Of a stretch of DNA of 64,000 bases, positions 1 to 64,000 are shown piece by piece; the first letter of the stretch is position 1, and each line of letters begins with the position of its first letter. Source of the DNA: Pseudomonadota bacterium (lineage in GTDB: Bacteria > Pseudomonadota > Gammaproteobacteria > Xanthomonadales > SZUA-38); assembly GCA_039033415.1 (NCBI GenBank), contig JBCCCR010000014.1, forward strand, positions 62,001-126,000, written 5' to 3'. Below the pieces are notes generated by a model. That model was not told where the DNA came from. It saw only the letters and a list, made by a program, of their open reading frames with translations, and did not search any database. A program made the translations under genes and the position numbers.

Positions 1-629
1 TCGCGCTCGGAGTTTTCCGCGGCGATGTTGCCGACGTTGAGCTCGACGAAAGGCGCCTGTGCTCGACTGCTGATCGTGTGCAGGTACCGCGCCACGGTGG
101 CCTTGCCGACACCGGCCTCCCCGCTGATCAGCACCCAGGTGTCGTGTCGCGCAACGCGTTCGATCTGCTCGCGGAGCCGCTGCATGCCGGCGCTCACCCC
201 CACCGGCTCCACCGACGGCGCCAGGCGCTGCTTTAAACCCTCGTTTTCCCGCTTCAGGCTGCCCGCCTCCAGGGCGCGTTCAACGCTGAGCAGCAGCTTG
301 GGTAGCGAGACTGGCTTTTCGATGAAATCGTAGGCGCCGAGCTTGGTGGCCTCGACGGCCGTCTCCACCGATCCGTGGCCCGACATCATGATCACGGGAA
401 ACGGCAGGGCCCCGCCCTCACCCCATTCCCGCAGCAGCGTGATGCCGTCGGTTTCAGGCATCCAGATATCGAGCAGAGCCAGGTCCGGGCGCGACGCGCG
501 GCGAGCCTCCCGGGCCTGCTCAGCATCCGCTGCGCTCGATACGCGAAATCCCTCGTCGGCGAGAATATCGGTGACCAGCTCCCGAATATCCGGCTCGTCA
601 TCCACTACCAGGATATGTCCCGTGGCCAT
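1..629 (-). CDS. ntrX: NtrX-type sigma-54-dependent response regulator (C-terminus outside window)
   Basis: The gene reads leftward from an ATG at 629 and runs off the left edge, so about 209 N-terminal residues are visible. They form a receiver domain with the acidic pair in VDDEPDI, the phospho-acceptor Asp in LLDIW near residue 53 and the conserved Lys in FIEKPVSLPKL. A linker leads into the start of an AAA+ domain whose P-loop reads GEAGVGKATVAR, a looser match than the usual GESGTGKE of sigma-54 activators. The sigma-54 contact loop (GAFTGA) would lie outside the window. It sits directly downstream of an NtrY-type kinase, the standard arrangement for the NtrYX pair that responds to nitrogen, redox or envelope conditions. 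The assignment rests on domain order and context; the DNA-binding domain cannot be seen. Confidence 0.85.
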   Translation of the reverse strand, partial: MATGHILVVDDEPDIRELVTDILADEGFRVSSAADAEQAREARRASRPDLALLDIWMPETDGITLLREWGEGGALPFPVIMMSGHGSVETAVEATKLGAYDFIEKPVSLPKLLLSVERALEAGSLKRENEGLKQRLAPSVEPVGVSAGMQRLREQIERVARHDTWVLISGEAGVGKATVARYLHTISSRAQAPFVELNVGNIAAENSER

Positions 630-726
630 GTTCAGTGAGTTCCTGTGCGGTTCATCACGTGTCTCTGGCGTCAGCCATGTTGCGGTCGCGGCGCGACCCA
701 TTCCCCTGGGAATTCATTATACGCCG

Positions 727-2940
727 TCAGCCAGCTTCGCTGCGCTCTTTCGGCAGGTCGATGGAGGGCAGCTCGGAGGCTTCTACCGGCAGACGCAGCT
801 CAAACACGGCGCCGCCGGAGCGAGCGTTACGCGCGCTGATATCCCCGCCGTGTTCCTCGGCAATTTTCTTCACGATTGCCAGCCCAATCCCCGTGCCTCG
901 GCTCTTGCTGGTGGCATAAGGCTCGAAGAGCTTGTCCTGGATCTCCGGCGGCAGGCCGGGGCCGTTGTCGCGCAGGCTCAGGCACAGGCTGGCGTGGCCG
1001 CGTTGCCATTCCAGGTGGCTGGCCGCACGCAGCTCCAGCGGACCGCCGCCCCCGGCCTCCTGGGCGTTTTTGATCAGGTTGTGCAGCAGCTGGCGCAGCC
1101 GCAAGCGGTCCGCAAATACCCGCGGCTCGTCGGCCATCCACTGGCACTCCAGCGTCATCTGTCGATCGCCCTGCTGGTAGAACTCCACCATCTCCTCGAC
1201 CAGCTCAGACAGGCGCAGCGGCTCCAGCTGCAGCGTCGGCGCCCGGGCGTAGTCGCTGAACGCGTTGACCATGGTTTTCAGCGCTTCCACCTGGGTCACG
1301 ATGGTGCGAGTCGCCCGGTCGAGCACCGCCGCGTCCTCTTCTGGCATGCGGCTCAAATACTTGTGGCGAAGCCGCTCCGCCGAGAGCTGAATCGGCGTCA
1401 GGGGGTTTTTCACCTCGTGCGCCAGCCGCCGTGCCACCTCACCCCAGGCCGCTTCGCGCTGAGCGCGAACCAGATCGGTCATATCCTCCAAGACCAGCAC
1501 GGTGCCGGCACTGCCGTCGGGCATGGGCAGCCTGGCGCCGCGACAGGTCAGCACCAATTCATGGCCCTCTCCCTCCAGGCTGATCTCCTCACGCCAGCGG
1601 TGGCTGGTTCCGGCGTTGCGCTCCATCAGTTCCGCCAGGGGCGCCAGCCAGCGATGCTCCTGGGCCACGGTGCTCAAGGCCCGCTCACGCAGCGCGGCCT
1701 CGTCCACTTCAAGGATGTCCTGTGCTGCCTGATTGACCGCTCGCACCACGCCACTGCCCGTGAGCGTAATCACGCCGGAGCTCAGGCTGCCGAGGATCGT
1801 CTCCAGGAAATCGCGTCGCGTCTCCGCCTCCAGACGCGAGCGGCTGGCCTCACCGCTGGAGCGCTCGATTTCCTCGGTCATCATGTTGAATGACTGAACC
1901 AGAAACCCCAGCTCGTCGTTGCTGGCCACCGGCAGGCGGCGCTCGTAGTTGCCGCTGGCGATGGATCGGGTCGCCTCGGACAGATTGCTGATCGGCTGCA
2001 CGAGCCGACGTGCGGTGTTGAAGGCCAGCAGCAGGGCCAGCAGCACGCTCAACGTCAGCACCATCGAAAGAATCAGCACAAACGCCTGCTTGAGGGCATT
2101 GCGCTGGTATCTGAGCGACTCGTAGCGCAGAAACTGCGCCTCCACGTTGCTGGCCTGCTCGTCGAAACCCTGCGGCACCGAATAAATGCCCTGCAGCACC
2201 CGTTCCGGCCCGAGTCCCCGGTCGGGAATCGTCTGGAGCACCCGCACCTGCAGCACTTCCCCCTCGGTCAGATTGGGCTCATAGTCAACGAAGCTTCCTC
2301 GCTGGCGCGCCTGCATTAGCTGAAGGTCGCTCGGGACATCGGCGGTGAACCGGTCCAGATCGCGGCTGCTCGTGCGGATGACCTGGCCGCCTTCGCCGAG
2401 GACCGTCATCTCCAGCGCGTCTCCCTCGGCCACCAGGTCGCGCAGCTCCGAGGCCAGGTCGTCCGTGGACAGATCCGCCAGGCGCTGCGCCAAACGTTCC
2501 GTGAGGTTGCTCTTCTCAACCTTTTGCAGCTCCAGAAAACGGCGGCCGATCGCCTGCGCGTCCTCGAGCGCGGTCGCCACGTCCACATCGAACCAGCGGT
2601 CGATACTGCGATTGAGAAAATCGACGGAGAACCAGTAAACGATCAGCGCCGGCGGCACCGCCAGCGCCACAAACATCAAAACCATGCGCTGGGTCAGGCG
2701 GGCCCCGGGCTGCCCGGCCCGGCGCCGGCGAATCAGGCTGACCAGCCGCCAGATCACCGCGGCGGCCAGCACCACCAGCGCGGCACCGGCGAGCAGAAAG
2801 ACCCACTCATAATATTGATTCCAGCCCTCCAGCCCGCGCGTAGCGTCCCCGGCCAGGTAGAGCGCCACAAACAGCAGCGCCAGCACGGACGCCATCGGCA
2901 GCGTCCGCTGGAAGAATCGCGCGACCGGTCGCCGCTTCAA
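727..2940 (-). CDS. ntrY: NtrY-type membrane sensor histidine kinase
   Basis: This is a sensor kinase of about 737 residues. It has two N-terminal membrane helices, a third helix near residue 90, an extracytoplasmic region, and a further helix around residue 290 leading into HAMP (FNTARRLVQPISNL). A PAS segment follows, then the dimerisation/phosphoacceptor box (RLAHEVKNPLTPIQ, His near residue 510) and an ATPase domain with the N box (NLIKNAQEA), G1 (DNGPGLP) and G2 (GTGIGLAIVKKI). I place the start at TTG 2940, which overlaps the TGA of the DUF4390 gene as TTGA and suggests translational coupling. An in-frame ATG at 2985 would add 15 residues that look unlike a membrane N-terminus. It is followed after about 100 bases by the ntrX-like gene. 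The signal sensed is not evident from sequence. Confidence 0.87.
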   Translation of the reverse strand: MKRRPVARFFQRTLPMASVLALLFVALYLAGDATRGLEGWNQYYEWVFLLAGAALVVLAAAVIWRLVSLIRRRRAGQPGARLTQRMVLMFVALAVPPALIVYWFSVDFLNRSIDRWFDVDVATALEDAQAIGRRFLELQKVEKSNLTERLAQRLADLSTDDLASELRDLVAEGDALEMTVLGEGGQVIRTSSRDLDRFTADVPSDLQLMQARQRGSFVDYEPNLTEGEVLQVRVLQTIPDRGLGPERVLQGIYSVPQGFDEQASNVEAQFLRYESLRYQRNALKQAFVLILSMVLTLSVLLALLLAFNTARRLVQPISNLSEATRSIASGNYERRLPVASNDELGFLVQSFNMMTEEIERSSGEASRSRLEAETRRDFLETILGSLSSGVITLTGSGVVRAVNQAAQDILEVDEAALRERALSTVAQEHRWLAPLAELMERNAGTSHRWREEISLEGEGHELVLTCRGARLPMPDGSAGTVLVLEDMTDLVRAQREAAWGEVARRLAHEVKNPLTPIQLSAERLRHKYLSRMPEEDAAVLDRATRTIVTQVEALKTMVNAFSDYARAPTLQLEPLRLSELVEEMVEFYQQGDRQMTLECQWMADEPRVFADRLRLRQLLHNLIKNAQEAGGGGPLELRAASHLEWQRGHASLCLSLRDNGPGLPPEIQDKLFEPYATSKSRGTGIGLAIVKKIAEEHGGDISARNARSGGAVFELRLPVEASELPSIDLPKERSEAG

Positions 2941-3503
2941 GACGTCACCCCGGTCAGGCGAACCCAGCCCGTGTCCATCCGCCACTGGTCGGACAGGTAG
3001 GACGACAGGCGCAGCGCCGGCGGCAGCCGGGAAATGACCAGCCTAGCTCGCACCTGGAAGTAGGCGCCCTCCGCGTCCGTCGGCACGGCTTCGAGTGGGA
3101 CCTGATCGAGCGCCGCCAGCAGCGCCGGCAGGTCGCGAAAGCTGGTTGCCTCACCGCTGACCGGCTCGAGCAGGGTGAAATATTGCGACAGCGACCGGTA
3201 GCTGATCTGGCGTTCTCCGCTGCGGGACCAAAGCAGGCTGTCCCAAAGCACCGGCCGGTTCTGCCGCTGCTCGAGGCGCCACTGGAAGGTGACCGAGACA
3301 CCGTGGCGCAGGGCGTCAAGCACCTCGGGTGAGAGCTGATGGCTGAGGGTCAGTTGCGCGTTAGCGGCCACAGGACTGAAAGCGAGCACCTCGATCGACG
3401 GGCGAGACTCCGCCGGCGCCAGCTTGCAGCCGGCGAGCAGCAGGCACAGGCCAACCGCGGCAGCCCGCTCAGCGTTTTTCCAGCAGCGAGTAAAAAAACC
3501 CAT
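2937..3503 (-). CDS. DUF4390 family predicted lipoprotein
   Basis: A 188-residue exported protein. From the ATG at 3503 it begins MGFFTRCWKNAERAAAVGL and has a hydrophobic stretch ending LLLAGC, which reads as a lipobox with Cys near residue 26. The body (for example SHQLSPEVLDALRHGVSVTFQW) matches the DUF4390 family, which in proteobacteria is usually found between rsmB and ntrY exactly as here. It overlaps the end of rsmB by 35 bases and the ntrY start by 4 bases, so the three are probably co-translated. An upstream in-frame ATG at 3605 lies deep inside rsmB and would bury the signal peptide. The function is unknown. Constant linkage to NtrY suggests an accessory envelope role, but that is inference. 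Confidence 0.85.
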   Translation of the reverse strand: MGFFTRCWKNAERAAAVGLCLLLAGCKLAPAESRPSIEVLAFSPVAANAQLTLSHQLSPEVLDALRHGVSVTFQWRLEQRQNRPVLWDSLLWSRSGERQISYRSLSQYFTLLEPVSGEATSFRDLPALLAALDQVPLEAVPTDAEGAYFQVRARLVISRLPPALRLSSYLSDQWRMDTGWVRLTGVTS

Positions 3504-4803
3504 CCGTTCCGTCCTGCCCCGGCAGAAGCTGTCGGCCCCAGCCGGTATCCACGCCCCACGACCCCGACAGGGACAGGACCCTGGCGTCAGCCGTGGCGGC
3601 CACAAACGACTCTATTGTCAGGTGATTTTCTGCCGGTAGCAAAGAACAGGTGGCGTAAAGCAGCTGCCCGCCGCTCGCCAGACGCTCCCACAGGCGCGCC
3701 AGCAGGCGTCGCTGCTGACGCGTCAAGTCATCGATATCGCTCTCGCGACGCAGCCACTTGATGTCCGGATGGCGGCGGATGACGCCGGTTGCCGAGCAGG
3801 GTGCATCCAGGAGGATTCGATCAAATTGTGCCGCCGGCAGCTCACCGGCGTCCCCCGTCAGCACCTCCGCACTCAGCCCAAGGCGGGCAAGATTCTCGGC
3901 AATCCTTGGCACTCGCAGCGGGTCAGAATCCACCGCGGTCAGCGCCAGCTCGGGCTGGAGCTCCAGCAGGTGCGCCGTCTTGCCGCCCGGCGCCGCGCAC
4001 GCGTCCAGGACGCTCATGCCTGGCCCTGCGCCCAGCAGCGGTGCCGCCAGCTGCGCGGCCGGATCCTGCACACTGACCAGACCCGAATCGAAGCCGGGCA
4101 GCTCCGCGACCGGCCGCGCCTTCTGCAGTTCGATCGCACTGGGCGCCAGCGGCAAAGCGCGGGCCTCGATACCATCCTGCTCGAGGCTGGCCAGATAGTC
4201 GTCCCGGCTGACGCGCGACAGGTTTACCCGCAGGCACATTGGCGCCTGTTCGTTGTTGGCTCTAAGAATCGGCTCGAGCTGGGCGGGCCACGCTTCCTCG
4301 ATCGCCGACACCAGCCAACGCGGGTGGCTGAAACGCACCGCGGGCTCAAGGTCGCTGGCGGCCAATGCGGCCGCACTCTGCCCAGACCTCAGGTAGCTGC
4401 GAAGGACCGCGTTGACCAGCCCCCGAGCCCACTTTTTGCCCAGGCGCGCTGTGGCGCTGACCGCCTGGTCCAGCACCGCATGCTGGGGAGTGGAAAACCC
4501 GTTCAGCTCGGCCAGGCCAACCAGCAGCAGGCAGCGCAGATCCTCATCGCGCGCCCGCAGGGGCTTCTCGAGAAACCGATCGAGCAGGGTCTCAAGTATG
4601 GTCAGGTGCCGAAGTACCGCGTAGACCAAAGCCTGTCGCAGCGGATCAGCCGCTGCCTGGTCACCGCTCAGAGAACGGCCGGCGAGCACCCGCTGGAGCT
4701 GTCTCGCAGCGTCTGCACGACTGTCCTGCCCGCGCCGCGCCGGGCGCTTCCTAGCGCCCGAGCTGTGGGATTTTGCTGGTTTCGTGGCGGGACGCTCAGC
4801 CAA
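3469..4803 (-). CDS. rsmB: 16S rRNA (cytosine967-C5)-methyltransferase
   Basis: RsmB methylates C967 of 16S rRNA using S-adenosylmethionine. The 444 residues comprise an N-terminal NusB-like RNA-binding domain (roughly 25-165) and a C-terminal Rossmann methyltransferase. Motif I is DACAAPGGKTAHLLEL, motif IV DAPCSATG contains the Cys that releases product, and motif VI LLYATCSLLPAEN holds the nucleophilic Cys. The first 25 residues are Lys/Arg-rich. The start at ATG 4803 overlaps the end of fmt by 8 bases, the conserved fmt-rsmB arrangement. All catalytic residues are present and the length is normal for the family. Confidence 0.96.
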   Translation of the reverse strand: MAERPATKPAKSHSSGARKRPARRGQDSRADAARQLQRVLAGRSLSGDQAAADPLRQALVYAVLRHLTILETLLDRFLEKPLRARDEDLRCLLLVGLAELNGFSTPQHAVLDQAVSATARLGKKWARGLVNAVLRSYLRSGQSAAALAASDLEPAVRFSHPRWLVSAIEEAWPAQLEPILRANNEQAPMCLRVNLSRVSRDDYLASLEQDGIEARALPLAPSAIELQKARPVAELPGFDSGLVSVQDPAAQLAAPLLGAGPGMSVLDACAAPGGKTAHLLELQPELALTAVDSDPLRVPRIAENLARLGLSAEVLTGDAGELPAAQFDRILLDAPCSATGVIRRHPDIKWLRRESDIDDLTRQQRRLLARLWERLASGGQLLYATCSLLPAENHLTIESFVAATADARVLSLSGSWGVDTGWGRQLLPGQDGTDGFFYSLLEKR

Positions 4804-5770
4804 TCAGCTCACCGTCAGGGCCAGGCGTCTCAGGCGTTTCCGCCAACGCTAGCCGCGTTCCGGCTGGCAGCGGAAAGGCATTGAGAAAATCGGCCGCCGG
4901 CAGGGGGCGACCGCCGGATCGCTGAATGGTGGTAATCCGCAGGCCGCCTCGACCGGTGGCCACCACAATGCCGGCGGTATCTGCCTCGACGATCGACCCG
5001 GGGTCACCCTCGAGCTCGGGCACCAGTTCGGCATCCCAGACCCGCAGCCATTGCTCACCAAAGCGAAAACGTGCCACCGGCCAGGGGTTGAAGGCTCGGA
5101 TCTGCCGCAGCAGCACAGCTGCCGGCTGCTGCCAGTTAAGACTGGCCTCATCCTTTTCCAGCTTGGCTGCATAGGTCGCCTGACTGTCATCCTGGGGTTC
5201 GGGCGCCAAGTCATCTCTTCTGGCCAGCGTTTCGATCAGCAGCTCAGCCCCCAGCTGCGCCAGCCGGTTATGCACGCTGCCTCCGGTGTCGCTCTCAGCA
5301 ATCGGCGTGGCGGCCCGCGACAGCACGTCCCCGGTGTCCAGCCCCGCCGCCATCTGCATGATGCAGACCCCGGTCTGCTCATCGCCGGCGAGCACCGCGC
5401 GGGCGATCGGGGCCGCGCCGCGCCAGCGCGGCAGCAGCGAGGCATGAATGTTCCAGCAGCCGAGCCTCGGCACCGCTAGGATCGATCGGGGAAGTATCAG
5501 GCCGTAGGCGGCCACGACCATCAGGTCAGGCGCCAGCTCGGCAAGCGCCTCGGCGGCCTCCTCACCGCGCAGCGTAGCCGGCTGTCGAATTTCGACGGAA
5601 GGCGCATGGTCTGTGGTCCAGGCCTTGATCGGCCCAGGTTTCAGGCGCCGCCCGCGGCCAGCCGGCCGATCGGGCTGGGTGTACACCGCCACCACGTCGT
5701 GCTCGCTGGCGACCAGAGCCTCAAGGGCGGGCAGCGCAAAATCCGGCGTGCCGGCAAAGACAATTTTCAT
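4796..5770 (-). CDS. fmt: Methionyl-tRNA formyltransferase
   Basis: This 324-residue enzyme transfers a formyl group from 10-formyl-tetrahydrofolate to initiator Met-tRNA. The N-terminus MKIVFAGTPDFALPALEAL is the standard family start. The catalytic region is clear: WNIHASLLPRWRGAAPI contains the catalytic Asn and His and the SLLPRWRG loop, and AAGLDTGDVL holds the catalytic Asp. The C-terminal OB-like domain (RIRAFNPWPVARF onward) is complete. It lies 48 bases downstream of def, its usual functional partner, since deformylase removes the formyl group later. Length and motifs are typical. Confidence 0.97.
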   Translation of the reverse strand: MKIVFAGTPDFALPALEALVASEHDVVAVYTQPDRPAGRGRRLKPGPIKAWTTDHAPSVEIRQPATLRGEEAAEALAELAPDLMVVAAYGLILPRSILAVPRLGCWNIHASLLPRWRGAAPIARAVLAGDEQTGVCIMQMAAGLDTGDVLSRAATPIAESDTGGSVHNRLAQLGAELLIETLARRDDLAPEPQDDSQATYAAKLEKDEASLNWQQPAAVLLRQIRAFNPWPVARFRFGEQWLRVWDAELVPELEGDPGSIVEADTAGIVVATGRGGLRITTIQRSGGRPLPAADFLNAFPLPAGTRLALAETPETPGPDGELIG

Positions 5771-5818
5771 TGTGATGTTTGAAACGTGTTGGGCCCGGCT
5801 AGCGGCTGGGAGCTAGTG

Positions 5819-6328
5819 TTATGCAGAGGCTTCTGCGCGCCGCGCCTTTTCCAATTTTTTGCGCACGCGCTGCTGCTTCAGCGGCGAGAGGTAATCCACA
5901 AAAACCTTGCCGTCCAGGTGATCGATCTCGTGCTGGATACAGACAGCCAGCAGACCATCTGCAGTCAGCTCACGGCTTTCACCATTGCGGTCCAGCGCGG
6001 CCACGCGGATCCAGTCGGCGCGATCGACCTTGGCATAGATGCCCGGAACCGACAGACAGCCCTCCTCGTAGACCTGGTTGCCGCGTCGCTCCAGGATCTC
6101 CGGGTTGATCAGCACGTGGGGCTGATCGCGATCGTCCGACACGTCGACCACCAGCAACCGCTGGTGAACATTGACCTGGGTCGCCGCCAGCCCGATGCCT
6201 GGGGCGTCGTACATGGTCTCGAGCATGTCGTCGGCGAGCTGGACAATTTCCCTATCCACCTCGTCGATCGGCTTTGCCTTGGTGCGCAGACGGGGGTCCG
6301 GGAACTCAATAATGTTAAGTAAAGCCAT
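5819..6328 (-). CDS. def: Peptide deformylase
   Basis: This metallo-enzyme of 169 residues removes the N-formyl group from nascent proteins. All three signature motifs are present: GIGLAATQV (motif 1), EEGCLSVPG with the metal-binding Cys (motif 2), and [10 protein letters not shown] with two metal-binding His and the catalytic Glu (motif 3). The basic C-terminal tail is ordinary. It is the first gene of the leftward operon and is divergent from the LysM protein. The 170-base gap between them carries a promoter-like -10 box and a perfect palindrome. Confidence 0.97.
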
Positions 6329-6360
6329 GAAATGGACGAAAGTTTGAACTGAATCTCATA

Positions 6361-6390
6361 TTTGTGCGCACAAACAGTATTTAAAGTATA
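6361..6390 (-). promoter_or_regulatory. Putative def-operon -10 box with adjacent 14-bp perfect palindrome
   Basis: Read on the minus strand, TATACT at 6390-6385 is a good -10 match. Just downstream, where the transcript would begin, lies the perfect palindrome TTTGTGCGCACAAA (6361-6374), about 33 bases before the def start codon. I cannot see a convincing -35 box. The palindrome could be an operator or chance; no known regulator is assigned. Confidence 0.35.
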
Positions 6391-6498
6391 GGCGCAGGGC
6401 AAGGGGATCCATTGTGAATGGCCGCGGCCCTGCCGATTTTCGGATGTTTTCCGCTCACGAAAATTCGGATACACTAACTTCTTTGGGGAATCAAGACA

Positions 6499-7701
6499 TT
6501 GGCCGCGATGTTTAAACCATTACTTGCGATATTTGTCGGTTCGCTCCTGTGCGCCAGCGCTGCTGCCCAGGTGGAACTGCGGGATGATCATCCGGACCGC
6601 TACGTGGTGGTCAAGGGTGACACGCTGTGGGACATCTCGGACCGGTTTCTGAAAAAGCCCTGGCTGTGGCCGGAAATCTGGCAGGTGAATCCCCAGATCG
6701 AAAACCCGCACCTCATCTACCCAGGTGACGAAATCAACCTGGTGTATATCGACGGCGAGCCGCGCCTGTCGCTGCGCCGGGGCCGGAAGCTGTCACCCTA
6801 CCCGCGTCGAACCTCGTTGGCTGAGGCGGTGCAGCCCATCAATCTGAACGACATTCGGCATTACCTCGACAAGCGGACCATCCTGGATGCAGCCGAGCTT
6901 GAGGGCCTGCCTTATGTGCTCGCCATGGAAGAGTCTTACCTGGCCGGATCAGAAGGCATCAACCTCTACGCGCGGGGCCTTGAGGAAGCCGCCCCCGGCG
7001 AGAGCTATGCGATCGTGCGCCCGACGGTGGAGTTTCGCGAGGTTCCAGAGACCTGGCCGTACGACCAGGCGGAGAGCTTCCGCCCCGAAGCCCGCGACTG
7101 GGAGTACCCGGCGGAGCGTTCAATTACCGACTTCGTGTCGCGCTTCTGGACCGAAAAAGTCTGGAGCGGGAAATACAAAAACACCCGGGTGCTCGGCTAT
7201 GAGGTGGTGCAGACCGCCACCGCTGAAGTGCTTGAGTCCGGCGATCCTTCCACGATGCTGATCACCTCGAGCGAACTCGAAGTGCTGCCAGGCGATCTGG
7301 TGATCCCCCTGTTCACCGCCAACTACGACCTGGAATACTACCCGCATGCGCCGGAGCAGCTCCCAGACAATACGCAGGTAATCGCGCTGAGCAATGCGTT
7401 GTTTGGCGTCGGCCCCAATCAGGTTGTGGCAATCAACAAAGGCTGGGACGACGGTATTGAGCATGGCGACGTGTTCTCGACCCATCGCCCCGGTCAGATG
7501 ATCCGTGACGAAATCCGCTATCCGAAAGATGACGTGAAAACCTTCTTCTCCAAGGAACGGCGAAAGAAAGCCAATGTCCAGCTGCCGGACGAATACACGT
7601 CACACATCATGATCTTTAAAACACACGAGCGGGTCAGCTACGGCCTGGTGATGCGCGGCAAGAAGGCGGTCCGCATTCTCGATAAGCTCAAGATGCCCTG
7701 A
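6499..7701 (+). CDS. Exported LysM-domain protein
   Basis: A 400-residue exported protein with a short signal peptide (KPLLAIFVGSLLCASAAAQ). A single LysM domain follows near residues 33-80 (YVVVKGDTLWDISDRFL, LWPEIWQVNPQIENPHLIYPG). LysM binds N-acetylglucosamine in peptidoglycan, so the protein should sit in the periplasm or on the wall. The remaining 300 residues have no motif I recognise, though this size and position, upstream of dprA-smg-topA, is a recurring gammaproteobacterial arrangement. Two starts are possible: TTG 6499, with a purine tract (GGGGAA at 6485-6490) about 8 bases upstream, or ATG 6508. The TTG is better placed relative to that tract. A weak promoter (TTTTCC at 6447, 17-base spacer, TACACT at 6470) may drive it. 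Confidence 0.88.
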   Translation: MAAMFKPLLAIFVGSLLCASAAAQVELRDDHPDRYVVVKGDTLWDISDRFLKKPWLWPEIWQVNPQIENPHLIYPGDEINLVYIDGEPRLSLRRGRKLSPYPRRTSLAEAVQPINLNDIRHYLDKRTILDAAELEGLPYVLAMEESYLAGSEGINLYARGLEEAAPGESYAIVRPTVEFREVPETWPYDQAESFRPEARDWEYPAERSITDFVSRFWTEKVWSGKYKNTRVLGYEVVQTATAEVLESGDPSTMLITSSELEVLPGDLVIPLFTANYDLEYYPHAPEQLPDNTQVIALSNALFGVGPNQVVAINKGWDDGIEHGDVFSTHRPGQMIRDEIRYPKDDVKTFFSKERRKKANVQLPDEYTSHIMIFKTHERVSYGLVMRGKKAVRILDKLKMP

Positions 7702-7705
7702 GCGT

Positions 7706-7760
7706 CGCCCGGGCCGTGGCCCGGGCGAACGCAAGACGGTCGGTCCGGGCGCGAGCCCGG
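7706..7760. other. Two GC-rich hairpins in the LysM-dprA gap
   Basis: The 247-base gap between the LysM gene and dprA begins with a near-perfect palindrome, CGCCCGGGCC-GT-GGCCCGGGCG (7706-7727). A second stem, CCGGGC-GCGA-GCCCGG (7745-7760), has a GNRA tetraloop. Neither is followed by a T-run on either strand, so they may slow or attenuate transcription rather than act as classical terminators. I see nothing recognisable in the rest of the gap (7761-7948). Confidence 0.4.
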
Positions 7761-7948
7761 GTTGATCAACCGCAGCCCCTCCCTGGCCTACAAACTTGCT
7801 GATCGCGGCGTCGGTGTCTGGAACCGGCAGAGCCACTAACTCACCTTAACCCCCCACGCCCACGGGGCCGCCCGCTCCTTCTCCTGATAACATCCGCGCA
7901 AAGGCCGCGCGTTTGTCTGCATGGCTAGAGGTTCGACGGAGCCCCCGT

Positions 7949-9154
7949 TTGGCTGATTCCACCACCACCAACAAAACTGCCGACCGGCGGGCATGGCTCA
8001 GCCTGATCCGCGCGTTTGCGGGCACAACCACTAGCGGCGTTGAGGCGCTGCAGCGGTTTGGCGGCTGCGAGCCGCTGCTGCGTGCCAGCGCGGGTGAGCT
8101 CGCGCAGGCCGGCATTGGCAAGAACACGATCGCGCGTTTGGTAAACCCCGATTCGGCGCTGCTGGACAGCGACCACGGGTGGCTGGACCAGCCTGGCTGC
8201 GATCTGGTGACCTGGCACGACGAGGGTTACCCGCCGCAGCTGCGAGACGTCCCGGATCCGCCGCTGGCTTTGTTCTGTCGGGGAAACCCGCAGCTACTGT
8301 GGTTGCCGCAGCTGGCGATTGTCGGCACCCGGAACCCGAGCTCAGGCGGTCTGCGGCATGCCCAGCGGTTTGCTGCCGCGTTGGCAGCACACGGCCTGGT
8401 CATCACCAGCGGACTGGCGCTCGGCGTCGACGGGGCGGCGCATCGGGCCACGCTGGACGCAGGCGGCCTGACAATTGCGGTGGCCGCGACAGGCCCCGAT
8501 CGAATTTACCCCGCCCGACACGTCGGGCTCGCCACCGACATTGTCCGCAGCGGTTTGATCGTGAGCGAGTTCCCGCCGGGCTGGGAACCGCGGCGGCGTT
8601 CTTTCCCGCAGCGCAATCGCCTGATTTCAGGGCTATCCTTGGCGGTACTGGTCATCGAGGCCAGCGTCCAGTCCGGGAGCCTGATCACCGCCAGGATCGC
8701 GGGCGAGCAGGGTCGGGACGTCTACGCCCTGCCGGGGTCGATCGACAACCCCATGGCGCGCGGCTGTCATCGGCTGATCAAGCAGGGCGCCAGACTGCTG
8801 GAGGACGCTGATGAGCTCATCCGGGATATCGCGCCACGGGCACGAAAAAGTGCGGCGCTGCGGCGGGAACAGCTCGACACGTCGGAGAAAACCCGCGCAG
8901 GGCAAAGCGGTCGCGAGGGTGCTGGCACGGCCATCAGCGGGGCCCTGGGCGCAGACGATTTTTTGTTGGACGATGACTATAAAATGCTGTTCGACGCGGT
9001 GGGATTTGATGAACTTAGTGTAGATTTGCTGGTCGAGAGCACTGGATTGACGGCTGCATCGGTTTCCTCCATGCTCCTGATTTTGGAATTAAGAGGCCTG
9101 GTTCAAATGGGCCCCGGCGGCGGATATTGCCGCACCGGCGAGGGATGGCAATGA
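7949..9154 (+). CDS. dprA: DNA processing protein DprA
   Basis: DprA binds incoming single-stranded DNA during natural transformation and loads RecA. The 401-residue protein has an N-terminal SAM-like region and the Rossmann-like core with its hallmark segments: AIVGTRNPS, GLVITSGLALGVDGAAHR, the ISEFP-type motif SEFPPGW, FPQRNRLISGLS, and ALPGSIDNPMARGCH. A C-terminal winged-helix-like domain (near FDELSVDLLVESTGLTAASVSSM) follows an acidic linker. I prefer TTG 7949, with GGAG at 7938-7941 seven bases upstream, over TTG 7913, which has no comparable site. The stop overlaps the smg ATG as ATGA, implying coupling. DprA alone does not prove competence. Confidence 0.94.
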   Translation: MADSTTTNKTADRRAWLSLIRAFAGTTTSGVEALQRFGGCEPLLRASAGELAQAGIGKNTIARLVNPDSALLDSDHGWLDQPGCDLVTWHDEGYPPQLRDVPDPPLALFCRGNPQLLWLPQLAIVGTRNPSSGGLRHAQRFAAALAAHGLVITSGLALGVDGAAHRATLDAGGLTIAVAATGPDRIYPARHVGLATDIVRSGLIVSEFPPGWEPRRRSFPQRNRLISGLSLAVLVIEASVQSGSLITARIAGEQGRDVYALPGSIDNPMARGCHRLIKQGARLLEDADELIRDIAPRARKSAALRREQLDTSEKTRAGQSGREGAGTAISGALGADDFLLDDDYKMLFDAVGFDELSVDLLVESTGLTAASVSSMLLILELRGLVQMGPGGGYCRTGEGWQ

Positions 9155-9627
9155 AAGAAAACGTCCTTGACGTTCTGATGTACCTGTTTGAAAACTACAT
9201 GTACGACGAGCCGGACGACGACCCGGATCGCGCCTCGCTGGAGTCGAGCTTATCGGAAGCTGGTTTCAGCGATCGCGAGATCAACAAGGCCTTTGATTGG
9301 CTCGACGGCCTGGCCAGCCAGCGCCACCTGCCTGAGATGCAGGGGAAGTCTGACGGACCGGTGCGGGTCTACACCGATATTGAGCAGCAGCGGCTCGACA
9401 CCGAGTCTCGCGGCTTTATCACCTTTTTAGAGGGTGCCGGTGTGCTCGACTCGGCTCGCCGTGAACTCGTGATCGATCGCACGATGGCGCTGGAGAACGC
9501 CGAGGTGGATCTGGACGACCTGAAGTGGATAGTGCTGATGGTGCTGTTCGATCAGCCGGGCCAGGAAGCCAACTACGCGTGGATGGAGAATTTCATGTTC
9601 GAGAGCACTCCGGAGCTTAGCCACTGA
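9151..9627 (+). CDS. smg: Smg family (DUF494) protein
   Basis: A 158-residue acidic cytoplasmic protein beginning MKENVLDVLMYLFENYM, the characteristic Smg/DUF494 N-terminus. The C-terminus contains LDDLKWIVLMVLFDQPGQE. The biochemical role is not known. The gene is nearly always next to dprA and topA in gammaproteobacteria, as here. The ATG at 9151 overlaps the dprA stop by four bases. An in-frame upstream ATG would add eight residues but lies inside dprA and is less consistent with the family start. Confidence 0.93.
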   Translation: MKENVLDVLMYLFENYMYDEPDDDPDRASLESSLSEAGFSDREINKAFDWLDGLASQRHLPEMQGKSDGPVRVYTDIEQQRLDTESRGFITFLEGAGVLDSARRELVIDRTMALENAEVDLDDLKWIVLMVLFDQPGQEANYAWMENFMFESTPELSH

Positions 9628-9676
9628 TCGAACACCCCAACCGACAGGAATCAACGCCCTTTCGGGCGTCTATCGA

Positions 9677-12001
9677 ATGACCGCAAACCTCCTAATCGTT
9701 GAATCGCCGGCAAAAGCCAAGACGATCAACAAATACCTTGGCAAAGACTTTGTTGTCCTGGCGTCGTACGGGCACGTTCGCGACCTCGTCCCCAAAGAGG
9801 GCGCGGTGGACACGGGCGATTTCAGCATGAAATACGCCACCATCGAGCGCAACGCCAAGCACGTAGACGCGATCGTCAAGGCGATGCGCAAGGCTGACTC
9901 CCTGTACCTGGCGACGGACCTCGACCGCGAGGGTGAGGCCATCTCGTGGCACGTCCACGAGATTCTGAAGGAAAAGAAGGTGCTCAAGGAAAAGCCCGTG
10001 TTCCGGGTGGTGTTTTCTGAGATTACCAAAAAGGCCATCTCCGACGCGGTCGCCAACCCGCGCGAAATCTCCATGAATATGGTCAACGCGCAGCAGGCTC
10101 GCCGGGCGCTGGACTACCTGGTGGGCTTCAACCTGTCACCGCTGCTGTGGAAGAAGGTGCGTCGCGGCCTGTCGGCGGGGCGCGTGCAAAGCCCCGCGCT
10201 GCGCATGATCTGCGAGCGAGAAAACGAGATCGAAGCCTTTGAGCCCCGGGAATACTGGACGATCGAGGCCGACCTCAACAAGAAGGACCAGCCGTTTACC
10301 GCCAAACTGGTTGAATTCAACGGCGAGAAGCTCGATCAGTTTGACCTGAACACCGAAGCGCTGGCCGTTGCAGCCAAAGAAAAACTGCTGGAGGCCGCCC
10401 AGGGCAAGCTGACAGTAGGCGATCTGACCAGCCGCCAGCGCCGCCGCCGGCCAGCGCCGCCGTTCATCACCTCCACGCTGCAACAGGACGCAGCGCGCAA
10501 GCTGCGCTTCTCGGCCCAGAAAACCATGCGAGTGGCCCAGCAGCTTTACGAAGGTGTGGAGGTCGACGGGGCGCAGCAGGGCCTGATCACCTACATGCGG
10601 ACCGACTCGGTGACGCTATCTAACGATGCGCTGGACGAGCTGCGCGGCGTGATTGCTGAGGACTTCGGCAAAGACAAGCTGCCGGAACAGGCCAACACGT
10701 ATAAAACTAAGTCCAAAAACGCCCAGGAGGCGCACGAGGCGATCCGCCCGACGGCCGCCGGCCAGCGACCGGCAAACATCAAGGCGTTTTTGAGCGAAGA
10801 CCAGTTCAAGCTCTACGAGCTGATCTGGCGCCGCACCGTCGCCTGCCAGATGAACCCGGCGATCATGAACACCGTGACGGCCACCTTTCCCTGCGGTGAA
10901 GGGGCAAGCTTCCGAGCCAGCGGCTCAACGGTGGTGGAGCCGGGCTTTCTTGCGGTTTACGAAGAGGCGGAAAGCGACAAGAAGAAGAGTGAACCCAAAC
11001 TGCCCCCGCTGGAAAAAGGTGAGGTGGTGGATCTGGCCGAAATTCGAGGCGAACAGCACTTCACGGAGCCACCGCCCCGTTTTTCGGAAGCGTCGCTGGT
11101 TAAAGCGCTCGAGGAGTATGGCATCGGCCGACCCTCAACCTACGCCAACATCATTCAGACGCTGGTGAATCGGGAATACGTTGAGCTGGAAAGCCGCCGC
11201 TTTTTCCCCACCGATGTCGGGCGCATCGTCAGCCGGTTTCTCTCCGATCACTTTACGCGCTACGTCGACTACGACTTTACCGCCCAGCTGGAGGACAACC
11301 TTGACGAGGTCAGCCGCGGTGAGCGCGAGTGGGTGCCGCTGCTGAAAGAGTTCTGGGACCCGTTCACCAATCTGGTTCAGGACAAAGAGGAGTCGGTCAC
11401 CCGCGACGAGGTGCTGCAGGCGCGGGAGCTGGGCACCGATCCCAAATCCGGCAAACCGATTTCGGTCCGCATGGGTCGCTTTGGGCCCTACGTCCAGATC
11501 GGCACCAAAGACGACGAAGAAAAGCCGAAGTTTGCTGGCCTCCTGCCGGGCCAGAAGATGGACCAGATTGATCTGGAGCAGGCGCTGGAGCTGTTCAAGC
11601 TGCCGCGGGAGCTCGGCAAGATGGACGACGACTTCCCGATCACGGCCAACATCGGACGCTTTGGACCCTACGTGCGCTTCGGCCAGAAAAGTTTTGTCTC
11701 GATCAAAGCGCCGGACGACCCGTACAGCATCGACCTGGCGCGGGCGCTGGAGCTGATCGAAGAGAAGAAGAAGGCCGACGCAGAGCGCATCATCAAAAGC
11801 TTCGACGGCAGCGAAATCCAGGTGCTCAAAGGTCGCTACGGCCCCTACGTCACCGACGGCAAGAAAAACGGTCGGATTCCCAAAGACCGAGAGCCGGAGA
11901 CACTGACGCTCACCGAGTGCGAAGAGATCATTGCCGCGGCGCCCGCCCGCAAAAAGCGGGGCAAAAAACGCGCGACCAAGAAAAAAGCCAAAACAGCCTG
12001 A
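9677..12001 (+). CDS. topA: DNA topoisomerase I
   Basis: This type IA topoisomerase (774 residues) relaxes negative supercoils. The TOPRIM domain starts at LIVESPAKAKTINKYLG and contains the metal-binding DLDREGEAISWH. The active-site Tyr is in GLITYMRTDS near residue 308. The E. coli enzyme ends in Cys4 zinc ribbons; this protein has none. It carries three Gly-Pro-Tyr-Val repeats instead (GRFGPYVQIG, GRFGPYVRFG, GRYGPYVTDG) and a Lys/Arg-rich tail, a C-terminal form seen in many other bacteria. A small hairpin, ACGCCC-TTTC-GGGCGT (9654-9669), ends seven bases before the start codon and may affect initiation. Confidence 0.97.
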   Translation: MTANLLIVESPAKAKTINKYLGKDFVVLASYGHVRDLVPKEGAVDTGDFSMKYATIERNAKHVDAIVKAMRKADSLYLATDLDREGEAISWHVHEILKEKKVLKEKPVFRVVFSEITKKAISDAVANPREISMNMVNAQQARRALDYLVGFNLSPLLWKKVRRGLSAGRVQSPALRMICERENEIEAFEPREYWTIEADLNKKDQPFTAKLVEFNGEKLDQFDLNTEALAVAAKEKLLEAAQGKLTVGDLTSRQRRRRPAPPFITSTLQQDAARKLRFSAQKTMRVAQQLYEGVEVDGAQQGLITYMRTDSVTLSNDALDELRGVIAEDFGKDKLPEQANTYKTKSKNAQEAHEAIRPTAAGQRPANIKAFLSEDQFKLYELIWRRTVACQMNPAIMNTVTATFPCGEGASFRASGSTVVEPGFLAVYEEAESDKKKSEPKLPPLEKGEVVDLAEIRGEQHFTEPPPRFSEASLVKALEEYGIGRPSTYANIIQTLVNREYVELESRRFFPTDVGRIVSRFLSDHFTRYVDYDFTAQLEDNLDEVSRGEREWVPLLKEFWDPFTNLVQDKEESVTRDEVLQARELGTDPKSGKPISVRMGRFGPYVQIGTKDDEEKPKFAGLLPGQKMDQIDLEQALELFKLPRELGKMDDDFPITANIGRFGPYVRFGQKSFVSIKAPDDPYSIDLARALELIEEKKKADAERIIKSFDGSEIQVLKGRYGPYVTDGKKNGRIPKDREPETLTLTECEEIIAAAPARKKRGKKRATKKKAKTA

Positions 12002-12028
12002 GCGGGGCGGGCCAGCCTTTCCTCATGA

Positions 12029-12988
<960 letters not shown>

Positions 12989-13038
12989 CATCGAGCGATA
13001 GGTAAATTCAGGATTTTTTCCCGTTTCGTCACGGCGAT

Positions 13039-13078
13039 GAAGAAAAAGACCCCGGGGGAAGGGGAAACCCCCGGGGTC
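13039..13078 (-). terminator. Strong intrinsic terminator (minus strand)
   Basis: An 11-bp perfect stem (arms GACCCCGGGGG at 13048-13058 and CCCCCGGGGTC at 13068-13078) encloses a 9-base loop. On the minus strand it is followed by TTTTTCTTC. On the plus strand it is followed by ACGGGAAA, so it works in the minus direction only. No protein gene on the minus strand reads into it, which is why a small RNA is suspected. Confidence 0.75.
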
Positions 13079-13260
13079 ACGGGAAACGGAGCTTGGGGGA
13101 ACACCGTCTCCGCACGGATCCACTCAGGGAGGGAGATGGATCCAGCCTTGCGGGCTTGCTTAAGTAGACCGGCCAGAGCAAAAAAGGTTTCGCACCCATG
13201 ACTTACGGCATAGGGGCCGGCCAGACCGTCTAGTCCAGCCGTTTTGGCGCCAGCGCACAC
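13040..13260 (-). ncRNA. Candidate structured small RNA in the hemF-PAS gap
   Basis: The gap 12989-13302 has no convincing protein gene. On the minus strand it holds three consecutive hairpins. The first has arms GGATCCA/TGGATCC with an inner CTC/GAG (about 13115-13143). The second has arms GGAGACGG and CCGTTTCC with one G-U pair (about 13083-13112). The third is a strong intrinsic terminator (13048-13078) ending in TTTTTCTTC. Further upstream, GGCCGG-containing segments (about 13165-13233) could pair as a closing element. The 5' end is a guess and I find no clear promoter. I compared it by eye with 6S RNA, SRP RNA and c-di-GMP riboswitch consensus features and found no match. It may be a minus-strand small RNA; no family can be named. 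Confidence 0.35.
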
Positions 13261-13302
13261 ATCCCACCTGGCTTAAGATCTTGCGCTGCCCGTCGATCTT
13301 TT

Positions 13303-14322
13303 ATGGGGTCAAAGCTCGGGATTGCCGCGTTGCTCGCTTACACCAAACTCCAAAGAGCCCTGCTGGGTGAGGTTCCCTGGCGCGTAGCGCTGGTCATCGC
13401 GGCGGTTTTGCTGGTGGTCCAGGTTTGGCTCACCCGCGCGCAAGGGGAAGTCCCCACGGCCTGGTGGGTGATCGCTGGCGCGCAGTTTCTGCTCTTTGTC
13501 GTGCTGAGCTGGCTGGGGCTGCGGCAGGTTCAAAACCGTCGCCGGTCTATCGCCATCTTCAACAATTCGCCGATCCTGCTCTACTCCATTGATGATCAGG
13601 CCCGGATCGTCAATATCAACGGCGAAGGCGCCCGCAAGCTGGGTTATGCCCGGACGGACCTTATCGGCAGGACCCTGCGCGATTTTATGCCCCAGAAGGA
13701 GCGAGACGCGCTGAACGAGATGGCCGATCACGAGCCGCTGATGCCCGCGCTCGTCGAAGCCGGCAAGCTACGCAATCTGAAGGTGGTGCTGCAGAGCGCT
13801 GACGGCACGCCGTTCTACGGCGCCGTTTCCGCGCGTCTCACCCGCAACGCTCGCGGTCGGATTACCGGCGCTGACTGCGTCATCTTTGACGAGACCGACT
13901 GGGTGCTCGCCGAAGAATCGCTGAAGCATGCTCGGGCTGAACTCTATCGAACCTTCTCCGATCTTCCCGTGCCGCTGTTCCACTGTTCAGAAGACGGTCG
14001 CTATCTGCGCGCCAACACGGTGCTGCTGCAGCTAATGGGGTGCAGCAGCCTGGAACAGCTCAACGAGCTGGGCCACGCGCCGGCGTTGACCGATGAACTG
14101 CAACGCCGCAGTGACGCGGAGATGCTCGGCGCGTGGGGCCCGGTGTCGCTGCCGGATCGCGGGCGCCGACCGGTTACCGCGCAGCTCCTCCTGCGCAAAG
14201 CCTTCGACAGTGCCCGCCAGCCTTACACCGAAGGTGTGCTGGTTGACGGCCGTGCGATCACGGCCGAGCAAACGCCGGCCAATCAGGAGCGCTGGGGGGG
14301 CTCCGGCCACAGCGCCGCCTGA
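13303..14322 (+). CDS. Membrane PAS-domain sensor without output domain
   Basis: A 339-residue protein with two membrane helices near residues 25-45 and 54-72. A PAS domain follows (IFNNSPILLYSIDDQARIVNI, then KLGYARTDLIGRTLRDFMP) and a second PAS-like segment (FSDLPVPLFHCSEDGRYL). After this come only about 90 residues with no kinase, GGDEF, EAL, HTH or methyl-accepting domain visible. It could pass a signal by protein-protein contact, or be the sensory remnant of a larger kinase or cyclase. The start is ATG 13303; no strong ribosome site precedes it. The neighbours give no functional clue. Confidence 0.75.
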   Translation: MGSKLGIAALLAYTKLQRALLGEVPWRVALVIAAVLLVVQVWLTRAQGEVPTAWWVIAGAQFLLFVVLSWLGLRQVQNRRRSIAIFNNSPILLYSIDDQARIVNINGEGARKLGYARTDLIGRTLRDFMPQKERDALNEMADHEPLMPALVEAGKLRNLKVVLQSADGTPFYGAVSARLTRNARGRITGADCVIFDETDWVLAEESLKHARAELYRTFSDLPVPLFHCSEDGRYLRANTVLLQLMGCSSLEQLNELGHAPALTDELQRRSDAEMLGAWGPVSLPDRGRRPVTAQLLLRKAFDSARQPYTEGVLVDGRAITAEQTPANQERWGGSGHSAA

Positions 14323-14399
14323 CCGCCCATCCCCGCCGTTAGGACCGGCGCCCTCTCGGCACCTGGCGGCGGTTCAGGTGAGAAACATGACCGTTGCCT

Positions 14400-15182
14400 T
14401 CATGGAAAAAACAGCAGCTTGATGACCAGAGCGGATAAACCGACGTAGAGCGCCCCCTTAATCCACCCTTCACCTCGGTCGATGCTGGTGCGCGCCCCCA
14501 GCCAGCCACCAACAGCGTTGCCGACCGCAAGCGCCAGACCAGCAGCCCAGAGCAGCTCGACCTGGCTGGAAAAAACCGCCAGCGCTATGACGGTATAAAT
14601 CAGAACGATCAGCACCTTGTGGGCGTTGGTCCGAACCAGATCCAGCCCCAGCACGCGATGCAGGATCGGCATGAGGATGAAGCCGACGCCGATCTGAATA
14701 AAACCTCCCCAGGCGCCTGCCCCTACCATGCACAGATGGCCTGCCCAAAGGCGCTGACGAGAGATCGGCGCCCGGGCCTTGTCGGTCGCGGGGCCCGCAC
14801 CGCTTGAGCCGGTGGCCATTAGCACCATGACGCCGACCATCACCAGCGCCAGCAACCGGTTGAACCAAACGCCGTCCAGTTGGGTGCCGACAGCGGCGCC
14901 GCCGGCCGCGCCGACGGACGCTGCCGCCGCCAGGGTCAGGCTGAGCTTTAGGTCGCTGATTCCGGAGCGGAAAAAGATGATGCTGGCGACAATATTCTGG
15001 GCCGCAATGGCAATCCGGTTGGTGCCATTGGCCACCGGCCCGGACACCCCCATGAAGAGCATCGCCGGAATCGTCAGGAGCGACCCGCCCCCGGCCATGA
15101 CATTCATCCAGCCGGCGACAACCCCCACGGCGCTCAGAAGGCCGTACTGCCAGGGCGCGAACGCAGTCTCAGGGCCTGTCAT
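14400..15182 (-). CDS. TauE/SafE family membrane permease
   Basis: A 260-residue hydrophobic protein with about eight membrane helices. Its N-terminal half contains GVVAGWMNVMAGGGSLLTIP and the second half begins GAGAWGGFIQIGVGFILMPI, the paired repeats of the TauE/SafE (sulfite/sulfoacetate exporter-like) family, formerly DUF81. Family members move small anions such as sulfite or organosulfonates; the substrate here cannot be told. I use ATG 15182 (MTGPETAFAPWQYG). An in-frame ATG at 15251 would start inside the intergenic repeat. It is convergent with the PAS sensor. Confidence 0.88.
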   Translation of the reverse strand: MTGPETAFAPWQYGLLSAVGVVAGWMNVMAGGGSLLTIPAMLFMGVSGPVANGTNRIAIAAQNIVASIIFFRSGISDLKLSLTLAAAASVGAAGGAAVGTQLDGVWFNRLLALVMVGVMVLMATGSSGAGPATDKARAPISRQRLWAGHLCMVGAGAWGGFIQIGVGFILMPILHRVLGLDLVRTNAHKVLIVLIYTVIALAVFSSQVELLWAAGLALAVGNAVGGWLGARTSIDRGEGWIKGALYVGLSALVIKLLFFP

Positions 15183-15192
15183 CGTCTGATCG

Positions 15193-15250
15193 GTGCCCGC
15201 ATTTTCGATGGCTAAGAGCCCTTGAAAATGTGAGCCAAGTGAAAATCGCA
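15193..15250. repeat. Dispersed 58-bp repeat, copy 1
   Basis: The segment running from GTGCC through ATTTTCGATGGCTA to GAGCCAAG and GAAAATCGC is repeated at 20567-20624. Over the 50 bases from 15201 and 20575 the two copies differ at only six positions, with no gaps. The left half folds into a hairpin: CATTTTCGATGGCT pairs with AGCCCTTGAAAATG, with one G-U pair and one mismatch. Both copies lie between genes, next to a stop or start codon. A role as a small palindromic repeat (REP-like) or termination element is inference. Confidence 0.7.
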
Positions 15251-15263
15251 TTTTTCACTTGGC
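15234..15263. terminator. Hairpin between polA and the TauE gene
   Basis: A perfect 12-bp stem, GCCAAGTGAAAA with TTTTCACTTGGC, has a 6-base loop and overlaps the right end of repeat copy 1. It lies 53 bases beyond the polA stop in the direction of polA transcription and upstream of the TauE gene. On the minus strand it is followed by TCACATTTTC, a weak T-rich stretch, so factor-assisted or partial termination of polA is plausible. Confidence 0.5.
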
Positions 15264-15315
15264 AATGTTGCCATCGCAATGACCATGGGCCATGGATGGC
15301 TTTTTCAACATCCTA

Positions 15316-18003
15316 CTAATGAGCTTCGTTCCAGTTAGGCCCGACCCCAGCCTCCACCAGCAGCGGTACCGTCAGCTCGGCGGCGCCGGCCATGCGTTCG
15401 ATCACCCCGTCCTTAACGTCCTCGAGCACCGGTTCGGCCACTTCGAGCACCAGCTCGTCGTGCACCTGCATCAGCACCGAGGCCTCGCCGGCAAAAGTCT
15501 CTGTCAACCATCGATCGACCCCGAGCATGGCGCGCTTGATGATATCTGCCGCCGTTCCCTGCATCGGGGCGTTGATCGCCGCCCGCTCCGCCGCCTGGCG
15601 TCGCTGGTAGTTGCGAGAGTTGATCTCCGGGAGGTTGAGGCGGCGGCCGAATAAGGTCTCGACATAGCCGGCCTCATGCGCTTTTGCGCGGGTCTCCTCC
15701 ATGTAGCCTTTGACGCCGGGATACCGCGCAAAGTAAACGTCGATGTATTCCTGCGCTTCCTTACGGCCGATACCGAGCTGCCGGCTCAGGCCGAAGGCTG
15801 ACATCCCGTAGATAAGCCCGAAGTTGATCGCCTTGGCGGCTCGGCGCTTATCCGGATCGATGTCGTCCGGATCGCCGCCAAACACCTCCGCGGCTGTGGC
15901 CGCATGCACGTCTCGGCCTTCCTTGAAGGCGGTCAGCAGGCCGTCATCCCCGGACAGATGCGCCATGATGCGGAGCTCGATCTGGGAGTAGTCCGCCGCC
16001 ACCAGGACCATGCCGTCGGGGGCGATAAACGCCTCTCGGATGCGCCGCCCCTCCGGGCTGCGGATCGGGATGTTCTGGAGGTTCGGATCGTTGGACGACA
16101 GGCGGCCGGTCGCAGCAACCGCCTGATGATAGGAGGTGTGGATACGTCCGGTTTCACTGTTGATCTGCAGCGGCAGGCTGTCGGTATAGGTGGACTTCAG
16201 CTTGCTGAGCTGCCGGTGCTCCATCACCAGCCGGGGCAACACATAGTCGCGCGCCAGCTGCTCCAAAACCTCTTCGTTGGTTGACGGCTGGCCTTTCGGG
16301 GTTTTGCGCAGGACCGGCAGCTCCAGCTCTTCGAACAGGATCTGCTGAAGTTGTTTGGTGGAGGAGAGGTTGAACTTGCGGCCCACCTCTTCATAGGCGG
16401 TTTGCTCCAGTTCGTGCATGCGCTCGGCGAACTCCTGACTGAGCTCACCCAGCATGTTCCGATCCACCAGCACTCCCTTCTTTTCGATCCGGGCCAGCAC
16501 CGGCGCCAGCGGCATTTCGATCTCTTCGAACACCTGCTTGAGGGGCGGCTCCTCTTCCAGCTTGGGCCACAGCGCATGATGCAGCTGCAGGGTGACGTCA
16601 GCATCCTCGCCGGCATATTCGGCGGCTTGGTCCATGGGCACCTGATCAAAGGTAATCTGCTTGGCGCCTTTGCCCGCAATGTCCTCGTAGTGAACCGTTT
16701 TCCGCGCCAGGTAGTGCTCCGCGAGTGTGTCCATGTCGTGGCGGAAGCCCGCGGCATTGACCACATACGACTCCAGCATTGTGTCGAAGCGCCAGTGTTC
16801 AATCACCAGACCATGACGGGCCAGCACCAGGGCGTCGTACTTGAAATGCTGACCGATCAGCGCGCAGGCCGGATCGGACACCAGCGGCTTCAAACGCTCG
16901 ATGACCGCCTCCAAAGCCAGCTGTTCTCCGGCCCCGGCGCCGGTATGGGCAATGGGTACATAGGCAGCCTTTCCGGGCTCACACGCCAGGGAAACCCCGA
17001 CCAGCTTTGCCACCATCGGATCGAGGCTGGTGGTTTCGCAGTCCAGCGCATAGAGCGCCGCAGCTTTGGCGTCAGCCACCCATCGATCGAGTGTCGCCAG
17101 ATCGCGGACAATCTCCGTGTCCGTGGTTGCCGCCTCGCTGGCGGGATCTTCCTCGTCGAGGTCGGCCAGCCAGCGGCCGAATTCGAAACGGGTGAAAATT
17201 TTGCGCAGCGTGTCGCTGTCGGGCTCGCCCAGGCTCAGGCTGGCGCCGTCCAGCTCGAGGGCAACGTCCGTTTTGATCGTGACCAGCTCCTTGGAAAGCG
17301 GCAGGGTCGGCAGCGCCTCGCGCAGGTATTCTCCGATCTTTCCCCCGATCCCGTCCGCGGCCGCTATCACGCCATCGAGATCGCTGTAGGCGTCGAGCCA
17401 CTTGGTGGCGGTCTTAGGCCCGCACTTGTGGACGCCGGGAACGTTGTCCACCTTGTCCCCCACCAGCGCCAGATAATCGATGATCTGCTCCGGGCCAACG
17501 CCGAACTTGGCCTTCACACCGTCGGGGTCCAGCACCGTGTTGGACATCGTGTTGACCAGCGTCACACGCTCGTCGACGAGCTGCGCCAGATCTTTGTCGC
17601 CGGTGGAGATCAGCACGTCCTGGCCCTGGCTGGCGGCCTTGCGGGCCAGCGTGCCAATGACGTCGTCCGCTTCCACCCCAGCCACTTCGATCAATGGCCA
17701 GCCCATGGCCCTAATCATTTTCTTCAGCGGCTCGATCTGCACCCGCAAATCGTCCGGCATCGGCGGGCGGTTGGCCTTGTACTGGTCATAGAGTTCGTTG
17801 CGAAAGGTCGGTCCCGGCGCGTCGAACACAACACCCAGGAGATCCGGGTGATGTTCATTGACCCAGGCCTTGAGCATATTGGCCACCCCGTAGAGCGCGC
17901 CGGTAGGCTCCCCTTGACTGTTGGTGAGCGGCGGCAGCGCGTGAAAGGCGCGAAATAGATAGGAGGAACCGTCGATCAGGTAAAGGGTGGGGTTGGCGGG
18001 CAT
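15316..18003 (-). CDS. polA: DNA polymerase I
   Basis: A full-length repair and Okazaki-fragment polymerase of 895 residues. The N-terminal 5' nuclease domain contains LIDGSSYLFRAFHALPP and acidic metal ligands (EADDVIGTL, STGDKDLAQL). The 3'-5' exonuclease domain near residue 320 retains its catalytic Asp and Glu (ALDCETTSLDP), so proofreading is probably intact. The polymerase domain has motif A (VAADYSQIELRIMAHLSGD), motif B (RRAAKAINFGLIYGMSAFG) and motif C (MQVHDELVLEV). It is divergent from the DUF2782 gene, a common gammaproteobacterial neighbour. Confidence 0.98.
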   Translation of the reverse strand: MPANPTLYLIDGSSYLFRAFHALPPLTNSQGEPTGALYGVANMLKAWVNEHHPDLLGVVFDAPGPTFRNELYDQYKANRPPMPDDLRVQIEPLKKMIRAMGWPLIEVAGVEADDVIGTLARKAASQGQDVLISTGDKDLAQLVDERVTLVNTMSNTVLDPDGVKAKFGVGPEQIIDYLALVGDKVDNVPGVHKCGPKTATKWLDAYSDLDGVIAAADGIGGKIGEYLREALPTLPLSKELVTIKTDVALELDGASLSLGEPDSDTLRKIFTRFEFGRWLADLDEEDPASEAATTDTEIVRDLATLDRWVADAKAAALYALDCETTSLDPMVAKLVGVSLACEPGKAAYVPIAHTGAGAGEQLALEAVIERLKPLVSDPACALIGQHFKYDALVLARHGLVIEHWRFDTMLESYVVNAAGFRHDMDTLAEHYLARKTVHYEDIAGKGAKQITFDQVPMDQAAEYAGEDADVTLQLHHALWPKLEEEPPLKQVFEEIEMPLAPVLARIEKKGVLVDRNMLGELSQEFAERMHELEQTAYEEVGRKFNLSSTKQLQQILFEELELPVLRKTPKGQPSTNEEVLEQLARDYVLPRLVMEHRQLSKLKSTYTDSLPLQINSETGRIHTSYHQAVAATGRLSSNDPNLQNIPIRSPEGRRIREAFIAPDGMVLVAADYSQIELRIMAHLSGDDGLLTAFKEGRDVHAATAAEVFGGDPDDIDPDKRRAAKAINFGLIYGMSAFGLSRQLGIGRKEAQEYIDVYFARYPGVKGYMEETRAKAHEAGYVETLFGRRLNLPEINSRNYQRRQAAERAAINAPMQGTAADIIKRAMLGVDRWLTETFAGEASVLMQVHDELVLEVAEPVLEDVKDGVIERMAGAAELTVPLLVEAGVGPNWNEAH

Positions 18004-18035
18004 GCTTTGGGCCTTTCGCGGCAGTTAAGTTGAAA

Positions 18036-18063
18036 TGGTCAGGCGTAGGCGTCACATTATGAT
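18036..18063 (+). promoter_or_regulatory. Putative sigma-70 promoter for the DUF2782 gene
   Basis: TGGTCA (18036-18041; four of six positions match the -35 consensus) and TATGAT (18058-18063; five of six) are separated by 16 bases, placing initiation about 27 bases before the ATG at 18097. They lie in the 93-base gap divergent from polA. Judged by eye only. Confidence 0.35.
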
Positions 18064-18096
18064 AGAGGTGCGAACGTCACGCGAATGGTGTAACCG

Positions 18097-18543
18097 ATGA
18101 ATATGCGAATACTGCAGACCTGGGCCTTGCTGCTCGTGCTGGCTCCTCTACTGGGCCAGGCGCAGCCCGCCAGCGAGGCGCAGAACGACGGTCAGCCGGG
18201 AGGCCCGGTGACAGAAGACGCGCCGCCGCCGCCCCTGCCGGCGCTGAAAAGCGCGCCAAAGCCCGACCCCAACGAGGCGCCGATCGGCGATGTGCCCATT
18301 CCGCCCAAGGTCAGGAACAGCCAGGAGATTGTGCCGGCGGTGCGCATCACCACCGGAGACGACGGCCAGATCATTGAGGAGTACTCGAGCAACGGCGAGA
18401 TCTATATGGTCAAGGTCACGCCCAAGAAGGGGCCTCCCTACTATTTCTTCGACTATGACGGCGACGGCATTATGGAGACCCGGCAGTTCGAGTCGGATTC
18501 GGGCGTGAAGCCGGTCCACTGGAAACTGCTCGAGTGGGAGTAA
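18097..18543 (+). CDS. DUF2782 family exported protein
   Basis: A 148-residue protein with a signal peptide (ILQTWALLLVLAPLLGQAQP), a Pro-rich spacer, and the compact DUF2782 domain (VRITTGDDGQIIEEYSSNGE, YMVKVTPKKGPPYYFFD, WKLLEWE). The family is small, probably periplasmic, and of unknown function. Its gene commonly lies divergent from or next to polA, as here. ATG 18097 and ATG 18103 are equally possible starts. Confidence 0.85.
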   Translation: MNMRILQTWALLLVLAPLLGQAQPASEAQNDGQPGGPVTEDAPPPPLPALKSAPKPDPNEAPIGDVPIPPKVRNSQEIVPAVRITTGDDGQIIEEYSSNGEIYMVKVTPKKGPPYYFFDYDGDGIMETRQFESDSGVKPVHWKLLEWE

Positions 18544-18598
18544 CGCGCCGGACTTAGGGGGCGGAGCGCTTGACCACTAGCGCAGCCTGGGAGGGGAT

Positions 18599-19144
18599 TT
18601 GATCGAGCTGCTTGACGGCCTGGCGAGGTGGTGCGGCCGCGTCATTGCCTGGTTCACGCTGGCGATGGTACTGCTAACGTGTGGTGTGGTCCTAGCCCGG
18701 TATGGCTTTGACGCCGGTTCGGTGGCGGTCCAGGAGCTGGTGCTCTACCTGCACGCCGCCGTGTTTATGCTCGGCGCTGGCTACACGCTACAGCACGACG
18801 AACATGTTCGGGTGGACATTTTCTATCGCCCGGCCCCCGCGCGGCATAAACACTGGGTCAACCTGCTGGGCGTGCTGCTGCTGCTCTGGCCCAGCTGCGG
18901 CTTCATTCTGTGGAGCTCCCTCGATTATGTTGCCGCCTCGTGGGCGGCCAACCAGGGCGCAGGCGAAGGCTCGCGGGAGGCTGGCGGGCTGCCCTATGTT
19001 TACCTTCTCAAAACGCTGATCCCCATCGCGATGGGGCTGCTGATGTTGCAGGGACTGGCGCTGGCAGCTCGCAGCATCCGGGGTTTGAAACGCGGCGCAC
19101 ACAACGCGTCGGTTGACGCCCCGCCGGGTGACGGCGAACGCTGA
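18599..19144 (+). CDS. TRAP transporter small permease (DctQ-type)
   Basis: A 181-residue membrane protein with four predicted helices. It matches the DctQ small subunit: YGFDAGSVAVQELVLYLHAAVFMLGAGYTLQHDEHVRVD contains the usual E-L...Y-LHA...L...HVRVD pattern (shown here in part). TRAP systems import organic acids with a sodium gradient. The start is TTG 18599, supported by a strong GGGAGGGG ribosome site at 18589-18595. The stop overlaps the large-subunit ATG by one base. No DctP binding protein gene is adjacent, so the substrate cannot be guessed. Confidence 0.87.
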   Translation: MIELLDGLARWCGRVIAWFTLAMVLLTCGVVLARYGFDAGSVAVQELVLYLHAAVFMLGAGYTLQHDEHVRVDIFYRPAPARHKHWVNLLGVLLLLWPSCGFILWSSLDYVAASWAANQGAGEGSREAGGLPYVYLLKTLIPIAMGLLMLQGLALAARSIRGLKRGAHNASVDAPPGDGER

Positions 19145-20517
19145 TGGACGGGTTGCTCGCACTGGTGCTGTTTGCCGCCGTCTGCCTGGTGCTGATGGCC
19201 GGGTTTCCCGTGGCGTTCACCCTGGCCGGCGTGTCGCTTCTGTTTGCCGCCGTCGGCGCCGCTGCCGGCGTGTTCGATCCGGCATTCTTAAGCGCCGTAC
19301 CCAACCGTATCTTTGGCATCATGGGCAATGAGACCCTGCTGGCCGTGCCGCTGTTTGTGTTTATGGGCATTGTGCTGGAGCGGTCCAAGCTGGCGGAGGA
19401 TCTGCTGGGGGCAATGGCGGGTCTGTTCCACCGGCTGCGGGGCGGGCTGGGGGTTGCGGTACTGCTGGTCGGCATGCTGATGGCGGCGAGCACGGGCATT
19501 GTCGGCGCGACCGTGGTCACTATGGGCCTGATGTCGCTTCCCAGCATGCTGAAGGCGGGCTACGACCCGCGCCTGGCCAGCGGCAGTATCTGCGCGGCGG
19601 GCACGCTGGGGCAGATCATTCCACCGTCGATTGTGCTGGTGCTGCTCGGCGACGTGATTTCCAATGCCTACCAGCAGGCGCAGCGCGACCAAGGCATCTT
19701 TTCTCCCGAGACCGTGTCGGTTGGCGAGCTGTTTGCCGGCGCGCTGCTGCCGGGTCTGCTGCTGGTCGGTGCCTATATGGCCTACGTGCTCCTGGTGGCG
19801 CTGACCCGACCCGAGCGGGCGCCGCGGGCTGCCGACGGGGACGAACCAACGCCCGCGCTGGGAGAACTGCTGAAAGCACTCGCGCCGCCGCTGCTGCTGA
19901 TTGTGGCCGTGCTGGGTTCGAATCTGGGCGGCATCGCCACCCCCACGGAGGCTGCCGGCGTCGGCGCCGCCGGCGCGCTGGCGCTGGCGCTGCTGCGAGG
20001 CCAGTTTGGCCTGGACGCGTTGAACGGCACCATGCGCGGAACGGTGCGCGTCAGCGCCATGGTGTTTGCAATTCTGATCGGCGCAGCGGTTTTTTCGCTG
20101 GTCTTTCGAGGATTCGGCGGCGACGAAGCCGTTCACCGGCTGCTGACCGGCCTGCCGGGCGGAACGGTCGGCGCATTGCTGGCGGTCATGGCGCTGATGT
20201 TTGTGCTCGGCTTTGTCCTCGACTTCATCGAGATCATTTTTGTGGTGGTGCCGATTGTCGGGCCAGCGCTCCTGACCATGGGCATCGATCCGATTTGGCT
20301 GGGCATCCTGATTGCCGTCAACCTGCAAACCTCGTTTCTCACACCGCCCTTCGGCTTTGCCCTGTTCTATCTGCGAGGCGTCGCCGCCAGCACCGTCACC
20401 ACCGGCGATATCTACCGTGGGGTGCTGCCATTCATTGCAATCCAGATCCTGGTGCTCGGTCTGATCGCCGCGGCGCCGTCCCTGGTCACCTGGCTACCCG
20501 AACGCATCTACGGCTAG
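19144..20517 (+). CDS. TRAP transporter large permease (DctM-type)
   Basis: A 457-residue protein with about twelve membrane helices. Family features include GFPVAFTLAGVSLLFA near the N-terminus, GNETLLAVPLFVFMGI, GLMSLPSMLKAGYDPRLASG, GTLGQIIPPSIVLVLLGDV, TPTEAAGVGAAGAL and NLQTSFLTPPFGFALFYLRG. Together with DctQ it forms the membrane part of a TRAP carrier. The extra-long loop around residues 180-235 (with QRDQGIFSPETVSVGELF) is typical of the mannitol/chloroaromatic-like subgroup. The binding subunit must be encoded elsewhere. Confidence 0.92.
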   Translation: MDGLLALVLFAAVCLVLMAGFPVAFTLAGVSLLFAAVGAAAGVFDPAFLSAVPNRIFGIMGNETLLAVPLFVFMGIVLERSKLAEDLLGAMAGLFHRLRGGLGVAVLLVGMLMAASTGIVGATVVTMGLMSLPSMLKAGYDPRLASGSICAAGTLGQIIPPSIVLVLLGDVISNAYQQAQRDQGIFSPETVSVGELFAGALLPGLLLVGAYMAYVLLVALTRPERAPRAADGDEPTPALGELLKALAPPLLLIVAVLGSNLGGIATPTEAAGVGAAGALALALLRGQFGLDALNGTMRGTVRVSAMVFAILIGAAVFSLVFRGFGGDEAVHRLLTGLPGGTVGALLAVMALMFVLGFVLDFIEIIFVVVPIVGPALLTMGIDPIWLGILIAVNLQTSFLTPPFGFALFYLRGVAASTVTTGDIYRGVLPFIAIQILVLGLIAAAPSLVTWLPERIYG

Positions 20518-20566
20518 TGTCCCTTGAACAACTCGGCTGCTTGAAAGCCGCTTTCGGCACATGGAC

Positions 20567-20624
20567 GTGCCGACATTTTCGATGGCTACAAGCCATTGAA
20601 AATGCGAGCCAAGGGAAAATCGCG
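20567..20624. repeat. Dispersed 58-bp repeat, copy 2
   Basis: Second copy of the element at 15193-15250. Here CATTTTCGATGGCT pairs with AGCCATTGAAAATG with only one G-U pair across 14 positions and a three-base loop, so the stem is better than in copy 1. It is preceded by another small hairpin, CGGCAC/GTGCCG (about 20555-20572). It lies in the 109-base convergent gap between the TRAP permease gene and the MarR-GNAT gene, ending three bases before the latter's stop codon. Confidence 0.7.
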
Positions 20625-20626
20625 AC

Positions 20627-21544
20627 TCAAAGCTCCCGCATCATCCACCGGTTGCAGGCGTCGTGGCCGGTGGCTCCTATCGGGCCGTCCAAGTCATCAA
20701 AGCCCTGCTTGCGGTAAAGGTGGCGAGCCTGGTGCATCACGTCCAGCGTCTCGAGGTAGCACCGGCGGTAGCCCAGCAGGCGGGCAGTGTGGATGCAGTG
20801 CCTCAGGAGCTGCAGCCCCATCCCCTTGCCGCGAAGCTGCGGCATAAAGTACATCTTTTTGAGCTCGCAGATTTCATCGTCACCCCCGACCAGCGGTCCG
20901 ACGCCGCCACCGCCCAGCACCTCGTCGTGGTCGTCGACGACCACAAAATAGGCGCTGCCGGAGCCCTGGTAGGCGGTGTGCATGTCATTCACTTCCGGAT
21001 CGCCGATGGAATACCCACAGCCGACGGCTCCGTGTTCGGTCATCACGTCGCGAATCACCCGGGCCATGGCGGCTTTGTCGTCTGATCGGATCGGTCGAAT
21101 GTGGAACGCCTCGCTAAGCCTCGCATAGCGCAGGGCCGAGGCGTATTGCTGCAGTCCGTCGAGCACGCCCTCGCGCGCCTCGTCGGGAACAAACGCCAGC
21201 GCCCGACGCACCTGGTCGTCTGCGCGGTCGTGAATTTCGTGGACTTTTTCGCGTCCGAGTTCGGTCAGCGAGAGGGGGCGGCGACGCCGGTCACCACCGG
21301 GACGCCCCGCCGCCACCAGCCCAGCGGACACCAGTCGGTTGATCAGGCGGCTCATGCTCGACTTCTCCAGCAGCATAATTTCCGCCAGCTCTGAGGCGGT
21401 GGCCGTGCCCCGCGACTCCAGCTCCATCAGCAGATGGCATTCCGGTACGGTACTGCCGGGAATACACCCGGAACCATCGACAACGCGGAATTCGCGCACT
21501 AAAGTACGGGCCGCTTGCCGTAAACCCTCGATCACTGGACCCAT
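20627..21544 (-). CDS. MarR regulator fused to GNAT acetyltransferase
   Basis: A 305-residue two-domain protein. Residues about 1-145 are a MarR winged helix (TASELAEIMLLEKSSMSRL, LVSAGLVAAGRPGGDRRRRP is the wing). Residues about 148-305 are a GNAT N-acetyltransferase with the acetyl-CoA loop LRGKGMGLQLL, the preceding strand CELKKMYFMPQL, and a C-terminal YRKQGFDDL. It is divergent from a phytanoyl-CoA dioxygenase-like gene across 42 bases that hold a MarR-type palindrome, so it probably regulates itself and that gene. What the acetyltransferase acts on is unknown. Such fusions are known in several bacteria but are poorly studied. Confidence 0.88.
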   Translation of the reverse strand: MGPVIEGLRQAARTLVREFRVVDGSGCIPGSTVPECHLLMELESRGTATASELAEIMLLEKSSMSRLINRLVSAGLVAAGRPGGDRRRRPLSLTELGREKVHEIHDRADDQVRRALAFVPDEAREGVLDGLQQYASALRYARLSEAFHIRPIRSDDKAAMARVIRDVMTEHGAVGCGYSIGDPEVNDMHTAYQGSGSAYFVVVDDHDEVLGGGGVGPLVGGDDEICELKKMYFMPQLRGKGMGLQLLRHCIHTARLLGYRRCYLETLDVMHQARHLYRKQGFDDLDGPIGATGHDACNRWMMREL

Positions 21545-21566
21545 ATGTATGTCTCATCCACCCAAT

Positions 21567-21585
21567 TAGTTGTAGAATGCAACTA
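21567..21585. promoter_or_regulatory. MarR-type palindromic operator candidate
   Basis: TAGTTG-TAGAATG-CAACTA forms a 6-7-6 inverted repeat, with a further A/T match inside the spacer. It is centred in the 42-base gap between the MarR-GNAT gene and the dioxygenase gene and ends immediately before the latter's ATG at 21587. Size and position fit MarR family operators, which often block both divergent promoters. Confidence 0.5.
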
Positions 21586-21586
21586 T

Positions 21587-22342
21587 ATGAGTGAGTTTTC
21601 AACTTCTGACCGCGAGCGCTTCGACCGCGAAGGCTTTCTGCGGGTCCGAGGCCTGGCCGACCCGGCCGGACTGGAATCGATCCTTGAGCAGGTCCGTGCC
21701 GAGCTTGCCAGCCAGCCGATGGAGCTGGAAATCGACGTGGGTTATCCGGGCGCGCCGCGGAGCGAGGAAGACCGCGGGGCCTCAACACCCCGCCGGCTCC
21801 TTGCCGCCTACGCCCGAAGCGGGGCCATCCAGGCGTGGGCCGCCGTCCCGGCACCGGTCGTCAGTCAGCTGCTGGGCTCCCCCACGGTGTGGCTGAGCCA
21901 AGCACACCACAACTGCGTCATGACCAAATATCCGAGCTATTCCAGCGACACCCTCTGGCACCAGGACATCCGGTTCTGGGCGTTCGAACCGCCGCAGCTG
22001 GTGAACTGCTGGCTGGCGCTGGGCGAGGAGCGTACGGAAAACGGGGGCCTGCGGGTGATCCCGGGATCTCACCGTTGGGACCTGGAACCCGCCCGGCTCG
22101 ATCAGGGGTACTTTCTCGATCCGCAGCATGCGGATAATGCGGCGGCCATCGATAAGTCGATTCAGCTGGATCTCGAGCCGGGTGACGCCCTCTTTTTTCA
22201 CGCTGGTCTATTTCATGCGGCTACCCGCAACCGCACCAACTCGGTCAAGCTCTCGCTCGTTTATTCCTATCATGGCGCCGGAACCCGACCGGTTCCCGGC
22301 ACGCGCTCGGCAGCGGTCGAAGAAATCCGTTTTGACTGCTGA
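21587..22342 (+). CDS. Phytanoyl-CoA dioxygenase (PhyH) family protein
   Basis: A 251-residue Fe(II)/2-oxoglutarate-dependent dioxygenase. The iron ligands appear as His and Asp in LWHQDIRFW (near residue 125) and a distal His in FHAGLFHAATRN (near residue 210), with the expected downstream basic residues. VNCWLALGEERTENGGLRVIPGSH is the classic PhyH core segment. Family members hydroxylate lipids, osmolytes or secondary metabolites; the substrate here is unknown. I start at ATG 21587 because the earlier in-frame ATG at 21545 would place the operator palindrome inside the gene. It overlaps the trmJ start, so the two may be co-transcribed. Confidence 0.85.
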   Translation: MSEFSTSDRERFDREGFLRVRGLADPAGLESILEQVRAELASQPMELEIDVGYPGAPRSEEDRGASTPRRLLAAYARSGAIQAWAAVPAPVVSQLLGSPTVWLSQAHHNCVMTKYPSYSSDTLWHQDIRFWAFEPPQLVNCWLALGEERTENGGLRVIPGSHRWDLEPARLDQGYFLDPQHADNAAAIDKSIQLDLEPGDALFFHAGLFHAATRNRTNSVKLSLVYSYHGAGTRPVPGTRSAAVEEIRFDC

Positions 22343-23063
22343 AGGGCAGGACGCCGACCGGCTCAGGTTTGTCCTGGTCCGACCGTCGGTGCCGGGGAAT
22401 ATCGGCGCCACGGCCCGCGCGATAAAGACGATGGGGCATCACCAGCTGTGGCTCGTGTCTCCTGACACGGAGTTTCCTCACCGGGAAGCGACGCGGCGCG
22501 CCGTGGAGGCGGCCGACGTGTTGGAGCAGGCGACCGTTGTCGACACGCTGGCTGAGGCCCTGGCTGGGTGTCAGCTGAGCGTGGCGGTTTCCGCCCGGCG
22601 CCGGCATGCGGACTGGCCGATCTTGAGCCCGGACGAGCTAAGAGACCGGGTCAGCAGCGTTGAGGGCGAAGTGGCGCTGGTGTTTGGCCCGGAGTCCAGC
22701 GGTCTAAGCAATGAAGAGCTTTTCCAGTGCCGCCTGCAGACCATCATCGCGTCAAACCCGCGGTGCCCGAGCCTCAATCTGTCTCACGCCGTGCAAATCT
22801 ATGCCTGGGAACTCGCCGGCCATTTCGCCGACCGGCCAACCGATCGCGTTGAGCGCCCCACTCAGGAACAGCTGCACCATCTCCTGGGCGAGGTCGACAA
22901 GCTCCTGGAAACCCTCGACTTTGCCCCGGCAGGCCTCGAAGACCCGCGCCTGGCCGCTGTCCTGCAGCGTGCCGACCTCAAGCTCGCCGACTGGTCGCTC
23001 CTGGAAGGTGTTCTGCGCCGCGCGCTCCAGCGTCTGTCCAGCTCCGCCGACGACGAGCGATAG
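22332..23063 (+). CDS. trmJ: tRNA (cytidine/uridine-2'-O)-methyltransferase TrmJ
   Basis: A SPOUT-fold methyltransferase of about 243 residues that 2'-O-methylates position 32 of tRNAs. The N-terminal motif VLVRPSVPGNIGATARAIKTMG, cited in part, and the knot motifs VFGPESSGLSNEEL and CPSLNLSHAVQIYAWE are diagnostic. The C-terminus has a helical extension. I choose TTG 22332, which overlaps the dioxygenase stop. An ATG at 22272 would overlap the previous gene by 71 bases. The methyltransferase is housekeeping, so its link with the dioxygenase may be transcriptional only. Confidence 0.9.
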   Translation: MTAEGQDADRLRFVLVRPSVPGNIGATARAIKTMGHHQLWLVSPDTEFPHREATRRAVEAADVLEQATVVDTLAEALAGCQLSVAVSARRRHADWPILSPDELRDRVSSVEGEVALVFGPESSGLSNEELFQCRLQTIIASNPRCPSLNLSHAVQIYAWELAGHFADRPTDRVERPTQEQLHHLLGEVDKLLETLDFAPAGLEDPRLAAVLQRADLKLADWSLLEGVLRRALQRLSSSADDER

Positions 23064-23184
23064 ACACTGAATTCCGCGCTTCGCCTCGGGCGGCCACGTC
23101 CGGACACCAACTTTGCTACTGTGACCCAGCCGGCGCCTGATGGGCCGTGCAAATCACTCCGTGCCTTCAGCAAAAGGACGCCCT

Positions 23185-25959
23185 ATGCGCTTTCAGCACT
23201 CTGCGGCACTCGCCGCTTTCATCAACGTCGCGCGCCGTTTCCGGCCCGCGGTCTGTCGGGCTCTATGCCTCACCGCAGCGGCGCTGGCGGCCGGTCTGAC
23301 GGCCAGTCCGGCCATCGCCCAGGTCAGCGGCGCGGGCACAGGTCTCGTGAGCAACCTCGGCGAACCGCTTTGGCCAGAAACGCGCTACAACCCCCAGGTG
23401 CCGACCTTCGAGAAAGTGCTGGGTTACCGGGCCGGCGAGCGCATCACCTCCACAGCCGCGGCCAGGCGTTACTTTGAAGCGCTGGCGGCCGCTCGCCCCA
23501 AGCAGCTGCAGTTCTTCAGCTACGGCGAATCCTGGCAGGGCCGACCGCTCTATTACCTGGCGATCGGCAGCGCTGAAAACATTCAGGGCCTGGAGCAGTT
23601 TGAAGTCGACATGCAGCAGCTGGCTGATCCGACGACGGATAGCGAGACGGCGGAGACGCTGCTCTCCCGACTTCCCGCGAGCGTCTGGCTCGCCTACAGC
23701 GTGCACGGTAACGAGATATCCCCGACCGACGCCGCGATGATGACGGCATACCATCTGCTGGCCGCCGAGGAAGATCCGGTTGTCGATCAGATTCTGGCGG
23801 AGACCATCGTCTGGCTGACGCCGGTCCAAAACCCCGACGGGCGGGAACGCTTTCTATTCAACTTCGATCAGACCCTGGGACTGACGCCGGATACCGATCG
23901 ACAGTCGGCGCAGCATGACCAGCCCTGGCCCGGCGGTCGGGTCAATCATTACCTGTTCGACCTCAACCGGGACTGGCTGGCCCTGACCCAGCCAGAGACG
24001 CGCGGTCACGTCGCGGCGCTGCGGCGCTGGCTGCCGCTGGTGTTTGTCGACCTGCACGAGATGGGGCCCGACGCCACGTACTACTTTGCGCCGGAGGCGG
24101 TTCCCTACAATCCGCATCTGGCGAGCGACCAGCGGGCCAATCTGACCCTCTTCGGCCGCAATAACGCCCGTTGGTTCGATCGGTTTGGCATCGACTACTT
24201 CACCCGCGAGATTTTCGACGCCTTTTATCCGGGCTACGGCGCTTCCTGGCCGGCCTACTACGGCGCCGTGGCGATGACCTACGAACAGGCTTCCGTCGGT
24301 GGACTGGCCATCCGGCGTCGCAACGGCAGCACCCTCACGTACGGCGACAGCGTCCGCAATCACTTTGTCACCTCGGTGTCGACCGCCCAGGCGACCGCCA
24401 TTCATCGCGAAAAGCTGCTCCAGGACTTTCGCCGCTATCAGCTCAGCGCGGTCGCTGAGGGTGAGCGCGGCGTTCGGGAGTACCTGATCAGCAGCGCCGG
24501 CGACGCGTCAGCCGCGGACAAGCTGGCCGGCGTGCTGACGCAGCAGGGTGTATCCGTACGACGGGCCATCGAACCGTTCAGCGCCTGCGGCGAGGACTAC
24601 CCGGCCGGCAGCTACGCCGTCTCGCTGGCACAGCCGGCAAAACGGCTGATTCGGACGCTCCTCGATCCGCAGGTCGACATGGATGCCGAGTTCCTCGAGG
24701 AGCAGGAGCGCCGACGCAGCAAAGACTTGGGCGATCAGATCTATGACGTCACCAGCTGGTCCCTCCCGCTGATGTACAACGTGACAACCCGGCCCTGCCA
24801 GCGCCCGACCAAAGGCGCTTTCGAGCCGACCGGATCGGAATGGGTTCGGCCCGGGTCGCTCGAGAACGCCGGCGCCACCGTGGCGTATCTTGCGCCCTGG
24901 GGCACCCGCGCGGCAGTCCGGCTGCTCACCGCCGCGTTGCGCGATGGACTCCGAGTCCGCGGCAGCGATCAGCCTTTTACGCAGAACGGCACCCGCTACC
25001 CGGCGGGCACGCTCATCATGCCGGTTGCCGGCAACCCGGTAGACCTTGGCGCCCGACTGGCAACGATGGCGCGGCGCAGCGGCGCCACCGTGATCGGCGT
25101 ATCCGACAGCTGGGTCGAGGAAGGCCCCAACTTCGGAAGCTTTAACGTGACCGATCTACCGGCACCGCGCGTCGCCCTGGCCTGGGACAATCCGACGCGG
25201 ATCTACTCCGCCGGCGCTGCGCGGTTCGTGATCGAACGCCAGTTCGGCTATCCGGTGACGCCGATCCGCAGTGACCGTCTCGCGCGGGCCGATCTGTCGG
25301 GCTACGACGTGCTGATCCTTCCGGAGACTTACTCACCCTATGCCACGGCACTGACCGCTAGCCTCGATGAGTGGGTACGTGAGGGCGGCACGGTCATCGC
25401 CCTGGGCAATGCGCTGGACGCGGTGATCCAGGGCAAAGAGCCCCTGCTGTCGCTCAAGCGAGAATATGACCACCGCAGCCCACAGCCCGCCGGCGGCAAT
25501 GGTGACGAAGAGAACGTGAGCCCGGTTTCCGGCACGATGCTGACCGACCTCAAACAGTATGAGGCCGCGATCGCCGCGCCGGAGCAGTCGCCGGAATACG
25601 TGCCGGGCGTGTTGCTCAACGCGGACGTGGAGGGTGAACACTGGCTGGCGGCCGGCGTTAAACCGACGCTGAACGTGTTGCTGCGGGGCAATCGGATCTA
25701 CGCGCCGCTGCGGCGCGACCAGGGCATAACCGTGGCGCGCTTTGGTGATCCCGATTCACTGCTGGTCAGCGGCTATCTGTGGCAGGAAAACCGCGAGCAG
25801 CTGGCCTTCAAGCCTTTTGTCGTGACCCGCCGCGTCGGGCGTGGCCACGTGATCGGGTTCACCGCCGACCCGAACGTCCGGGGTTACCTGGACGGCCTCA
25901 ACGTGCTGTTTATGAACGCCGTGCTGCGCAGCGCCGGCCACAGCGCCCGGCTCCGCTGA
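23185..25959 (+). CDS. Exported M14 family zinc carboxypeptidase, multidomain
   Basis: A 924-residue secreted peptidase with a long Arg-containing signal peptide ending near ASPAIAQ. The M14 domain covers roughly residues 60-400: zinc ligands His and Glu in YSVHGNEISPTD (near 173), NPDGRERF, DLNRDW, a third zinc His in VDLHEMG (near 289), and a probable catalytic Glu in MTYEQASVGG (near 365). The remaining 500 residues include a Rossmann-like glutamine-amidotransferase-type segment (SGYDVLILPETYSPYA, EWVREGGTVIALGNALD), a known C-terminal partner in large M14 proteins. The start at ATG 23185 has AAAGG upstream; an earlier ATG at 23140 lacks a signal-like N-terminus. It is likely periplasmic or extracellular and nutritional. 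Confidence 0.9.
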   Translation: MRFQHSAALAAFINVARRFRPAVCRALCLTAAALAAGLTASPAIAQVSGAGTGLVSNLGEPLWPETRYNPQVPTFEKVLGYRAGERITSTAAARRYFEALAAARPKQLQFFSYGESWQGRPLYYLAIGSAENIQGLEQFEVDMQQLADPTTDSETAETLLSRLPASVWLAYSVHGNEISPTDAAMMTAYHLLAAEEDPVVDQILAETIVWLTPVQNPDGRERFLFNFDQTLGLTPDTDRQSAQHDQPWPGGRVNHYLFDLNRDWLALTQPETRGHVAALRRWLPLVFVDLHEMGPDATYYFAPEAVPYNPHLASDQRANLTLFGRNNARWFDRFGIDYFTREIFDAFYPGYGASWPAYYGAVAMTYEQASVGGLAIRRRNGSTLTYGDSVRNHFVTSVSTAQATAIHREKLLQDFRRYQLSAVAEGERGVREYLISSAGDASAADKLAGVLTQQGVSVRRAIEPFSACGEDYPAGSYAVSLAQPAKRLIRTLLDPQVDMDAEFLEEQERRRSKDLGDQIYDVTSWSLPLMYNVTTRPCQRPTKGAFEPTGSEWVRPGSLENAGATVAYLAPWGTRAAVRLLTAALRDGLRVRGSDQPFTQNGTRYPAGTLIMPVAGNPVDLGARLATMARRSGATVIGVSDSWVEEGPNFGSFNVTDLPAPRVALAWDNPTRIYSAGAARFVIERQFGYPVTPIRSDRLARADLSGYDVLILPETYSPYATALTASLDEWVREGGTVIALGNALDAVIQGKEPLLSLKREYDHRSPQPAGGNGDEENVSPVSGTMLTDLKQYEAAIAAPEQSPEYVPGVLLNADVEGEHWLAAGVKPTLNVLLRGNRIYAPLRRDQGITVARFGDPDSLLVSGYLWQENREQLAFKPFVVTRRVGRGHVIGFTADPNVRGYLDGLNVLFMNAVLRSAGHSARLR

Positions 25960-26015
25960 GACATTTGCGCGACCAGTTACGTCGTTAGGGAGACGCAGGC
26001 TAAGGAATCGGCGTC

Positions 26016-28913
26016 ATGAGATCAGCAACCCCACGGACGGCGGTTGGACATCGCGTAAGCACAATCATCCTCAGCGCAGGCGCGCTGTTGAGCGGGACAG
26101 CACTCGCCGGCACTCCCGCAGCCCCCTGCAGCCCGGGCCTCGCTCCGCCCTCGCTGGAGGCCGGCGATCTGGGGCCGGCGCCGGGCGGCAACTTTGTTGA
26201 ACTGTGCTTTTCGGTTGTCAACGATCGGCCCCACAGCCGCAATGAGATCGCTTTTTCAAGTCTGGCGCTCCCGGCTGCCTCCGGGCTGACCGACACGAGC
26301 CGACTGGCGTTGACCGCCGGCGGTCGACAGGTGGCAGCCCAGTTTTCCATCCTCTCACGCTGGGGTGGACCGCTGGCTGACAACACTCGGCCGATTCGCT
26401 GGCTGCAGGTATCGCTGCCGGTCGCGCTGGCCGCGGACGCCCAGGCTGACTACCAGCTGCGAATTTACGACCAGCCCCCGCAAACCGCTGACCCGCTGGC
26501 GGTTACCCTGACGGACGAAAACCCACTCTGGCTGGTCGATACCGGCGTCGCGCGCTTCCGCGTCGATCCGGAAGACCCGGCCCTGCTCCAGGAGCTCTGG
26601 ACGGTGGCCGCTGGCAGCGCTGAACTGCTGGTGCGTGGCGGCGCGCAGGCGGGTCCACGGCTGGTATTCCTCGATGACCAGAACCAGTCGGTGGCGCTCG
26701 GGGCACAGCCGTTCAGCGCCGTGCCACTGCCGGGCGGAGTGTTTGCCGATGGGTTTGAGGACCCCGTGACGGGCATCGGCGGCGAAGCCAGCCTGGCCGC
26801 CGCCGTGGTTGACCCCGGCAGCTTTGAGATTCTCGAAGCGGGCCCGGTGAAGGTCACGGTGGCGGCCCGCGGTCACTTTGTCGACCCGGCCGGCAATAGC
26901 CTTTGCCAGCCCGACAACACAACCCCCTATGAAAGTCTGGGCTACAGCGTGGCGATGAGCTTTTTCCGCAACAGCCGAGACGTGGCGCTGGAGTTTGAGT
27001 TTCGCAACGAGTGCAGTGACGCCCAGTCGGGCCCCTGGACCGATCAGACACGCCGCGTCACCGAAGTGAGCTGGCAGTTTCCGCTGGTGGACCTCGCCGG
27101 CCAGACGGCGAGCTTTGGTGACGTCCTCGACGTGGGCAGCGGCCCGACCAGCTTGGCGCAGCTGCGCGGCGCTTTTGACGGCGGCGGCTGGCGGCGGCGA
27201 GCGCGGGCCAGCCGCAACGGTGCAATCGTCTCCGAGCCATCACGTTTTGCTCAGCCGCTGGTGGCGCGACTGTCCGCCGACTGGCTGCTTGGTCTGACCG
27301 CCGCATGGATGCGCTTTCGCGAACCCCAGTCACTGGAGGTTTCGGCCGAGGGGATCCGCGTTAACGTGGTTCATGGCGACCTGACGCTGGGCGAAGGAAA
27401 GGGAATCTGGAACCATGCGCTGCTGGCGGTTGACGCGCGCTCGAGCGAGCCGCTGGAAGACCAGCTTGCTGTGCTGCGCCAGCGACAGCTCGATTTCCTC
27501 GAGCGGGGCCTGCTGCCGCGCTTGCGGCTGGACCACCTTAACGCTGCCAGCGTTTTCCCGTCGCTGGGCACCGAGGCTCCCTCGGCGATCAAAACCGATT
27601 ACCTGGCCTGGATGAATCTGCTCCATGACCAGACCGCCGGCCTCGGCGGCCAGCATGAGCGTAACGCCACCTTCGGTTCCCAGCTATGGCCCGACACGGG
27701 CTCCTCCGATCCGTTCAACGTCGACGCCGGCGCGCCCAATAACGTCAGCTCGGGCATGAACTACTGGGACCCGGCCGGCAACGAGCTGCTGGAGTTTCTG
27801 CGCAGCGGTGAGCCGCGCTGGGCCTGGGACTTCGCGCTCGCCGGCTACCGCACACAGCTGCACGCCGCCTACCTGAACACCGGAAACAACAGCCACGGCA
27901 ATCGCGCCGGACTGGCGGTCACCTCGGGCGGACCGGGCTGCGAGCTATTTCAACCGCCGTGCGCGGCTGACGGCAGCGGCGGTGGCCAATGGCACCGGTC
28001 CGCCTTCGGCTCCGATGACTACACGTACGCCATGAGTGCCGAGCTCGGCTATACGCTGCGCCCCACCCTCGGCCTGCGAGAACGTTTTGCGCAGGCCGGA
28101 CGGACGGTGGTCGGCCGCTACGATCCGGCCATTCCAGAGGGCAACCGGGAAGCTTTTGTCAACGCGATCAACATCACCCGCCAGGTCATTCAGCATCTGG
28201 AGATGCTCGCCAACTGCGCGGAGTTTGTGCCCGGCCCCGAGGGCGTGAGCTGTGACCAGCGGCTCCGGGAGATTGTGGGCGAGCTGGCGAGAGACAACCT
28301 CGCGGCCGGCATCCTTTGCCAGGGCGAGGTGAATTTCGCCAGCGGCATAAACGGGGATATTCCCGGCCCGCCAGCGCCCCTGCCCGATCGTTGCTTCACG
28401 CCGCAGCAGTTTATGCAGAATGCGCTGATGCTGCCGTTCTTTCACCGCTATTTCTTTAACTACGGAGATCCGCCGCAGGGTTCGGTCGGGCGTGCCCTGG
28501 GCGAGGCGCCGCGCGTGCTGTACGAGCAGGGGCTGGCGCAGGAACCGGGTGGCGCGCTCGACGTCGCGGGCGACTGGGCCGCCGCCCTGGACTGTCAGCT
28601 CAGCGGTGACGGTCGCTCGGTCGTGAGCTGCCAGGCCTCACCGGATTCCGATCTGATGACGGCGATGTCCGCACACACCAAACCTCATACCGCCGCCATG
28701 CTGCTGCTGGGCCACGAGGTTAATCCCGGCATCAACCTTTGTACGGTTGCGCGGGCCGCGCTCGACAGCCCCGGCTTTGGCGGCCTTCCGACCGACGCCA
28801 ATGCCGGCTGGAACGGTGTGGGTCACTTCAACCAGGCGGGCTGGTGGAAAGGCAGTTCGCAGATGATGCAGTCGATGATTTTTGCCGTCGGGATCTACGA
28901 CACCTGCCCCTGA
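26016..28913 (+). CDS. Large exported protein with RIFT-barrel-like (PcRGLX/YetA-like) N-terminal domain
   Basis: A 965-residue protein with a signal peptide (STIILSAGALLSGTALAG). After the leader, residues about 55-155 have the layout of the RIFT-barrel domain of PcRGLX/YetA-like proteins: FSSLALPAASGLTDTS, then a basic-polar strand, then RPIRWLQVSLPV. That suggests a polysaccharide-lyase-like or glycan-acting protein, at low certainty. A mostly helical middle (TDYLAWMNLLHDQ, GMNYWDPAGNELLEFLRSGEPRWAWDFA, NTGNNSHGNRAG) resembles toroid-type lyase architecture. The protein contains an internal VFADGFED near residue 242, like the terminal VFRDGFE of the protein at the right edge. It is 56 bases after the peptidase gene with AAGGA ahead of the ATG. 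Catalytic residues cannot be named. Confidence 0.55.
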   Translation: MRSATPRTAVGHRVSTIILSAGALLSGTALAGTPAAPCSPGLAPPSLEAGDLGPAPGGNFVELCFSVVNDRPHSRNEIAFSSLALPAASGLTDTSRLALTAGGRQVAAQFSILSRWGGPLADNTRPIRWLQVSLPVALAADAQADYQLRIYDQPPQTADPLAVTLTDENPLWLVDTGVARFRVDPEDPALLQELWTVAAGSAELLVRGGAQAGPRLVFLDDQNQSVALGAQPFSAVPLPGGVFADGFEDPVTGIGGEASLAAAVVDPGSFEILEAGPVKVTVAARGHFVDPAGNSLCQPDNTTPYESLGYSVAMSFFRNSRDVALEFEFRNECSDAQSGPWTDQTRRVTEVSWQFPLVDLAGQTASFGDVLDVGSGPTSLAQLRGAFDGGGWRRRARASRNGAIVSEPSRFAQPLVARLSADWLLGLTAAWMRFREPQSLEVSAEGIRVNVVHGDLTLGEGKGIWNHALLAVDARSSEPLEDQLAVLRQRQLDFLERGLLPRLRLDHLNAASVFPSLGTEAPSAIKTDYLAWMNLLHDQTAGLGGQHERNATFGSQLWPDTGSSDPFNVDAGAPNNVSSGMNYWDPAGNELLEFLRSGEPRWAWDFALAGYRTQLHAAYLNTGNNSHGNRAGLAVTSGGPGCELFQPPCAADGSGGGQWHRSAFGSDDYTYAMSAELGYTLRPTLGLRERFAQAGRTVVGRYDPAIPEGNREAFVNAINITRQVIQHLEMLANCAEFVPGPEGVSCDQRLREIVGELARDNLAAGILCQGEVNFASGINGDIPGPPAPLPDRCFTPQQFMQNALMLPFFHRYFFNYGDPPQGSVGRALGEAPRVLYEQGLAQEPGGALDVAGDWAAALDCQLSGDGRSVVSCQASPDSDLMTAMSAHTKPHTAAMLLLGHEVNPGINLCTVARAALDSPGFGGLPTDANAGWNGVGHFNQAGWWKGSSQMMQSMIFAVGIYDTCP

Positions 28914-28936
28914 TCTCGTCAGCCGGGTGCTTTTTG

Positions 28937-28966
28937 TGGCGGGCTCCGGCCACACGAAGCCCGCCA
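28937..28966. other. Hairpin downstream of the RIFT-barrel gene
   Basis: GGCGGGCT and AGCCCGCC form an 8-bp stem around a 12-base loop, extended by one T-A pair. The flanks are T-rich on the left and A-rich on the right, so neither strand has a 3' T-run. Plausibly a Rho-assisted pause site; the rest of the 146-base gap shows only an AAGGAG at 29034-29039. Confidence 0.3.
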
Positions 28967-29059
28967 AAACCTGCTTAGGACAGTATTCCCGAAAGCGAAG
29001 CTTTTCTGTCATGCTTATAATTACGCCTTCTGCAAGGAGACAACCGCCGGATTGCGGAC

Positions 29060-30058
29060 GTGAAAGGAGTCGTCATTTTGCTCGTTTTGCTGCTCGGGGC
29101 CTGGATGGCCGGCGCCGAGTACGTCTGGCTGTGCAAGGTAAAGAACCACTGCGACGGCACGCCGCTGGCCGCGCAGCCCCCGCTCAACGCCGACCCCTTA
29201 CCGGCTGAACCGGTGGACGCCAGGTCCAGCGCCGCGGCGGAGCCCGTCCCGGCACCGGAGGCCGCGATCAGTGATGATCGGGCGGGTATGACCGCATCGA
29301 CCGCCGCCGTCCCCAACGGCGAGCAGGCACCGCCTCGCGTCGCGCCACGAGCGGCGCCGACGGTCATCAGCCTTGCCAGCGGGGCTTCGCTGACCACACG
29401 GCCACTCGGCTTTGAGCCGGACGTGTGGGACCTCAGCGGCACCGAGGGTGGCACTGCGTACGTCGGCGAGCTGGCCGAATTTCTGAACAGCTCACCAGCG
29501 ATCGACGTAACGCTGAACGGTGAGTATTTTGTGTTCGAGTCAACGCCGGCCGCGGCAGACAATCTTGGCCAGGCGAGAGCCGCAGCGCTGAAGAGCGCCC
29601 TGGTGGAAGCCGGCATAGCCGCGTCACGCATTTCGATCGACTCAGCCCTGCTGCTGGACCGGAGTCGTAAACCGGGCTTTACCGTTGCGACCGAAGATTT
29701 CAGCGACCTGGTTGCGAGCCGCACCGTGTTCTTTGCTCCGGCGGCGATCACGGCCAGCACAGACCCAGAGCTACGCAGCTACGTTCGAGAGGTGAGCGGA
29801 TTCCTGCAGCGCCATCGTGGCGCCAGTCTGCGGGTGATCGGGCATACGGATAATACCGGCGAGGCGGGGGTCAACGAAACGCTGGGGCTCAGCCGGGCTC
29901 GCCACGTGGCGGAGCTGTTGGGCGAACTGGGCCTGCCCTCGACGCGCGTGCGTATCGGCTCCCGGGGTCAGAACGAACCGGTCGCAGACAACAATACAGA
30001 AGCTGGCCGCGCGGCAAACCGCCGCGTTGAGGTCCAGCTGGATTTGGGACGACGATAA
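29060..30058 (+). CDS. Tandem OmpA-like domain membrane protein
   Basis: A 332-residue protein with an N-terminal membrane helix (GVVILLVLLLGAWMAGAEYVW), an Ala/Pro-rich spacer to about residue 110, a degenerate OmpA-like domain (VGELAEFLNSSPAIDVTLNGE), and a complete OmpA domain. The latter has the peptidoglycan-binding signature LRVIGHTDNTGEAGVNETLGLSRARHVAELL and ends ANRRVEVQL, shown in parts. It should anchor the inner membrane to the wall, as other OmpA/MotB-like proteins do. The GTG at 29060 is the best in-frame start by the usual codons, although the only good ribosome site (AAGGAG, 29034-29039) lies 20 bases upstream and would suit a non-standard ATT at 29051. It pairs with the next gene (2-base gap). 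Confidence 0.82.
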   Translation: MKGVVILLVLLLGAWMAGAEYVWLCKVKNHCDGTPLAAQPPLNADPLPAEPVDARSSAAAEPVPAPEAAISDDRAGMTASTAAVPNGEQAPPRVAPRAAPTVISLASGASLTTRPLGFEPDVWDLSGTEGGTAYVGELAEFLNSSPAIDVTLNGEYFVFESTPAAADNLGQARAAALKSALVEAGIAASRISIDSALLLDRSRKPGFTVATEDFSDLVASRTVFFAPAAITASTDPELRSYVREVSGFLQRHRGASLRVIGHTDNTGEAGVNETLGLSRARHVAELLGELGLPSTRVRIGSRGQNEPVADNNTEAGRAANRRVEVQLDLGRR

Positions 30059-30060
30059 GA

Positions 30061-30441
30061 ATGGCCAATGACGCGTTGATACTGCTAGTGATCATGCTGG
30101 GCTGCATCGGCCTGGCGGCCCTGATTTGCTGGTTCACCTGGGGCCGCGCGAGTACCTTTCTCAACAACGAGCTGAGCACGCTGCGCATGGCCACGGATCG
30201 GGAGCTGGAAGACCTGGTCCACCAGGTTGAGGTTCTTGAGTCACGGCAGCAGGAAGATCAGGCCACCGCTACCGGGGCCATCTCCGAACGCGATGAGCTG
30301 GAGACCCGAGTCAAGCGGCTCACCCAGGAGCTGGAGGATGCAACCGGCCAGCTGGCCAACGCCAGCGCCGAACTGGTCAATCAGAAGCTGGCGGCCGAGA
30401 CGGCGCAGCAGGAGCTTGCCAGACTCAAGGGCGGCGGGTAG
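30061..30441 (+). CDS. Small membrane protein with coiled coil
   Basis: A 126-residue protein with one N-terminal helix (ALILLVIMLGCIGLAALICWFTW) and an almost uninterrupted coiled coil from about residue 45 (ELEDLVHQVEVLES, TRVKRLTQELEDATGQLANA). It starts two bases after the OmpA-like gene, so the pair is surely an operon and may form a complex linking the membrane to the wall. No family is recognised. LemA-like and cell-division helix proteins were considered but no motif supports them. Confidence 0.75.
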   Translation: MANDALILLVIMLGCIGLAALICWFTWGRASTFLNNELSTLRMATDRELEDLVHQVEVLESRQQEDQATATGAISERDELETRVKRLTQELEDATGQLANASAELVNQKLAAETAQQELARLKGGG

Positions 30442-30468
30442 CGCGCAAGCCTGCCAGAGACCGTGTCG

Positions 30469-32010
30469 TCAGCGGTCTCCCGGCCTCGCCAGCGGCGGCG
30501 CCGTCACCGGATGCCCAGCCGGCCAGGGACGCTCGGGCGACTGACCCGACCGATATTGCTCCAGCGAAGCCCGCAGCACGGCAATTTCATCCTCGGCCAA
30601 GCCGTCCCGCAGCGCGAGAAACAGCGCTTCCTGCTGATAGGCCACGGCGGCCTCAGCCGATCCGCTCGCCATCTCGAGCATCGCCAGCGTGCTGGTGATT
30701 TCCAGGTCAGCCTGGCGAGCATAAAGCTGGCGCAGCGCGCCGAGCACCGGCCCGGCCAGCGCCGGTGGGCTGCCGTCGCAGCCGGCCACAATTCGCGCCA
30801 GCACCAGCAGTAGATCGGTTCGCGCGTTGCTGCGCAGTCGCTGGTCCAGCAGCTGGGCCGCGGCGGCGCAGTCTCCCGCTTCGGCCCGGCTCACCGCAAG
30901 CCGCAGCGCCACCACCGGGTCCGCGGGCCGTTGCTGCGACAGCAGCTCCAGCTGGCCCGCCGCCTCGGCAAACTGGCCTTGGCGCATCTGCGCATTGGCC
31001 AGCAGCAGCCGCGCGTCGCTGAGCTCGGGATCCAGTTCCAGGGCACGCGCATAAAGCGACGCCGCGGCCTGCCAATCCCCCGTCATTTCGAGCAGCACGC
31101 CGCGCTGCTCCAGCGCCAGCGGATAGTCCGGCCGTGCCGCCAGCGCCGCTTCCGCGGCCTGCATCGCCGGCGCAAGCTGCCCGTCCACCTCCAGCAGGCG
31201 GGCCAGCGTGACCTGCACGTTTGGGTTGTCCGGCGCAATGTCCCGCGCCGTTTGCAGATAACGGATTCCCTGGGCCAGGTCCCCGGCTTCCGCCGCGGCG
31301 ACGCCCAGCGACATGAAATAATTGAAGCTCCGCGAGTTAGACATCAGACGCTCGTTGAGCGGGTCGAGGAGCACCACGTCGCGCGTTCCCCGCTGGGACA
31401 GCAGCTCGGCGGCGCGATCGGCATTCCCGCTGGCGCGATAGGCCATGGCCAGCGGCGTTCGCAGCGCGCTGGCGGTGGGTTGCAGCGACAGCGCCTCCTC
31501 CAGGTAGCGCACCGCAGCGTCGAAATCGCGGTCCGCCAGAAGGATCTGACCGAGCTCCGCGTGGGCAGCGGCCAGGCGCGGGCTGGCAACGGTCACCGCT
31601 TCGAGGATCTTCCGGGCCCGCCGGCTGTCCCCCTGCGCCACGTGAGCCTGGGCCAGCCTCACACGCGCCGGAGCGTAGTCGGGATTCACCTCAAGACTCT
31701 GCAAGAATGCCGTCTCGGCGTCGGCAAAACGTCCTTCCCGCGCCGCCTGCATTCCGAGATAGTAAGGCCAGCGGGCGTCGGCGGGCGCCAGATCTCGCGC
31801 CGTTTCGAAAGCCTGCCGGGCGGGCCGTAGAAAATCGTTGGCCTGGTAAACCATGCCCAGCTCGCCATACGCGGAGGCACTGTCAGACGCTGACGCCTCA
31901 AAACGCTCCCGGGCCTGCGTCAGCAGCTCGCGCATGTGCGGTGGATGCCCGGCCGGGTCTGGATGATCAACGCTGGCCAGTGTGGCCAGCAGGATTACAA
32001 GCGGAATCAT
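30469..32010 (-). CDS. Exported TPR-repeat protein
   Basis: A 513-residue protein with a short signal peptide (IPLVILLATLASVDHP). About ten tetratricopeptide repeats follow, with the typical W/L-G-Y-A-F-A-P spacing: ASAYGELGMVYQANDFLRPA, RLAQAHVAQGDSRRARKILE, ERGVLLEMTGDWQAAASLYA. TPRs are binding scaffolds; nothing identifies the partner. It is convergent with the coiled-coil gene, and the preceding DUF1508 gene on the same strand is separated by a strong hairpin, so it probably has its own promoter. Confidence 0.85.
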   Translation of the reverse strand: MIPLVILLATLASVDHPDPAGHPPHMRELLTQARERFEASASDSASAYGELGMVYQANDFLRPARQAFETARDLAPADARWPYYLGMQAAREGRFADAETAFLQSLEVNPDYAPARVRLAQAHVAQGDSRRARKILEAVTVASPRLAAAHAELGQILLADRDFDAAVRYLEEALSLQPTASALRTPLAMAYRASGNADRAAELLSQRGTRDVVLLDPLNERLMSNSRSFNYFMSLGVAAAEAGDLAQGIRYLQTARDIAPDNPNVQVTLARLLEVDGQLAPAMQAAEAALAARPDYPLALEQRGVLLEMTGDWQAAASLYARALELDPELSDARLLLANAQMRQGQFAEAAGQLELLSQQRPADPVVALRLAVSRAEAGDCAAAAQLLDQRLRSNARTDLLLVLARIVAGCDGSPPALAGPVLGALRQLYARQADLEITSTLAMLEMASGSAEAAVAYQQEALFLALRDGLAEDEIAVLRASLEQYRSGQSPERPWPAGHPVTAPPLARPGDR

Positions 32011-32106
32011 GCGATCTTAGGAAGGCGGCCGTTGCCGAAAAGGCGGCCGGGTTGGCGGCGATCCAAACGGTTTGGCCGGTCAAAGGACCAGGCCGACCAG
32101 GAAACG

Positions 32107-32133
32107 CTGGCCGGGTCGGTCCGACCCGGCCAG
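32107..32133. terminator. Perfect 13-bp inverted repeat after the DUF1508 gene
   Basis: CTGGCCGGGTCGG and CCGACCCGGCCAG flank a single T, giving an 11-bp stem with a 5-base loop in practice. It lies just past the stop of the DUF1508 gene. On the plus strand it is followed by GTTTTC, on the minus by CGTTTCC, so termination strength is moderate. Confidence 0.55.
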
Positions 32134-32137
32134 GTTT

Positions 32138-32476
32138 TCAACCGTCGGTCAGGTCGTCGACGCGATCGGCGGTGCCGTTACGCTTGACGGATGCCATCCC
32201 CTTGGCACAGGACTGGTTTGACGCATACATCTGACTACGCCCGATCTCCTGATGATTACCCGCCTTGATAATGAAATACTTCTTGCCGTTTTTGGCTTCG
32301 CGAACTTCGTAACGGCTGTCGGCTCCGCAATTTTTCTGAACCGAAGCCACGCCGTTCAGCGCTGCTTTCTTCGACGTATACCCCTCACTGGAAATGATGC
32401 ACTCACCATTGCCGGCCTTCAAACGAAAATAATACTGCTTGTTCTTGCCTTGGAAGACTTCGAATTTGCCTGCCAT
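32138..32476 (-). CDS. Tandem DUF1508 (YegP-like) protein
   Basis: A 112-residue protein made of two DUF1508 repeats: KFEVFQGKNKQYYFRLKAGNGECIISSEGY (first half, cited in part) and YEVREAKNGKKYFIIKAGNHQEIGRSQMY. Members such as E. coli YegP are small cytoplasmic proteins of unknown function, sometimes abundant in stationary phase. A strong ribosome site (AAGGAGAGG) precedes the ATG at 32476, suggesting high expression. The 295-base gap to the divergent VOC gene shows no further gene; AT-rich segments around 32630-32700 may hold promoters. Confidence 0.9.
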   Translation of the reverse strand: MAGKFEVFQGKNKQYYFRLKAGNGECIISSEGYTSKKAALNGVASVQKNCGADSRYEVREAKNGKKYFIIKAGNHQEIGRSQMYASNQSCAKGMASVKRNGTADRVDDLTDG

Positions 32477-32771
32477 AAGGTCCTCTCCTTAAAATTTCTA
32501 ACTCCCACGAAATTGAGCAGGGCCGGGATACGGGCAGCCGAGGATGCGCCGAGAAACCCGGATCGATTGCCGAACGGTCGACCATCCATCGCGTAACCCC
32601 TCGTTGGCAACCTTAACATCGCACTTGCCTTTGGCAAAGAAAATTGAAAGCAATACACTCGTTCAGGTCACGATTGTTGACGTATCCCCGATTCGCCGAA
32701 AAAAAGTGGCCTTCAGGAGGCTTCTCAATGACGCCAGCCGACCTTCCCACTGCACCAAAAAGAGATCGCTT

Positions 32772-33185
32772 ATGACCTCCCAACCCTCCCTACTCGACCC
32801 GCCCACAGCCCAGGATGTATCGGTGTTTGTTCCTAGTCGGGATTTTGACTTGTCCCTGGATTTTTACCGGCAGCTGGGATGGCATATGAACTGGCGGGCG
32901 GAGGGGCTGGCTGAGCTCGAGCTTGCCGGCAACCGGTTTCTGCTGCAGGACTTCTATGCCAAAAAGTGGGCCCAGAACTTCATGTTCTATATCCGGGTGG
33001 ACAGCGCTGAAGCCTGGTTTCATCACGCGACCAAGGTCGTCGAAGGCGGTCGCTTCGGTGACGCTCGAACCGCGCCTCCTAAGCGTCAAAGCCACGGTGA
33101 CATCGTCACCTACGTCTGGGATCCCTGCGGCGTCCTGCTGCATTTCGCCGAGGCTACCGACGAACCAGCCGAAGCCGGGAATTGA
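32772..33185 (+). CDS. VOC (glyoxalase/bleomycin-resistance-like) family protein
   Basis: A 137-residue single-unit VOC protein. It has the beta-alpha-beta-beta-beta layout: VSVFVPSRDFDLSLDFYRQLGW, then LELAGNRFLLQDFYAKKW, then VDSAEAWFHHATKV, and the C-terminal strand TYVWDPCGVLLHFAEA. The D-P-x-G-x-x-L/W-x-F end is typical. Most single-domain members of this group bind a small ligand or act as antibiotic-resistance-like proteins; metal ligands are not all evident, so enzymatic activity is doubtful. Start ATG 32772 chosen because upstream in-frame sequence to 32544 does not look coding. Confidence 0.8.
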   Translation: MTSQPSLLDPPTAQDVSVFVPSRDFDLSLDFYRQLGWHMNWRAEGLAELELAGNRFLLQDFYAKKWAQNFMFYIRVDSAEAWFHHATKVVEGGRFGDARTAPPKRQSHGDIVTYVWDPCGVLLHFAEATDEPAEAGN

Positions 33186-33217
33186 CTGGCTTCTAGAAAC
33201 GCAAGGACTAACCCTCG

Positions 33218-35389
33218 CTAGAACAGGTCCTGCGGATCAACGTCAACCGACCACCGGACCCGTCGAGCCTGCGGCAGCTCGGCGATCGCCGGCAGGCACC
33301 GGTCCAGCAGACCATGTAGCGGCTTGCGCCGGCGGGAGCTCAGCAGCACCTGCAGGTGATAGTGTCCTGCCCGCCGCTCCATCGGCGAGGGCAGCGGCCC
33401 AAGCAGCTCCACCTCGGCGGGGCCGCCCAGCCGAGCCATGGCCGCCGTCACAAAATTTTCCGCCAGCGATCGCTGCGGCGCGTTTGCCCGCAGCACCGCA
33501 AGAAACCCGGCTGGCGGATAGGCCGCCGCTTCGCGTTCCGTCATGAGGTCACGAGCGTACGCCAGGTAACCACGCTCGAGGATACCGGCGAACATGGGGT
33601 GGTCCGGCTGGTGCGTCTGAATCAGCACCCGGCCCGGCTTGTCAGCACGCCCAGCACGACCCGACACCTGAACCATCAGCTGCGCGGCCCGCTCGGCGGC
33701 TCGAAAATCGGCGCTGAACAGCGCGTGGTCGATGTTGAGCACCACCACCAGCGTCACATTCGGAAAATCATGCCCTTTGGCCAGCATCTGGGTGCCAACC
33801 AAAATGCCCGAATCGCCCGTGCCGATCTCCTCCAGCAGCTGCAGCAGGCGGCGCCGGCTGCGCACCGAATCCCGGTCGACACGCCAGATTCGACGGCCTG
33901 GAAATTCGTCAGAAAGCGTTTGTTCAACCCGCTGGGTCCCTAGACCCAACGGCACCAGCCGGGTCGAACGGCACTCGGGGCAGGCGGTGGGTGCGCGCTG
34001 ACTATAGCCGCAGTGATGGCAACGCAGCTGCCCGACGGCCCGATGCAGCGTCAGCCGGCTATCGCAGCTAGGACACTCCGCCACCCAGCCGCAGGCGTCA
34101 CACAGTAGCGTCGGAGCGAAGCCGCGCCGATTCAGAAAGACCAAGGCCTGTTCGTCCTTCGCCAACACTTCATGCAGCGCCTCGCGGGCGGCCGGTGTGA
34201 GCGCGCCGTCGGACCCGCAACCCCGGCTGTCGATCAATTCGACCGACGGCAGCGTCGCCGCTCCAGGGCGCTGATCAAGGCGGTGGTACCGATAGCGATC
34301 GCTCCAGGCATTATTGAGACTCTCCAGCGAAGGCGTTGCGCTGCCCAGGATGACCGGCACAGCCAGCTCGCGGGCCCGCTGCACCGCCACGTCCCGGGCC
34401 GAATAGCGAAACCCCTCGTGCTGCTTCAGCGACAGGTCATGCTCCTCATCGACGACCAGCAGCCCCGCCCGGGGCAACGGACAGAAGACGGCAGAGCGCG
34501 TCCCGATGATGACCTGCGCGTCACCGTCGGCAGCTCGCTGCCAGCTGCGCGCGCGCTCTCGATCACCCAGGCCGGAATGAAGCACGGCCACGGTGCTGCC
34601 CAGACGCTCCAGGAACCGTCGCGCGAGCTGCGGCGTCAACCCGATCTCCGGCACCACCACCAGGCACTGGCGACCGGCCGCGGCCACCTCGGCAATCAGC
34701 TCGAGGTAAACCTCGGTTTTGCCGCTGCCGGTAACGCCATAGAGGAGGTGCGCGGCAAAGCCGCTCGCTTCCCGGATGCGGTTGACGCAGTCGAGCTGGG
34801 CCGGGGTCAGCTCAGGACCGCAGCTCACCGTCAACGTCGACCCGACCGCTTGCTGGGTGACGCGTTCGCTGGTCAACAGCGTGCGGATGACCGCGGAACT
34901 GATGCCAGCTTCCTGCAGTCGCGAGCGCGCCATCGGCCGCCGTGAAAGCATGCTCAACGCCTGCTGCTGGCGTTCGCCCCGGACCTGCCCGGCGTCGAGC
35001 GCCATGCGGCCGCTGGGCGTCAACACCAGCTCCGTTTCCGGCGCCGCTGGATTGTCCCAGGCTTTGGGCAGCATCGTGTTCAGCACCTCACCCAGCGGGT
35101 GGTGGTAATAGCGGCTGCACCAGCGGGCCAGCGCCAGCTGCTCAGCGTCGAGTGCAGGCGTCGGCCAGCAGCGGGTGACGGGCTTCAATCGGGCCGTATC
35201 GAACTGCCCTTCACCGGCGCCGAGCACCACCGCCTTGAGCTGACGGCGGGCAAACGGCACCTCCACCAGCATGCCGGGCACGGGCGGCTCGTCGAAGGGC
35301 CACAGATAATCAAAGCTGCGCGACAGCGGAACCGGTACGGCAACCTGACAGGTGGATAGAGGTGCTTGGCTGATGGCGCGGGCCGTCAA
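33218..35389 (-). CDS. priA: Primosomal protein N' (replication restart helicase)
   Basis: PriA reloads the replisome at stalled forks. The 723 residues contain an N-terminal DNA-binding domain, the helicase P-loop YGVTGSGKTEVYLEL (near residue 218), Walker B VVDEEHD (near 315), and a zinc-binding insertion with eight Cys (CDACGW, CPSCDS, CHHCGY, CPECRS; near residues 430-465). Helicase motifs V-VI (VGTQMLAKGHDFPNV, QVSGRAGRADKPG) are intact. Length is typical. Confidence 0.97.
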   Translation of the reverse strand: MTARAISQAPLSTCQVAVPVPLSRSFDYLWPFDEPPVPGMLVEVPFARRQLKAVVLGAGEGQFDTARLKPVTRCWPTPALDAEQLALARWCSRYYHHPLGEVLNTMLPKAWDNPAAPETELVLTPSGRMALDAGQVRGERQQQALSMLSRRPMARSRLQEAGISSAVIRTLLTSERVTQQAVGSTLTVSCGPELTPAQLDCVNRIREASGFAAHLLYGVTGSGKTEVYLELIAEVAAAGRQCLVVVPEIGLTPQLARRFLERLGSTVAVLHSGLGDRERARSWQRAADGDAQVIIGTRSAVFCPLPRAGLLVVDEEHDLSLKQHEGFRYSARDVAVQRARELAVPVILGSATPSLESLNNAWSDRYRYHRLDQRPGAATLPSVELIDSRGCGSDGALTPAAREALHEVLAKDEQALVFLNRRGFAPTLLCDACGWVAECPSCDSRLTLHRAVGQLRCHHCGYSQRAPTACPECRSTRLVPLGLGTQRVEQTLSDEFPGRRIWRVDRDSVRSRRRLLQLLEEIGTGDSGILVGTQMLAKGHDFPNVTLVVVLNIDHALFSADFRAAERAAQLMVQVSGRAGRADKPGRVLIQTHQPDHPMFAGILERGYLAYARDLMTEREAAAYPPAGFLAVLRANAPQRSLAENFVTAAMARLGGPAEVELLGPLPSPMERRAGHYHLQVLLSSRRRKPLHGLLDRCLPAIAELPQARRVRWSVDVDPQDLF

Positions 35390-35436
35390 TCAGAAACGAC
35401 CCGGCATTTTAGCTCACCGCCGACTTGTTCGGCCCA

Positions 35437-36081
35437 CTAATCTTCGAGCAGAGTAATCAGTCGATCCAGGTCCAGCTCGATGCTGCGAGGAAACGCGGCC
35501 GGACGGTCGATGCCCTCCACCTCTCCTTCGACCGTCATCATTCGAGTTCGGATGGCGCTAGCCTCATAGTGACTGCTCAACAGGCGGTCCCACAGCAGCG
35601 CGCTGGCGGCGTCGCTGGCGCCGTCGACGCCCATACAGACCTGAAGGTGCATCGCGTCCTCGGTGAACAGCGGATCGAGCGCTTTCAGCAGGCGGCGCCG
35701 GAACTGAATTTTTGGCAGCAGCAGCTCTTGCACCTGGTCGTCGGTAAACGACAGCCAGGAGGGCGCGTAGCGGGCGGGATCGAAAAAGCTGATCAGCCAG
35801 TCGACGCGACCGAACACCAGCGACAGGTCCTCGAACAGACGCTGTTCGCAGTCGTTCGATTCGGGGCTGAAATAGCGGTAGCTGGCGCTAACGCCCTGCC
35901 AGGCCAGGCGGCGGCACACCGCGGCGCCTCGCTCCGGCTTGGGATCGGTAATCACCAGCCGCACGCCCTGCGCCGCCAGATGGCGACAAACCGCCACGCC
36001 CAGCGTGTGGTGTGGCGACCCAACCAGCGCAACTTTTGCTGCAGCGCTTTCGCTGCCTTCCTGTGGCAAAACCCGTGTCAA
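35437..36081 (-). CDS. Degenerate short-chain dehydrogenase-like protein
   Basis: A 214-residue protein with a Rossmann-like start (VALVGSPHHTLGVAVCRHLAAQGVRLVITDPK, cited in part) that aligns in layout with short-chain dehydrogenases. The glycine motif is altered (GSPHHTLG in place of TGxxxGIG), the NNAG-type motif is replaced by SFFDPARY, and no Tyr-x-x-x-Lys active site appears. It is therefore probably not a working oxidoreductase of the classical type. It is followed by priA on the same strand with a 47-base gap. Function unknown. Confidence 0.6.
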   Translation of the reverse strand: MTRVLPQEGSESAAAKVALVGSPHHTLGVAVCRHLAAQGVRLVITDPKPERGAAVCRRLAWQGVSASYRYFSPESNDCEQRLFEDLSLVFGRVDWLISFFDPARYAPSWLSFTDDQVQELLLPKIQFRRRLLKALDPLFTEDAMHLQVCMGVDGASDAASALLWDRLLSSHYEASAIRTRMMTVEGEVEGIDRPAAFPRSIELDLDRLITLLED

Positions 36082-36207
36082 CGTAATTCATCCTGAAGCG
36101 TTGTTGACCTGTAGCCTCGTTCTGGACGGGATCTTCCGTGAAAACCGACCGAAATGGTGCGCAAGTGCCTGTTTTACAGACCAGCTACAAGCGGGTGTTA
36201 CGATAGC

Positions 36208-36807
36208 ATGGGATCTGAAACCCTGGTGATGATGCAAACAATGTTCACGCCTCGGGCCGACAGCAAAACCACCGGTACCGTGGACCGTCTGGACATTTTT
36301 TTGCGCTCGGTGGAGCGGCAGGCGTTTACCATGGCCAACTATGCAACCGGCAACCCCGACGAGGCGCTGGATATCGTTCAGGACGCCATGACCGCCTTCG
36401 TTCGGCGCTATCGACGCAAGCCCGAAGAGCAATGGCGCCCGCTGTTTTTTCGCAGCGTGGACAATCGGATCAAAGACTGGTTTAGGCGCCGCAAGGTCCG
36501 GATGCGATGGCAGGCACCCATGCAGGTCATCGACAGCGGGCCCGATCTTGAAAGCCGCGCTGAAGACCTGACGACACCACAGCCGGATCGCGCGCTTGCT
36601 GGACAGCAGGGTACCGAGGCGCTGGAACGGGCGCTCGCCGCGCTGCCGGACCGGCAGCGCCAGGCGTTCCTGCTGAGATCCTGGCAGGGGATGAGCGTCG
36701 CTGAAACCGCTGAAGTGATGGGTTGCAGCGAAGGCAGCGTCAAAACGCACCTGTCGCGGGCGACCAGCGCGCTGCGGGAAAAACTGGAGAAACATCAGCA
36801 TGACTGA
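36208..36807 (+). CDS. RNA polymerase sigma factor, ECF-like
   Basis: A sigma-70 family factor of about 199 residues. Region 2 includes GNPDEALDIVQDAMTAFVRRY and RSVDNRIKDWFRRRKV; region 4 includes LPDRQRQAFLLRSWQGMSVAETAEVMGCSEGSVKTHLSRA, cited here as a whole-region span near residues 140-190. It heads an operon with DUF3619-like, small exported and DUF3106 proteins, a layout known in beta- and gammaproteobacteria in which the second gene is a likely membrane anti-sigma partner. Start is uncertain among ATG 36208, 36229 and 36241. A TACGAT -10-like box lies only six bases before 36208, which favours a later start or a leaderless message. Confidence 0.83.
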   Translation: MGSETLVMMQTMFTPRADSKTTGTVDRLDIFLRSVERQAFTMANYATGNPDEALDIVQDAMTAFVRRYRRKPEEQWRPLFFRSVDNRIKDWFRRRKVRMRWQAPMQVIDSGPDLESRAEDLTTPQPDRALAGQQGTEALERALAALPDRQRQAFLLRSWQGMSVAETAEVMGCSEGSVKTHLSRATSALREKLEKHQHD

Positions 36808-37156
36808 CATCGATCGCGAGCTCTCCAACGCGGTGAATACCATCGTCGAGCAGCGCAGCAGCGGCCTCGACGCGGCCACACTGTCGCGGCTCAACCGAGC
36901 CCGCCAGCAGGCGCTGGACGACGTCCGGCACGAGAGCCGAGGACGCTGGCTGCCGGGCGGTCTGGCGGCGGGCGCGGCAGTGGTGGCCGTGGCTATCGGC
37001 CTGACCGGACGGGTGCCGCCGCCCGCGCAGCCGCTGCTGGAACAGCCAGTTTCCGACTTCACCGTACTGGCGTCCGACGAGTCGCTGGAGATGCTGGAGA
37101 ACCTGGAGTTTTACGCCTGGCTCGACGAGGTCCTGACCGAGGCTGAGGCCGGTTGA
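36800..37156 (+). CDS. DUF3619-like membrane protein (possible anti-sigma)
   Basis: A 118-residue protein with a helical cytoplasmic half (LSNAVNTIVEQRSSGLDAAT, LSRLNRARQQALDDVR) and one membrane helix (GGLAAGAAVVAVAIGLTG), then a short acidic periplasmic tail (ESLEMLENLEFYAWLDEV). Position and shape match DUF3619. It overlaps the sigma factor gene by eight bases, which supports a role as that factor's membrane-bound regulator. No zinc-binding anti-sigma motif is present, so this is inference from context. Confidence 0.7.
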   Translation: MTDIDRELSNAVNTIVEQRSSGLDAATLSRLNRARQQALDDVRHESRGRWLPGGLAAGAAVVAVAIGLTGRVPPPAQPLLEQPVSDFTVLASDESLEMLENLEFYAWLDEVLTEAEAG

Positions 37157-37497
37157 TGAGGCCTGAAGATACACCCCTGCGGCAAACGCCTCTGTGGCTG
37201 GTGCTGGCGTTCACGAGTCTGCCGCTGACGCCGGCAGCCGCTCAGACGCCGGACGGCACCGCGGAAGCGCAAACCCCGGCGGCGGCGGCCGGCGATGATG
37301 AGCCGCCGCCAAGCATGGCGTTACTCGAGTTTGTTGCGTTGTTTGAGACCGAAGACGGCCAGTGGATGGATCCGGAGGCGATACCCCTGACGCTGGACGT
37401 CGACGACACCAGCGACGGGCCCACCGCGGCGCCGCCAACCCGTCAGGAGCGCGCCCCAACGCCCGCCCATCGCCGGGAGCTCCGTCATGCGCGATAA
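37156..37497 (+). CDS. Small exported acidic protein of unknown function
   Basis: A 113-residue protein with a signal peptide (WLVLAFTSLPLTPAAAQ) and a mature part that is Pro- and acid-rich (PPPSMALLEFVALFETEDGQ, IPLTLDVDD). The ATG at 37156 overlaps the preceding stop. It has no recognised domain. It overlaps the DUF3106 gene by 11 bases. Position in the operon suggests involvement in the same envelope response. Confidence 0.65.
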   Translation: MRPEDTPLRQTPLWLVLAFTSLPLTPAAAQTPDGTAEAQTPAAAAGDDEPPPSMALLEFVALFETEDGQWMDPEAIPLTLDVDDTSDGPTAAPPTRQERAPTPAHRRELRHAR

Positions 37498-38170
37498 GCG
37501 ACTGAACCGTCGGCTCGCCCCGCTCGCACTCCTCTTGCTCACCTGGCTGGCCACGGCCGGCGCGGGCGACTGGGATTCGCTGAGCGAAGCGGAGCAAAAG
37601 GTGCTCGCGCCGTTTGCGCAGGAGTGGGACACGCTCGGCGCCGAACAGCAGGAGCGCCTGGAATCCGGCGCGAAGCTGTGGACCAGCATGACACCCGAAC
37701 AGAAGCGGCTCGTTCACAAACGCTTCGGTCAGTGGCAGCGCTATGCGCCGGAGCAGCGTCAGCGCATCATCGACCGCTTTGCCCGTTTCCGTTCGCTCCC
37801 GCAGGAGCAGCAGCGGCTGCTGCGACAGAACTTTCGCCGCTTTAACGCGCTCCCCGAAGCGCAAAAAAGACGCATCAGGGAGCTCTGGGATTCGATGTCC
37901 GCGGAACAGCGCAAGAGTTTTCTGAATCGTTTGCGCAACGGCCGAGCCGGCGCTGCACCCAGCGCGGCCCGACCGCTAGCGCAGATGGCACCGGCCCAGG
38001 CTCGTTGGTTTCGTGAGCTGGCCGGTCAGCTGGGGCCGGAGGCAAAACGGAACCTGACCCGACGGCTTCGCAACGGCACACCCGAACAGTGGAACGCGCT
38101 GGAGCGACGCCTGGCCGACATGAGCCTGGAGGAACGGGAGGCGTTCCTGCTAGGTGAGGAAACTCCTTAG
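37487..38170 (+). CDS. DUF3106 family exported protein
   Basis: A 227-residue protein with a signal peptide (APLALLLLTWLATAGAG). A run of repeated short helices follows, carrying the W/L-x-x-L...P-E-Q-x-R pattern of DUF3106: WDSLSEAEQKVLAPFAQEWD, LGAEQQERLESGAKLW, MTPEQKRLVHKRFGQW, LPQEQQRLLRQNFRRF, LPEAQKRRIRELWDSM. The repeats recall periplasmic Spy/CpxP-like helical proteins, but the family has no proven function. It is the last gene of the sigma factor operon and ends before a hairpin. Confidence 0.85.
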   Translation: MRDKRLNRRLAPLALLLLTWLATAGAGDWDSLSEAEQKVLAPFAQEWDTLGAEQQERLESGAKLWTSMTPEQKRLVHKRFGQWQRYAPEQRQRIIDRFARFRSLPQEQQRLLRQNFRRFNALPEAQKRRIRELWDSMSAEQRKSFLNRLRNGRAGAAPSAARPLAQMAPAQARWFRELAGQLGPEAKRNLTRRLRNGTPEQWNALERRLADMSLEEREAFLLGEETP

Positions 38171-38175
38171 CTAGC

Positions 38176-38211
38176 TAGTGTCCTGCGGCGTTAGTTCGTT
38201 GCAGGACACTA
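38176..38211. terminator. Convergent hairpin between the DUF3106 and SDR genes
   Basis: An 11-bp perfect stem, TAGTGTCCTGC with GCAGGACACTA, encloses a 14-base loop. It lies directly between two convergent genes and its last three bases are the stop codon of the SDR gene. No T-run follows on the plus strand (AAAAGCC). The first eight bases also occur at 20515-20522, right at another stop codon. Confidence 0.5.
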
Positions 38212-39000
38212 AAAGCCAAACACGCTGAAGCCGCCGTCGACGGCGAGCGTCTGACCCGTGATATAGCTGGCAGCCGGCATCGCCAGGAAAGCCACCGCCG
38301 CGGCGACCTCCTCGGCATCAGCGATCCGGTTCATGGGCGTTCGGGCGAGCACCTCGTTGAGGTACTCAGCATCCCCCAGCACGCCCTCAGCCAGAGGCGT
38401 ATCGGTGTACCAGGGAGCAACGGCATTAACCCGGATTCCGTCCTGCGCCCATTCGCAGGCCAGGTTGCGGGTTAGCTGATTCATGCCGGCCTTGCTCATG
38501 GCGTAGGGCGCCCCGGTGCGCAGATGGGTCAAGCCGGCAACCGACGACACGTTCACCACCGACGGGTCCGTTCCAACTCGCAGCAGCCCGTGGCAGAGCC
38601 GGCTCAGCTCGAAACAGGTGCCGAGGTTGGTGTCCATCAGCGCCTGAAACTCGCCAGCCTGGTAATTGAGTGCGCTTTTGCGAACGTTAGTGCCTACGTT
38701 GTTCACCAGGATGTCCAGGCCGTTCCAGAACGTACAAAGCCACGCGGGGACCCGGCCAAGCTCCTCCAGGTAGGACAGGTCCATCGCCAGGCCGTAGACC
38801 TCCTGCTCCGGAAACGCGCCCGCCAGCTCCGACACCTTCCATTCCAGCACCTGCTGGCGCCGGGCCACCAGCGCCACGTTGGCGCCGAGGCTCAGCAGCT
38901 CTCGCGCCACGGCCATACCGATCCCGGCTGAGCCGCCGGTGACCAGCGCCCGGCGGCCGGCGAGGCGCCAGCGGTTGTTGCTCTCGCCTTCCCTATTCAT
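38209..39000 (-). CDS. SDR family oxidoreductase, tropinone-reductase-like
   Basis: A 263-residue classical short-chain dehydrogenase with the coenzyme motif [14 protein letters not shown], the catalytic Ser in VVNVSSVAG and the Tyr and Lys in [11 protein letters not shown]. The RR after the first strand (VARRQ) suggests NADPH preference. [13 protein letters not shown] and NNVGTNVRK resemble tropinone-reductase-like members. The substrate is unknown. It overlaps the FHA-EAL gene by eight bases, which could make them one transcript, although their functions have no obvious link. Confidence 0.87.
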
Positions 39001-40063
39001 GACCCAGCGGCTCCGGCTCGCCGTAGCGAAAGCCCTGCAGCAGGTCGATTTTCAGATCATCGCAGAAGCGCGCCTCAGCGTCGGAGCTGATGCCTTCAGC
39101 GACCACCTTAATGTCCATGCCCTGTGCGTAACTCACCAGCATGCGCACCGTCTGCTGGTGCGCCGGCGGCGAGGTATCGATATCACGCATCAGGCTCGCG
39201 CTGAGCTTGACGTAGTCCGGCGGCACCTCTGCCAGCGCTGTGAGCCGCGCCTGCCCTGACCCAAAATCATCGTAGGCTAGCTGGACCCCTAGGGACTTAA
39301 GGCGACTGCCCACGTCCTGGAGATGGTCGCGATTGGCCACGGCGGCCTCGTGGATTTCCAGCACCATCTGCACCTGGGCAAACGCCGTCCGCAGATTGGC
39401 GATATCCTCCAGCAGACGCCCAGGCCGCTGGACCTCCTCGGGATGAATGTTGAGAAAGATCGGGACCTGCTGGCCGCTGGCGGCTGCGGCCCGAACCGCC
39501 ACCCGTCGCATCAGGTGCGCAAGTTCCAGCTCCAGCCCCTGGTCTCGGGCCAGCTCAAACAACGCCACCGGCGAAGACGGCAGGTCCGGCCGATCACCCC
39601 GCGCGAGCGCCTCGAAGGCAAACAGCGTGTGCTCGGCCCGATCGATCAGCGGCTGAAACAGCACGCTGATTTGCTGCCCCTCCAGCATCTGCTTGAGCGG
39701 CTCAACCTCAATTTCTGCATCCGAATCGCTGGCCGTGGTCTCGGCAGCTCGCTCCGCGCCGTGAACCACGGTAAACGCCAGATCGGCGAACTGAATCTGG
39801 TCGCCGTGGGTCAGCGGGCTGCGCTCCTCGGCTCGTTGCCGATTGACGAACGTGCCGTTGGTGCTGTCGAGGTCCATCAGCCACAGCTGGCTGCCGTCCC
39901 AGTTGATTTCTGCATGGAGCCTTGAGATGCCCTTGGCCTTGAGCGCGAGCGACAGGCTGCGCTGCCGGCCGATTCGAAAGGGAAAGTGATCCAGCGGAAT
40001 CCACACCACCTCACCGTCACTCCGGAGGCGACCTTCAAGAAACCACTGCTGCTGAGCTGTCAT
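38993..40063 (-). CDS. FHA-EAL protein, predicted c-di-GMP phosphodiesterase
   Basis: A 356-residue cytoplasmic protein. An N-terminal FHA domain (residues about 20-95; [28 protein letters not shown]) binds phosphothreonine. The EAL domain has the catalytic signatures [43 protein letters not shown] and VVAEGIS, so hydrolysis of c-di-GMP to pGpG is likely. Joining FHA to EAL means the activity is probably placed or controlled by Ser/Thr phosphorylation. A second FHA protein, with a GGDEF domain, is encoded 1.7 kb away. Confidence 0.88.
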
Positions 40064-40141
40064 CGGCTTGGTTATTTTGCCTTGCGGGCCGCCATCGTGC
40101 CTATTGTGGACCGGCGGCGCGGATGTTCATAATGCGCGGCC

Positions 40142-41350
40142 ATGATTTTACTCAATAAAACGCGGCTACAGCCGGAACCTCTCACCGCCGGTGACCCGGT
40201 TGCGGTGCGCCTGGAGGTGAGCCTGCCGGAGGGGCCGCTGTTTGAGCTGGACTGCGTGTTGGAGTGGTTTGAGCCTGGCCGCGAGGCCCCGGCGCTCACC
40301 CATCACCTGCGCGGCGCGGGCCTGGACGTGTCCTGGCTGCCGGCCGGCAACTATGAGCTGGCCTTCAGCGCCAGCGCGCTCGACCTGGCTCAGGGGAGCT
40401 ACCGCCTGGTGATCACGCTGCTGCACCGCTATGGCGGTCGCGAGACTCAGGCGCTGCGCGAGACCGTAAAGGCCGAGGTTGCCGCCGGCGCCGTCGGCAA
40501 CCCTGGAGCCCCCGGCCACTGGGAGATCCGGTCCGCTGACGGCGCGGTACCCGTTGCTGAACTGTCCTGGAACAAAGGGCACGAAGACTGGTTCTACCGC
40601 CACTTCGACCACGCCGCGCGCACCATCATCACCTACATGCTGGGCGATTCCCCGGCCCTCAAAGGCCAGATCCTAGACGTGGGTTGCGGGGACGGCATCA
40701 CCGACCTCGGGGTGTTCTACCGGTGCCGTCCGGAGCGCCTGGTGGGCATCGATCCATTCCGCGGCTACGATCGGCTGCCGGAGATTTGCGGCCGCAACCA
40801 TCTACCGCTGACGGCGCTGCCGGAGGGCCTGGAGTTTCTGCCCGCCAGCGGCAACGAGATCCCCTTCGGCGACAGCGAGTTCGACGTGGTGCTGTCCTGG
40901 GGATCGTTGGAGCACATCGCCGGCGGCTACCAGCAGACGCTCGAGGAGATTCGGCGGGTGCTGAAACCGGGCGGGCTGCTGTTTGCCCACCCCGGGCTGT
41001 ATTACTCCAATTTTGGTCACCACCTGGGCGAGTTCAGCAACGAGCCCTTCTTTCATCTGACCAAATCCGAGCAGGAGCTCAAAGATTTGGTGCTTGGCAC
41101 CGAGCCCAACTACATGGACCGTGCGGGCGAGTTTTCCACGCCGGAGCAGTACTGGCAGTGGTACAAAGAGCTCAATCCGATGACCGTGGCGCGCTTCGAG
41201 CGGGAGCTCAAGGATCTCGGCTTTGAGTTTTATCGCGTTGCGCTGCGCACCGAGGACCTGGTCGAATACCACCACCCGCGGCTTCAGGACTACCCGATGC
41301 AGGATTTAGCCACGGTGGAACTTTACCTGTCCGCCTACAACCGCAAATGA
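40142..41350 (+). CDS. SAM-dependent methyltransferase with N-terminal beta-sandwich domain
   Basis: A 402-residue protein. Residues about 1-115 form a beta-rich domain (GDPVAVRLEVSLPEGPLFEL, GSYRLVITLLHRYGG) with the look of the Wzt C-terminal O-antigen-binding sandwich. Residues about 175-320 are a class I methyltransferase: motif I ILDVGCGDGITDLG, FDVVLSWGSLEHI, and EIRRVLKPGGLLFAHPG. The combination suggests modification of a surface glycan, but I cannot confirm the domain match or substrate. The stop overlaps the next ATG as ATGA, so it is translationally coupled to a small lipoprotein. Confidence 0.78.
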   Translation: MILLNKTRLQPEPLTAGDPVAVRLEVSLPEGPLFELDCVLEWFEPGREAPALTHHLRGAGLDVSWLPAGNYELAFSASALDLAQGSYRLVITLLHRYGGRETQALRETVKAEVAAGAVGNPGAPGHWEIRSADGAVPVAELSWNKGHEDWFYRHFDHAARTIITYMLGDSPALKGQILDVGCGDGITDLGVFYRCRPERLVGIDPFRGYDRLPEICGRNHLPLTALPEGLEFLPASGNEIPFGDSEFDVVLSWGSLEHIAGGYQQTLEEIRRVLKPGGLLFAHPGLYYSNFGHHLGEFSNEPFFHLTKSEQELKDLVLGTEPNYMDRAGEFSTPEQYWQWYKELNPMTVARFERELKDLGFEFYRVALRTEDLVEYHHPRLQDYPMQDLATVELYLSAYNRK

Positions 41351-41715
41351 CGATGCACGCGCTCCGCCGGCGTACCGAGCCACGCTGCCGGCCTGTGGTC
41401 TGGCTGGCGGTGCTGGGCCTGGTGGCCTGCGCCGGCACGCCCAGCGAGCTCCCACCCGCCCCCTGCGCTCCGGCCACGGCCTGGCAGGCGGGCCTCAGCG
41501 GAGAGGCGGTGGCTGGAACCTGCGAGGAGTCCGATAGTCGCCTGTGGCGAGAAGCGCGCAACCTGGGTATCGAGCTGCGCGCGTTGCTCGACGAGCGCGC
41601 GTCCCTGGATGCCGCTGCCCCCGGCGCGGCCCTCACCGAAGCGCGGCTGCAGCGGGAAATTGACCAGATCCGCGGCGCAGCGCTGATCCGAGGCTGGCCT
41701 CTGCCTGAAGACTAA
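41347..41715 (+). CDS. Small predicted lipoprotein
   Basis: A 122-residue protein with an Arg-rich N-terminus, a hydrophobic stretch (VVWLAVLGLVACAG) with a plausible lipobox (Cys near residue 28), and a mature part of about 95 residues with a helical segment (RLWREARNLGIELRALLDERASL). It overlaps the methyltransferase stop by four bases. No family is recognised. Confidence 0.65.
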   Translation: MTMHALRRRTEPRCRPVVWLAVLGLVACAGTPSELPPAPCAPATAWQAGLSGEAVAGTCEESDSRLWREARNLGIELRALLDERASLDAAAPGAALTEARLQREIDQIRGAALIRGWPLPED

Positions 41716-41730
41716 CCGAGCGAGGGCTGC

Positions 41731-42627
41731 TTAAACCGGCTGGCTCTCAGCCATACGAACGCAGTTGCGACCGGCCGCTTTCGCCTCAATGAGCGCTTGA
41801 TCCGCCGCCCGCAGCAGCGCCTGCTGGTTGCGGATGCGGGACGAGAACTCCGCGACGCCAACGCTGATCGTGATGGTGATTTCGTGGTCTTCAATCAGCT
41901 GCGGCGCACGCGCAATCGTATGGCGAAGCGATTCCATTTTGCCAAACGCCTCGCGAAGCGAGAGGCCCGGCAGCATGATGGCAAACTCTTCGCCGCCCAG
42001 ACGGGCGATCAGCTCTCCCTCACCGCGCTGGCGGTTAAGCACACCGGTGACCTTCTTCAGCACCTGGTCGCCCACCAGATGATCGTAGCGATCGTTGACG
42101 TCTTTGAAACGATCCAGATCGAGCATCGCCAGACACAGTCCGCTCGGGGTTGTATGCTGCGACCGCACCGCCTGGTCGAGCGCCTGGTCGAAGACCCGAC
42201 GGTTGGCGATGCCGGTCAGCGGGTCGGAGCTCGCCCGGGCGTACATGTTGCTGTGATAAGCCGCCTCCACGGCATCGCTGGCGACAAATTTCAGCACCAC
42301 ACCGCCGAAGGCTATCCGGTCACCATCTTTCAGCTGACAGCGGGTGATGTCGTCGCCGTTGACCTGAGTCCGGTTGGTCGACTGCAGGTCGGTGATGTAA
42401 TAGCTCTCGCCGTCGTAGGCGATCTCGCACTGCTTGCGCGATACGCTTTCCTCGCCAAACTGCAGATCACAGGCGTTGGAGCGCCCGATGGTGACTGGCT
42501 TCAGGCTCAGCTCGAACGACTTGCCAAACGGCTCACCGCGGATCACAACCAGCGTCGCGCTAACCCCCTCGGTGGCGGCGGTCGTCAGATTGTAGAAACG
42601 CTCGGTTGTGCGATGATCGTCGGTCAA
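41731..42627 (-). CDS. FHA-GGDEF protein, predicted diguanylate cyclase
   Basis: A 298-residue cytoplasmic protein. The FHA domain (residues about 35-105; VTIGRSNACDLQF, ESVSRKQCEI, DLQSTNRTQVNG) is followed by a GGDEF domain with DPLTGIANRRVFD, LDLDRFKDVNDRYDH and the catalytic ARLGGEEFAIMLPG. The RxxD inhibitory site is absent (GEGE stands at that position), so product feedback is probably weak. The start is TTG 42627, backed by an AAGGAG ribosome site about 11 bases upstream. It mirrors the FHA-EAL protein nearby; together they could control a local c-di-GMP pool. Confidence 0.88.
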   Translation of the reverse strand: MTDDHRTTERFYNLTTAATEGVSATLVVIRGEPFGKSFELSLKPVTIGRSNACDLQFGEESVSRKQCEIAYDGESYYITDLQSTNRTQVNGDDITRCQLKDGDRIAFGGVVLKFVASDAVEAAYHSNMYARASSDPLTGIANRRVFDQALDQAVRSQHTTPSGLCLAMLDLDRFKDVNDRYDHLVGDQVLKKVTGVLNRQRGEGELIARLGGEEFAIMLPGLSLREAFGKMESLRHTIARAPQLIEDHEITITISVGVAEFSSRIRNQQALLRAADQALIEAKAAGRNCVRMAESQPV

Positions 42628-42734
42628 AAAAACGTGCTCCTTACCCCCGACCTATTTTATCCTCTGAATCCGAAGGTCGCACCATCACCCGTTCAGCGGC
42701 CAACATCTCTGAAACCTCCTGCAAGGAAAAACGC

Positions 42735-45107
42735 ATGACAGAAGCCCTGCCCCCCGACGCGCTGCGCTGGTGCGTAGACTTAGCCCAGCTCAGCTTCCGC
42801 TCGACCGCTGAGGTGACGCCCGAGCCGGAGGTGATCGGTCAACCGCTGGCCGCGGACGCGCTTCGCTTCGGTCTGGACTGCAAGGCGCCCGGACAAAATG
42901 TTTTTGTCCGGGGTATCCGCGGGACCGGGCGGCTGACGATGGTAGAGGGCGTGCTGAAGGAGCTGCAGCCCCGCTGCCAGGATCAGCGCGACCGGTGCTA
43001 TGTCCACAACTTCGCCCAGCCCGATCGCCCCAGGCTCATCGACCTGCCGCGCGGCCAGGCGCGCCCGCTGCGGCGCGCGCTGCGAGAAATGGCGGATTTC
43101 GTGGCCAGCGGTCTGGGCGACGCCATGAACAGCCAGCATCTGCAGGCAGCTCGCAGCACGCTGCAGGAGGAAGCTCAGCAGCAGGTCAACCAGATCACCA
43201 ACCCGTTTGAGGAGGAGCTCCGGTCCCAGGACCTGGCGTTGGTTCAGGTCAAAACGCCGCAGGGCAATCAGGCCGCCATCTTCCCGCTCCTCGACGGCCA
43301 GCCCGTTCAGCCGGAGCAGTTTCAGGCGCTGGTGCGAAAAGGTGACATCAGCACCGATCAGCAGACCGAAATCTTTTCCCGCATCGAGGGTTTTGCCAAG
43401 CGACTGCCGGAAATCTCGCAAAAGATCAGCAAGGTGATGCGGCAGAACGCGCGGCAGATTCAGGAGCTGAACGAGAACAGCCTGCGCAGCCTGATGAGCA
43501 GCACCACCTCGGGGATCAAGCAGGAGTTTCCGCACGACGCCCTCGGGGCGCATCTGGACGAGGTGGTGGACGACGTGGTGGACCAGGTGCTCAGCGGCGG
43601 CGGGAAAGACTTTGACCCGGTGACCCGCTACGGCATCAACATTCTGCTGGAGCACCATCAGGACGCCAGCCCCGTCGTGCGCGAAACGAGTCCCAGCCTG
43701 ACCAACCTGCTCGGCAATATCGAGACCGTCTGGGACACCGGCGGACAAGGCAGCGCCGACTACCGGTCGGTTCGCGGCGGCTCCCTGCTCGCCGCAGACG
43801 GCGGGTTTCTGATCCTGGATGCACACGACGTGCTGGCGGAACCCGGCGCCTGGCAGATCCTGATGCGCACCCTGCGCACCGGCATGCTGGAAATTGTGCC
43901 GCGGGAGTACAACTCACCGTTTTCACCGGTCAGCCTGAAACCGGAACCGATCGCCGTGTCGCTGCGGGTTGTGCTGATCGGCAGCGCCTCGCTCTACTAC
44001 CGGCTCGACGCGCTGGACTACGACTTTGCGCACCAGTTCAAGGTGCTGGCCGACTTCAGCGAAGTCCTGGAGCGTGGCCCCGAAGCGCTGCGTCAGTATG
44101 CCGGCGTCCTGGCCCAGATCTGCCAGGAGGAAGGACTGAAGCATCTGACCCACTGCGGCGTCGCCGCGCTCGTCGAGCACGGTGCGCGCGTTGCCGACAA
44201 GGCCGGCAAGCTGACCGCCCGCTTTGGCCGCATCGCCGATCTGGCGCGCGAAGCGGATTGGGTCGCAGGTCAGCGAAGCGCGGAGCTCATCAGCGGTGAC
44301 GACGTGCGCGAAGCCGTGGCCCGCACGCGACTGCGCGCGAGCCTGCCCTCCACCCGCTTTCAGTCTTTTCTGAAGGACGGTACGGTGACCATCGAAACGT
44401 CAGGCGCCCGGATCGGCCAGATCAATGGCCTGGCGGTGATGAGCGCGGGCCCGATCAAGTTTGGCTTCCCCGCCCGGATCACCGCAGCGATCGGCCCAGG
44501 CAGCGCCGGCGTCATCGACATCGAAAGCCGCGCCAGCATGTCCGGCTCCATTCATACCAAAGGCTTTCACATCCTCGGAGGCCTGCTGCGCACCCTGCTA
44601 AAAACCGATCACCCGCTCGCCTTTAACGCCTCGATTGCCTTCGAGCAAAGCTACGGCGGGATCGACGGCGACTCGGCGTCCGGGGCGGAGATCTGCTGCC
44701 TGCTGTCCGCGTTGACGGACGTCCCGCTGCGCCAGGACATCGCCATGACCGGCGCCATCGACCAGCATGGCCGGATCCAGGCCATCGGTGGTGTGAATGA
44801 AAAGGTTGAAGGATTCTTCGACATCTGTGATCACTTCGGGCTGACCGGCAGCCAGGGCGTGATTATCCCCAGCGCCAATGCCGGCGACCTGATGCTGCGC
44901 CAGGACATCGTCGAGGCAGCCCGCGCCGGACAATTTGCGGTATACGCCGTTTCCTCGGTTGAGCAGGCGCTGGCGCTTTACACCGGCCGCGAGGTGGGTC
45001 ATTGGGGCGACGACGGTTACCCGGCAGACAGCCTGCTGGGTATCGCCCGTCAGCGGGCCCGGGAGTTTTGGGAGGAAACGGCCCGCGGTCCGCAGGCCGT
45101 CGAATAG
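42735..45107 (+). CDS. Lon-like AAA (AAA_32) protease
   Basis: A 790-residue ATP-dependent protease-like protein. The P-loop region reads RGIRGTGRLTM with Arg in place of the usual Lys, which is the norm for the AAA_32 Lon-like group. A coiled-coil insert separates it from a Walker B-like GGFLILDAHDVL near residue 358. The C-terminal S16 domain has the catalytic Ser in GIDGDSASGAE (near 646) and Lys in GGVNEKVEGFF (near 688), so proteolysis is probably active. ATG 42735 has AAGGA upstream. It is divergent from the FHA-GGDEF gene. Targets are unknown. Confidence 0.92.
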   Translation: MTEALPPDALRWCVDLAQLSFRSTAEVTPEPEVIGQPLAADALRFGLDCKAPGQNVFVRGIRGTGRLTMVEGVLKELQPRCQDQRDRCYVHNFAQPDRPRLIDLPRGQARPLRRALREMADFVASGLGDAMNSQHLQAARSTLQEEAQQQVNQITNPFEEELRSQDLALVQVKTPQGNQAAIFPLLDGQPVQPEQFQALVRKGDISTDQQTEIFSRIEGFAKRLPEISQKISKVMRQNARQIQELNENSLRSLMSSTTSGIKQEFPHDALGAHLDEVVDDVVDQVLSGGGKDFDPVTRYGINILLEHHQDASPVVRETSPSLTNLLGNIETVWDTGGQGSADYRSVRGGSLLAADGGFLILDAHDVLAEPGAWQILMRTLRTGMLEIVPREYNSPFSPVSLKPEPIAVSLRVVLIGSASLYYRLDALDYDFAHQFKVLADFSEVLERGPEALRQYAGVLAQICQEEGLKHLTHCGVAALVEHGARVADKAGKLTARFGRIADLAREADWVAGQRSAELISGDDVREAVARTRLRASLPSTRFQSFLKDGTVTIETSGARIGQINGLAVMSAGPIKFGFPARITAAIGPGSAGVIDIESRASMSGSIHTKGFHILGGLLRTLLKTDHPLAFNASIAFEQSYGGIDGDSASGAEICCLLSALTDVPLRQDIAMTGAIDQHGRIQAIGGVNEKVEGFFDICDHFGLTGSQGVIIPSANAGDLMLRQDIVEAARAGQFAVYAVSSVEQALALYTGREVGHWGDDGYPADSLLGIARQRAREFWEETARGPQAVE

Positions 45108-45127
45108 GCCGAGCCGCGGGCGAGCAG

Positions 45128-45733
45128 CTAGCCTTCCAGGAGCGGGTTGTCCCAGGCGCCCTCAAAAACCAGCTCAGACAGCGGTCGGCGCTGACGCGGG
45201 CCGGTTTCGCCGCCGTGAAAGTCTTCGTCCAGATCGCTGAGCTCCCCGGGATGCCCAACCGCGATCATCGACATCGGTACGTAGCGGTCAGGGATACCAA
45301 AAGCCAGATGGGCCGCGTCAGCGTCAAAACCGCCCATCTGATGAACCACCAAGCCGGCCGCTACGCCCTGGAGGTGCAGGTTTTCAGCGGCTGCCCCCGT
45401 ATCGTATTGGGCCCAGCGGTTTGGCTTTCCGTTGCGCGAGAACTCGCCGTCGGCCATGACCAGGATCAGCACCGGGGCCTGGCGGGCCCACTGCTGGTTT
45501 TTGTCGGCCAGCGTGTTGAGCGCCGCCTCCCACCCCTCGGGTTGGCGTTCGCGATCCCACAGCAGAAAGCGCCAAGGTTCCTCACCAAAACACGACGGCG
45601 CCCAGCGGGCTGCCTCCAGCATTCTGAGGACAGTCGCGCGGTCGACCGGTCGCGAGTCGATGGCCCGACCGCTCCAGCGTTCGGAAATGATGGATTCAAT
45701 CGGGTGGTCTGCCGGGGCGGGACGTCCGCTCAT
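45128..45733 (-). CDS. Nitroreductase family protein
   Basis: A 201-residue FMN-dependent enzyme. Family features are SERWSGRAIDSRPVD near the N-terminus (the R-S/A-x-R phosphate-binding strand), AARWAPSCFGEEPWRFLLWD, and DTGAAAENLHLQGVAAGL for the flavin-binding helix. Substrates of the group are broad (nitro-compounds, quinones). ATG 45733 is preferred to an upstream in-frame start at 45874, which would give a charged unrelated leader. It is convergent with the Lon-like gene. Confidence 0.85.
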   Translation of the reverse strand: MSGRPAPADHPIESIISERWSGRAIDSRPVDRATVLRMLEAARWAPSCFGEEPWRFLLWDRERQPEGWEAALNTLADKNQQWARQAPVLILVMADGEFSRNGKPNRWAQYDTGAAAENLHLQGVAAGLVVHQMGGFDADAAHLAFGIPDRYVPMSMIAVGHPGELSDLDEDFHGGETGPRQRRPLSELVFEGAWDNPLLEG

Positions 45734-45912
45734 GGTCTTACTCTCGTCAGGCGGGATAGAAAAAGGGCGCCATTGTAACTGCCTCGCGGGCAGATGGTCC
45801 AAATCGTTGCGCTTTGGCGCACCTGCGGACCGGCGATGGCGAGGCCGCTTGCAAACCAGCCCCGTGCTGGCCATGATGCGCGGCTCTTATGGGCACGTTT
45901 GGGACAAAGATC

Positions 45913-46356
45913 ATGAGGCATTTTTTCGTAATTGCATTACTGGCTGGGCTGCTTGTCGGCTGCAGCTCCGACGACAGCGATACCATGAAAGAAAAGGCGG
46001 CTGAGACCGCTGAAGCGGCCAAAGAAGCCGCATCGGACGCTGCTAAGGCCACCGCCGATGCCGCCGGCGACGCGATGGATAAGGCAGGTGAGATGGCCAG
46101 CGACGCCGCAGATGCCGCTGGTGAAGCGATGGATGGCGCCAAAGAAATGGCCGGGGATGCCATGGACAAGGCCGGCGAGATGGCTGACGACGCGATGGAC
46201 GGCGCCAAGCAAATGGCCGGCGACGCGATGGACAAGGCAGGGGAAGAGCTGGAAGCCGCCGGCGAGTCGCTGAAGGAATCCGCCATGGATAAAGCTGACG
46301 AGGCGATGGAAGAAGCCGAAGACGCGGTCGAGGACGCCACCGACGGCGGCAATTGA
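45913..46356 (+). CDS. Alanine-rich repeat lipoprotein (LEA-like hendecads)
   Basis: A 147-residue protein whose signal peptide ends in LLVGCSS, a good lipobox (Cys near residue 17). The mature part is Ala/Asp/Glu/Met/Lys-rich with approximate 11-residue repeats such as AGDAMDKAGEM (three near-identical copies), ASDAADAAGEA and ADDAMDGAKQM. No aromatic residues occur in it. The pattern is that of amphipathic helices like group 3 LEA and YtxH-type proteins, which shield membranes or proteins under desiccation or osmotic stress. The function is inferred from composition only. A terminator follows. Confidence 0.75.
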   Translation: MRHFFVIALLAGLLVGCSSDDSDTMKEKAAETAEAAKEAASDAAKATADAAGDAMDKAGEMASDAADAAGEAMDGAKEMAGDAMDKAGEMADDAMDGAKQMAGDAMDKAGEELEAAGESLKESAMDKADEAMEEAEDAVEDATDGGN

Positions 46357-46386
46357 GCGCTTCCACGGAGCCTTAAAGCCATAGAG

Positions 46387-46419
46387 ACGCCGGCCGGCTT
46401 CGCCCGCCGGCGTTTTCTT
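46387..46419 (+). terminator. Intrinsic terminator after the repeat lipoprotein
   Basis: ACGCCGGC-C-GGC-TTC-GCC-C-GCCGGCGT forms an 11-pair stem with one C-C mismatch (46387-46413), followed by TTTCTTG. It lies 31 bases after the lipoprotein stop and three bases before the end of ptrB, so it may stop both convergent transcripts, though the T-run serves the plus strand. Confidence 0.75.
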
Positions 46420-46421
46420 GT

Positions 46422-48503
46422 CTAAGCTCCGGCCGACCAGCCTGCCGGCTCTTCGCACAACCCCAGCAAGAACGCGTACTCTAAAGCCTGCTCTTCATAC
46501 TGGCGGTAGCGGCCGCTTACGCCGCCGTGGCCAGCGGACATCTCGGTATGGAGCAGCAGCAGCCGGTCGCCCTCTTTCATGGCCCTGAGCTTGGCAACCC
46601 ACTTGGCCGGCTCCCAGTATTGAACCTGACCGTCGTGCAACCCAGCCGTCACCAGCAGGTGCGGATAGGTCTGCCGAGAGACGTTGTCGTAGGGTGACCA
46701 TAGCGCCATGCGGGCGTAGTCGACGGGATCCGACGGATCACCCCACTCATCGTATTCCCCGCTGGTCAGCGGGATCGCCGAATCCTCCATGGTCGTCAGC
46801 ACGTCGACAAACGGGACCTGGGCAATGGCGCCGCACAGCAGCTCCGGGGCCTGATTAAGCACGGCCCCCACCAGCAGACCCCCGGCGGAACCGCCCATGG
46901 CAAAGATCCGGCTTGGGTCGCCGATCTTTGCTTCCGCAAGCCCTTGCAGTACGCCGATAAAGTCGGTGAACGTATTGGTTTTGTGCTCCCGCCGGCCAGC
47001 GTGATACCAGTGCCGACCAAGGTCCTCACCACCACGCACGTGAGCGATGGCAAAGATTACGCCCCGGTCGAGCAGGCTGAGGCGGGAAGCCGAAAACTCG
47101 GGATCGATGCAGGACCCATACGCACCGTAGCCGTAGACCAGCAGCGGCCGCTGGGCCAGCGCCTCCCCATCCTTGCGGTAGACCAGTGATACCGGTATCG
47201 AGTTGCCATCCGCGGCGCGGACGTGGTGCCGCTCGCTGGCGTAGCCAGCAGGGTCATAGCCGCCACCCACCTGCGTGCGTTTGCGAAGCCGCGTGCGCCG
47301 GCTCGCGAGATCGAGGTCGTAAATCTCATAGGGTCGAGTCAGCGAGTTGACGCCGAAGCGGAGCTCCGGCTGATCGAGGCCGTTGTCGTCGAGGAAGTAG
47401 CATGGTCGCTCAGCGGGCTGCAGCCCGTCGATCGTAACCACCCAGGGTGATTCGCCGTCCAGCGGATGGACGCGCAGCACCGGAAGACCGTCGCGCCGCT
47501 CGGCGACCACCACCTGGTTTTCCGTGAGCGCAAAATCCTCGAGCAGGACCTGGTCATCGGCGACGATCAGGGGTTGCCACCGCTCGGGGCTGGAGAAAGC
47601 GGAGCCCTCCGCCTCGAAGAGCTCGAAGTTCTCGTGTCGCAGGTTGCTGTGCACAAAAACCCGACCGTCCCGGTCGTCGACGCCATACTCGTGCCCGGGG
47701 CGCCGGGGCGCAAACACCTGAAAGGCCGCCTCAGGCTCTTCGGCAGCGAGCCACCAGACTTCATCACTGAGAGTGCTGCCGTGGTGTATGTACAGGTACT
47801 GCCGCGACGTCCCTCGACTGACGCTGGTGTAAAACGCAGGATCCTCTTCGCGACGGCACAGCTGGTCGGTATCCGCGGGCTGACCCAGCCGGTGGCGCCA
47901 CACTTCGTTGGGCAGCAGCGTTTCGGAGTCCTTTTTGACATAAAACAGGTAGCGCCCGTCAGCCGACCATGCGACCCCGTCGTCGATCCCCTCGATCTTT
48001 GGGTCGACTTCGCTACCGGTTTCGAGATCCAGCACCGTCAGCGCGTACAGCCCGCGACCCAGCCGATCCTCCGTGATCGCCAGCCACCGATGGTCATCGC
48101 TGCACGCGAGGTCACCGAGCTCATAGTAGGGATGCCCCTGCGCCCGCTGGTTACAATCGAGGATGACCTGCGCCGGCGCGTTTGGCTGCAGGCTGCGACG
48201 CAGAAAGACGGGGTACTCGAGATCGCCGCTGACGCGGGTGAAATATTCGAACGGCCCACGGCGATAAGGCACGGTCTCATCATCGCGAATGACCCGGCCG
48301 ATCAGCTCCTGCTCAAGCGTTCGGCGAAGCCCCGCCAGCGGCGTCAGCTCGGCTTCGGTGTAGCGGTTTTCCGCCGCGAGGTGGCTGAGTACCGCCTCGT
48401 CAGATCGAGAGTCGTCTCGCAGCCAGTGCCAGGGGTCGTCACGGTGCTTACCGTGAGCGTGGTGCTGAAACGGTTTGCGGGCCGCCAGGGGCGGCCGGGT
48501 CAG
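46422..48503 (-). CDS. ptrB: Oligopeptidase B (S9A family)
   Basis: A 693-residue serine oligopeptidase that cuts short peptides after basic residues. The N-terminal propeller starts with [18 protein letters not shown]; the alpha/beta-hydrolase domain has the catalytic Ser in [12 protein letters not shown], Asp in [15 protein letters not shown] and His in [12 protein letters not shown]. The start is unusual: no ATG, GTG or TTG lies in frame near the expected N-terminus, and CTG 48503 is the best candidate. It overlaps the gltA stop as CTGA and has GGAG five bases upstream. The next in-frame start codons upstream are GTGs more than 100 bases inside gltA. Length with CTG fits the family. Confidence 0.9.
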
Positions 48504-49795
48504 GAGCGCTCCGCCAGGGGCACGTAGTCGCGGGCCGCGTTCCCGGTGTAAACCTGCCGGGGCCGGCCGATGCGGGTTTCCGGCGTTTCGCACTGTTCCA
48601 GCCACTGGGATACCCAGCCGACGGTCCGGGCAATCGCAAACATCACTGTGAACATGTTGGTCGGGATGTTCAGCGCCTTGTAGATGATGCCGGAATAGAA
48701 ATCGACGTTGGGGTAGAGCTTGCGCTGGACGAAGTAGTCGTCCTGCAGCGCAATTTCTTCCAGCTTCATGGCCAGATCCAGCAGCGGGTCGGAGATGCCC
48801 ATTTTTTCGAGCACTTCGTGACACGTCTTGCGGATAATGGTCGCGCGCGGATCGAAGTTCTTGTAAACCCGGTGGCCAAAACCCATCAACCGGAACGGGT
48901 CGTTTTTGTCTTTGGCCCGCTCCATGAACTTCGGCACGTTTTCCACGCTGCCGATCTCGTTCAGCATGCGAAGCACCGCTTCGTTGGCGCCGCCGTGGGC
49001 CGGGCCCCAGAGTGCGCAGCAACCCGCCGCGATGCAGGCGTACGGATTCGCGCCGGTGCTGCCGGCCAGCCGAACGGTAGAGGTACTGGCGTTTTGCTCG
49101 TGGTCGGCGTGCAGGATAAACAACAGATCCAGCGCATTAGCCGCTACGGGATCCACTTCATAAGGTTCCGCCGGCACCGAATACATCATGTGCAGCAGGC
49201 GCGAGGCGTAGCCGAGCGCGTTGCTCGGGTAGGCGTATGGCCAGCCGATCGAATGCCGGTAACAGGCTGCAGCCACGGTCGGCATCTTCGCGATCATGCG
49301 GATCGCGGCGAGCCGCCGGTGAGCCGGGTTATCGATGTCGAGCGAGTCATGATAAAACGCTGACATCGAGGCCACGATGCCCATCATCATGGCCATCGGG
49401 TGCGCATCGTAGTTAAAGCCGCCGATGAAGGTCTTCATCGACTCGTGGATCATGGTGTGATACCGGATTTCCTGGCGAAAATCTTCGAGCGCCGTCGCGT
49501 CAGGCAGGTCGCCGTTCAGCAGCAGGTAAGAAACCTCGGTAAACGAACTCTGCTCGGCCAGTTGCTCGATCGGATAGCCGCGATACAGGAGGATGCCCTC
49601 GTCGCCGTCGATGTAGGTCACCGCGCTGCGGCAGGCCGCCGTGGCCGCGAAGCCGGAATCGTAGGTGAAGTAGCCCAGGGCGCCAGGCAGTTTTTTGATG
49701 TCGACCGTGGGAAGACCCGCGGAGCCGCTGATTACGGGCAGTTCTAAGTCTGAGCCCGTACTGGGATCGGTAATCAGCAGTTTATCGGCTGGCAC
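48500..49795 (-). CDS. gltA: Citrate synthase (type II)
   Basis: A 431-residue TCA-cycle enzyme condensing acetyl-CoA and oxaloacetate. Catalytic His residues occur in [12 protein letters not shown] and [14 protein letters not shown], and the catalytic Asp in [13 protein letters not shown]. The N-terminal ELPVISG and [14 protein letters not shown] are typical of the hexameric Gram-negative type. The start is ATG 49795. It is followed without a gap by ptrB. Confidence 0.98.
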
Positions 49796-49883
49796 GTGTC
49801 GCTCCTGTGGACCGTTTTGGGGGGCGCAAGGATACCACAGCTCAAGGCCCGGAGCGTGTTTTTTCCAACAAGTGTTTAATTTT

Positions 49884-49905
49884 GGCGCCGGCAGAATCCG
49901 GCGCC
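49884..49905. other. 8-bp hairpin between rpmE2 and gltA
   Basis: GGCGCCGG and CCGGCGCC enclose a 6-base loop, 53 bases beyond the rpmE2 stop in its transcription direction. On the minus strand the stem is followed by AAAATTAAAC, not T-rich, so it is not a canonical terminator for rpmE2. It may be part of the gltA leader. Confidence 0.35.
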
Positions 49906-49958
49906 GTCTCGGGCGGGCGAAGCGGCGGCCTTCACCCGTGCCTCAGAGCGGGTTTGCG

Positions 49959-50213
49959 TCAGCTGCTGCCGCCGCGACGATAGCGCCGCTTGAACTTGTC
50001 GACCCGACCACCGCTGTCCACAATTTTGTGTTTTCCGGTGTAAAACGGGTGAGACTGGCTGGAGATTTCCACCTTGATCAGCGGGTACTCGTTGCCGTCT
50101 TCCCACTGGATCGTCTCTTTGCTGGACATGGTCGACCGCGTCAGAAAGGAGAAGTCGCAGGAAATGTCCTGAAAAACCACGTCGCGGTACTGCGGATGCG
50201 TATCTTGTTTCAT
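49959..50213 (-). CDS. rpmE2: 50S ribosomal protein L31, type B
   Basis: An 84-residue ribosomal protein beginning [19 protein letters not shown] and ending [10 protein letters not shown]. Family features are [15 protein letters not shown] and [13 protein letters not shown]. It lacks the Cys set of the zinc-containing type A, so it is the zinc-independent form that in other bacteria replaces type A under zinc limitation. I see no clear Zur box in the 177-base divergent gap. Confidence 0.96.
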
Positions 50214-50390
50214 ATTCGTTCTTCGCTGGCGACCGAATCCTGCGTCGGCCTGCAGCCTGCTGTTGTTTGCCTCTACCGACGAGCGATAGCGCTGTTTAAG
50301 TGGACGCTTCGGGCTGTCGTTGAGCCCAACGCGGCAAAGCCGGCTAGTCTATCGCGACACGCGGAACGCAGCAAGCGCTACAATCCGCCC

Positions 50391-51074
50391 ATGAAACGCG
50401 CCTCTCTGCTGGCCCTGCAGCTTTTCCCCTGGCTGCTGCTGCTCACCATTCTTGGGGCACGGGCCTCGCTGCCGGTGGAGACGTTTCGGGCCCGATTTAT
50501 GGGCGAGCTGGGTCCGATAGAGCTCGGGACGGTGGTCCTGCTGCTCATCGCCATCGCGATCGGTGCGCTGCTCCTGAAGCGAGCGCGCCCGCGGCCGCTC
50601 CAGCGACTCTGGTACGCCCTCGTCGTCGCGGGCTGTATCTATTTTGCCGGGGAAGAACTTAGCTGGGGTCAGCACCTTGCGGGCTGGTCAACGCCCGACG
50701 CCATCGCTCGACTCAACGATCAACAGGAAACCAATCTCCACAACATGAGCAGCTGGCTCGATCAGAAGCCCCGTCTGGCCCTGGAGCTTTGGATGGTGTT
50801 CGGCGCGCTGCTGGCGCTAGGCCGCCGCGCCGGCGGACGTCGAAGACCCCTTGGCGCCCCCTGGGAATGGGCGCTGCCCGGCCTCGCCTGCGCGTCAGCC
50901 GGGCTGGCGGTGCTGCTGAGCCGACTGCCGGAGCGCCTGGCTGGGCTGTGGGCCCCGGCGAGCCAGACCCCTTTCGATATTCGGCTGGCGGAAGTGCAGG
51001 AGCTGATGATCAGTGTGCACCTGTTGACCTATCTGGTTGCTGCCCTTGTCGATACTGGGAAACGGACCGAATAA
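50391..51074 (+). CDS. Uncharacterised multi-spanning membrane protein
   Basis: A 227-residue protein with five or six membrane helices. Its most striking segment, between helices 3 and 4, is YFAGEELSWGQHLAGWSTP followed by QQETNLHNMSSWLD. This combination of GEE-x-S-W-G-Q and Q-E-x-N-x-H-N recurs in an uncharacterised bacterial membrane family and has conserved acid and His residues that could bind metal or act catalytically. ATG 50391. It is divergent from rpmE2 and convergent with the small CPXCG gene. Confidence 0.7.
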   Translation: MKRASLLALQLFPWLLLLTILGARASLPVETFRARFMGELGPIELGTVVLLLIAIAIGALLLKRARPRPLQRLWYALVVAGCIYFAGEELSWGQHLAGWSTPDAIARLNDQQETNLHNMSSWLDQKPRLALELWMVFGALLALGRRAGGRRRPLGAPWEWALPGLACASAGLAVLLSRLPERLAGLWAPASQTPFDIRLAEVQELMISVHLLTYLVAALVDTGKRTE

Positions 51075-51107
51075 TAAGCGTCGAGGAGGTGGCTATAGGG
51101 CATGCAC

Positions 51108-51287
51108 TTAGCTTTCCCGGTCGACCGACAACACCTGTCCAAACGCGGCCAGCACGACAATCGGTCGGCAGCACACCTCGCAGTCGATCACCTGCTCGTC
51201 CCGGTCGAGCTCCGGCTCCAGAAAGATCGTGAAGGTTTCCCAGCAGTAAGGACACTGGATATCTCGCTCGCTGAGCTGCTCAAACAT
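51108..51287 (-). CDS. CPXCG-motif cysteine-rich small protein
   Basis: A 59-residue protein with two Cys pairs, CPYCWETF near the start and CEVCCRPI near the middle, fitting the CPXCG family of small zinc-ribbon-like proteins. The start at ATG 51287 overlaps the end of hemW by eight bases. Function unknown. Confidence 0.88.
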   Translation of the reverse strand: MFEQLSERDIQCPYCWETFTIFLEPELDRDEQVIDCEVCCRPIVVLAAFGQVLSVDRES

Positions 51288-52431
51288 CGCGCAGAAACAG
51301 CCCCTGAACGTCATTGAGATATTGATACCCCAGCTCGCTGGGCGCTATCCGTTCGGCGTCGACGTTGAGCCACCCCTTCTCGACACCGATGTGGAGCTCC
51401 GGCTCAAGCTGCGCCATCGTCAGCCCCGTGCGCCGGGTAAAGTCGCTGACCGCAACGCCTGCTCTTAGCCGCAGCGCCCCGAGCATGAATTCGAATACGA
51501 GGTCGTCGGGGCCGAGCGTGGTTGTCTGGATGACCCGCTCCGGGCCAGCGAGATACGTGGCCGGATGGCGCTGCTTAACCAGGCGCTTCACCGAACCCTC
51601 GGCGGCGCTCGTGATTTTGCCGTGGGCGCCCGCGCCGATGCCCAGATAATCGCCGAAGCGCCAGTAGTTCAGGTTGTGCTGGCAGGCTTGACCGGGCCGG
51701 GCAAAAGCCGACACCTCGTATCGCTCGTAGCCGGCATCCGCGAGAAGCTGATGAGCCTGCTCCGTCATTTCCCACGACAGGTCCGCATCGGGCAGCTTCG
51801 CCGGCGGCGTGCGGTGGAACAGCGTATTGGGTTCCAGCGTCAGCTGATAGTGGGAAATGTGGCCCGGATCGAGCGCGAGCGCGCGCTCCAGGTCCGCCAC
51901 CATTTCGGCTGTGGTTTGCCCCGGCAGGCCGAACATCAGGTCGATATTGATGCCCTCAAAGCCCACCTTTAGCGCCTCCCGAACCGCCTGCTCGGCGCAG
52001 TCGGCGCTGTGGATCCGGCCAATTTTTTCCAGCAGCCGGTCGTTGAAACTCTGGATACCCAGCGACAGCCGCGTCACGCCCGCCGCTCGGTAGTCAGCCA
52101 GCGGGCCGCTTTCCAGGGTCCCGGGGTTCGCCTCCATCGTCACCTCAGCCCCAGGCCTGATCGCAATCCGCGCCGCCACTCCACTCAGCAGCCGTTCGAT
52201 GTCTTTGGCCGGAAACAGGCTTGGCGTGCCGCCGCCGATAAATATGGTGCTGACCGTGCGCCCCCAAACCCGGGGCAGATCCGCCTCCAGGTCAGTCAGG
52301 AGCGCCTCGACATAATCCGTCGTCGGTGCGTCACCTTTCAGCTGGTGAGAGTTGAAGTCGCAGTAGGGACACTTGCGCACGCACCACGGCAGGTGGATAT
52401 AAAGGCTGAGCGGCGGAAGTCCGTTGAACAT
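51280..52431 (-). CDS. hemW: Radical SAM heme chaperone HemW
   Basis: A 383-residue protein with the radical-SAM cluster motif CVRKCPYC right after the start (LYIHLPWCVRKCPYCDFNSH, cited as 20 residues), plus IFIGGGTPSLF, EVTMEANPGTLE, RLSLGIQSFND and GFEGINIDLMFGLPGQT. HemW delivers heme to respiratory enzymes; it was long annotated as HemN-like. The first Cys triad is CxxxCxxC, with Phe after the DF pair, matching HemW. I use ATG 52431 and not 52488, which would add 19 residues of unlikely sequence. It follows rdgB by 25 bases. Confidence 0.94.
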   Translation of the reverse strand: MFNGLPPLSLYIHLPWCVRKCPYCDFNSHQLKGDAPTTDYVEALLTDLEADLPRVWGRTVSTIFIGGGTPSLFPAKDIERLLSGVAARIAIRPGAEVTMEANPGTLESGPLADYRAAGVTRLSLGIQSFNDRLLEKIGRIHSADCAEQAVREALKVGFEGINIDLMFGLPGQTTAEMVADLERALALDPGHISHYQLTLEPNTLFHRTPPAKLPDADLSWEMTEQAHQLLADAGYERYEVSAFARPGQACQHNLNYWRFGDYLGIGAGAHGKITSAAEGSVKRLVKQRHPATYLAGPERVIQTTTLGPDDLVFEFMLGALRLRAGVAVSDFTRRTGLTMAQLEPELHIGVEKGWLNVDAERIAPSELGYQYLNDVQGLFLRDV

Positions 52432-52456
52432 GGGCCTGAACCCGGCGGCAGCCCGG

Positions 52457-53068
52457 TTAGCCGCCCGACGACGAAGCCAGCAATGCAAGCAGCTGATCGA
52501 TCGCCTGCCCGCGGTGGCTCAGCCGGTTTTTGGTCTCCGCGGTCAGCTCCGCGCTGGTGACATTCCCGCCGCCAACCTCAAACAGCGGGTCGTAGCCGAA
52601 GCCACCCCGACCACGCGGTGAATCGATGAGCGTACCTGCCCACGTTGCCTGCACGATCAGTGGCAGTGGATCCGCGGCGCTGCGCAGCAGCACCAGGGCG
52701 CAGCAGAACTCCGCCCGCCGATCCTCGACGCCTTCCAGCTTCTGGATCAGCAGCCGGTTGTTGTCCGCGTCGCTGGCGTTCTCACCGGCAAAACGGGCGG
52801 AGTGAACGCCAGGCGCGCCACCCAGGGCCGGGACGCGCAACCCTGAATCGTCAGCCAGCGCCGGCAGGCCGCTGGCCTCACACGCTGCGCGCGCCTTCAG
52901 GATGGCGTTTTCCACGAATGTTGCGCCGGTTTCGTCAACGCCGCTGAGGCCAAACTCGCTTTGGGCGCGGAAGGTGACGTCACTCTCCGCGAAGCGCTGA
53001 TTGAACTCTCGAACTTTGCCCGCGTTGCCGGTGGCCAGCACCCAGGTGCGGCCAGTCACCGCCGGCAC
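52457..53068 (-). CDS. rdgB: XTP/dITP diphosphatase (RdgB/HAM1)
   Basis: A 203-residue nucleotide-pool sanitising enzyme that hydrolyses dITP and XTP. Motifs: VLATGNAGKVREF, TFVENAILKARAA, ALADDSGLRVPALGGAPGVHSAR (cited in part), GGFGYDPLF and LSHRGQA. Complete and of typical length. One base separates it from rph, so they are co-transcribed. Confidence 0.96.
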   Translation of the reverse strand: MPAVTGRTWVLATGNAGKVREFNQRFAESDVTFRAQSEFGLSGVDETGATFVENAILKARAACEASGLPALADDSGLRVPALGGAPGVHSARFAGENASDADNNRLLIQKLEGVEDRRAEFCCALVLLRSAADPLPLIVQATWAGTLIDSPRGRGGFGYDPLFEVGGGNVTSAELTAETKNRLSHRGQAIDQLLALLASSSGG

Positions 53069-53069
53069 C

Positions 53070-53807
53070 TCACTCGGCCAGCGCCGCGCGCTGCAGCTCC
53101 ACGAGCCGACTGATGCCCAGCTCGCCGAGATTCAGCATCGCGTCCAGCTCGTCCCGGCGAAAGGCGTGACCCTCTGCCGTACCCTGAATCTCGACGATTG
53201 CGCCGGCGTCGTTCATGACCAGATTGAGGTCCGTTTCGGCGTTGGAGTCCTCGGCGTAGTCCAGGTCCAGGACCGGGGTGTTTTTGTAGATGCCCACCGA
53301 CACGGCCGCGATGCTCCCGTGGATCGGACTCGCCTTGAGCTGCCGGCTCTTTTCGAGCGAACGGCAGGCGTCAACCAGCGCCACAAACGCCCCGGTAATC
53401 GATGCGGTCCGCGTGCCGCCGTCCGCCTGCAGCACATCGCAGTCGAGCGTGATGGTTCGCTCACCGAGCGCCGCGAGGTCCACCACGGCCCGCAGCGAGC
53501 GGCCGATCAGGCGCTGGATTTCCAGGGTCCGACCGCCCTGCTTTCCGCGCGCCGCCTCCCGGCCCGTGCGGGTGCCGGTCGAGCGCGGCAGCATGCCGTA
53601 TTCGGCGGTCACCCAACCGCGGCCTTTGCCCCGCAGCCAGGGCGGCACGCGGTCTTCGACCGATGCGGTACACAGGACCCGCGTGTCTCCGGTGCTCACG
53701 AGGACCGAGCCTTCCGCATGTTTCGTGAAGTGCCGCTGCAGCGATACGGCGCGCAGCTCGTCGGGCTGTCGACCGCTGGGTCGGATGGTCGGTGGCTGGT
53801 CATTCAT
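53070..53807 (-). CDS. rph: Ribonuclease PH
   Basis: A 245-residue phosphorolytic 3' exoribonuclease that trims tRNA ends. Motifs: [83 protein letters not shown] and [16 protein letters not shown]. All conserved acidic and phosphate-binding residues are in place. It leads the leftward rph-rdgB-hemW-CPXCG group and is divergent from yicC. Confidence 0.97.
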
Positions 53808-53890
53808 TGCTGGGGGTCGGTCCTTGAGACGGGTTTTGTTCAGCTGAGCGATGAGTTTACCATTGCCGTTTTCGCGCTGTGAAAACCACC

Positions 53891-54757
53891 ATGTACAGCA
53901 TGACCGCGTTTGCGACCGGCAGCGAGGATACGCCCTGGGGCCATCTCACGCTGGAGTTGCGGAGCTTGAATCACCGGTACCTTGAGCTGTTCATCCGCCT
54001 GCCCGAAGAGCTCCGCGGCCTGGAGCCCGGCTTTCGCGAAACCCTCGGCGAGCAGCTTGGCCGGGGCAAGGTGGATCTGTCCCTGCGCTTTCGGCGCGGA
54101 GCCAACGACACCAAGGCCAGCATGCAGCTCAACCAGGCGCTGCTCAGCAACCTGGCCGAACTGGCAGCCCAAACCCGATCCGTGGTCTCCGATACGCCGA
54201 GGGCTTCCGACCTGGACTATCTCCGCTGGCCGGGGGTCGTCCAGGACCCCGATCCCGACCTCGGTGCGTTGGCGGCGGCGGCTCAGGCGCTGCTCGAGCG
54301 CGTGCTCGGCGATCTAAAAACCATGCGCCAGCGCGAGGGTCAGCGCCTGGCCGAAACCCTCGAAGAGCGGCTCCGGCAGGTCCAGCCGATTGTTGAGAGC
54401 GTGCGCGAAACGCTTCCTGAGATCCGCCAACGCCTGTCCGATCGCCTTCATGAAAAGGTTGAGCAGCTGACCCAGCAGCTCGACTCGGATCGGCTGGAGC
54501 AGGAGGTGGCTCTGTTGCTCCAGCGGATGGACGTCGACGAAGAGCTCGATCGGCTGACCGGCCATGTCGCGGAAGTCGAGCGCCAGCTCAAGGCGAGTAA
54601 GCCGGTGGGGCGACGGCTGGATTTTCTGATGCAGGAGCTGCACCGAGAGGCCAATACGCTGGGCGCCAAGTCGATCGATCAGCGAACCACTCAATGGTCG
54701 GTGGACTTAAAGGTGCTCATCGAGCAAATGCGGGAGCAGGTGCAGAACATTGAGTGA
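53891..54757 (+). CDS. yicC: YicC family endoribonuclease
   Basis: A 288-residue protein of the YicC family, members of which have been shown to cleave RNA in E. coli and B. subtilis. It begins [11 protein letters not shown] and contains [19 protein letters not shown] and the C-terminal [22 protein letters not shown]. Start is ATG 53891; a GTG at 53879 would add four residues. It is divergent from rph and overlaps gmk by eight bases, the common yicC-gmk order. Confidence 0.93.
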
Positions 54758-55376
54758 CGAGGGCGCCGGTCGGGTATTCATTGTTGCGGCCCCCTCGGGC
54801 GCAGGCAAAACGTCGCTCGTTCGCGCGCTCATCAGCGAAACGCCCGGGATTGTGATGTCTATCTCACACACCACCCGCGATCCCAGACCTGGGGAAAAAG
54901 ACGGCGAGCACTACCATTTCATCGACCTGGCCACCTATCAGGCCATGGTGGATCAGGGTGAGTTTCTCGAACACGCCCACGTGCATGGCAACGGCTACGG
55001 CAGCAGCCGCGGGGAGGTCCGGCGCGCCGCGGAACGCGGGCTGGACCTGGTGCTGGAGATCGACTGGCAGGGCGCACAGCAGGCCAAGAAACTCATCCCC
55101 AACGCCCGCTCCATCTTTATTCTCCCGCCGTCCCGCGCCGAGCTGGCAAAACGGCTGCGGTCCCGCGCGCAGGACAGCGATGAAGTGATCGCCCGCCGGC
55201 TGGCCGGGGCCGTCGCCGAAATGCGCCACTGGGATGAATTCGATTTCCTGGTCGTCAACGACGAGTTCGACAAGGCGCTGGAGCAGCTGAAAACCATCAT
55301 CCGCGCCTGCCGCCTGAGCCGCGCCGCGCAGACCCCGAAGCTCGCGCCGCTGCTGGAAGACCTGCTGGGAGGATAG
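54750..55376 (+). CDS. gmk: Guanylate kinase
   Basis: A 208-residue enzyme phosphorylating GMP to GDP. The P-loop is AAPSGAGKTSLVRALI; the GMP-binding region reads SHTTRDPRPGEKDGEHYHF; the lid includes RLRSRAQDSDEVIARRL. Start is TTG 54750, overlapping the yicC stop, so translation is probably coupled. Confidence 0.97.
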   Translation: MSDEGAGRVFIVAAPSGAGKTSLVRALISETPGIVMSISHTTRDPRPGEKDGEHYHFIDLATYQAMVDQGEFLEHAHVHGNGYGSSRGEVRRAAERGLDLVLEIDWQGAQQAKKLIPNARSIFILPPSRAELAKRLRSRAQDSDEVIARRLAGAVAEMRHWDEFDFLVVNDEFDKALEQLKTIIRACRLSRAAQTPKLAPLLEDLLGG

Positions 55377-55488
55377 CAGGCTGCTAGTGGGCCCTGAGCG
55401 GCCCGGGTGGCAATAGCCTCATCGGGCGCGTAGAATCGGAAGGCTGTGCGCCCGAAAAGGGCAAGGAATATTCAGGAACATTGCTGTT

Positions 55489-55761
55489 ATGGCTCGAATT
55501 ACCGTAGAAGATTGCCTCGACCAGGTCGACAATCGCTTTGAACTGGTGCTGCTGGCAACCCGCCGCGCCCGTCAGATCACCAAGGGTGCTGAGCCGCTGG
55601 TGGAGTTGGAAAACGACAAACCCACCGTCATCGCGCTGCGCGAGATCGCCGGCGGGGAGGTCAATGCCCGCACGCTCGAGGAGCTCGAAAAGCGCGAGCA
55701 GGAGATCATGGAAGCCGAAGCCCTCGCGGAAGCGACGCGGGAGGCCCTGGAAGGCACCTGA
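55489..55761 (+). CDS. rpoZ: RNA polymerase omega subunit
   Basis: A 90-residue subunit beginning [19 protein letters not shown] and containing [28 protein letters not shown] (cited in part). The C-terminal tail is acidic. It lies in the usual gmk-rpoZ-spoT order. The 112-base gap to gmk holds no clear terminator. Confidence 0.97.
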
Positions 55762-55791
55762 TCGGGTCGCCCTCAACGGCAGTGTCCGTCC

Positions 55792-57960
55792 TTGGCCCAG
55801 GCCGCAACACCTGATCCAACAACCGCCTCCGGCGTCAGTCCGGAGGACGCTTTTCGCACGCTGAGGCGTCAGCTCAAATATCTGACTCGCCGTCAGGTTC
55901 GTCGCGTCGAGCGCGCTTTCCTCACCTCACATAAAGCCCACACCGGGCAAACCCGCAAAAGCGGTGAGCCCTATATCCACCATCCGATTGAGGTGGCTGA
56001 GATCCTGGCTCGTATGACCATGGACGACGACACCATCGCCGCCGCGCTGCTGCACGACACGGTGGAGGACACCTCGCTGACCCTCGAGCAGGTGGAAGAA
56101 GAGTTTGGCGGAACGGTTGCGGCGCTGGTCGACGGCGTCACCAAGCTCGAAAAGGTCGACTTCTCGACACGTCAAATGGCCGCCGCGGAGTCGTTCCGCA
56201 AAATGTTTATGGCCATGTCCCGAGATATCCGGGTCATCCTGATCAAGCTTGCTGACCGGCTTCACAACATGCGGACGATCGGCGCCATGTCCCCAGATTC
56301 GCGCCGTCGAATCGCTCTGGAAACGCTCGAAGTCTACGCACCGATCGCCAATCGCTTTGGGATGGAAAACGTTCGCCGCGAGCTGCAAGAGCTGGGCTTT
56401 CAGGCGCTCTATCCGCTGCGCAGCCGCGTGATTCGCGATCATGTGCGCCTCGCCGAAGGTCGCAATCAGGAAAAGTTAGCGATCATCGCGCGGGCGCTGC
56501 GCAAGCGGCTTAACGGCGCCAGCATCCGGTGCCGGGTTGAGGCGCGGGTTAAGACGCCCTACAGCATCTATCAAAAGATGCGCGGTCGCGGCGGCACCTT
56601 CAAGAACGTCTCAGACATCCTCGGCTTCCGGATCGTGGTGGAGCGCGTCAGCCAGTGTTATCAGGTGCTGGGCGTCGTGCATAACCTGTACAAACCCCGT
56701 ACCGGAAGTTTTAAGGACTACATCGCGATTCCGAAGTCCAACGGCTATCAGTCGCTTCACACGGTGCTGTTCGGGCCCTACGGCGATCCGGTGGAGATCC
56801 AGATCCGCACCGAGGCGATGCATACGGTGGCGGAACGCGGCATCGCGGCCCACTGGATTTATAAAGAAAACGACGATCAGCAGGCCGCCACCACCAGTCG
56901 GGCGCGGCAGTGGCTGATGCAGGTGCTGGACATGCAGCGCACCGCCGGCGACTCCGTTGAGTTTCTGGAACACCTGAAGGTCGACCTGTTCCCCGACGAG
57001 ATCTACGTGTTCACACCAAACGGCGCGATCAAGGAGCTGCCGCGCAACTCGACCGTGCTCGACTTTGCCTTCGCCGTTCACACGCAGGTAGGCCTCACGG
57101 CCACGCACGCGTGGGTCGACAAGGCCGTGCGGCCCCTGCATTACCGAATCGAGAGTGGCCAGACCATCAAGGTGGTGACAGCCCCCTCCGCCGAGCCGCG
57201 GGCCAGCTGGCTCGATTTTGTGGTCACCAGCAAAGCCCGGACGGCCATTCGCCATCACCTGAAAGGGCTGGCGCGCGCTGACGCCGTGCGGGTGGGCCAT
57301 CGGATCCTGGACAAGGCGCTGGTCGCCCGAGGCGTCTCGCTGGACGCCATCAGCGAACAACAGCTGAACGCCTATCTCGAGGAGGCGAAGCTCCAGCACC
57401 TGGAGGACCTGCTGGCCGACCTGGCCCTGGGCAACCGCATTCCCGCGATTGTGGCCCGGCGCCTGACCGAGGACATGGATAGCGGCGGGGATTCGTCAGA
57501 CGAGGATCTAACCGAAGAAGCGCTGCTGCTGACCGGGCTGGAGGGCAACGTGGTCAGCTACGGCAAATGCTGCCACCCCATCCCGGGGGACCGGGTGATC
57601 GGTTATATCAGCGCCGGCAAGGGGATCGTCGTGCACCGCATTAGCTGCGCCAACGTCCGTGAGTTTCGGAAGTTCCCCGACCGCCTGCTGGACGTCGCCT
57701 GGGACCCGGAAGAAAAGGGCCTATTCAGCGTCACGCTGAGAGTCGACTCCAAGAACCGGCCTGGCGCCCTGGCGACCGTTGCGGCCGCCATCTCCGAGAC
57801 CAATACCAACATCGAGCAGGTGGCCAACCAGGAGCGTGACGGCGAGGCCAGCCAGCTGGAGTTCACGATTTCGGTGGCCGGCCGTAAACACCTGGCGCGC
57901 GTCATGCGCCGCATCAAAAACTCCCCCGTGGTGCTGGCGGTCCATCGGGAACGCAACTAA
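55792..57960 (+). CDS. spoT: Bifunctional (p)ppGpp synthetase/hydrolase
   Basis: A 722-residue stringent-response enzyme of the SpoT type. Hydrolase domain: [12 protein letters not shown] and the metal-binding LLHDTVEDT (near residue 88), all intact. Synthetase domain near 275: [10 protein letters not shown], with [19 protein letters not shown] domain near 400-460 ([20 protein letters not shown]) and a C-terminal ACT domain. The start is TTG 55792, 30 bases after rpoZ. The whole protein keeps both activities as far as motifs show. Confidence 0.96.
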
Positions 57961-58001
57961 AGTTCTCCGACTTACCCATCACCCCTTTGCGCGAGCAGCT
58001 C

Positions 58002-58385
58002 ATGAGTCGAGAAATTATTCAAACCCCCGCCGCCCCCGCCGCCATCGGCACTTACAGCCAAGCGGTGAAATGTGGCCAAACAGTTTACCTGTCGGGGCAG
58101 ATTCCGCTCGATCCGGCCAGCATGACCCTGGTGGAGGGTGACTTTGCGGCCCAGGCCCATCAGGCGTTCAAAAACCTCACCGCCGTCTGTGAGGCGGCTG
58201 GCGGCAGCCTCGCCCATATTGCCAAGCTCAACGTGTTTCTGACCGATCTCAGCCATTTTGCTGAGCTTAACGACGTTATGGGTCAGTACTTTTCCGAGCC
58301 CTTTCCAGCCCGCGCGGCGCTCGGCGTCTCGGAGCTGCCAAAAGGCGCAGCGGTGGAAGTGGACGCGGTGCTCGTTCTGGACTAG
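58002..58385 (+). CDS. ridA: RidA family imine/enamine deaminase
   Basis: A 127-residue protein that hydrolyses reactive enamine/imine intermediates made by PLP enzymes. Motifs: [35 protein letters not shown], and the C-terminal [19 protein letters not shown] with the Arg and Pro-Lys-Gly residues of the active group. ATG 58002. It lies between spoT and recG, a common gammaproteobacterial position. Confidence 0.94.
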
Positions 58386-58398
58386 AAAGATCCACGGC

Positions 58399-60489
58399 AT
58401 GAGCCAAGGCAAATCCCCTGGCGAGCTGGACGATCCGCTCACCGCGCTGAAGGGCGTTGGGCCCAAGGTCGCTGAAAAGCTGGCCCGACTCGGGCTCGAG
58501 CAGGTCTCAGACCTCCTGTTTCATCTCCCGCTGCGCTACGAGGACCGGACGCGGATCTGGCCGCTTGGCGAGCTGCGACCTGGGCAGCTGGCCCAGGTTG
58601 AGGGTGAGGTCATCAACAGCCGCATCGTGTGGGGCCGCAAGCCGATGCTGCTGTGGACGCTCGGCGACGGTTCGGGGCGGCTCACCATGCGATTGTTTAA
58701 CTTCTTCCGCTCGCAGCTCAATCAGCTAAAAACCGGCACCGCCTTTCGCTGCTACGGTGAGGTGCGTGCGGGCCAGCGTGGCCTGGAAATGATCCACCCC
58801 GAATACCGCCGGGTCGACGAATGTGGCCCGCTGGCAACGGCGCTCACACCCCATTATCCCTCGGGAGACGGCGTGTCGCAGAAGCTCCTGCGCAAGCTGG
58901 TGCCCGAGGCGCTGAAGCGGCTGGACGAGGTTTCTCTGGCGCCGCTGCCGGCTGAGGTGGTCGGTGGCGCACCGGTCGACGCCGGCGCGTCACTCAACGA
59001 GGCGCTGCGGTATGTGCATCAGCCGCCGCCGGAGGCGGACGTGGAGGCCCTGGCCGAGGGAGCACACCCTCTGCAGCAGGCGCTGGCGTTTCAGGAGCTG
59101 CTCGCCCACCGGCTCAGCCTGCGGCTGCGGCGAGAAAGTGAACGCAGCCGCAGCGCGCCCGTTATGGCCGCCGACAGCGGGCTGCGAGACCAGCTCGTCC
59201 AGTCGCTCCCGTTTACGCTCACCGGCGCCCAGCAGCGGGTGATCCGCGAGATTGGCGCCGATCTGGCGCAGCCCCGGCCAACCCTTCGGCTGCTGCAGGG
59301 CGACGTAGGCTCTGGCAAAACCGTGGTCGCCGCCGCGGCGGCTGCGCAGGCCATCGATGCCGGCCACCAGGTGGCGCTCGCCGCCCCGACCGAGCTGCTG
59401 TCCGAGCAGCATTTCAGCGGCCTGAAGGCGCTGCTTGAGCCCTTGAGCGTGAAGGTGATCTGGCTGACCGGCCGGCTTCGGGGCAAGCAACGCACCGAGG
59501 CGCTTGAGTCCGTCAGCGGCGATGCGGATCTGATTGTGGGTACCCATGCGCTGATGCAGGCGGGCGTCGAATATCGTCAGCTTGGCCTGGTTGTGATCGA
59601 CGAGCAGCACCGCTTTGGGGTGGATCAGCGAATGGCGCTGCGCGCGAAGGGCGGCGGTGTCGACAACTCGCCACACCAGCTGATCATGACCGCCACGCCC
59701 ATTCCTCGGACGCTGGCGATGACCGCCTACGCTGACCTGGACATCTCAACGATCGACGAGCTGCCGCCCGGACGAATCCCGATCACCACCGTCGCCATGA
59801 GCAACAGCAAACGCGATGTGCTGATCGAACGGGTCCGCGCCGCCTGCGCCGGCGGCCAGCGCGTTTATTGGGTCTGCACCATCATCGAAGAGTCGGAAGC
59901 GCTCCAGGCTGAAGCCGCCTCCGATCTGGCCGAGTCGCTGACGTCCGCCCTGCCCGACCTCGCGGTTGGCCTGATTCACGGGCGCCTCAAGGCGGCGGAA
60001 AAAGACGCCGTGATGGGGGAGTTTAAAGACGGGCAGCTCCAGGTGCTGGTGGCAACGACCGTGATCGAGGTTGGGGTCGACGTGCCCGAGGCCACCCTGA
60101 TGATTATCGAAAACGCCGAACGGCTGGGCCTGTCGCAGCTGCATCAGCTCCGAGGTCGGGTTGGCCGGGGCGGCGACGCCTCGTCCTGTGTGCTGCTGTA
60201 TCAGCCGCCGCTCAGCAGCATGGCCCGCCAGCGGCTGAACGTCATGCGCGAAACCAACGACGGCTTTGAGATCGCTCGCAAAGACCTGGAGCTCCGGGGC
60301 CCCGGCGAGGTGTTGGGCACCCGGCAGACCGGCGAGGCCCAGTTTCGGATTGCCGACCTCTCCCGCGACCGTGCGCTCCTGCCTTCGGTGGGCCAGGGCG
60401 CAGATCGGATGCTGGAAGCCTGGCCAGAGCACGCGCAGGAGCTGGTGGACCGCTGGATCGGCCGTGCGTCAGAGTACGCGGACGTCTGA
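58399..60489 (+). CDS. recG: ATP-dependent DNA helicase RecG
   Basis: A 696-residue branch-migrating helicase. N-terminal wedge domain: LKGVGPKVAEKLARLGL and RYEDRTRIWPLGEL. Helicase motifs: P-loop LQGDVGSGKTVVAA (near residue 300), DEQH VIDEQHRFGVDQR (near 400), TATPIPRTLAMT, and the later motifs VIEVGVDVPEATLMII and QLHQLRGRVGRGG. ATG 58399 sits 13 bases after ridA. Confidence 0.97.
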   Translation: MSQGKSPGELDDPLTALKGVGPKVAEKLARLGLEQVSDLLFHLPLRYEDRTRIWPLGELRPGQLAQVEGEVINSRIVWGRKPMLLWTLGDGSGRLTMRLFNFFRSQLNQLKTGTAFRCYGEVRAGQRGLEMIHPEYRRVDECGPLATALTPHYPSGDGVSQKLLRKLVPEALKRLDEVSLAPLPAEVVGGAPVDAGASLNEALRYVHQPPPEADVEALAEGAHPLQQALAFQELLAHRLSLRLRRESERSRSAPVMAADSGLRDQLVQSLPFTLTGAQQRVIREIGADLAQPRPTLRLLQGDVGSGKTVVAAAAAAQAIDAGHQVALAAPTELLSEQHFSGLKALLEPLSVKVIWLTGRLRGKQRTEALESVSGDADLIVGTHALMQAGVEYRQLGLVVIDEQHRFGVDQRMALRAKGGGVDNSPHQLIMTATPIPRTLAMTAYADLDISTIDELPPGRIPITTVAMSNSKRDVLIERVRAACAGGQRVYWVCTIIEESEALQAEAASDLAESLTSALPDLAVGLIHGRLKAAEKDAVMGEFKDGQLQVLVATTVIEVGVDVPEATLMIIENAERLGLSQLHQLRGRVGRGGDASSCVLLYQPPLSSMARQRLNVMRETNDGFEIARKDLELRGPGEVLGTRQTGEAQFRIADLSRDRALLPSVGQGADRMLEAWPEHAQELVDRWIGRASEYADV

Positions 60490-60526
60490 CCCCGGATTTG
60501 AGCCTGGGCTAAACTGGCGACCTGTC

Positions 60527-61405
60527 ATGTTCTACCTCCTGACCAACCCCGACAAACGCCGGGCAGTGGCGCGCCTGACCCGGCTCCACCGGCCGATTGG
60601 CATTTACCTGCTGCTCTGGCCCACCCTGTGGGCGCTCTGGGTAGCCGCGGACGGCTGGCCTAAGACCGACGTGCTGATCATCTTCCTGCTCGGCACGCTG
60701 CTGATGCGAATGGCGGGCTGTGCCATCAACGACTTTGCCGATCGCAAGGTCGACGGTGCGGTGGCAAGGACTGCCGATCGACCGCTGGCAACGGGTGAGC
60801 TCACCGGCCGGGAGGCGATCACGGTATTTGTGGCCCTGTGCATCGTCGCGTTTGGGCTGGTATTGCTGACCAATCCGCTGACCATCGCGATGTCGGTAGC
60901 CGGCGCCGCGCTGGCCGGCGTTTATCCCTTTATGAAGCGGGTTACCCACCTGCCCCAGCTGGTGCTTGGAGCGGCTTTTGGCTGGGCCATACCCATGGCT
61001 TTTGCGGCCCAGACCGGGACCGTCCCTAGGATGGCCTGGCTGATATTTCTCGCGGCGGTACTGCTGACCATCGCCTACGACACCATGTACGCGATGGCCG
61101 ACCGGCCCGAGGACCGCAAGGCCGGTATCAAGAGCATCGCGATCGCTCTGGGCGACATGGACCGCGCTGCGGTGGGCCTGCTCCAGCTGCTGCTGCTGAG
61201 CACGCTGACCATGATCGGAACCCAGCAGGGCTTTGGGGCGGTGTACTTCACCAGCGTGGCGGTGGCGGCCGGGCTTTGCGCTTATCAGCAGTGGCTGATC
61301 AGAGACCGCGAGCCCGAGGCGTGCTTCCGCGCCTTTCTGAACAACCAGTGGCTGGGGATGGCGGTCTTTCTCGGCATCTTCCTGCAGACCACGCGCCTCA
61401 GCTGA
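60527..61405 (+). CDS. ubiA: 4-hydroxybenzoate polyprenyltransferase
   Basis: A 292-residue membrane protein of ubiquinone synthesis that prenylates 4-hydroxybenzoate. The first Asp-rich motif is INDFADRKVDGAVARTADRP; the second is IAYDTMYAMADRPEDRKAG. About nine membrane helices. ATG 60527 gives MFYLLTNPDKRRAVARLTRLHRPIG (cited in part), the usual start. It follows recG by 37 bases. The 150-base gap after it (61406-61555) shows no recognisable feature. Confidence 0.96.
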   Translation: MFYLLTNPDKRRAVARLTRLHRPIGIYLLLWPTLWALWVAADGWPKTDVLIIFLLGTLLMRMAGCAINDFADRKVDGAVARTADRPLATGELTGREAITVFVALCIVAFGLVLLTNPLTIAMSVAGAALAGVYPFMKRVTHLPQLVLGAAFGWAIPMAFAAQTGTVPRMAWLIFLAAVLLTIAYDTMYAMADRPEDRKAGIKSIAIALGDMDRAAVGLLQLLLLSTLTMIGTQQGFGAVYFTSVAVAAGLCAYQQWLIRDREPEACFRAFLNNQWLGMAVFLGIFLQTTRLS

Positions 61406-61555
61406 CCCCGCATCCCGACCGGCCCGTCCCAGGTTGAGCCCTGCGGCCCGGCGGCCTCCCACCGTCGAGAAAGGACGACCCACCGGGCTAAAGAAAACGG
61501 ATCGAACAGCCGTTCTTAGCTCCGTTGCTGGCTCGTTTCCCTCGGAAGTCTTTGA

Positions 61556-63130
61556 ATGGTCGTGGAAGCCGCTGTAAACCCGCGCACGCCCCCTAACCGC
61601 AGCCAACTGCTGCGCGTCGGCCGACCCTGGGCCATGGCGCTGCAGGGCGTGTGCATGTGGCTGACGATCATTGCGTCGTTTGCCCTCGGCTTTGCGAGCA
61701 ACGGCGTCGTGGCGATTTGGCCGGCGGCCGGTTTTGGCGTGGCGATGGCCATCTACTATGGCGTTTGGTCGTTGCCGTTTATCGCCGGCGCCAGCTTTGC
61801 CTACACGCTGGCATTTCAGGGTGAACACCTCATCTTTTATTTGCTGACAGGCACAGGCAACGCGCTCGCCTGCGTGCTCGGTGCCGCTCTCTACCGCCGG
61901 GTAGGCGGGCCCAAAAATCCGATGAAAACGGTGGGTGGCGTGGTCAAGCTGGTGGTGGTGCTGGCCTTCAGCATGAGCGTCATCGCCGCTTCGCTGGGCG
62001 TGATCGTGATTTTCTTTGCGTACCGCCTCCCCGCTGAGCTGCTCACCCAGGTCGGCTGGCGCTGGTTCTTTTCAGACCTCACCGGTGCCGTGCTGGTGGC
62101 CCCGGCGCTACTTGCGGTGTTCGGCAGCTGGCGGCGTATCCGACGGGGATTTTGGACCATGCTGGCCCGACAAACCTGGCTGCCCACGCTGGTCTGCGCC
62201 GCGTCACTAGCGCTGCTCTATCTGGCGACGGGCTACATGCCCGACGGCCTCGGCCAATACCCAACGGTGCTGCTGACGATGCCGCTGTGCGTATGGCTTG
62301 CGCTACGCAGCCACACGCCGTCGAGCATGCTGCTGCTCACCGTCACCGTGATCGGCTCGCTGGCGCTCACGCTGTCCGCCACCGGCGACGCCTCGGAAAG
62401 CGCTTTCCTGGCGGTCCAGCTCTACGGTCTGGTCGCGATGTGCACGAGCCTTGTGCTCCACGCCAGCACGGCCGAACGCAAGCGCGCCCTCTCAGCCCTC
62501 GACTCCGAACGTCAATCGCTGGAGCGGGCGGTCAAGGACCGCACGGCGGAACTCCGGCAGCAGATCAAAGCCAACAAGGATGCGAACGCCAAACTCGCGC
62601 TGCTTGCGACCACCGACCCGCTGACGGGCCTGGCCAATCGCCGCGCCTTTATGGATACCGCCAAGCGGGAAATTGCCCGCTGCCGCCGCAACCGCAGCGC
62701 CCTGAGCGTGGTGATGCTGGACATCGATTTCTTCAAAAAAATCAACGACCGTCACGGCCACGCGGCAGGGGATGCAGTGCTGGTGAGCCTGGCCGCCGCA
62801 ATGCGTCACGGCGTGCGGGACGGCATCGACCTCGTCGCCAGGCTGGGCGGCGAGGAGTTTGTTTGTCTGTTGCCGGATACCAACGTTGAGCAGGCGCTGG
62901 AGTTTGCGCAGCGCACCCGCGAGGGCGTCGAACGAATGTCCCTTGAGCACGAGGGGCAGGCGCTCAAAATCACCGCCAGCCTGGGAGTCAGCAGATTCAC
63001 CGCCGAGATGGGCAGCATCGAGGACGCGCTGCAGATGGCGGACAACGGCCTCTACCTGGCGAAACAAACCGGCAGAAACCAGGTCGGCTGCTGTCAGAAG
63101 GCAACTCACCCCGTCGAGGCTTCCGCCTGA
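61556..63130 (+). CDS. MASE1-GGDEF diguanylate cyclase
   Basis: A 524-residue protein with a MASE1 membrane sensor (about eight helices, residues 25-310, with IWPAAGFGVAMAIYYG and the SDLTGAVLVAPALL segment), a short coiled coil, and a GGDEF domain: DPLTGLANRRAFMD, LDIDFFKKINDRHGH and ARLGGEEFVCLLPD. The inhibitory RxxD position reads DGID, so product inhibition is uncertain. ATG 61556 has CGGAAG upstream. Third c-di-GMP synthesis or breakdown gene in the window and the only membrane one. Confidence 0.9.
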   Translation: MVVEAAVNPRTPPNRSQLLRVGRPWAMALQGVCMWLTIIASFALGFASNGVVAIWPAAGFGVAMAIYYGVWSLPFIAGASFAYTLAFQGEHLIFYLLTGTGNALACVLGAALYRRVGGPKNPMKTVGGVVKLVVVLAFSMSVIAASLGVIVIFFAYRLPAELLTQVGWRWFFSDLTGAVLVAPALLAVFGSWRRIRRGFWTMLARQTWLPTLVCAASLALLYLATGYMPDGLGQYPTVLLTMPLCVWLALRSHTPSSMLLLTVTVIGSLALTLSATGDASESAFLAVQLYGLVAMCTSLVLHASTAERKRALSALDSERQSLERAVKDRTAELRQQIKANKDANAKLALLATTDPLTGLANRRAFMDTAKREIARCRRNRSALSVVMLDIDFFKKINDRHGHAAGDAVLVSLAAAMRHGVRDGIDLVARLGGEEFVCLLPDTNVEQALEFAQRTREGVERMSLEHEGQALKITASLGVSRFTAEMGSIEDALQMADNGLYLAKQTGRNQVGCCQKATHPVEASA

Positions 63131-63146
63131 AAACGCTTGACGCCTC

Positions 63147-63701
63147 CTAGCTGAACCAGTCCGCGAAAGGCCATTCGGGCCACGTTCGAGTGAGGTAGAC
63201 CAGGTAGATCATCCCCAGCGCGAAGACGATGAAACCCACATATTCGGCCCACGGCGGAAAGTGAAACCGCGGCCCGGTAACCTCGTCCAGCTGCCGCTGG
63301 CGATTCCTCGATCGAGTCCATGTTGCCCATTCCTTTTGCGATCGACGCGACCAGTCTTCATCGATCCGCTCCAGCAGCTCGCGTTGGCGACCATGCAAAA
63401 GGTTGTTGAGTTTGTCGACGTGCGTATCGCGTGACGCCTCAACATCCTCGCGGGCCGCGCGCCAGCAAGCCGCTGCGCAGAGGGTGAACAAAAGCTCGTG
63501 GCGGTCCGTATAGCGACGGGTTTCATGGACATGGCCGCGAGAGCTGTTGACCAGCGACCAGCTGCCGTCATCGTTGCACTGCACATGGTCGCCACCCTCG
63601 TGGTGAGGATGAAAATCGACGGTTGGCCAGCGGCGCTCCTCGCCGGTCCGGCTCAGCAAACGCCGGTATTCGCGGGTCAGCTCCTGTTGGCGTTGATCCA
63701 T
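63147..63701 (-). CDS. Imm63-like immunity protein with C-terminal membrane helix
   Basis: A 184-residue protein. Residues about 25-135 have the layout I associate with the Imm63 family of polymorphic-toxin immunity proteins: an E-G-G-x-H-V strand (EGGDHVQCNDDGSWSLVNSS), an E-T-R-R strand leading to DRHELLFTLC, then LLHGRQRELLERIDEDWSRR. A final segment (YVGFIVFALGMIYLVYLTRTW) is a membrane helix, which plain Imm63 proteins do not have. ATG 63701 is chosen because longer in-frame sequence overlaps the upstream gene in another frame. It lies 16 bases downstream of the anchor-Q-type gene. No toxin gene is visible, so an immunity role is a guess. Confidence 0.5.
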   Translation of the reverse strand: MDQRQQELTREYRRLLSRTGEERRWPTVDFHPHHEGGDHVQCNDDGSWSLVNSSRGHVHETRRYTDRHELLFTLCAAACWRAAREDVEASRDTHVDKLNNLLHGRQRELLERIDEDWSRRSQKEWATWTRSRNRQRQLDEVTGPRFHFPPWAEYVGFIVFALGMIYLVYLTRTWPEWPFADWFS

Positions 63702-63717
63702 GGCAGGCGCGTTTGCG

Positions 63718-64000
63718 CTACTCAAAGCCGTCGCGGAACACCTGATCCCCAAGACCACCACCGGCGCTCGTGATGCAAAGTGACAATCCGCCATACTCCA
63801 GCGCGCCCAGGTCGGGCGCGCCGTCGTCGCGCGGCCGGCCACAAAAGTCTTCGGGCACAGATAGGACGGGCTGCCCTTGATCGAGGAACGCGCTGCCGTC
63901 CAGCAGGGCAAAATCCGCGTTATCCGGATCGACAAACCATGCCCGCATATCGGTCAGGGAAACGTTCTCGAGATTACCCTGCTCGCTACTGACTCCCTGA
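63718..64000 (-). CDS. Choice-of-anchor Q domain secreted protein, C-terminal part
   Basis: Only the last 93 residues are in the window; the N-terminus is beyond the right edge. They match the end of the choice-of-anchor Q domain: FVDPDNADFALLDGSAFLDQGQP, cited in part, then CGRPRDDGAPDLGALEYGG. A 20-residue tail ends in GDQVFRDGFE at the stop codon. Proteins with this domain are secreted beta-helix-like proteins that carry different C-terminal anchors in different lineages. Here the anchor position holds only the F-x-D-G-F-E tail, with no membrane helix or basic cluster, which suggests it is a sorting tag recognised by an unknown system. Confidence 0.75.
   Translation of the reverse strand, partial: QGVSSEQGNLENVSLTDMRAWFVDPDNADFALLDGSAFLDQGQPVLSVPEDFCGRPRDDGAPDLGALEYGGLSLCITSAGGGLGDQVFRDGFE

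Follow-up and report, generated by a model that had tools for sequence, protein, structure and literature searches.

F-x-D-[G/R]-F-E, a short motif recurring on exported proteins of Lysobacterales/Xanthomonadales and a candidate T2SS recruitment tag

Known sorting signals and how the tag compares

T2SS signals are generally regarded as structural and as specific to each protein (PMC7949064, PMC12369372), and the relevant passages of these two reports describe no sequence common to T2SS substrates. PelI carries an exposed loop that serves as a T2SS signal and interacts with GspC and GspD (PMC7949064), and secretion of VesB requires the PDZ domain of EpsC (PMC12369372). The tag described here, F-x-D-G-F-E, resembles the loop of PelI/Pel3 (partners OutC and OutD; PMC7949064) in that recruitment of a folded periplasmic protein would be decided by a short stretch exposed on it, with GspC/GspD as the partners. 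In contrast, the PelI/Pel3 signals are protein-specific and composite and have no common sequence, whereas here one six-residue sequence stands on dozens of unrelated proteins. Periplasmic PDZ domains of the DegS/DegP family offer a further likeness, since for the tag, too, we propose that a PDZ domain reads a short peptide. DegS ligands such as the YQF/YRF peptides end in a hydrophobic residue, however, and F-x-D-G-F-E ends in Glu, often with one to eight further residues; PDZ binding would thus be of the internal-motif type.

C-terminal sorting tags are the other close comparison. GlyGly-CTERM, which is paired with rhombosortase (PMC6219818, PMC13393428), is similar in being a C-terminal tag on several exported, T2SS-linked proteins and in being co-distributed with one genome-encoded partner. 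F-x-D-G-F-E differs in that it is without a Gly/Ser motif, hydrophobic helix or basic tail, has N-terminal and internal copies and comes with no evidence of processing. The tags of the PEP-CTERM/exosortase and MYXO-CTERM/myxosortase systems likewise mark the termini of many exported proteins that are unrelated within a genome, but F-x-D-G-F-E lacks their tripartite organisation, which includes a transmembrane helix. Only two of the 58 C-terminally tagged open reading frames (ORFs) analysed here had TM-like hydropathy within the last 45 residues, and 54 had at most one Lys or Arg among the last 12. The C-terminal hydrophobic helix and basic cluster of a PEP-CTERM/exosortase tag were therefore not found, in agreement with an earlier, sequence-only reading of this DNA, which had noted their absence with PEP-CTERM and LPXTG tags in mind. 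A processing signal with a TM anchor was ruled out on the same 58 tails. The Gly/Ser motif, hydrophobic stretch and positive C-terminal residues of GlyGly-CTERM were likewise absent from the tails, as were LPXTG, helix and positive tail from the 58 C-terminal cases, and no family corresponding to the folded T9SS C-terminal sorting domain was among the most frequent matches of 64 tagged proteins.

The tag fits the definition of none of the C-terminal sorting families tested. Being short, position-tolerant and without a membrane helix, it is not a variant of the known ones. Pfam and NCBIfam scans of the 64 tagged proteins returned no family corresponding to the tail; so short a motif could escape HMM scoring, and the lack of a family model is thus weak evidence of novelty. 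In the literature collection searched, no paper contained the motif strings tried, and searches on sorting and T2SS signals returned general papers only. The tag behaves like a sorting or secretion tag, and none of the NCBIfam or Pfam models found describes the class.

Recurrence, carriers and placement of the tag

The window, which is the whole stretch of 64,000 nucleotides analysed here (G000:C14:62001-126000), contains the following features.

63721-63738, minus strand: tag F-R-D-G-F-E, the last six residues of the protein, read from the sequence; one of 73 genomic copies
63718-63720, minus strand: stop codon, immediately 3' of the tag
63793-63915, minus strand: choice-of-anchor Q domain match, residues 368-408 of 432 (NF041518, 26.2 bits against a cut-off of 25; window coordinates converted from locus L064)
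63721-64000, minus strand: the tagged exported beta-helix protein, 3' part; it extends outside the window to G000:C14:127016
26742-26759, plus strand: internal tag copy F-A-D-G-F-E
26016-28913, plus strand: exported 965-aa protein with the internal tag; no Pfam match

The window-edge protein, read from the assembly, has 432 amino acids, a signal peptide and right-handed beta-helix matches. Translation of the minus strand at 63718-63738 gives VFRDGFE and a stop, the protein ending in GGLGDQVFRDGFE. It belongs to the choice-of-anchor Q proteins (NF041518), the domain match ends 18 residues before the motif, and the tail after the domain is the new tag. The VFRDGFE end, the domain ahead of it and the VFADGFED within the exported protein at 26016-28913, where FADGFED is internal, had all been described in the sequence-only reading and were found as described. 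A special tie of the tag to the anchor position of choice-of-anchor Q proteins, which it had also proposed, was not supported, as only 11 of the 64 tagged proteins match that domain.

A degenerate codon pattern for F-x-D-G-F-E had 73 matches in the 6.4-Mb genome, compared with one for the reversed pattern that served as control. Among 72 distinct open-frame occurrences, the tag lay no more than 20 residues from the stop in 59 (binomial p ~7e-77, given an expectation of 3%), and its Glu was the final residue in 20. Most tails had zero to eight residues after the tag, one to eight trailing residues being frequent. L, V or I preceded the first Phe in 54 of the 58 C-terminally tagged ORFs, and every called tagged protein (69/69) had one exact tag and no more. 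The tag was spelled with 36 of the 64 possible codon combinations, which rules out a DNA repeat or mobile element and indicates a protein motif. One-mismatch tags were present in the last 30 residues of 25 of 426 neighbours without the exact tag, versus 2 of 1278 internal 30-residue windows, and the one-change variants FADSFE, FANGFE and FxSGFE were likewise concentrated at C-termini, so that the exact count underestimates the tagged proteins. Loci of this genome with such C-termini (FADSFE, FANGFE, FASGFE) include L033, L053 and L084.

The carriers are exported proteins of many kinds. One simple rule, run over every ORF called in the loci examined, identified signal peptides in 49 of the 58 C-terminally tagged ORFs and in 164 of 426 neighbouring ORFs (Fisher p 2e-11); by eye, several of the nine tagged ORFs missed by the rule also seem to start with a signal peptide. 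The tagged set therefore carries the signal peptide for periplasmic export that is a mark of T2SS substrates. Recurrence of the tag at the C-termini of exported proteins had been suspected from the sequence alone, and the genome-wide motif search, run together with the comparison of export, found enrichment both at C-termini and among exported proteins. This confirms that the recurrent F-x-D-G-F-E pattern is real, and it is commoner than had been supposed. In an alignment of the 64 tagged proteins, column identity averaged 6% and no column was invariant; descent within one protein family was ruled out, the carriers being unrelated. Their domains include beta-helices, PMP repeats, PD40 and Kelch propellers, FG-GAP, CARDB, DUF1800 and GSDH, a set typical of exported proteins.

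The tag is not confined to the C-terminus. It directly follows the signal peptide in the DUF1800 proteins L034, L071 and L075 and in the teneurin-like protein L066, and it stands ahead of DUF11-type domains in L085 and L290, the latter from the genus of Wenzhouxiangella limi. In L089 (a subtilase) and L099, which belong to other families, it seemingly lies in a loop where the sequence resembles Fn3, YFWRVIAVNPCGS...VFVDGFE...KSFST, an assignment made by eye from the sequence where Pfam called no Fn3. These non-C-terminal tags sit in exposed-looking places. Copies after the signal peptide, in linkers and apparently in a loop speak against a cleaved C-terminal signal and suggest that the motif is read on folded proteins. 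We therefore take the tag for a linear motif tolerant of position, not a C-terminal anchor that is cut off.

The proposal of the sequence-only reading, an uncharacterised C-terminal processing or sorting tag, is thus upheld for the tag itself, with its C-terminal and export enrichment, and not supported for processing, against which the N-terminal, linker and loop copies speak. We also considered this proposal in a broader form, in which a dedicated enzyme or an outer-membrane receptor handles the tag. The many-to-one logic, the preference for C-termini and the enrichment in exported proteins resemble known CTERM tags, and 20 proteins terminate exactly at the Glu. However, the same motif occurs at mature N-termini and in linkers or loops, it has neither TM helix nor basic cluster, and one to eight residues often follow it. 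Further, no candidate enzyme was found among the genes profiled over the relatives (GspD, GspC, an NpdA-like gene and GSDH, along with the tag itself). We judge handling by such an enzyme or receptor to be improbable.

Two forms of the tag and the distribution of GspC

The number of F-x-D-G-F-E copies ranged from 0 to 77 per genome across 101 relatives. At least eight copies were present in 93 of the 398 genomes of an order sample, and no genome of another order had more than seven in a class-wide sample. The tag is widespread in most families of one order, Lysobacterales/Xanthomonadales (assigned from named records), and at background level elsewhere in the class. The labels G090, G043 and G644 used for genomes correspond to Chiayiivirga flava (L142), Wenzhouxiangella limi (L130) and Dokdonella fugitiva (L140), respectively.

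A second form of the tag is found in genus g11, that of W. limi. GSDH homologues of this genus end in FQDRFEQ, FQDRFEDGAP, FGDRFEEGEE or FRDRFEPID, whereas those of relatives end in FxDGFE. Counting F-x-D-[G/R]-F-E raised the genus from 0-4 up to 84 copies per genome (G036, 84; G098, 57; G487, 50; G011, 49), and at least eight copies were present in 19 of the 21 members tested. G502, from another genus of the same family, rose from 5 to 45 copies once the Arg form was counted, and GspC-negative genomes had 0-8 copies by this count unless already tagged. In a 400-kb sample of G036, FxDRFE was located at three C-termini and in one linker. Gly has given way to Arg throughout the genomes of the W. 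limi genus. Such a coordinated switch across many unrelated proteins indicates a common recogniser that co-evolved with the tag, and it is the strongest evidence for one. Judged from these sequence comparisons, a shared recogniser of the tag is well supported.

The same comparison of GSDH homologues that brought out the FxDRFE form showed that the untagged ones differ in their C-terminal domain. L177-L180, L184, L211, L213 and L214, from both GspC-negative and GspC-positive genomes, continue at the C-terminus for ~120-170 extra residues, possibly an alternative sorting domain. The C-terminus of the GSDH homologue L209 (G097) has a tandem pair of variant tags, LIFANGFEGDLIFLNGFESP, and the homologue L193, noted together with the small genomes of genus g39, ends in LIFAHGFE, perhaps another dialect.

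A structural or neutral origin, with the tag as a hydrophobic edge strand, cap or domain-start remnant spread by descent and domain shuffling with no receptor, was also weighed. Many carriers are beta-rich, and the hydrophobic residue ahead of the motif (54/58) would suit such an element. In contrast, the carriers differ in fold and have no common sequence, each has exactly one tag, and the tag is absent in relatives with large exported repertoires. A genus-wide Gly-to-Arg switch on unrelated proteins, moreover, needs a common selective agent, and we consider an origin of this kind very unlikely.

Profiling for a co-occurring partner, as the sequence-only reading had advised, pointed, among the genes profiled, to GspC of the T2SS and not to a processing enzyme. 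Presence of any T2SS (GspD, TIGR02517) was rejected as non-discriminating since 100 of the 101 relatives have it; length classes of GspD pointed to a gspC-gspD-gspE-gspF locus adjoining gyrB in G000. With the Arg dialect scored as tagged and kinship ignored, GspC (TIGR01713) was present with the tag in 56 relatives, the tag occurred without it in 4, GspC occurred without the tag in 4 and both were missing in 37 (phi 0.84). A PDZ-bearing GspC is accordingly found in 56/60 tagged versus 4/41 untagged relatives. In the order sample of 398, in which only FxDGFE was scored, GspC was called at E <= 1e-8, eight or more copies counted as rich and kinship was again ignored, GspC was detected in 84 of 93 rich and 56 of 305 other genomes (odds ratio 41). 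Genus g11, the Arg-dialect genus, makes up 25 of these 56 GspC-positive non-rich genomes; this largest group of exceptions, FxDGFE-poor with GspC present, carries FxDRFE instead. The contrast repeats across separate families: in family f2, the only FxDGFE-rich members (C. flava, G600 and G734) are exactly those with a GspC of E < 1e-20, and in family f12, 19 of 20 rich members have GspC. Exceptions occur in both directions. Tagged genomes without detectable GspC are G047, G058, G062 and G096 among the relatives and G477, G481, G541, G545 and G747 in the larger sample; several are incomplete, but G747 is 99% complete. GspC is present and the tag absent in G063, G081, G593, G620 and G731. The small genomes G063, G506 and G530 of genus g39 have GspC and few exact tags.

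A structure model of the W. limi protein has a TM helix, an HR domain and a PDZ domain, its alignment matches the solved OutC, PulC and EpsC, and with these domains and its position beside gspD-gspE-gspF it qualifies as GspC. Arg-type and Gly-type GspC differ at PDZ positions, and an acidic residue just after PDZ helix alphaB is present in 20/20 Arg-type proteins; the Gly-type protein of G526 has the same residue. The sharpest differences between Arg-type and Gly-type GspD are mostly in the N-terminal part. Both of these regions of GspC and GspD have been described as specificity determinants in Dickeya, going by the title of Bouley 2001 as cited in PMC12369372. The acidic residue of GspC and the GspD differences might be specificity positions, which we offer as a lead only, as ancestry alone could produce them.

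An alternative reader of the tag is a surface component. Secretion would then depend on other signals, and the tag would hold already secreted proteins on an NpdA-type S-layer or other surface component. An NpdA-like gene occurs in 58 of the 60 tagged relatives, among them all four that have no GspC, and in G000, G050 and G007 it lies beside a T2SS cluster, as does the published npdA (PMC10765051). In G000 the gene is L120:7009-8592:- (G000:C18:45508-47091; sequence NLNPDGLGEVLIYPYY...), two genes downstream of the gspD of an Xps-type T2SS other than the GspC-type locus, with a similar arrangement in G050 and G007. It has no Pfam or NCBIfam match, and its size, neighbourhood and lack of known domains are compatible with the description of NpdA (~500 aa, exported, no known domains, gsp-adjacent). 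The adjacent L120:476-6837:- includes a PPIC-type peptidylprolyl isomerase (Pfam). Reading the sequence by eye also suggests an ABC polysaccharide-export pair and a methyltransferase there, and the region may be an island for export of a surface layer or surface glycan. A surface receptor would accept any exposed position of the tag and could drive the Gly-to-Arg switch. Further, in Wenzhouxiangella AB-CW3, extracellular protease activity remains cell-associated (PMC7691419), which fits either a T2SS or an S-layer reading. On the other hand, the NpdA-like gene is present without the tag in 15 relatives, the association is weaker than for GspC (phi 0.66 vs 0.84), and identity with the published NpdA was judged by neighbourhood and an NPD-type N-terminus. 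Surface docking seems unlikely to us as the role of the tag.

A possible address code for the T2SS

Based on the distribution of GspC and the two dialects, we infer that the recogniser belongs to the T2SS. The best explanation, which we hold at about even odds, is that a GspC-type T2SS reads F-x-D-[G/R]-F-E and thereby recruits folded proteins for export across the outer membrane. In the mechanism we envisage, a tagged protein would cross the inner membrane by its signal peptide and then fold in the periplasm. F-x-D-[G/R]-F-E, usually after a hydrophobic residue, would be exposed as a short linear recognition tag and bound by the periplasmic region of GspC (PDZ) and/or the N-domains of GspD, and the T2SS would then pass the bound folded protein across the outer membrane. 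Since the T2SS recognises folded substrates, the tag may sit at the C-terminus, mature N-terminus, linker or loop. The more specific version, a transferable and position-tolerant T2SS address code that has a Gly and an Arg dialect, evolved together with the machinery and is read by the GspC PDZ and/or GspD N-domains, is put forward more tentatively, at somewhat short of an even chance. T2SSs are common in other orders of the class, and since the tag is not enriched there, it cannot be a general T2SS requirement.

The choice of substrates by the T2SS is an unsolved question. If our reading is true, a six-residue motif with a natural Gly/Arg switch would turn it into a testable peptide-receptor problem, and secretomes could be predicted from sequence across a large order that is mostly environmental. 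Whether or not the T2SS reads it, the tag marks out a coherent class of proteins, and it may serve as a label that directs them out of the cell.
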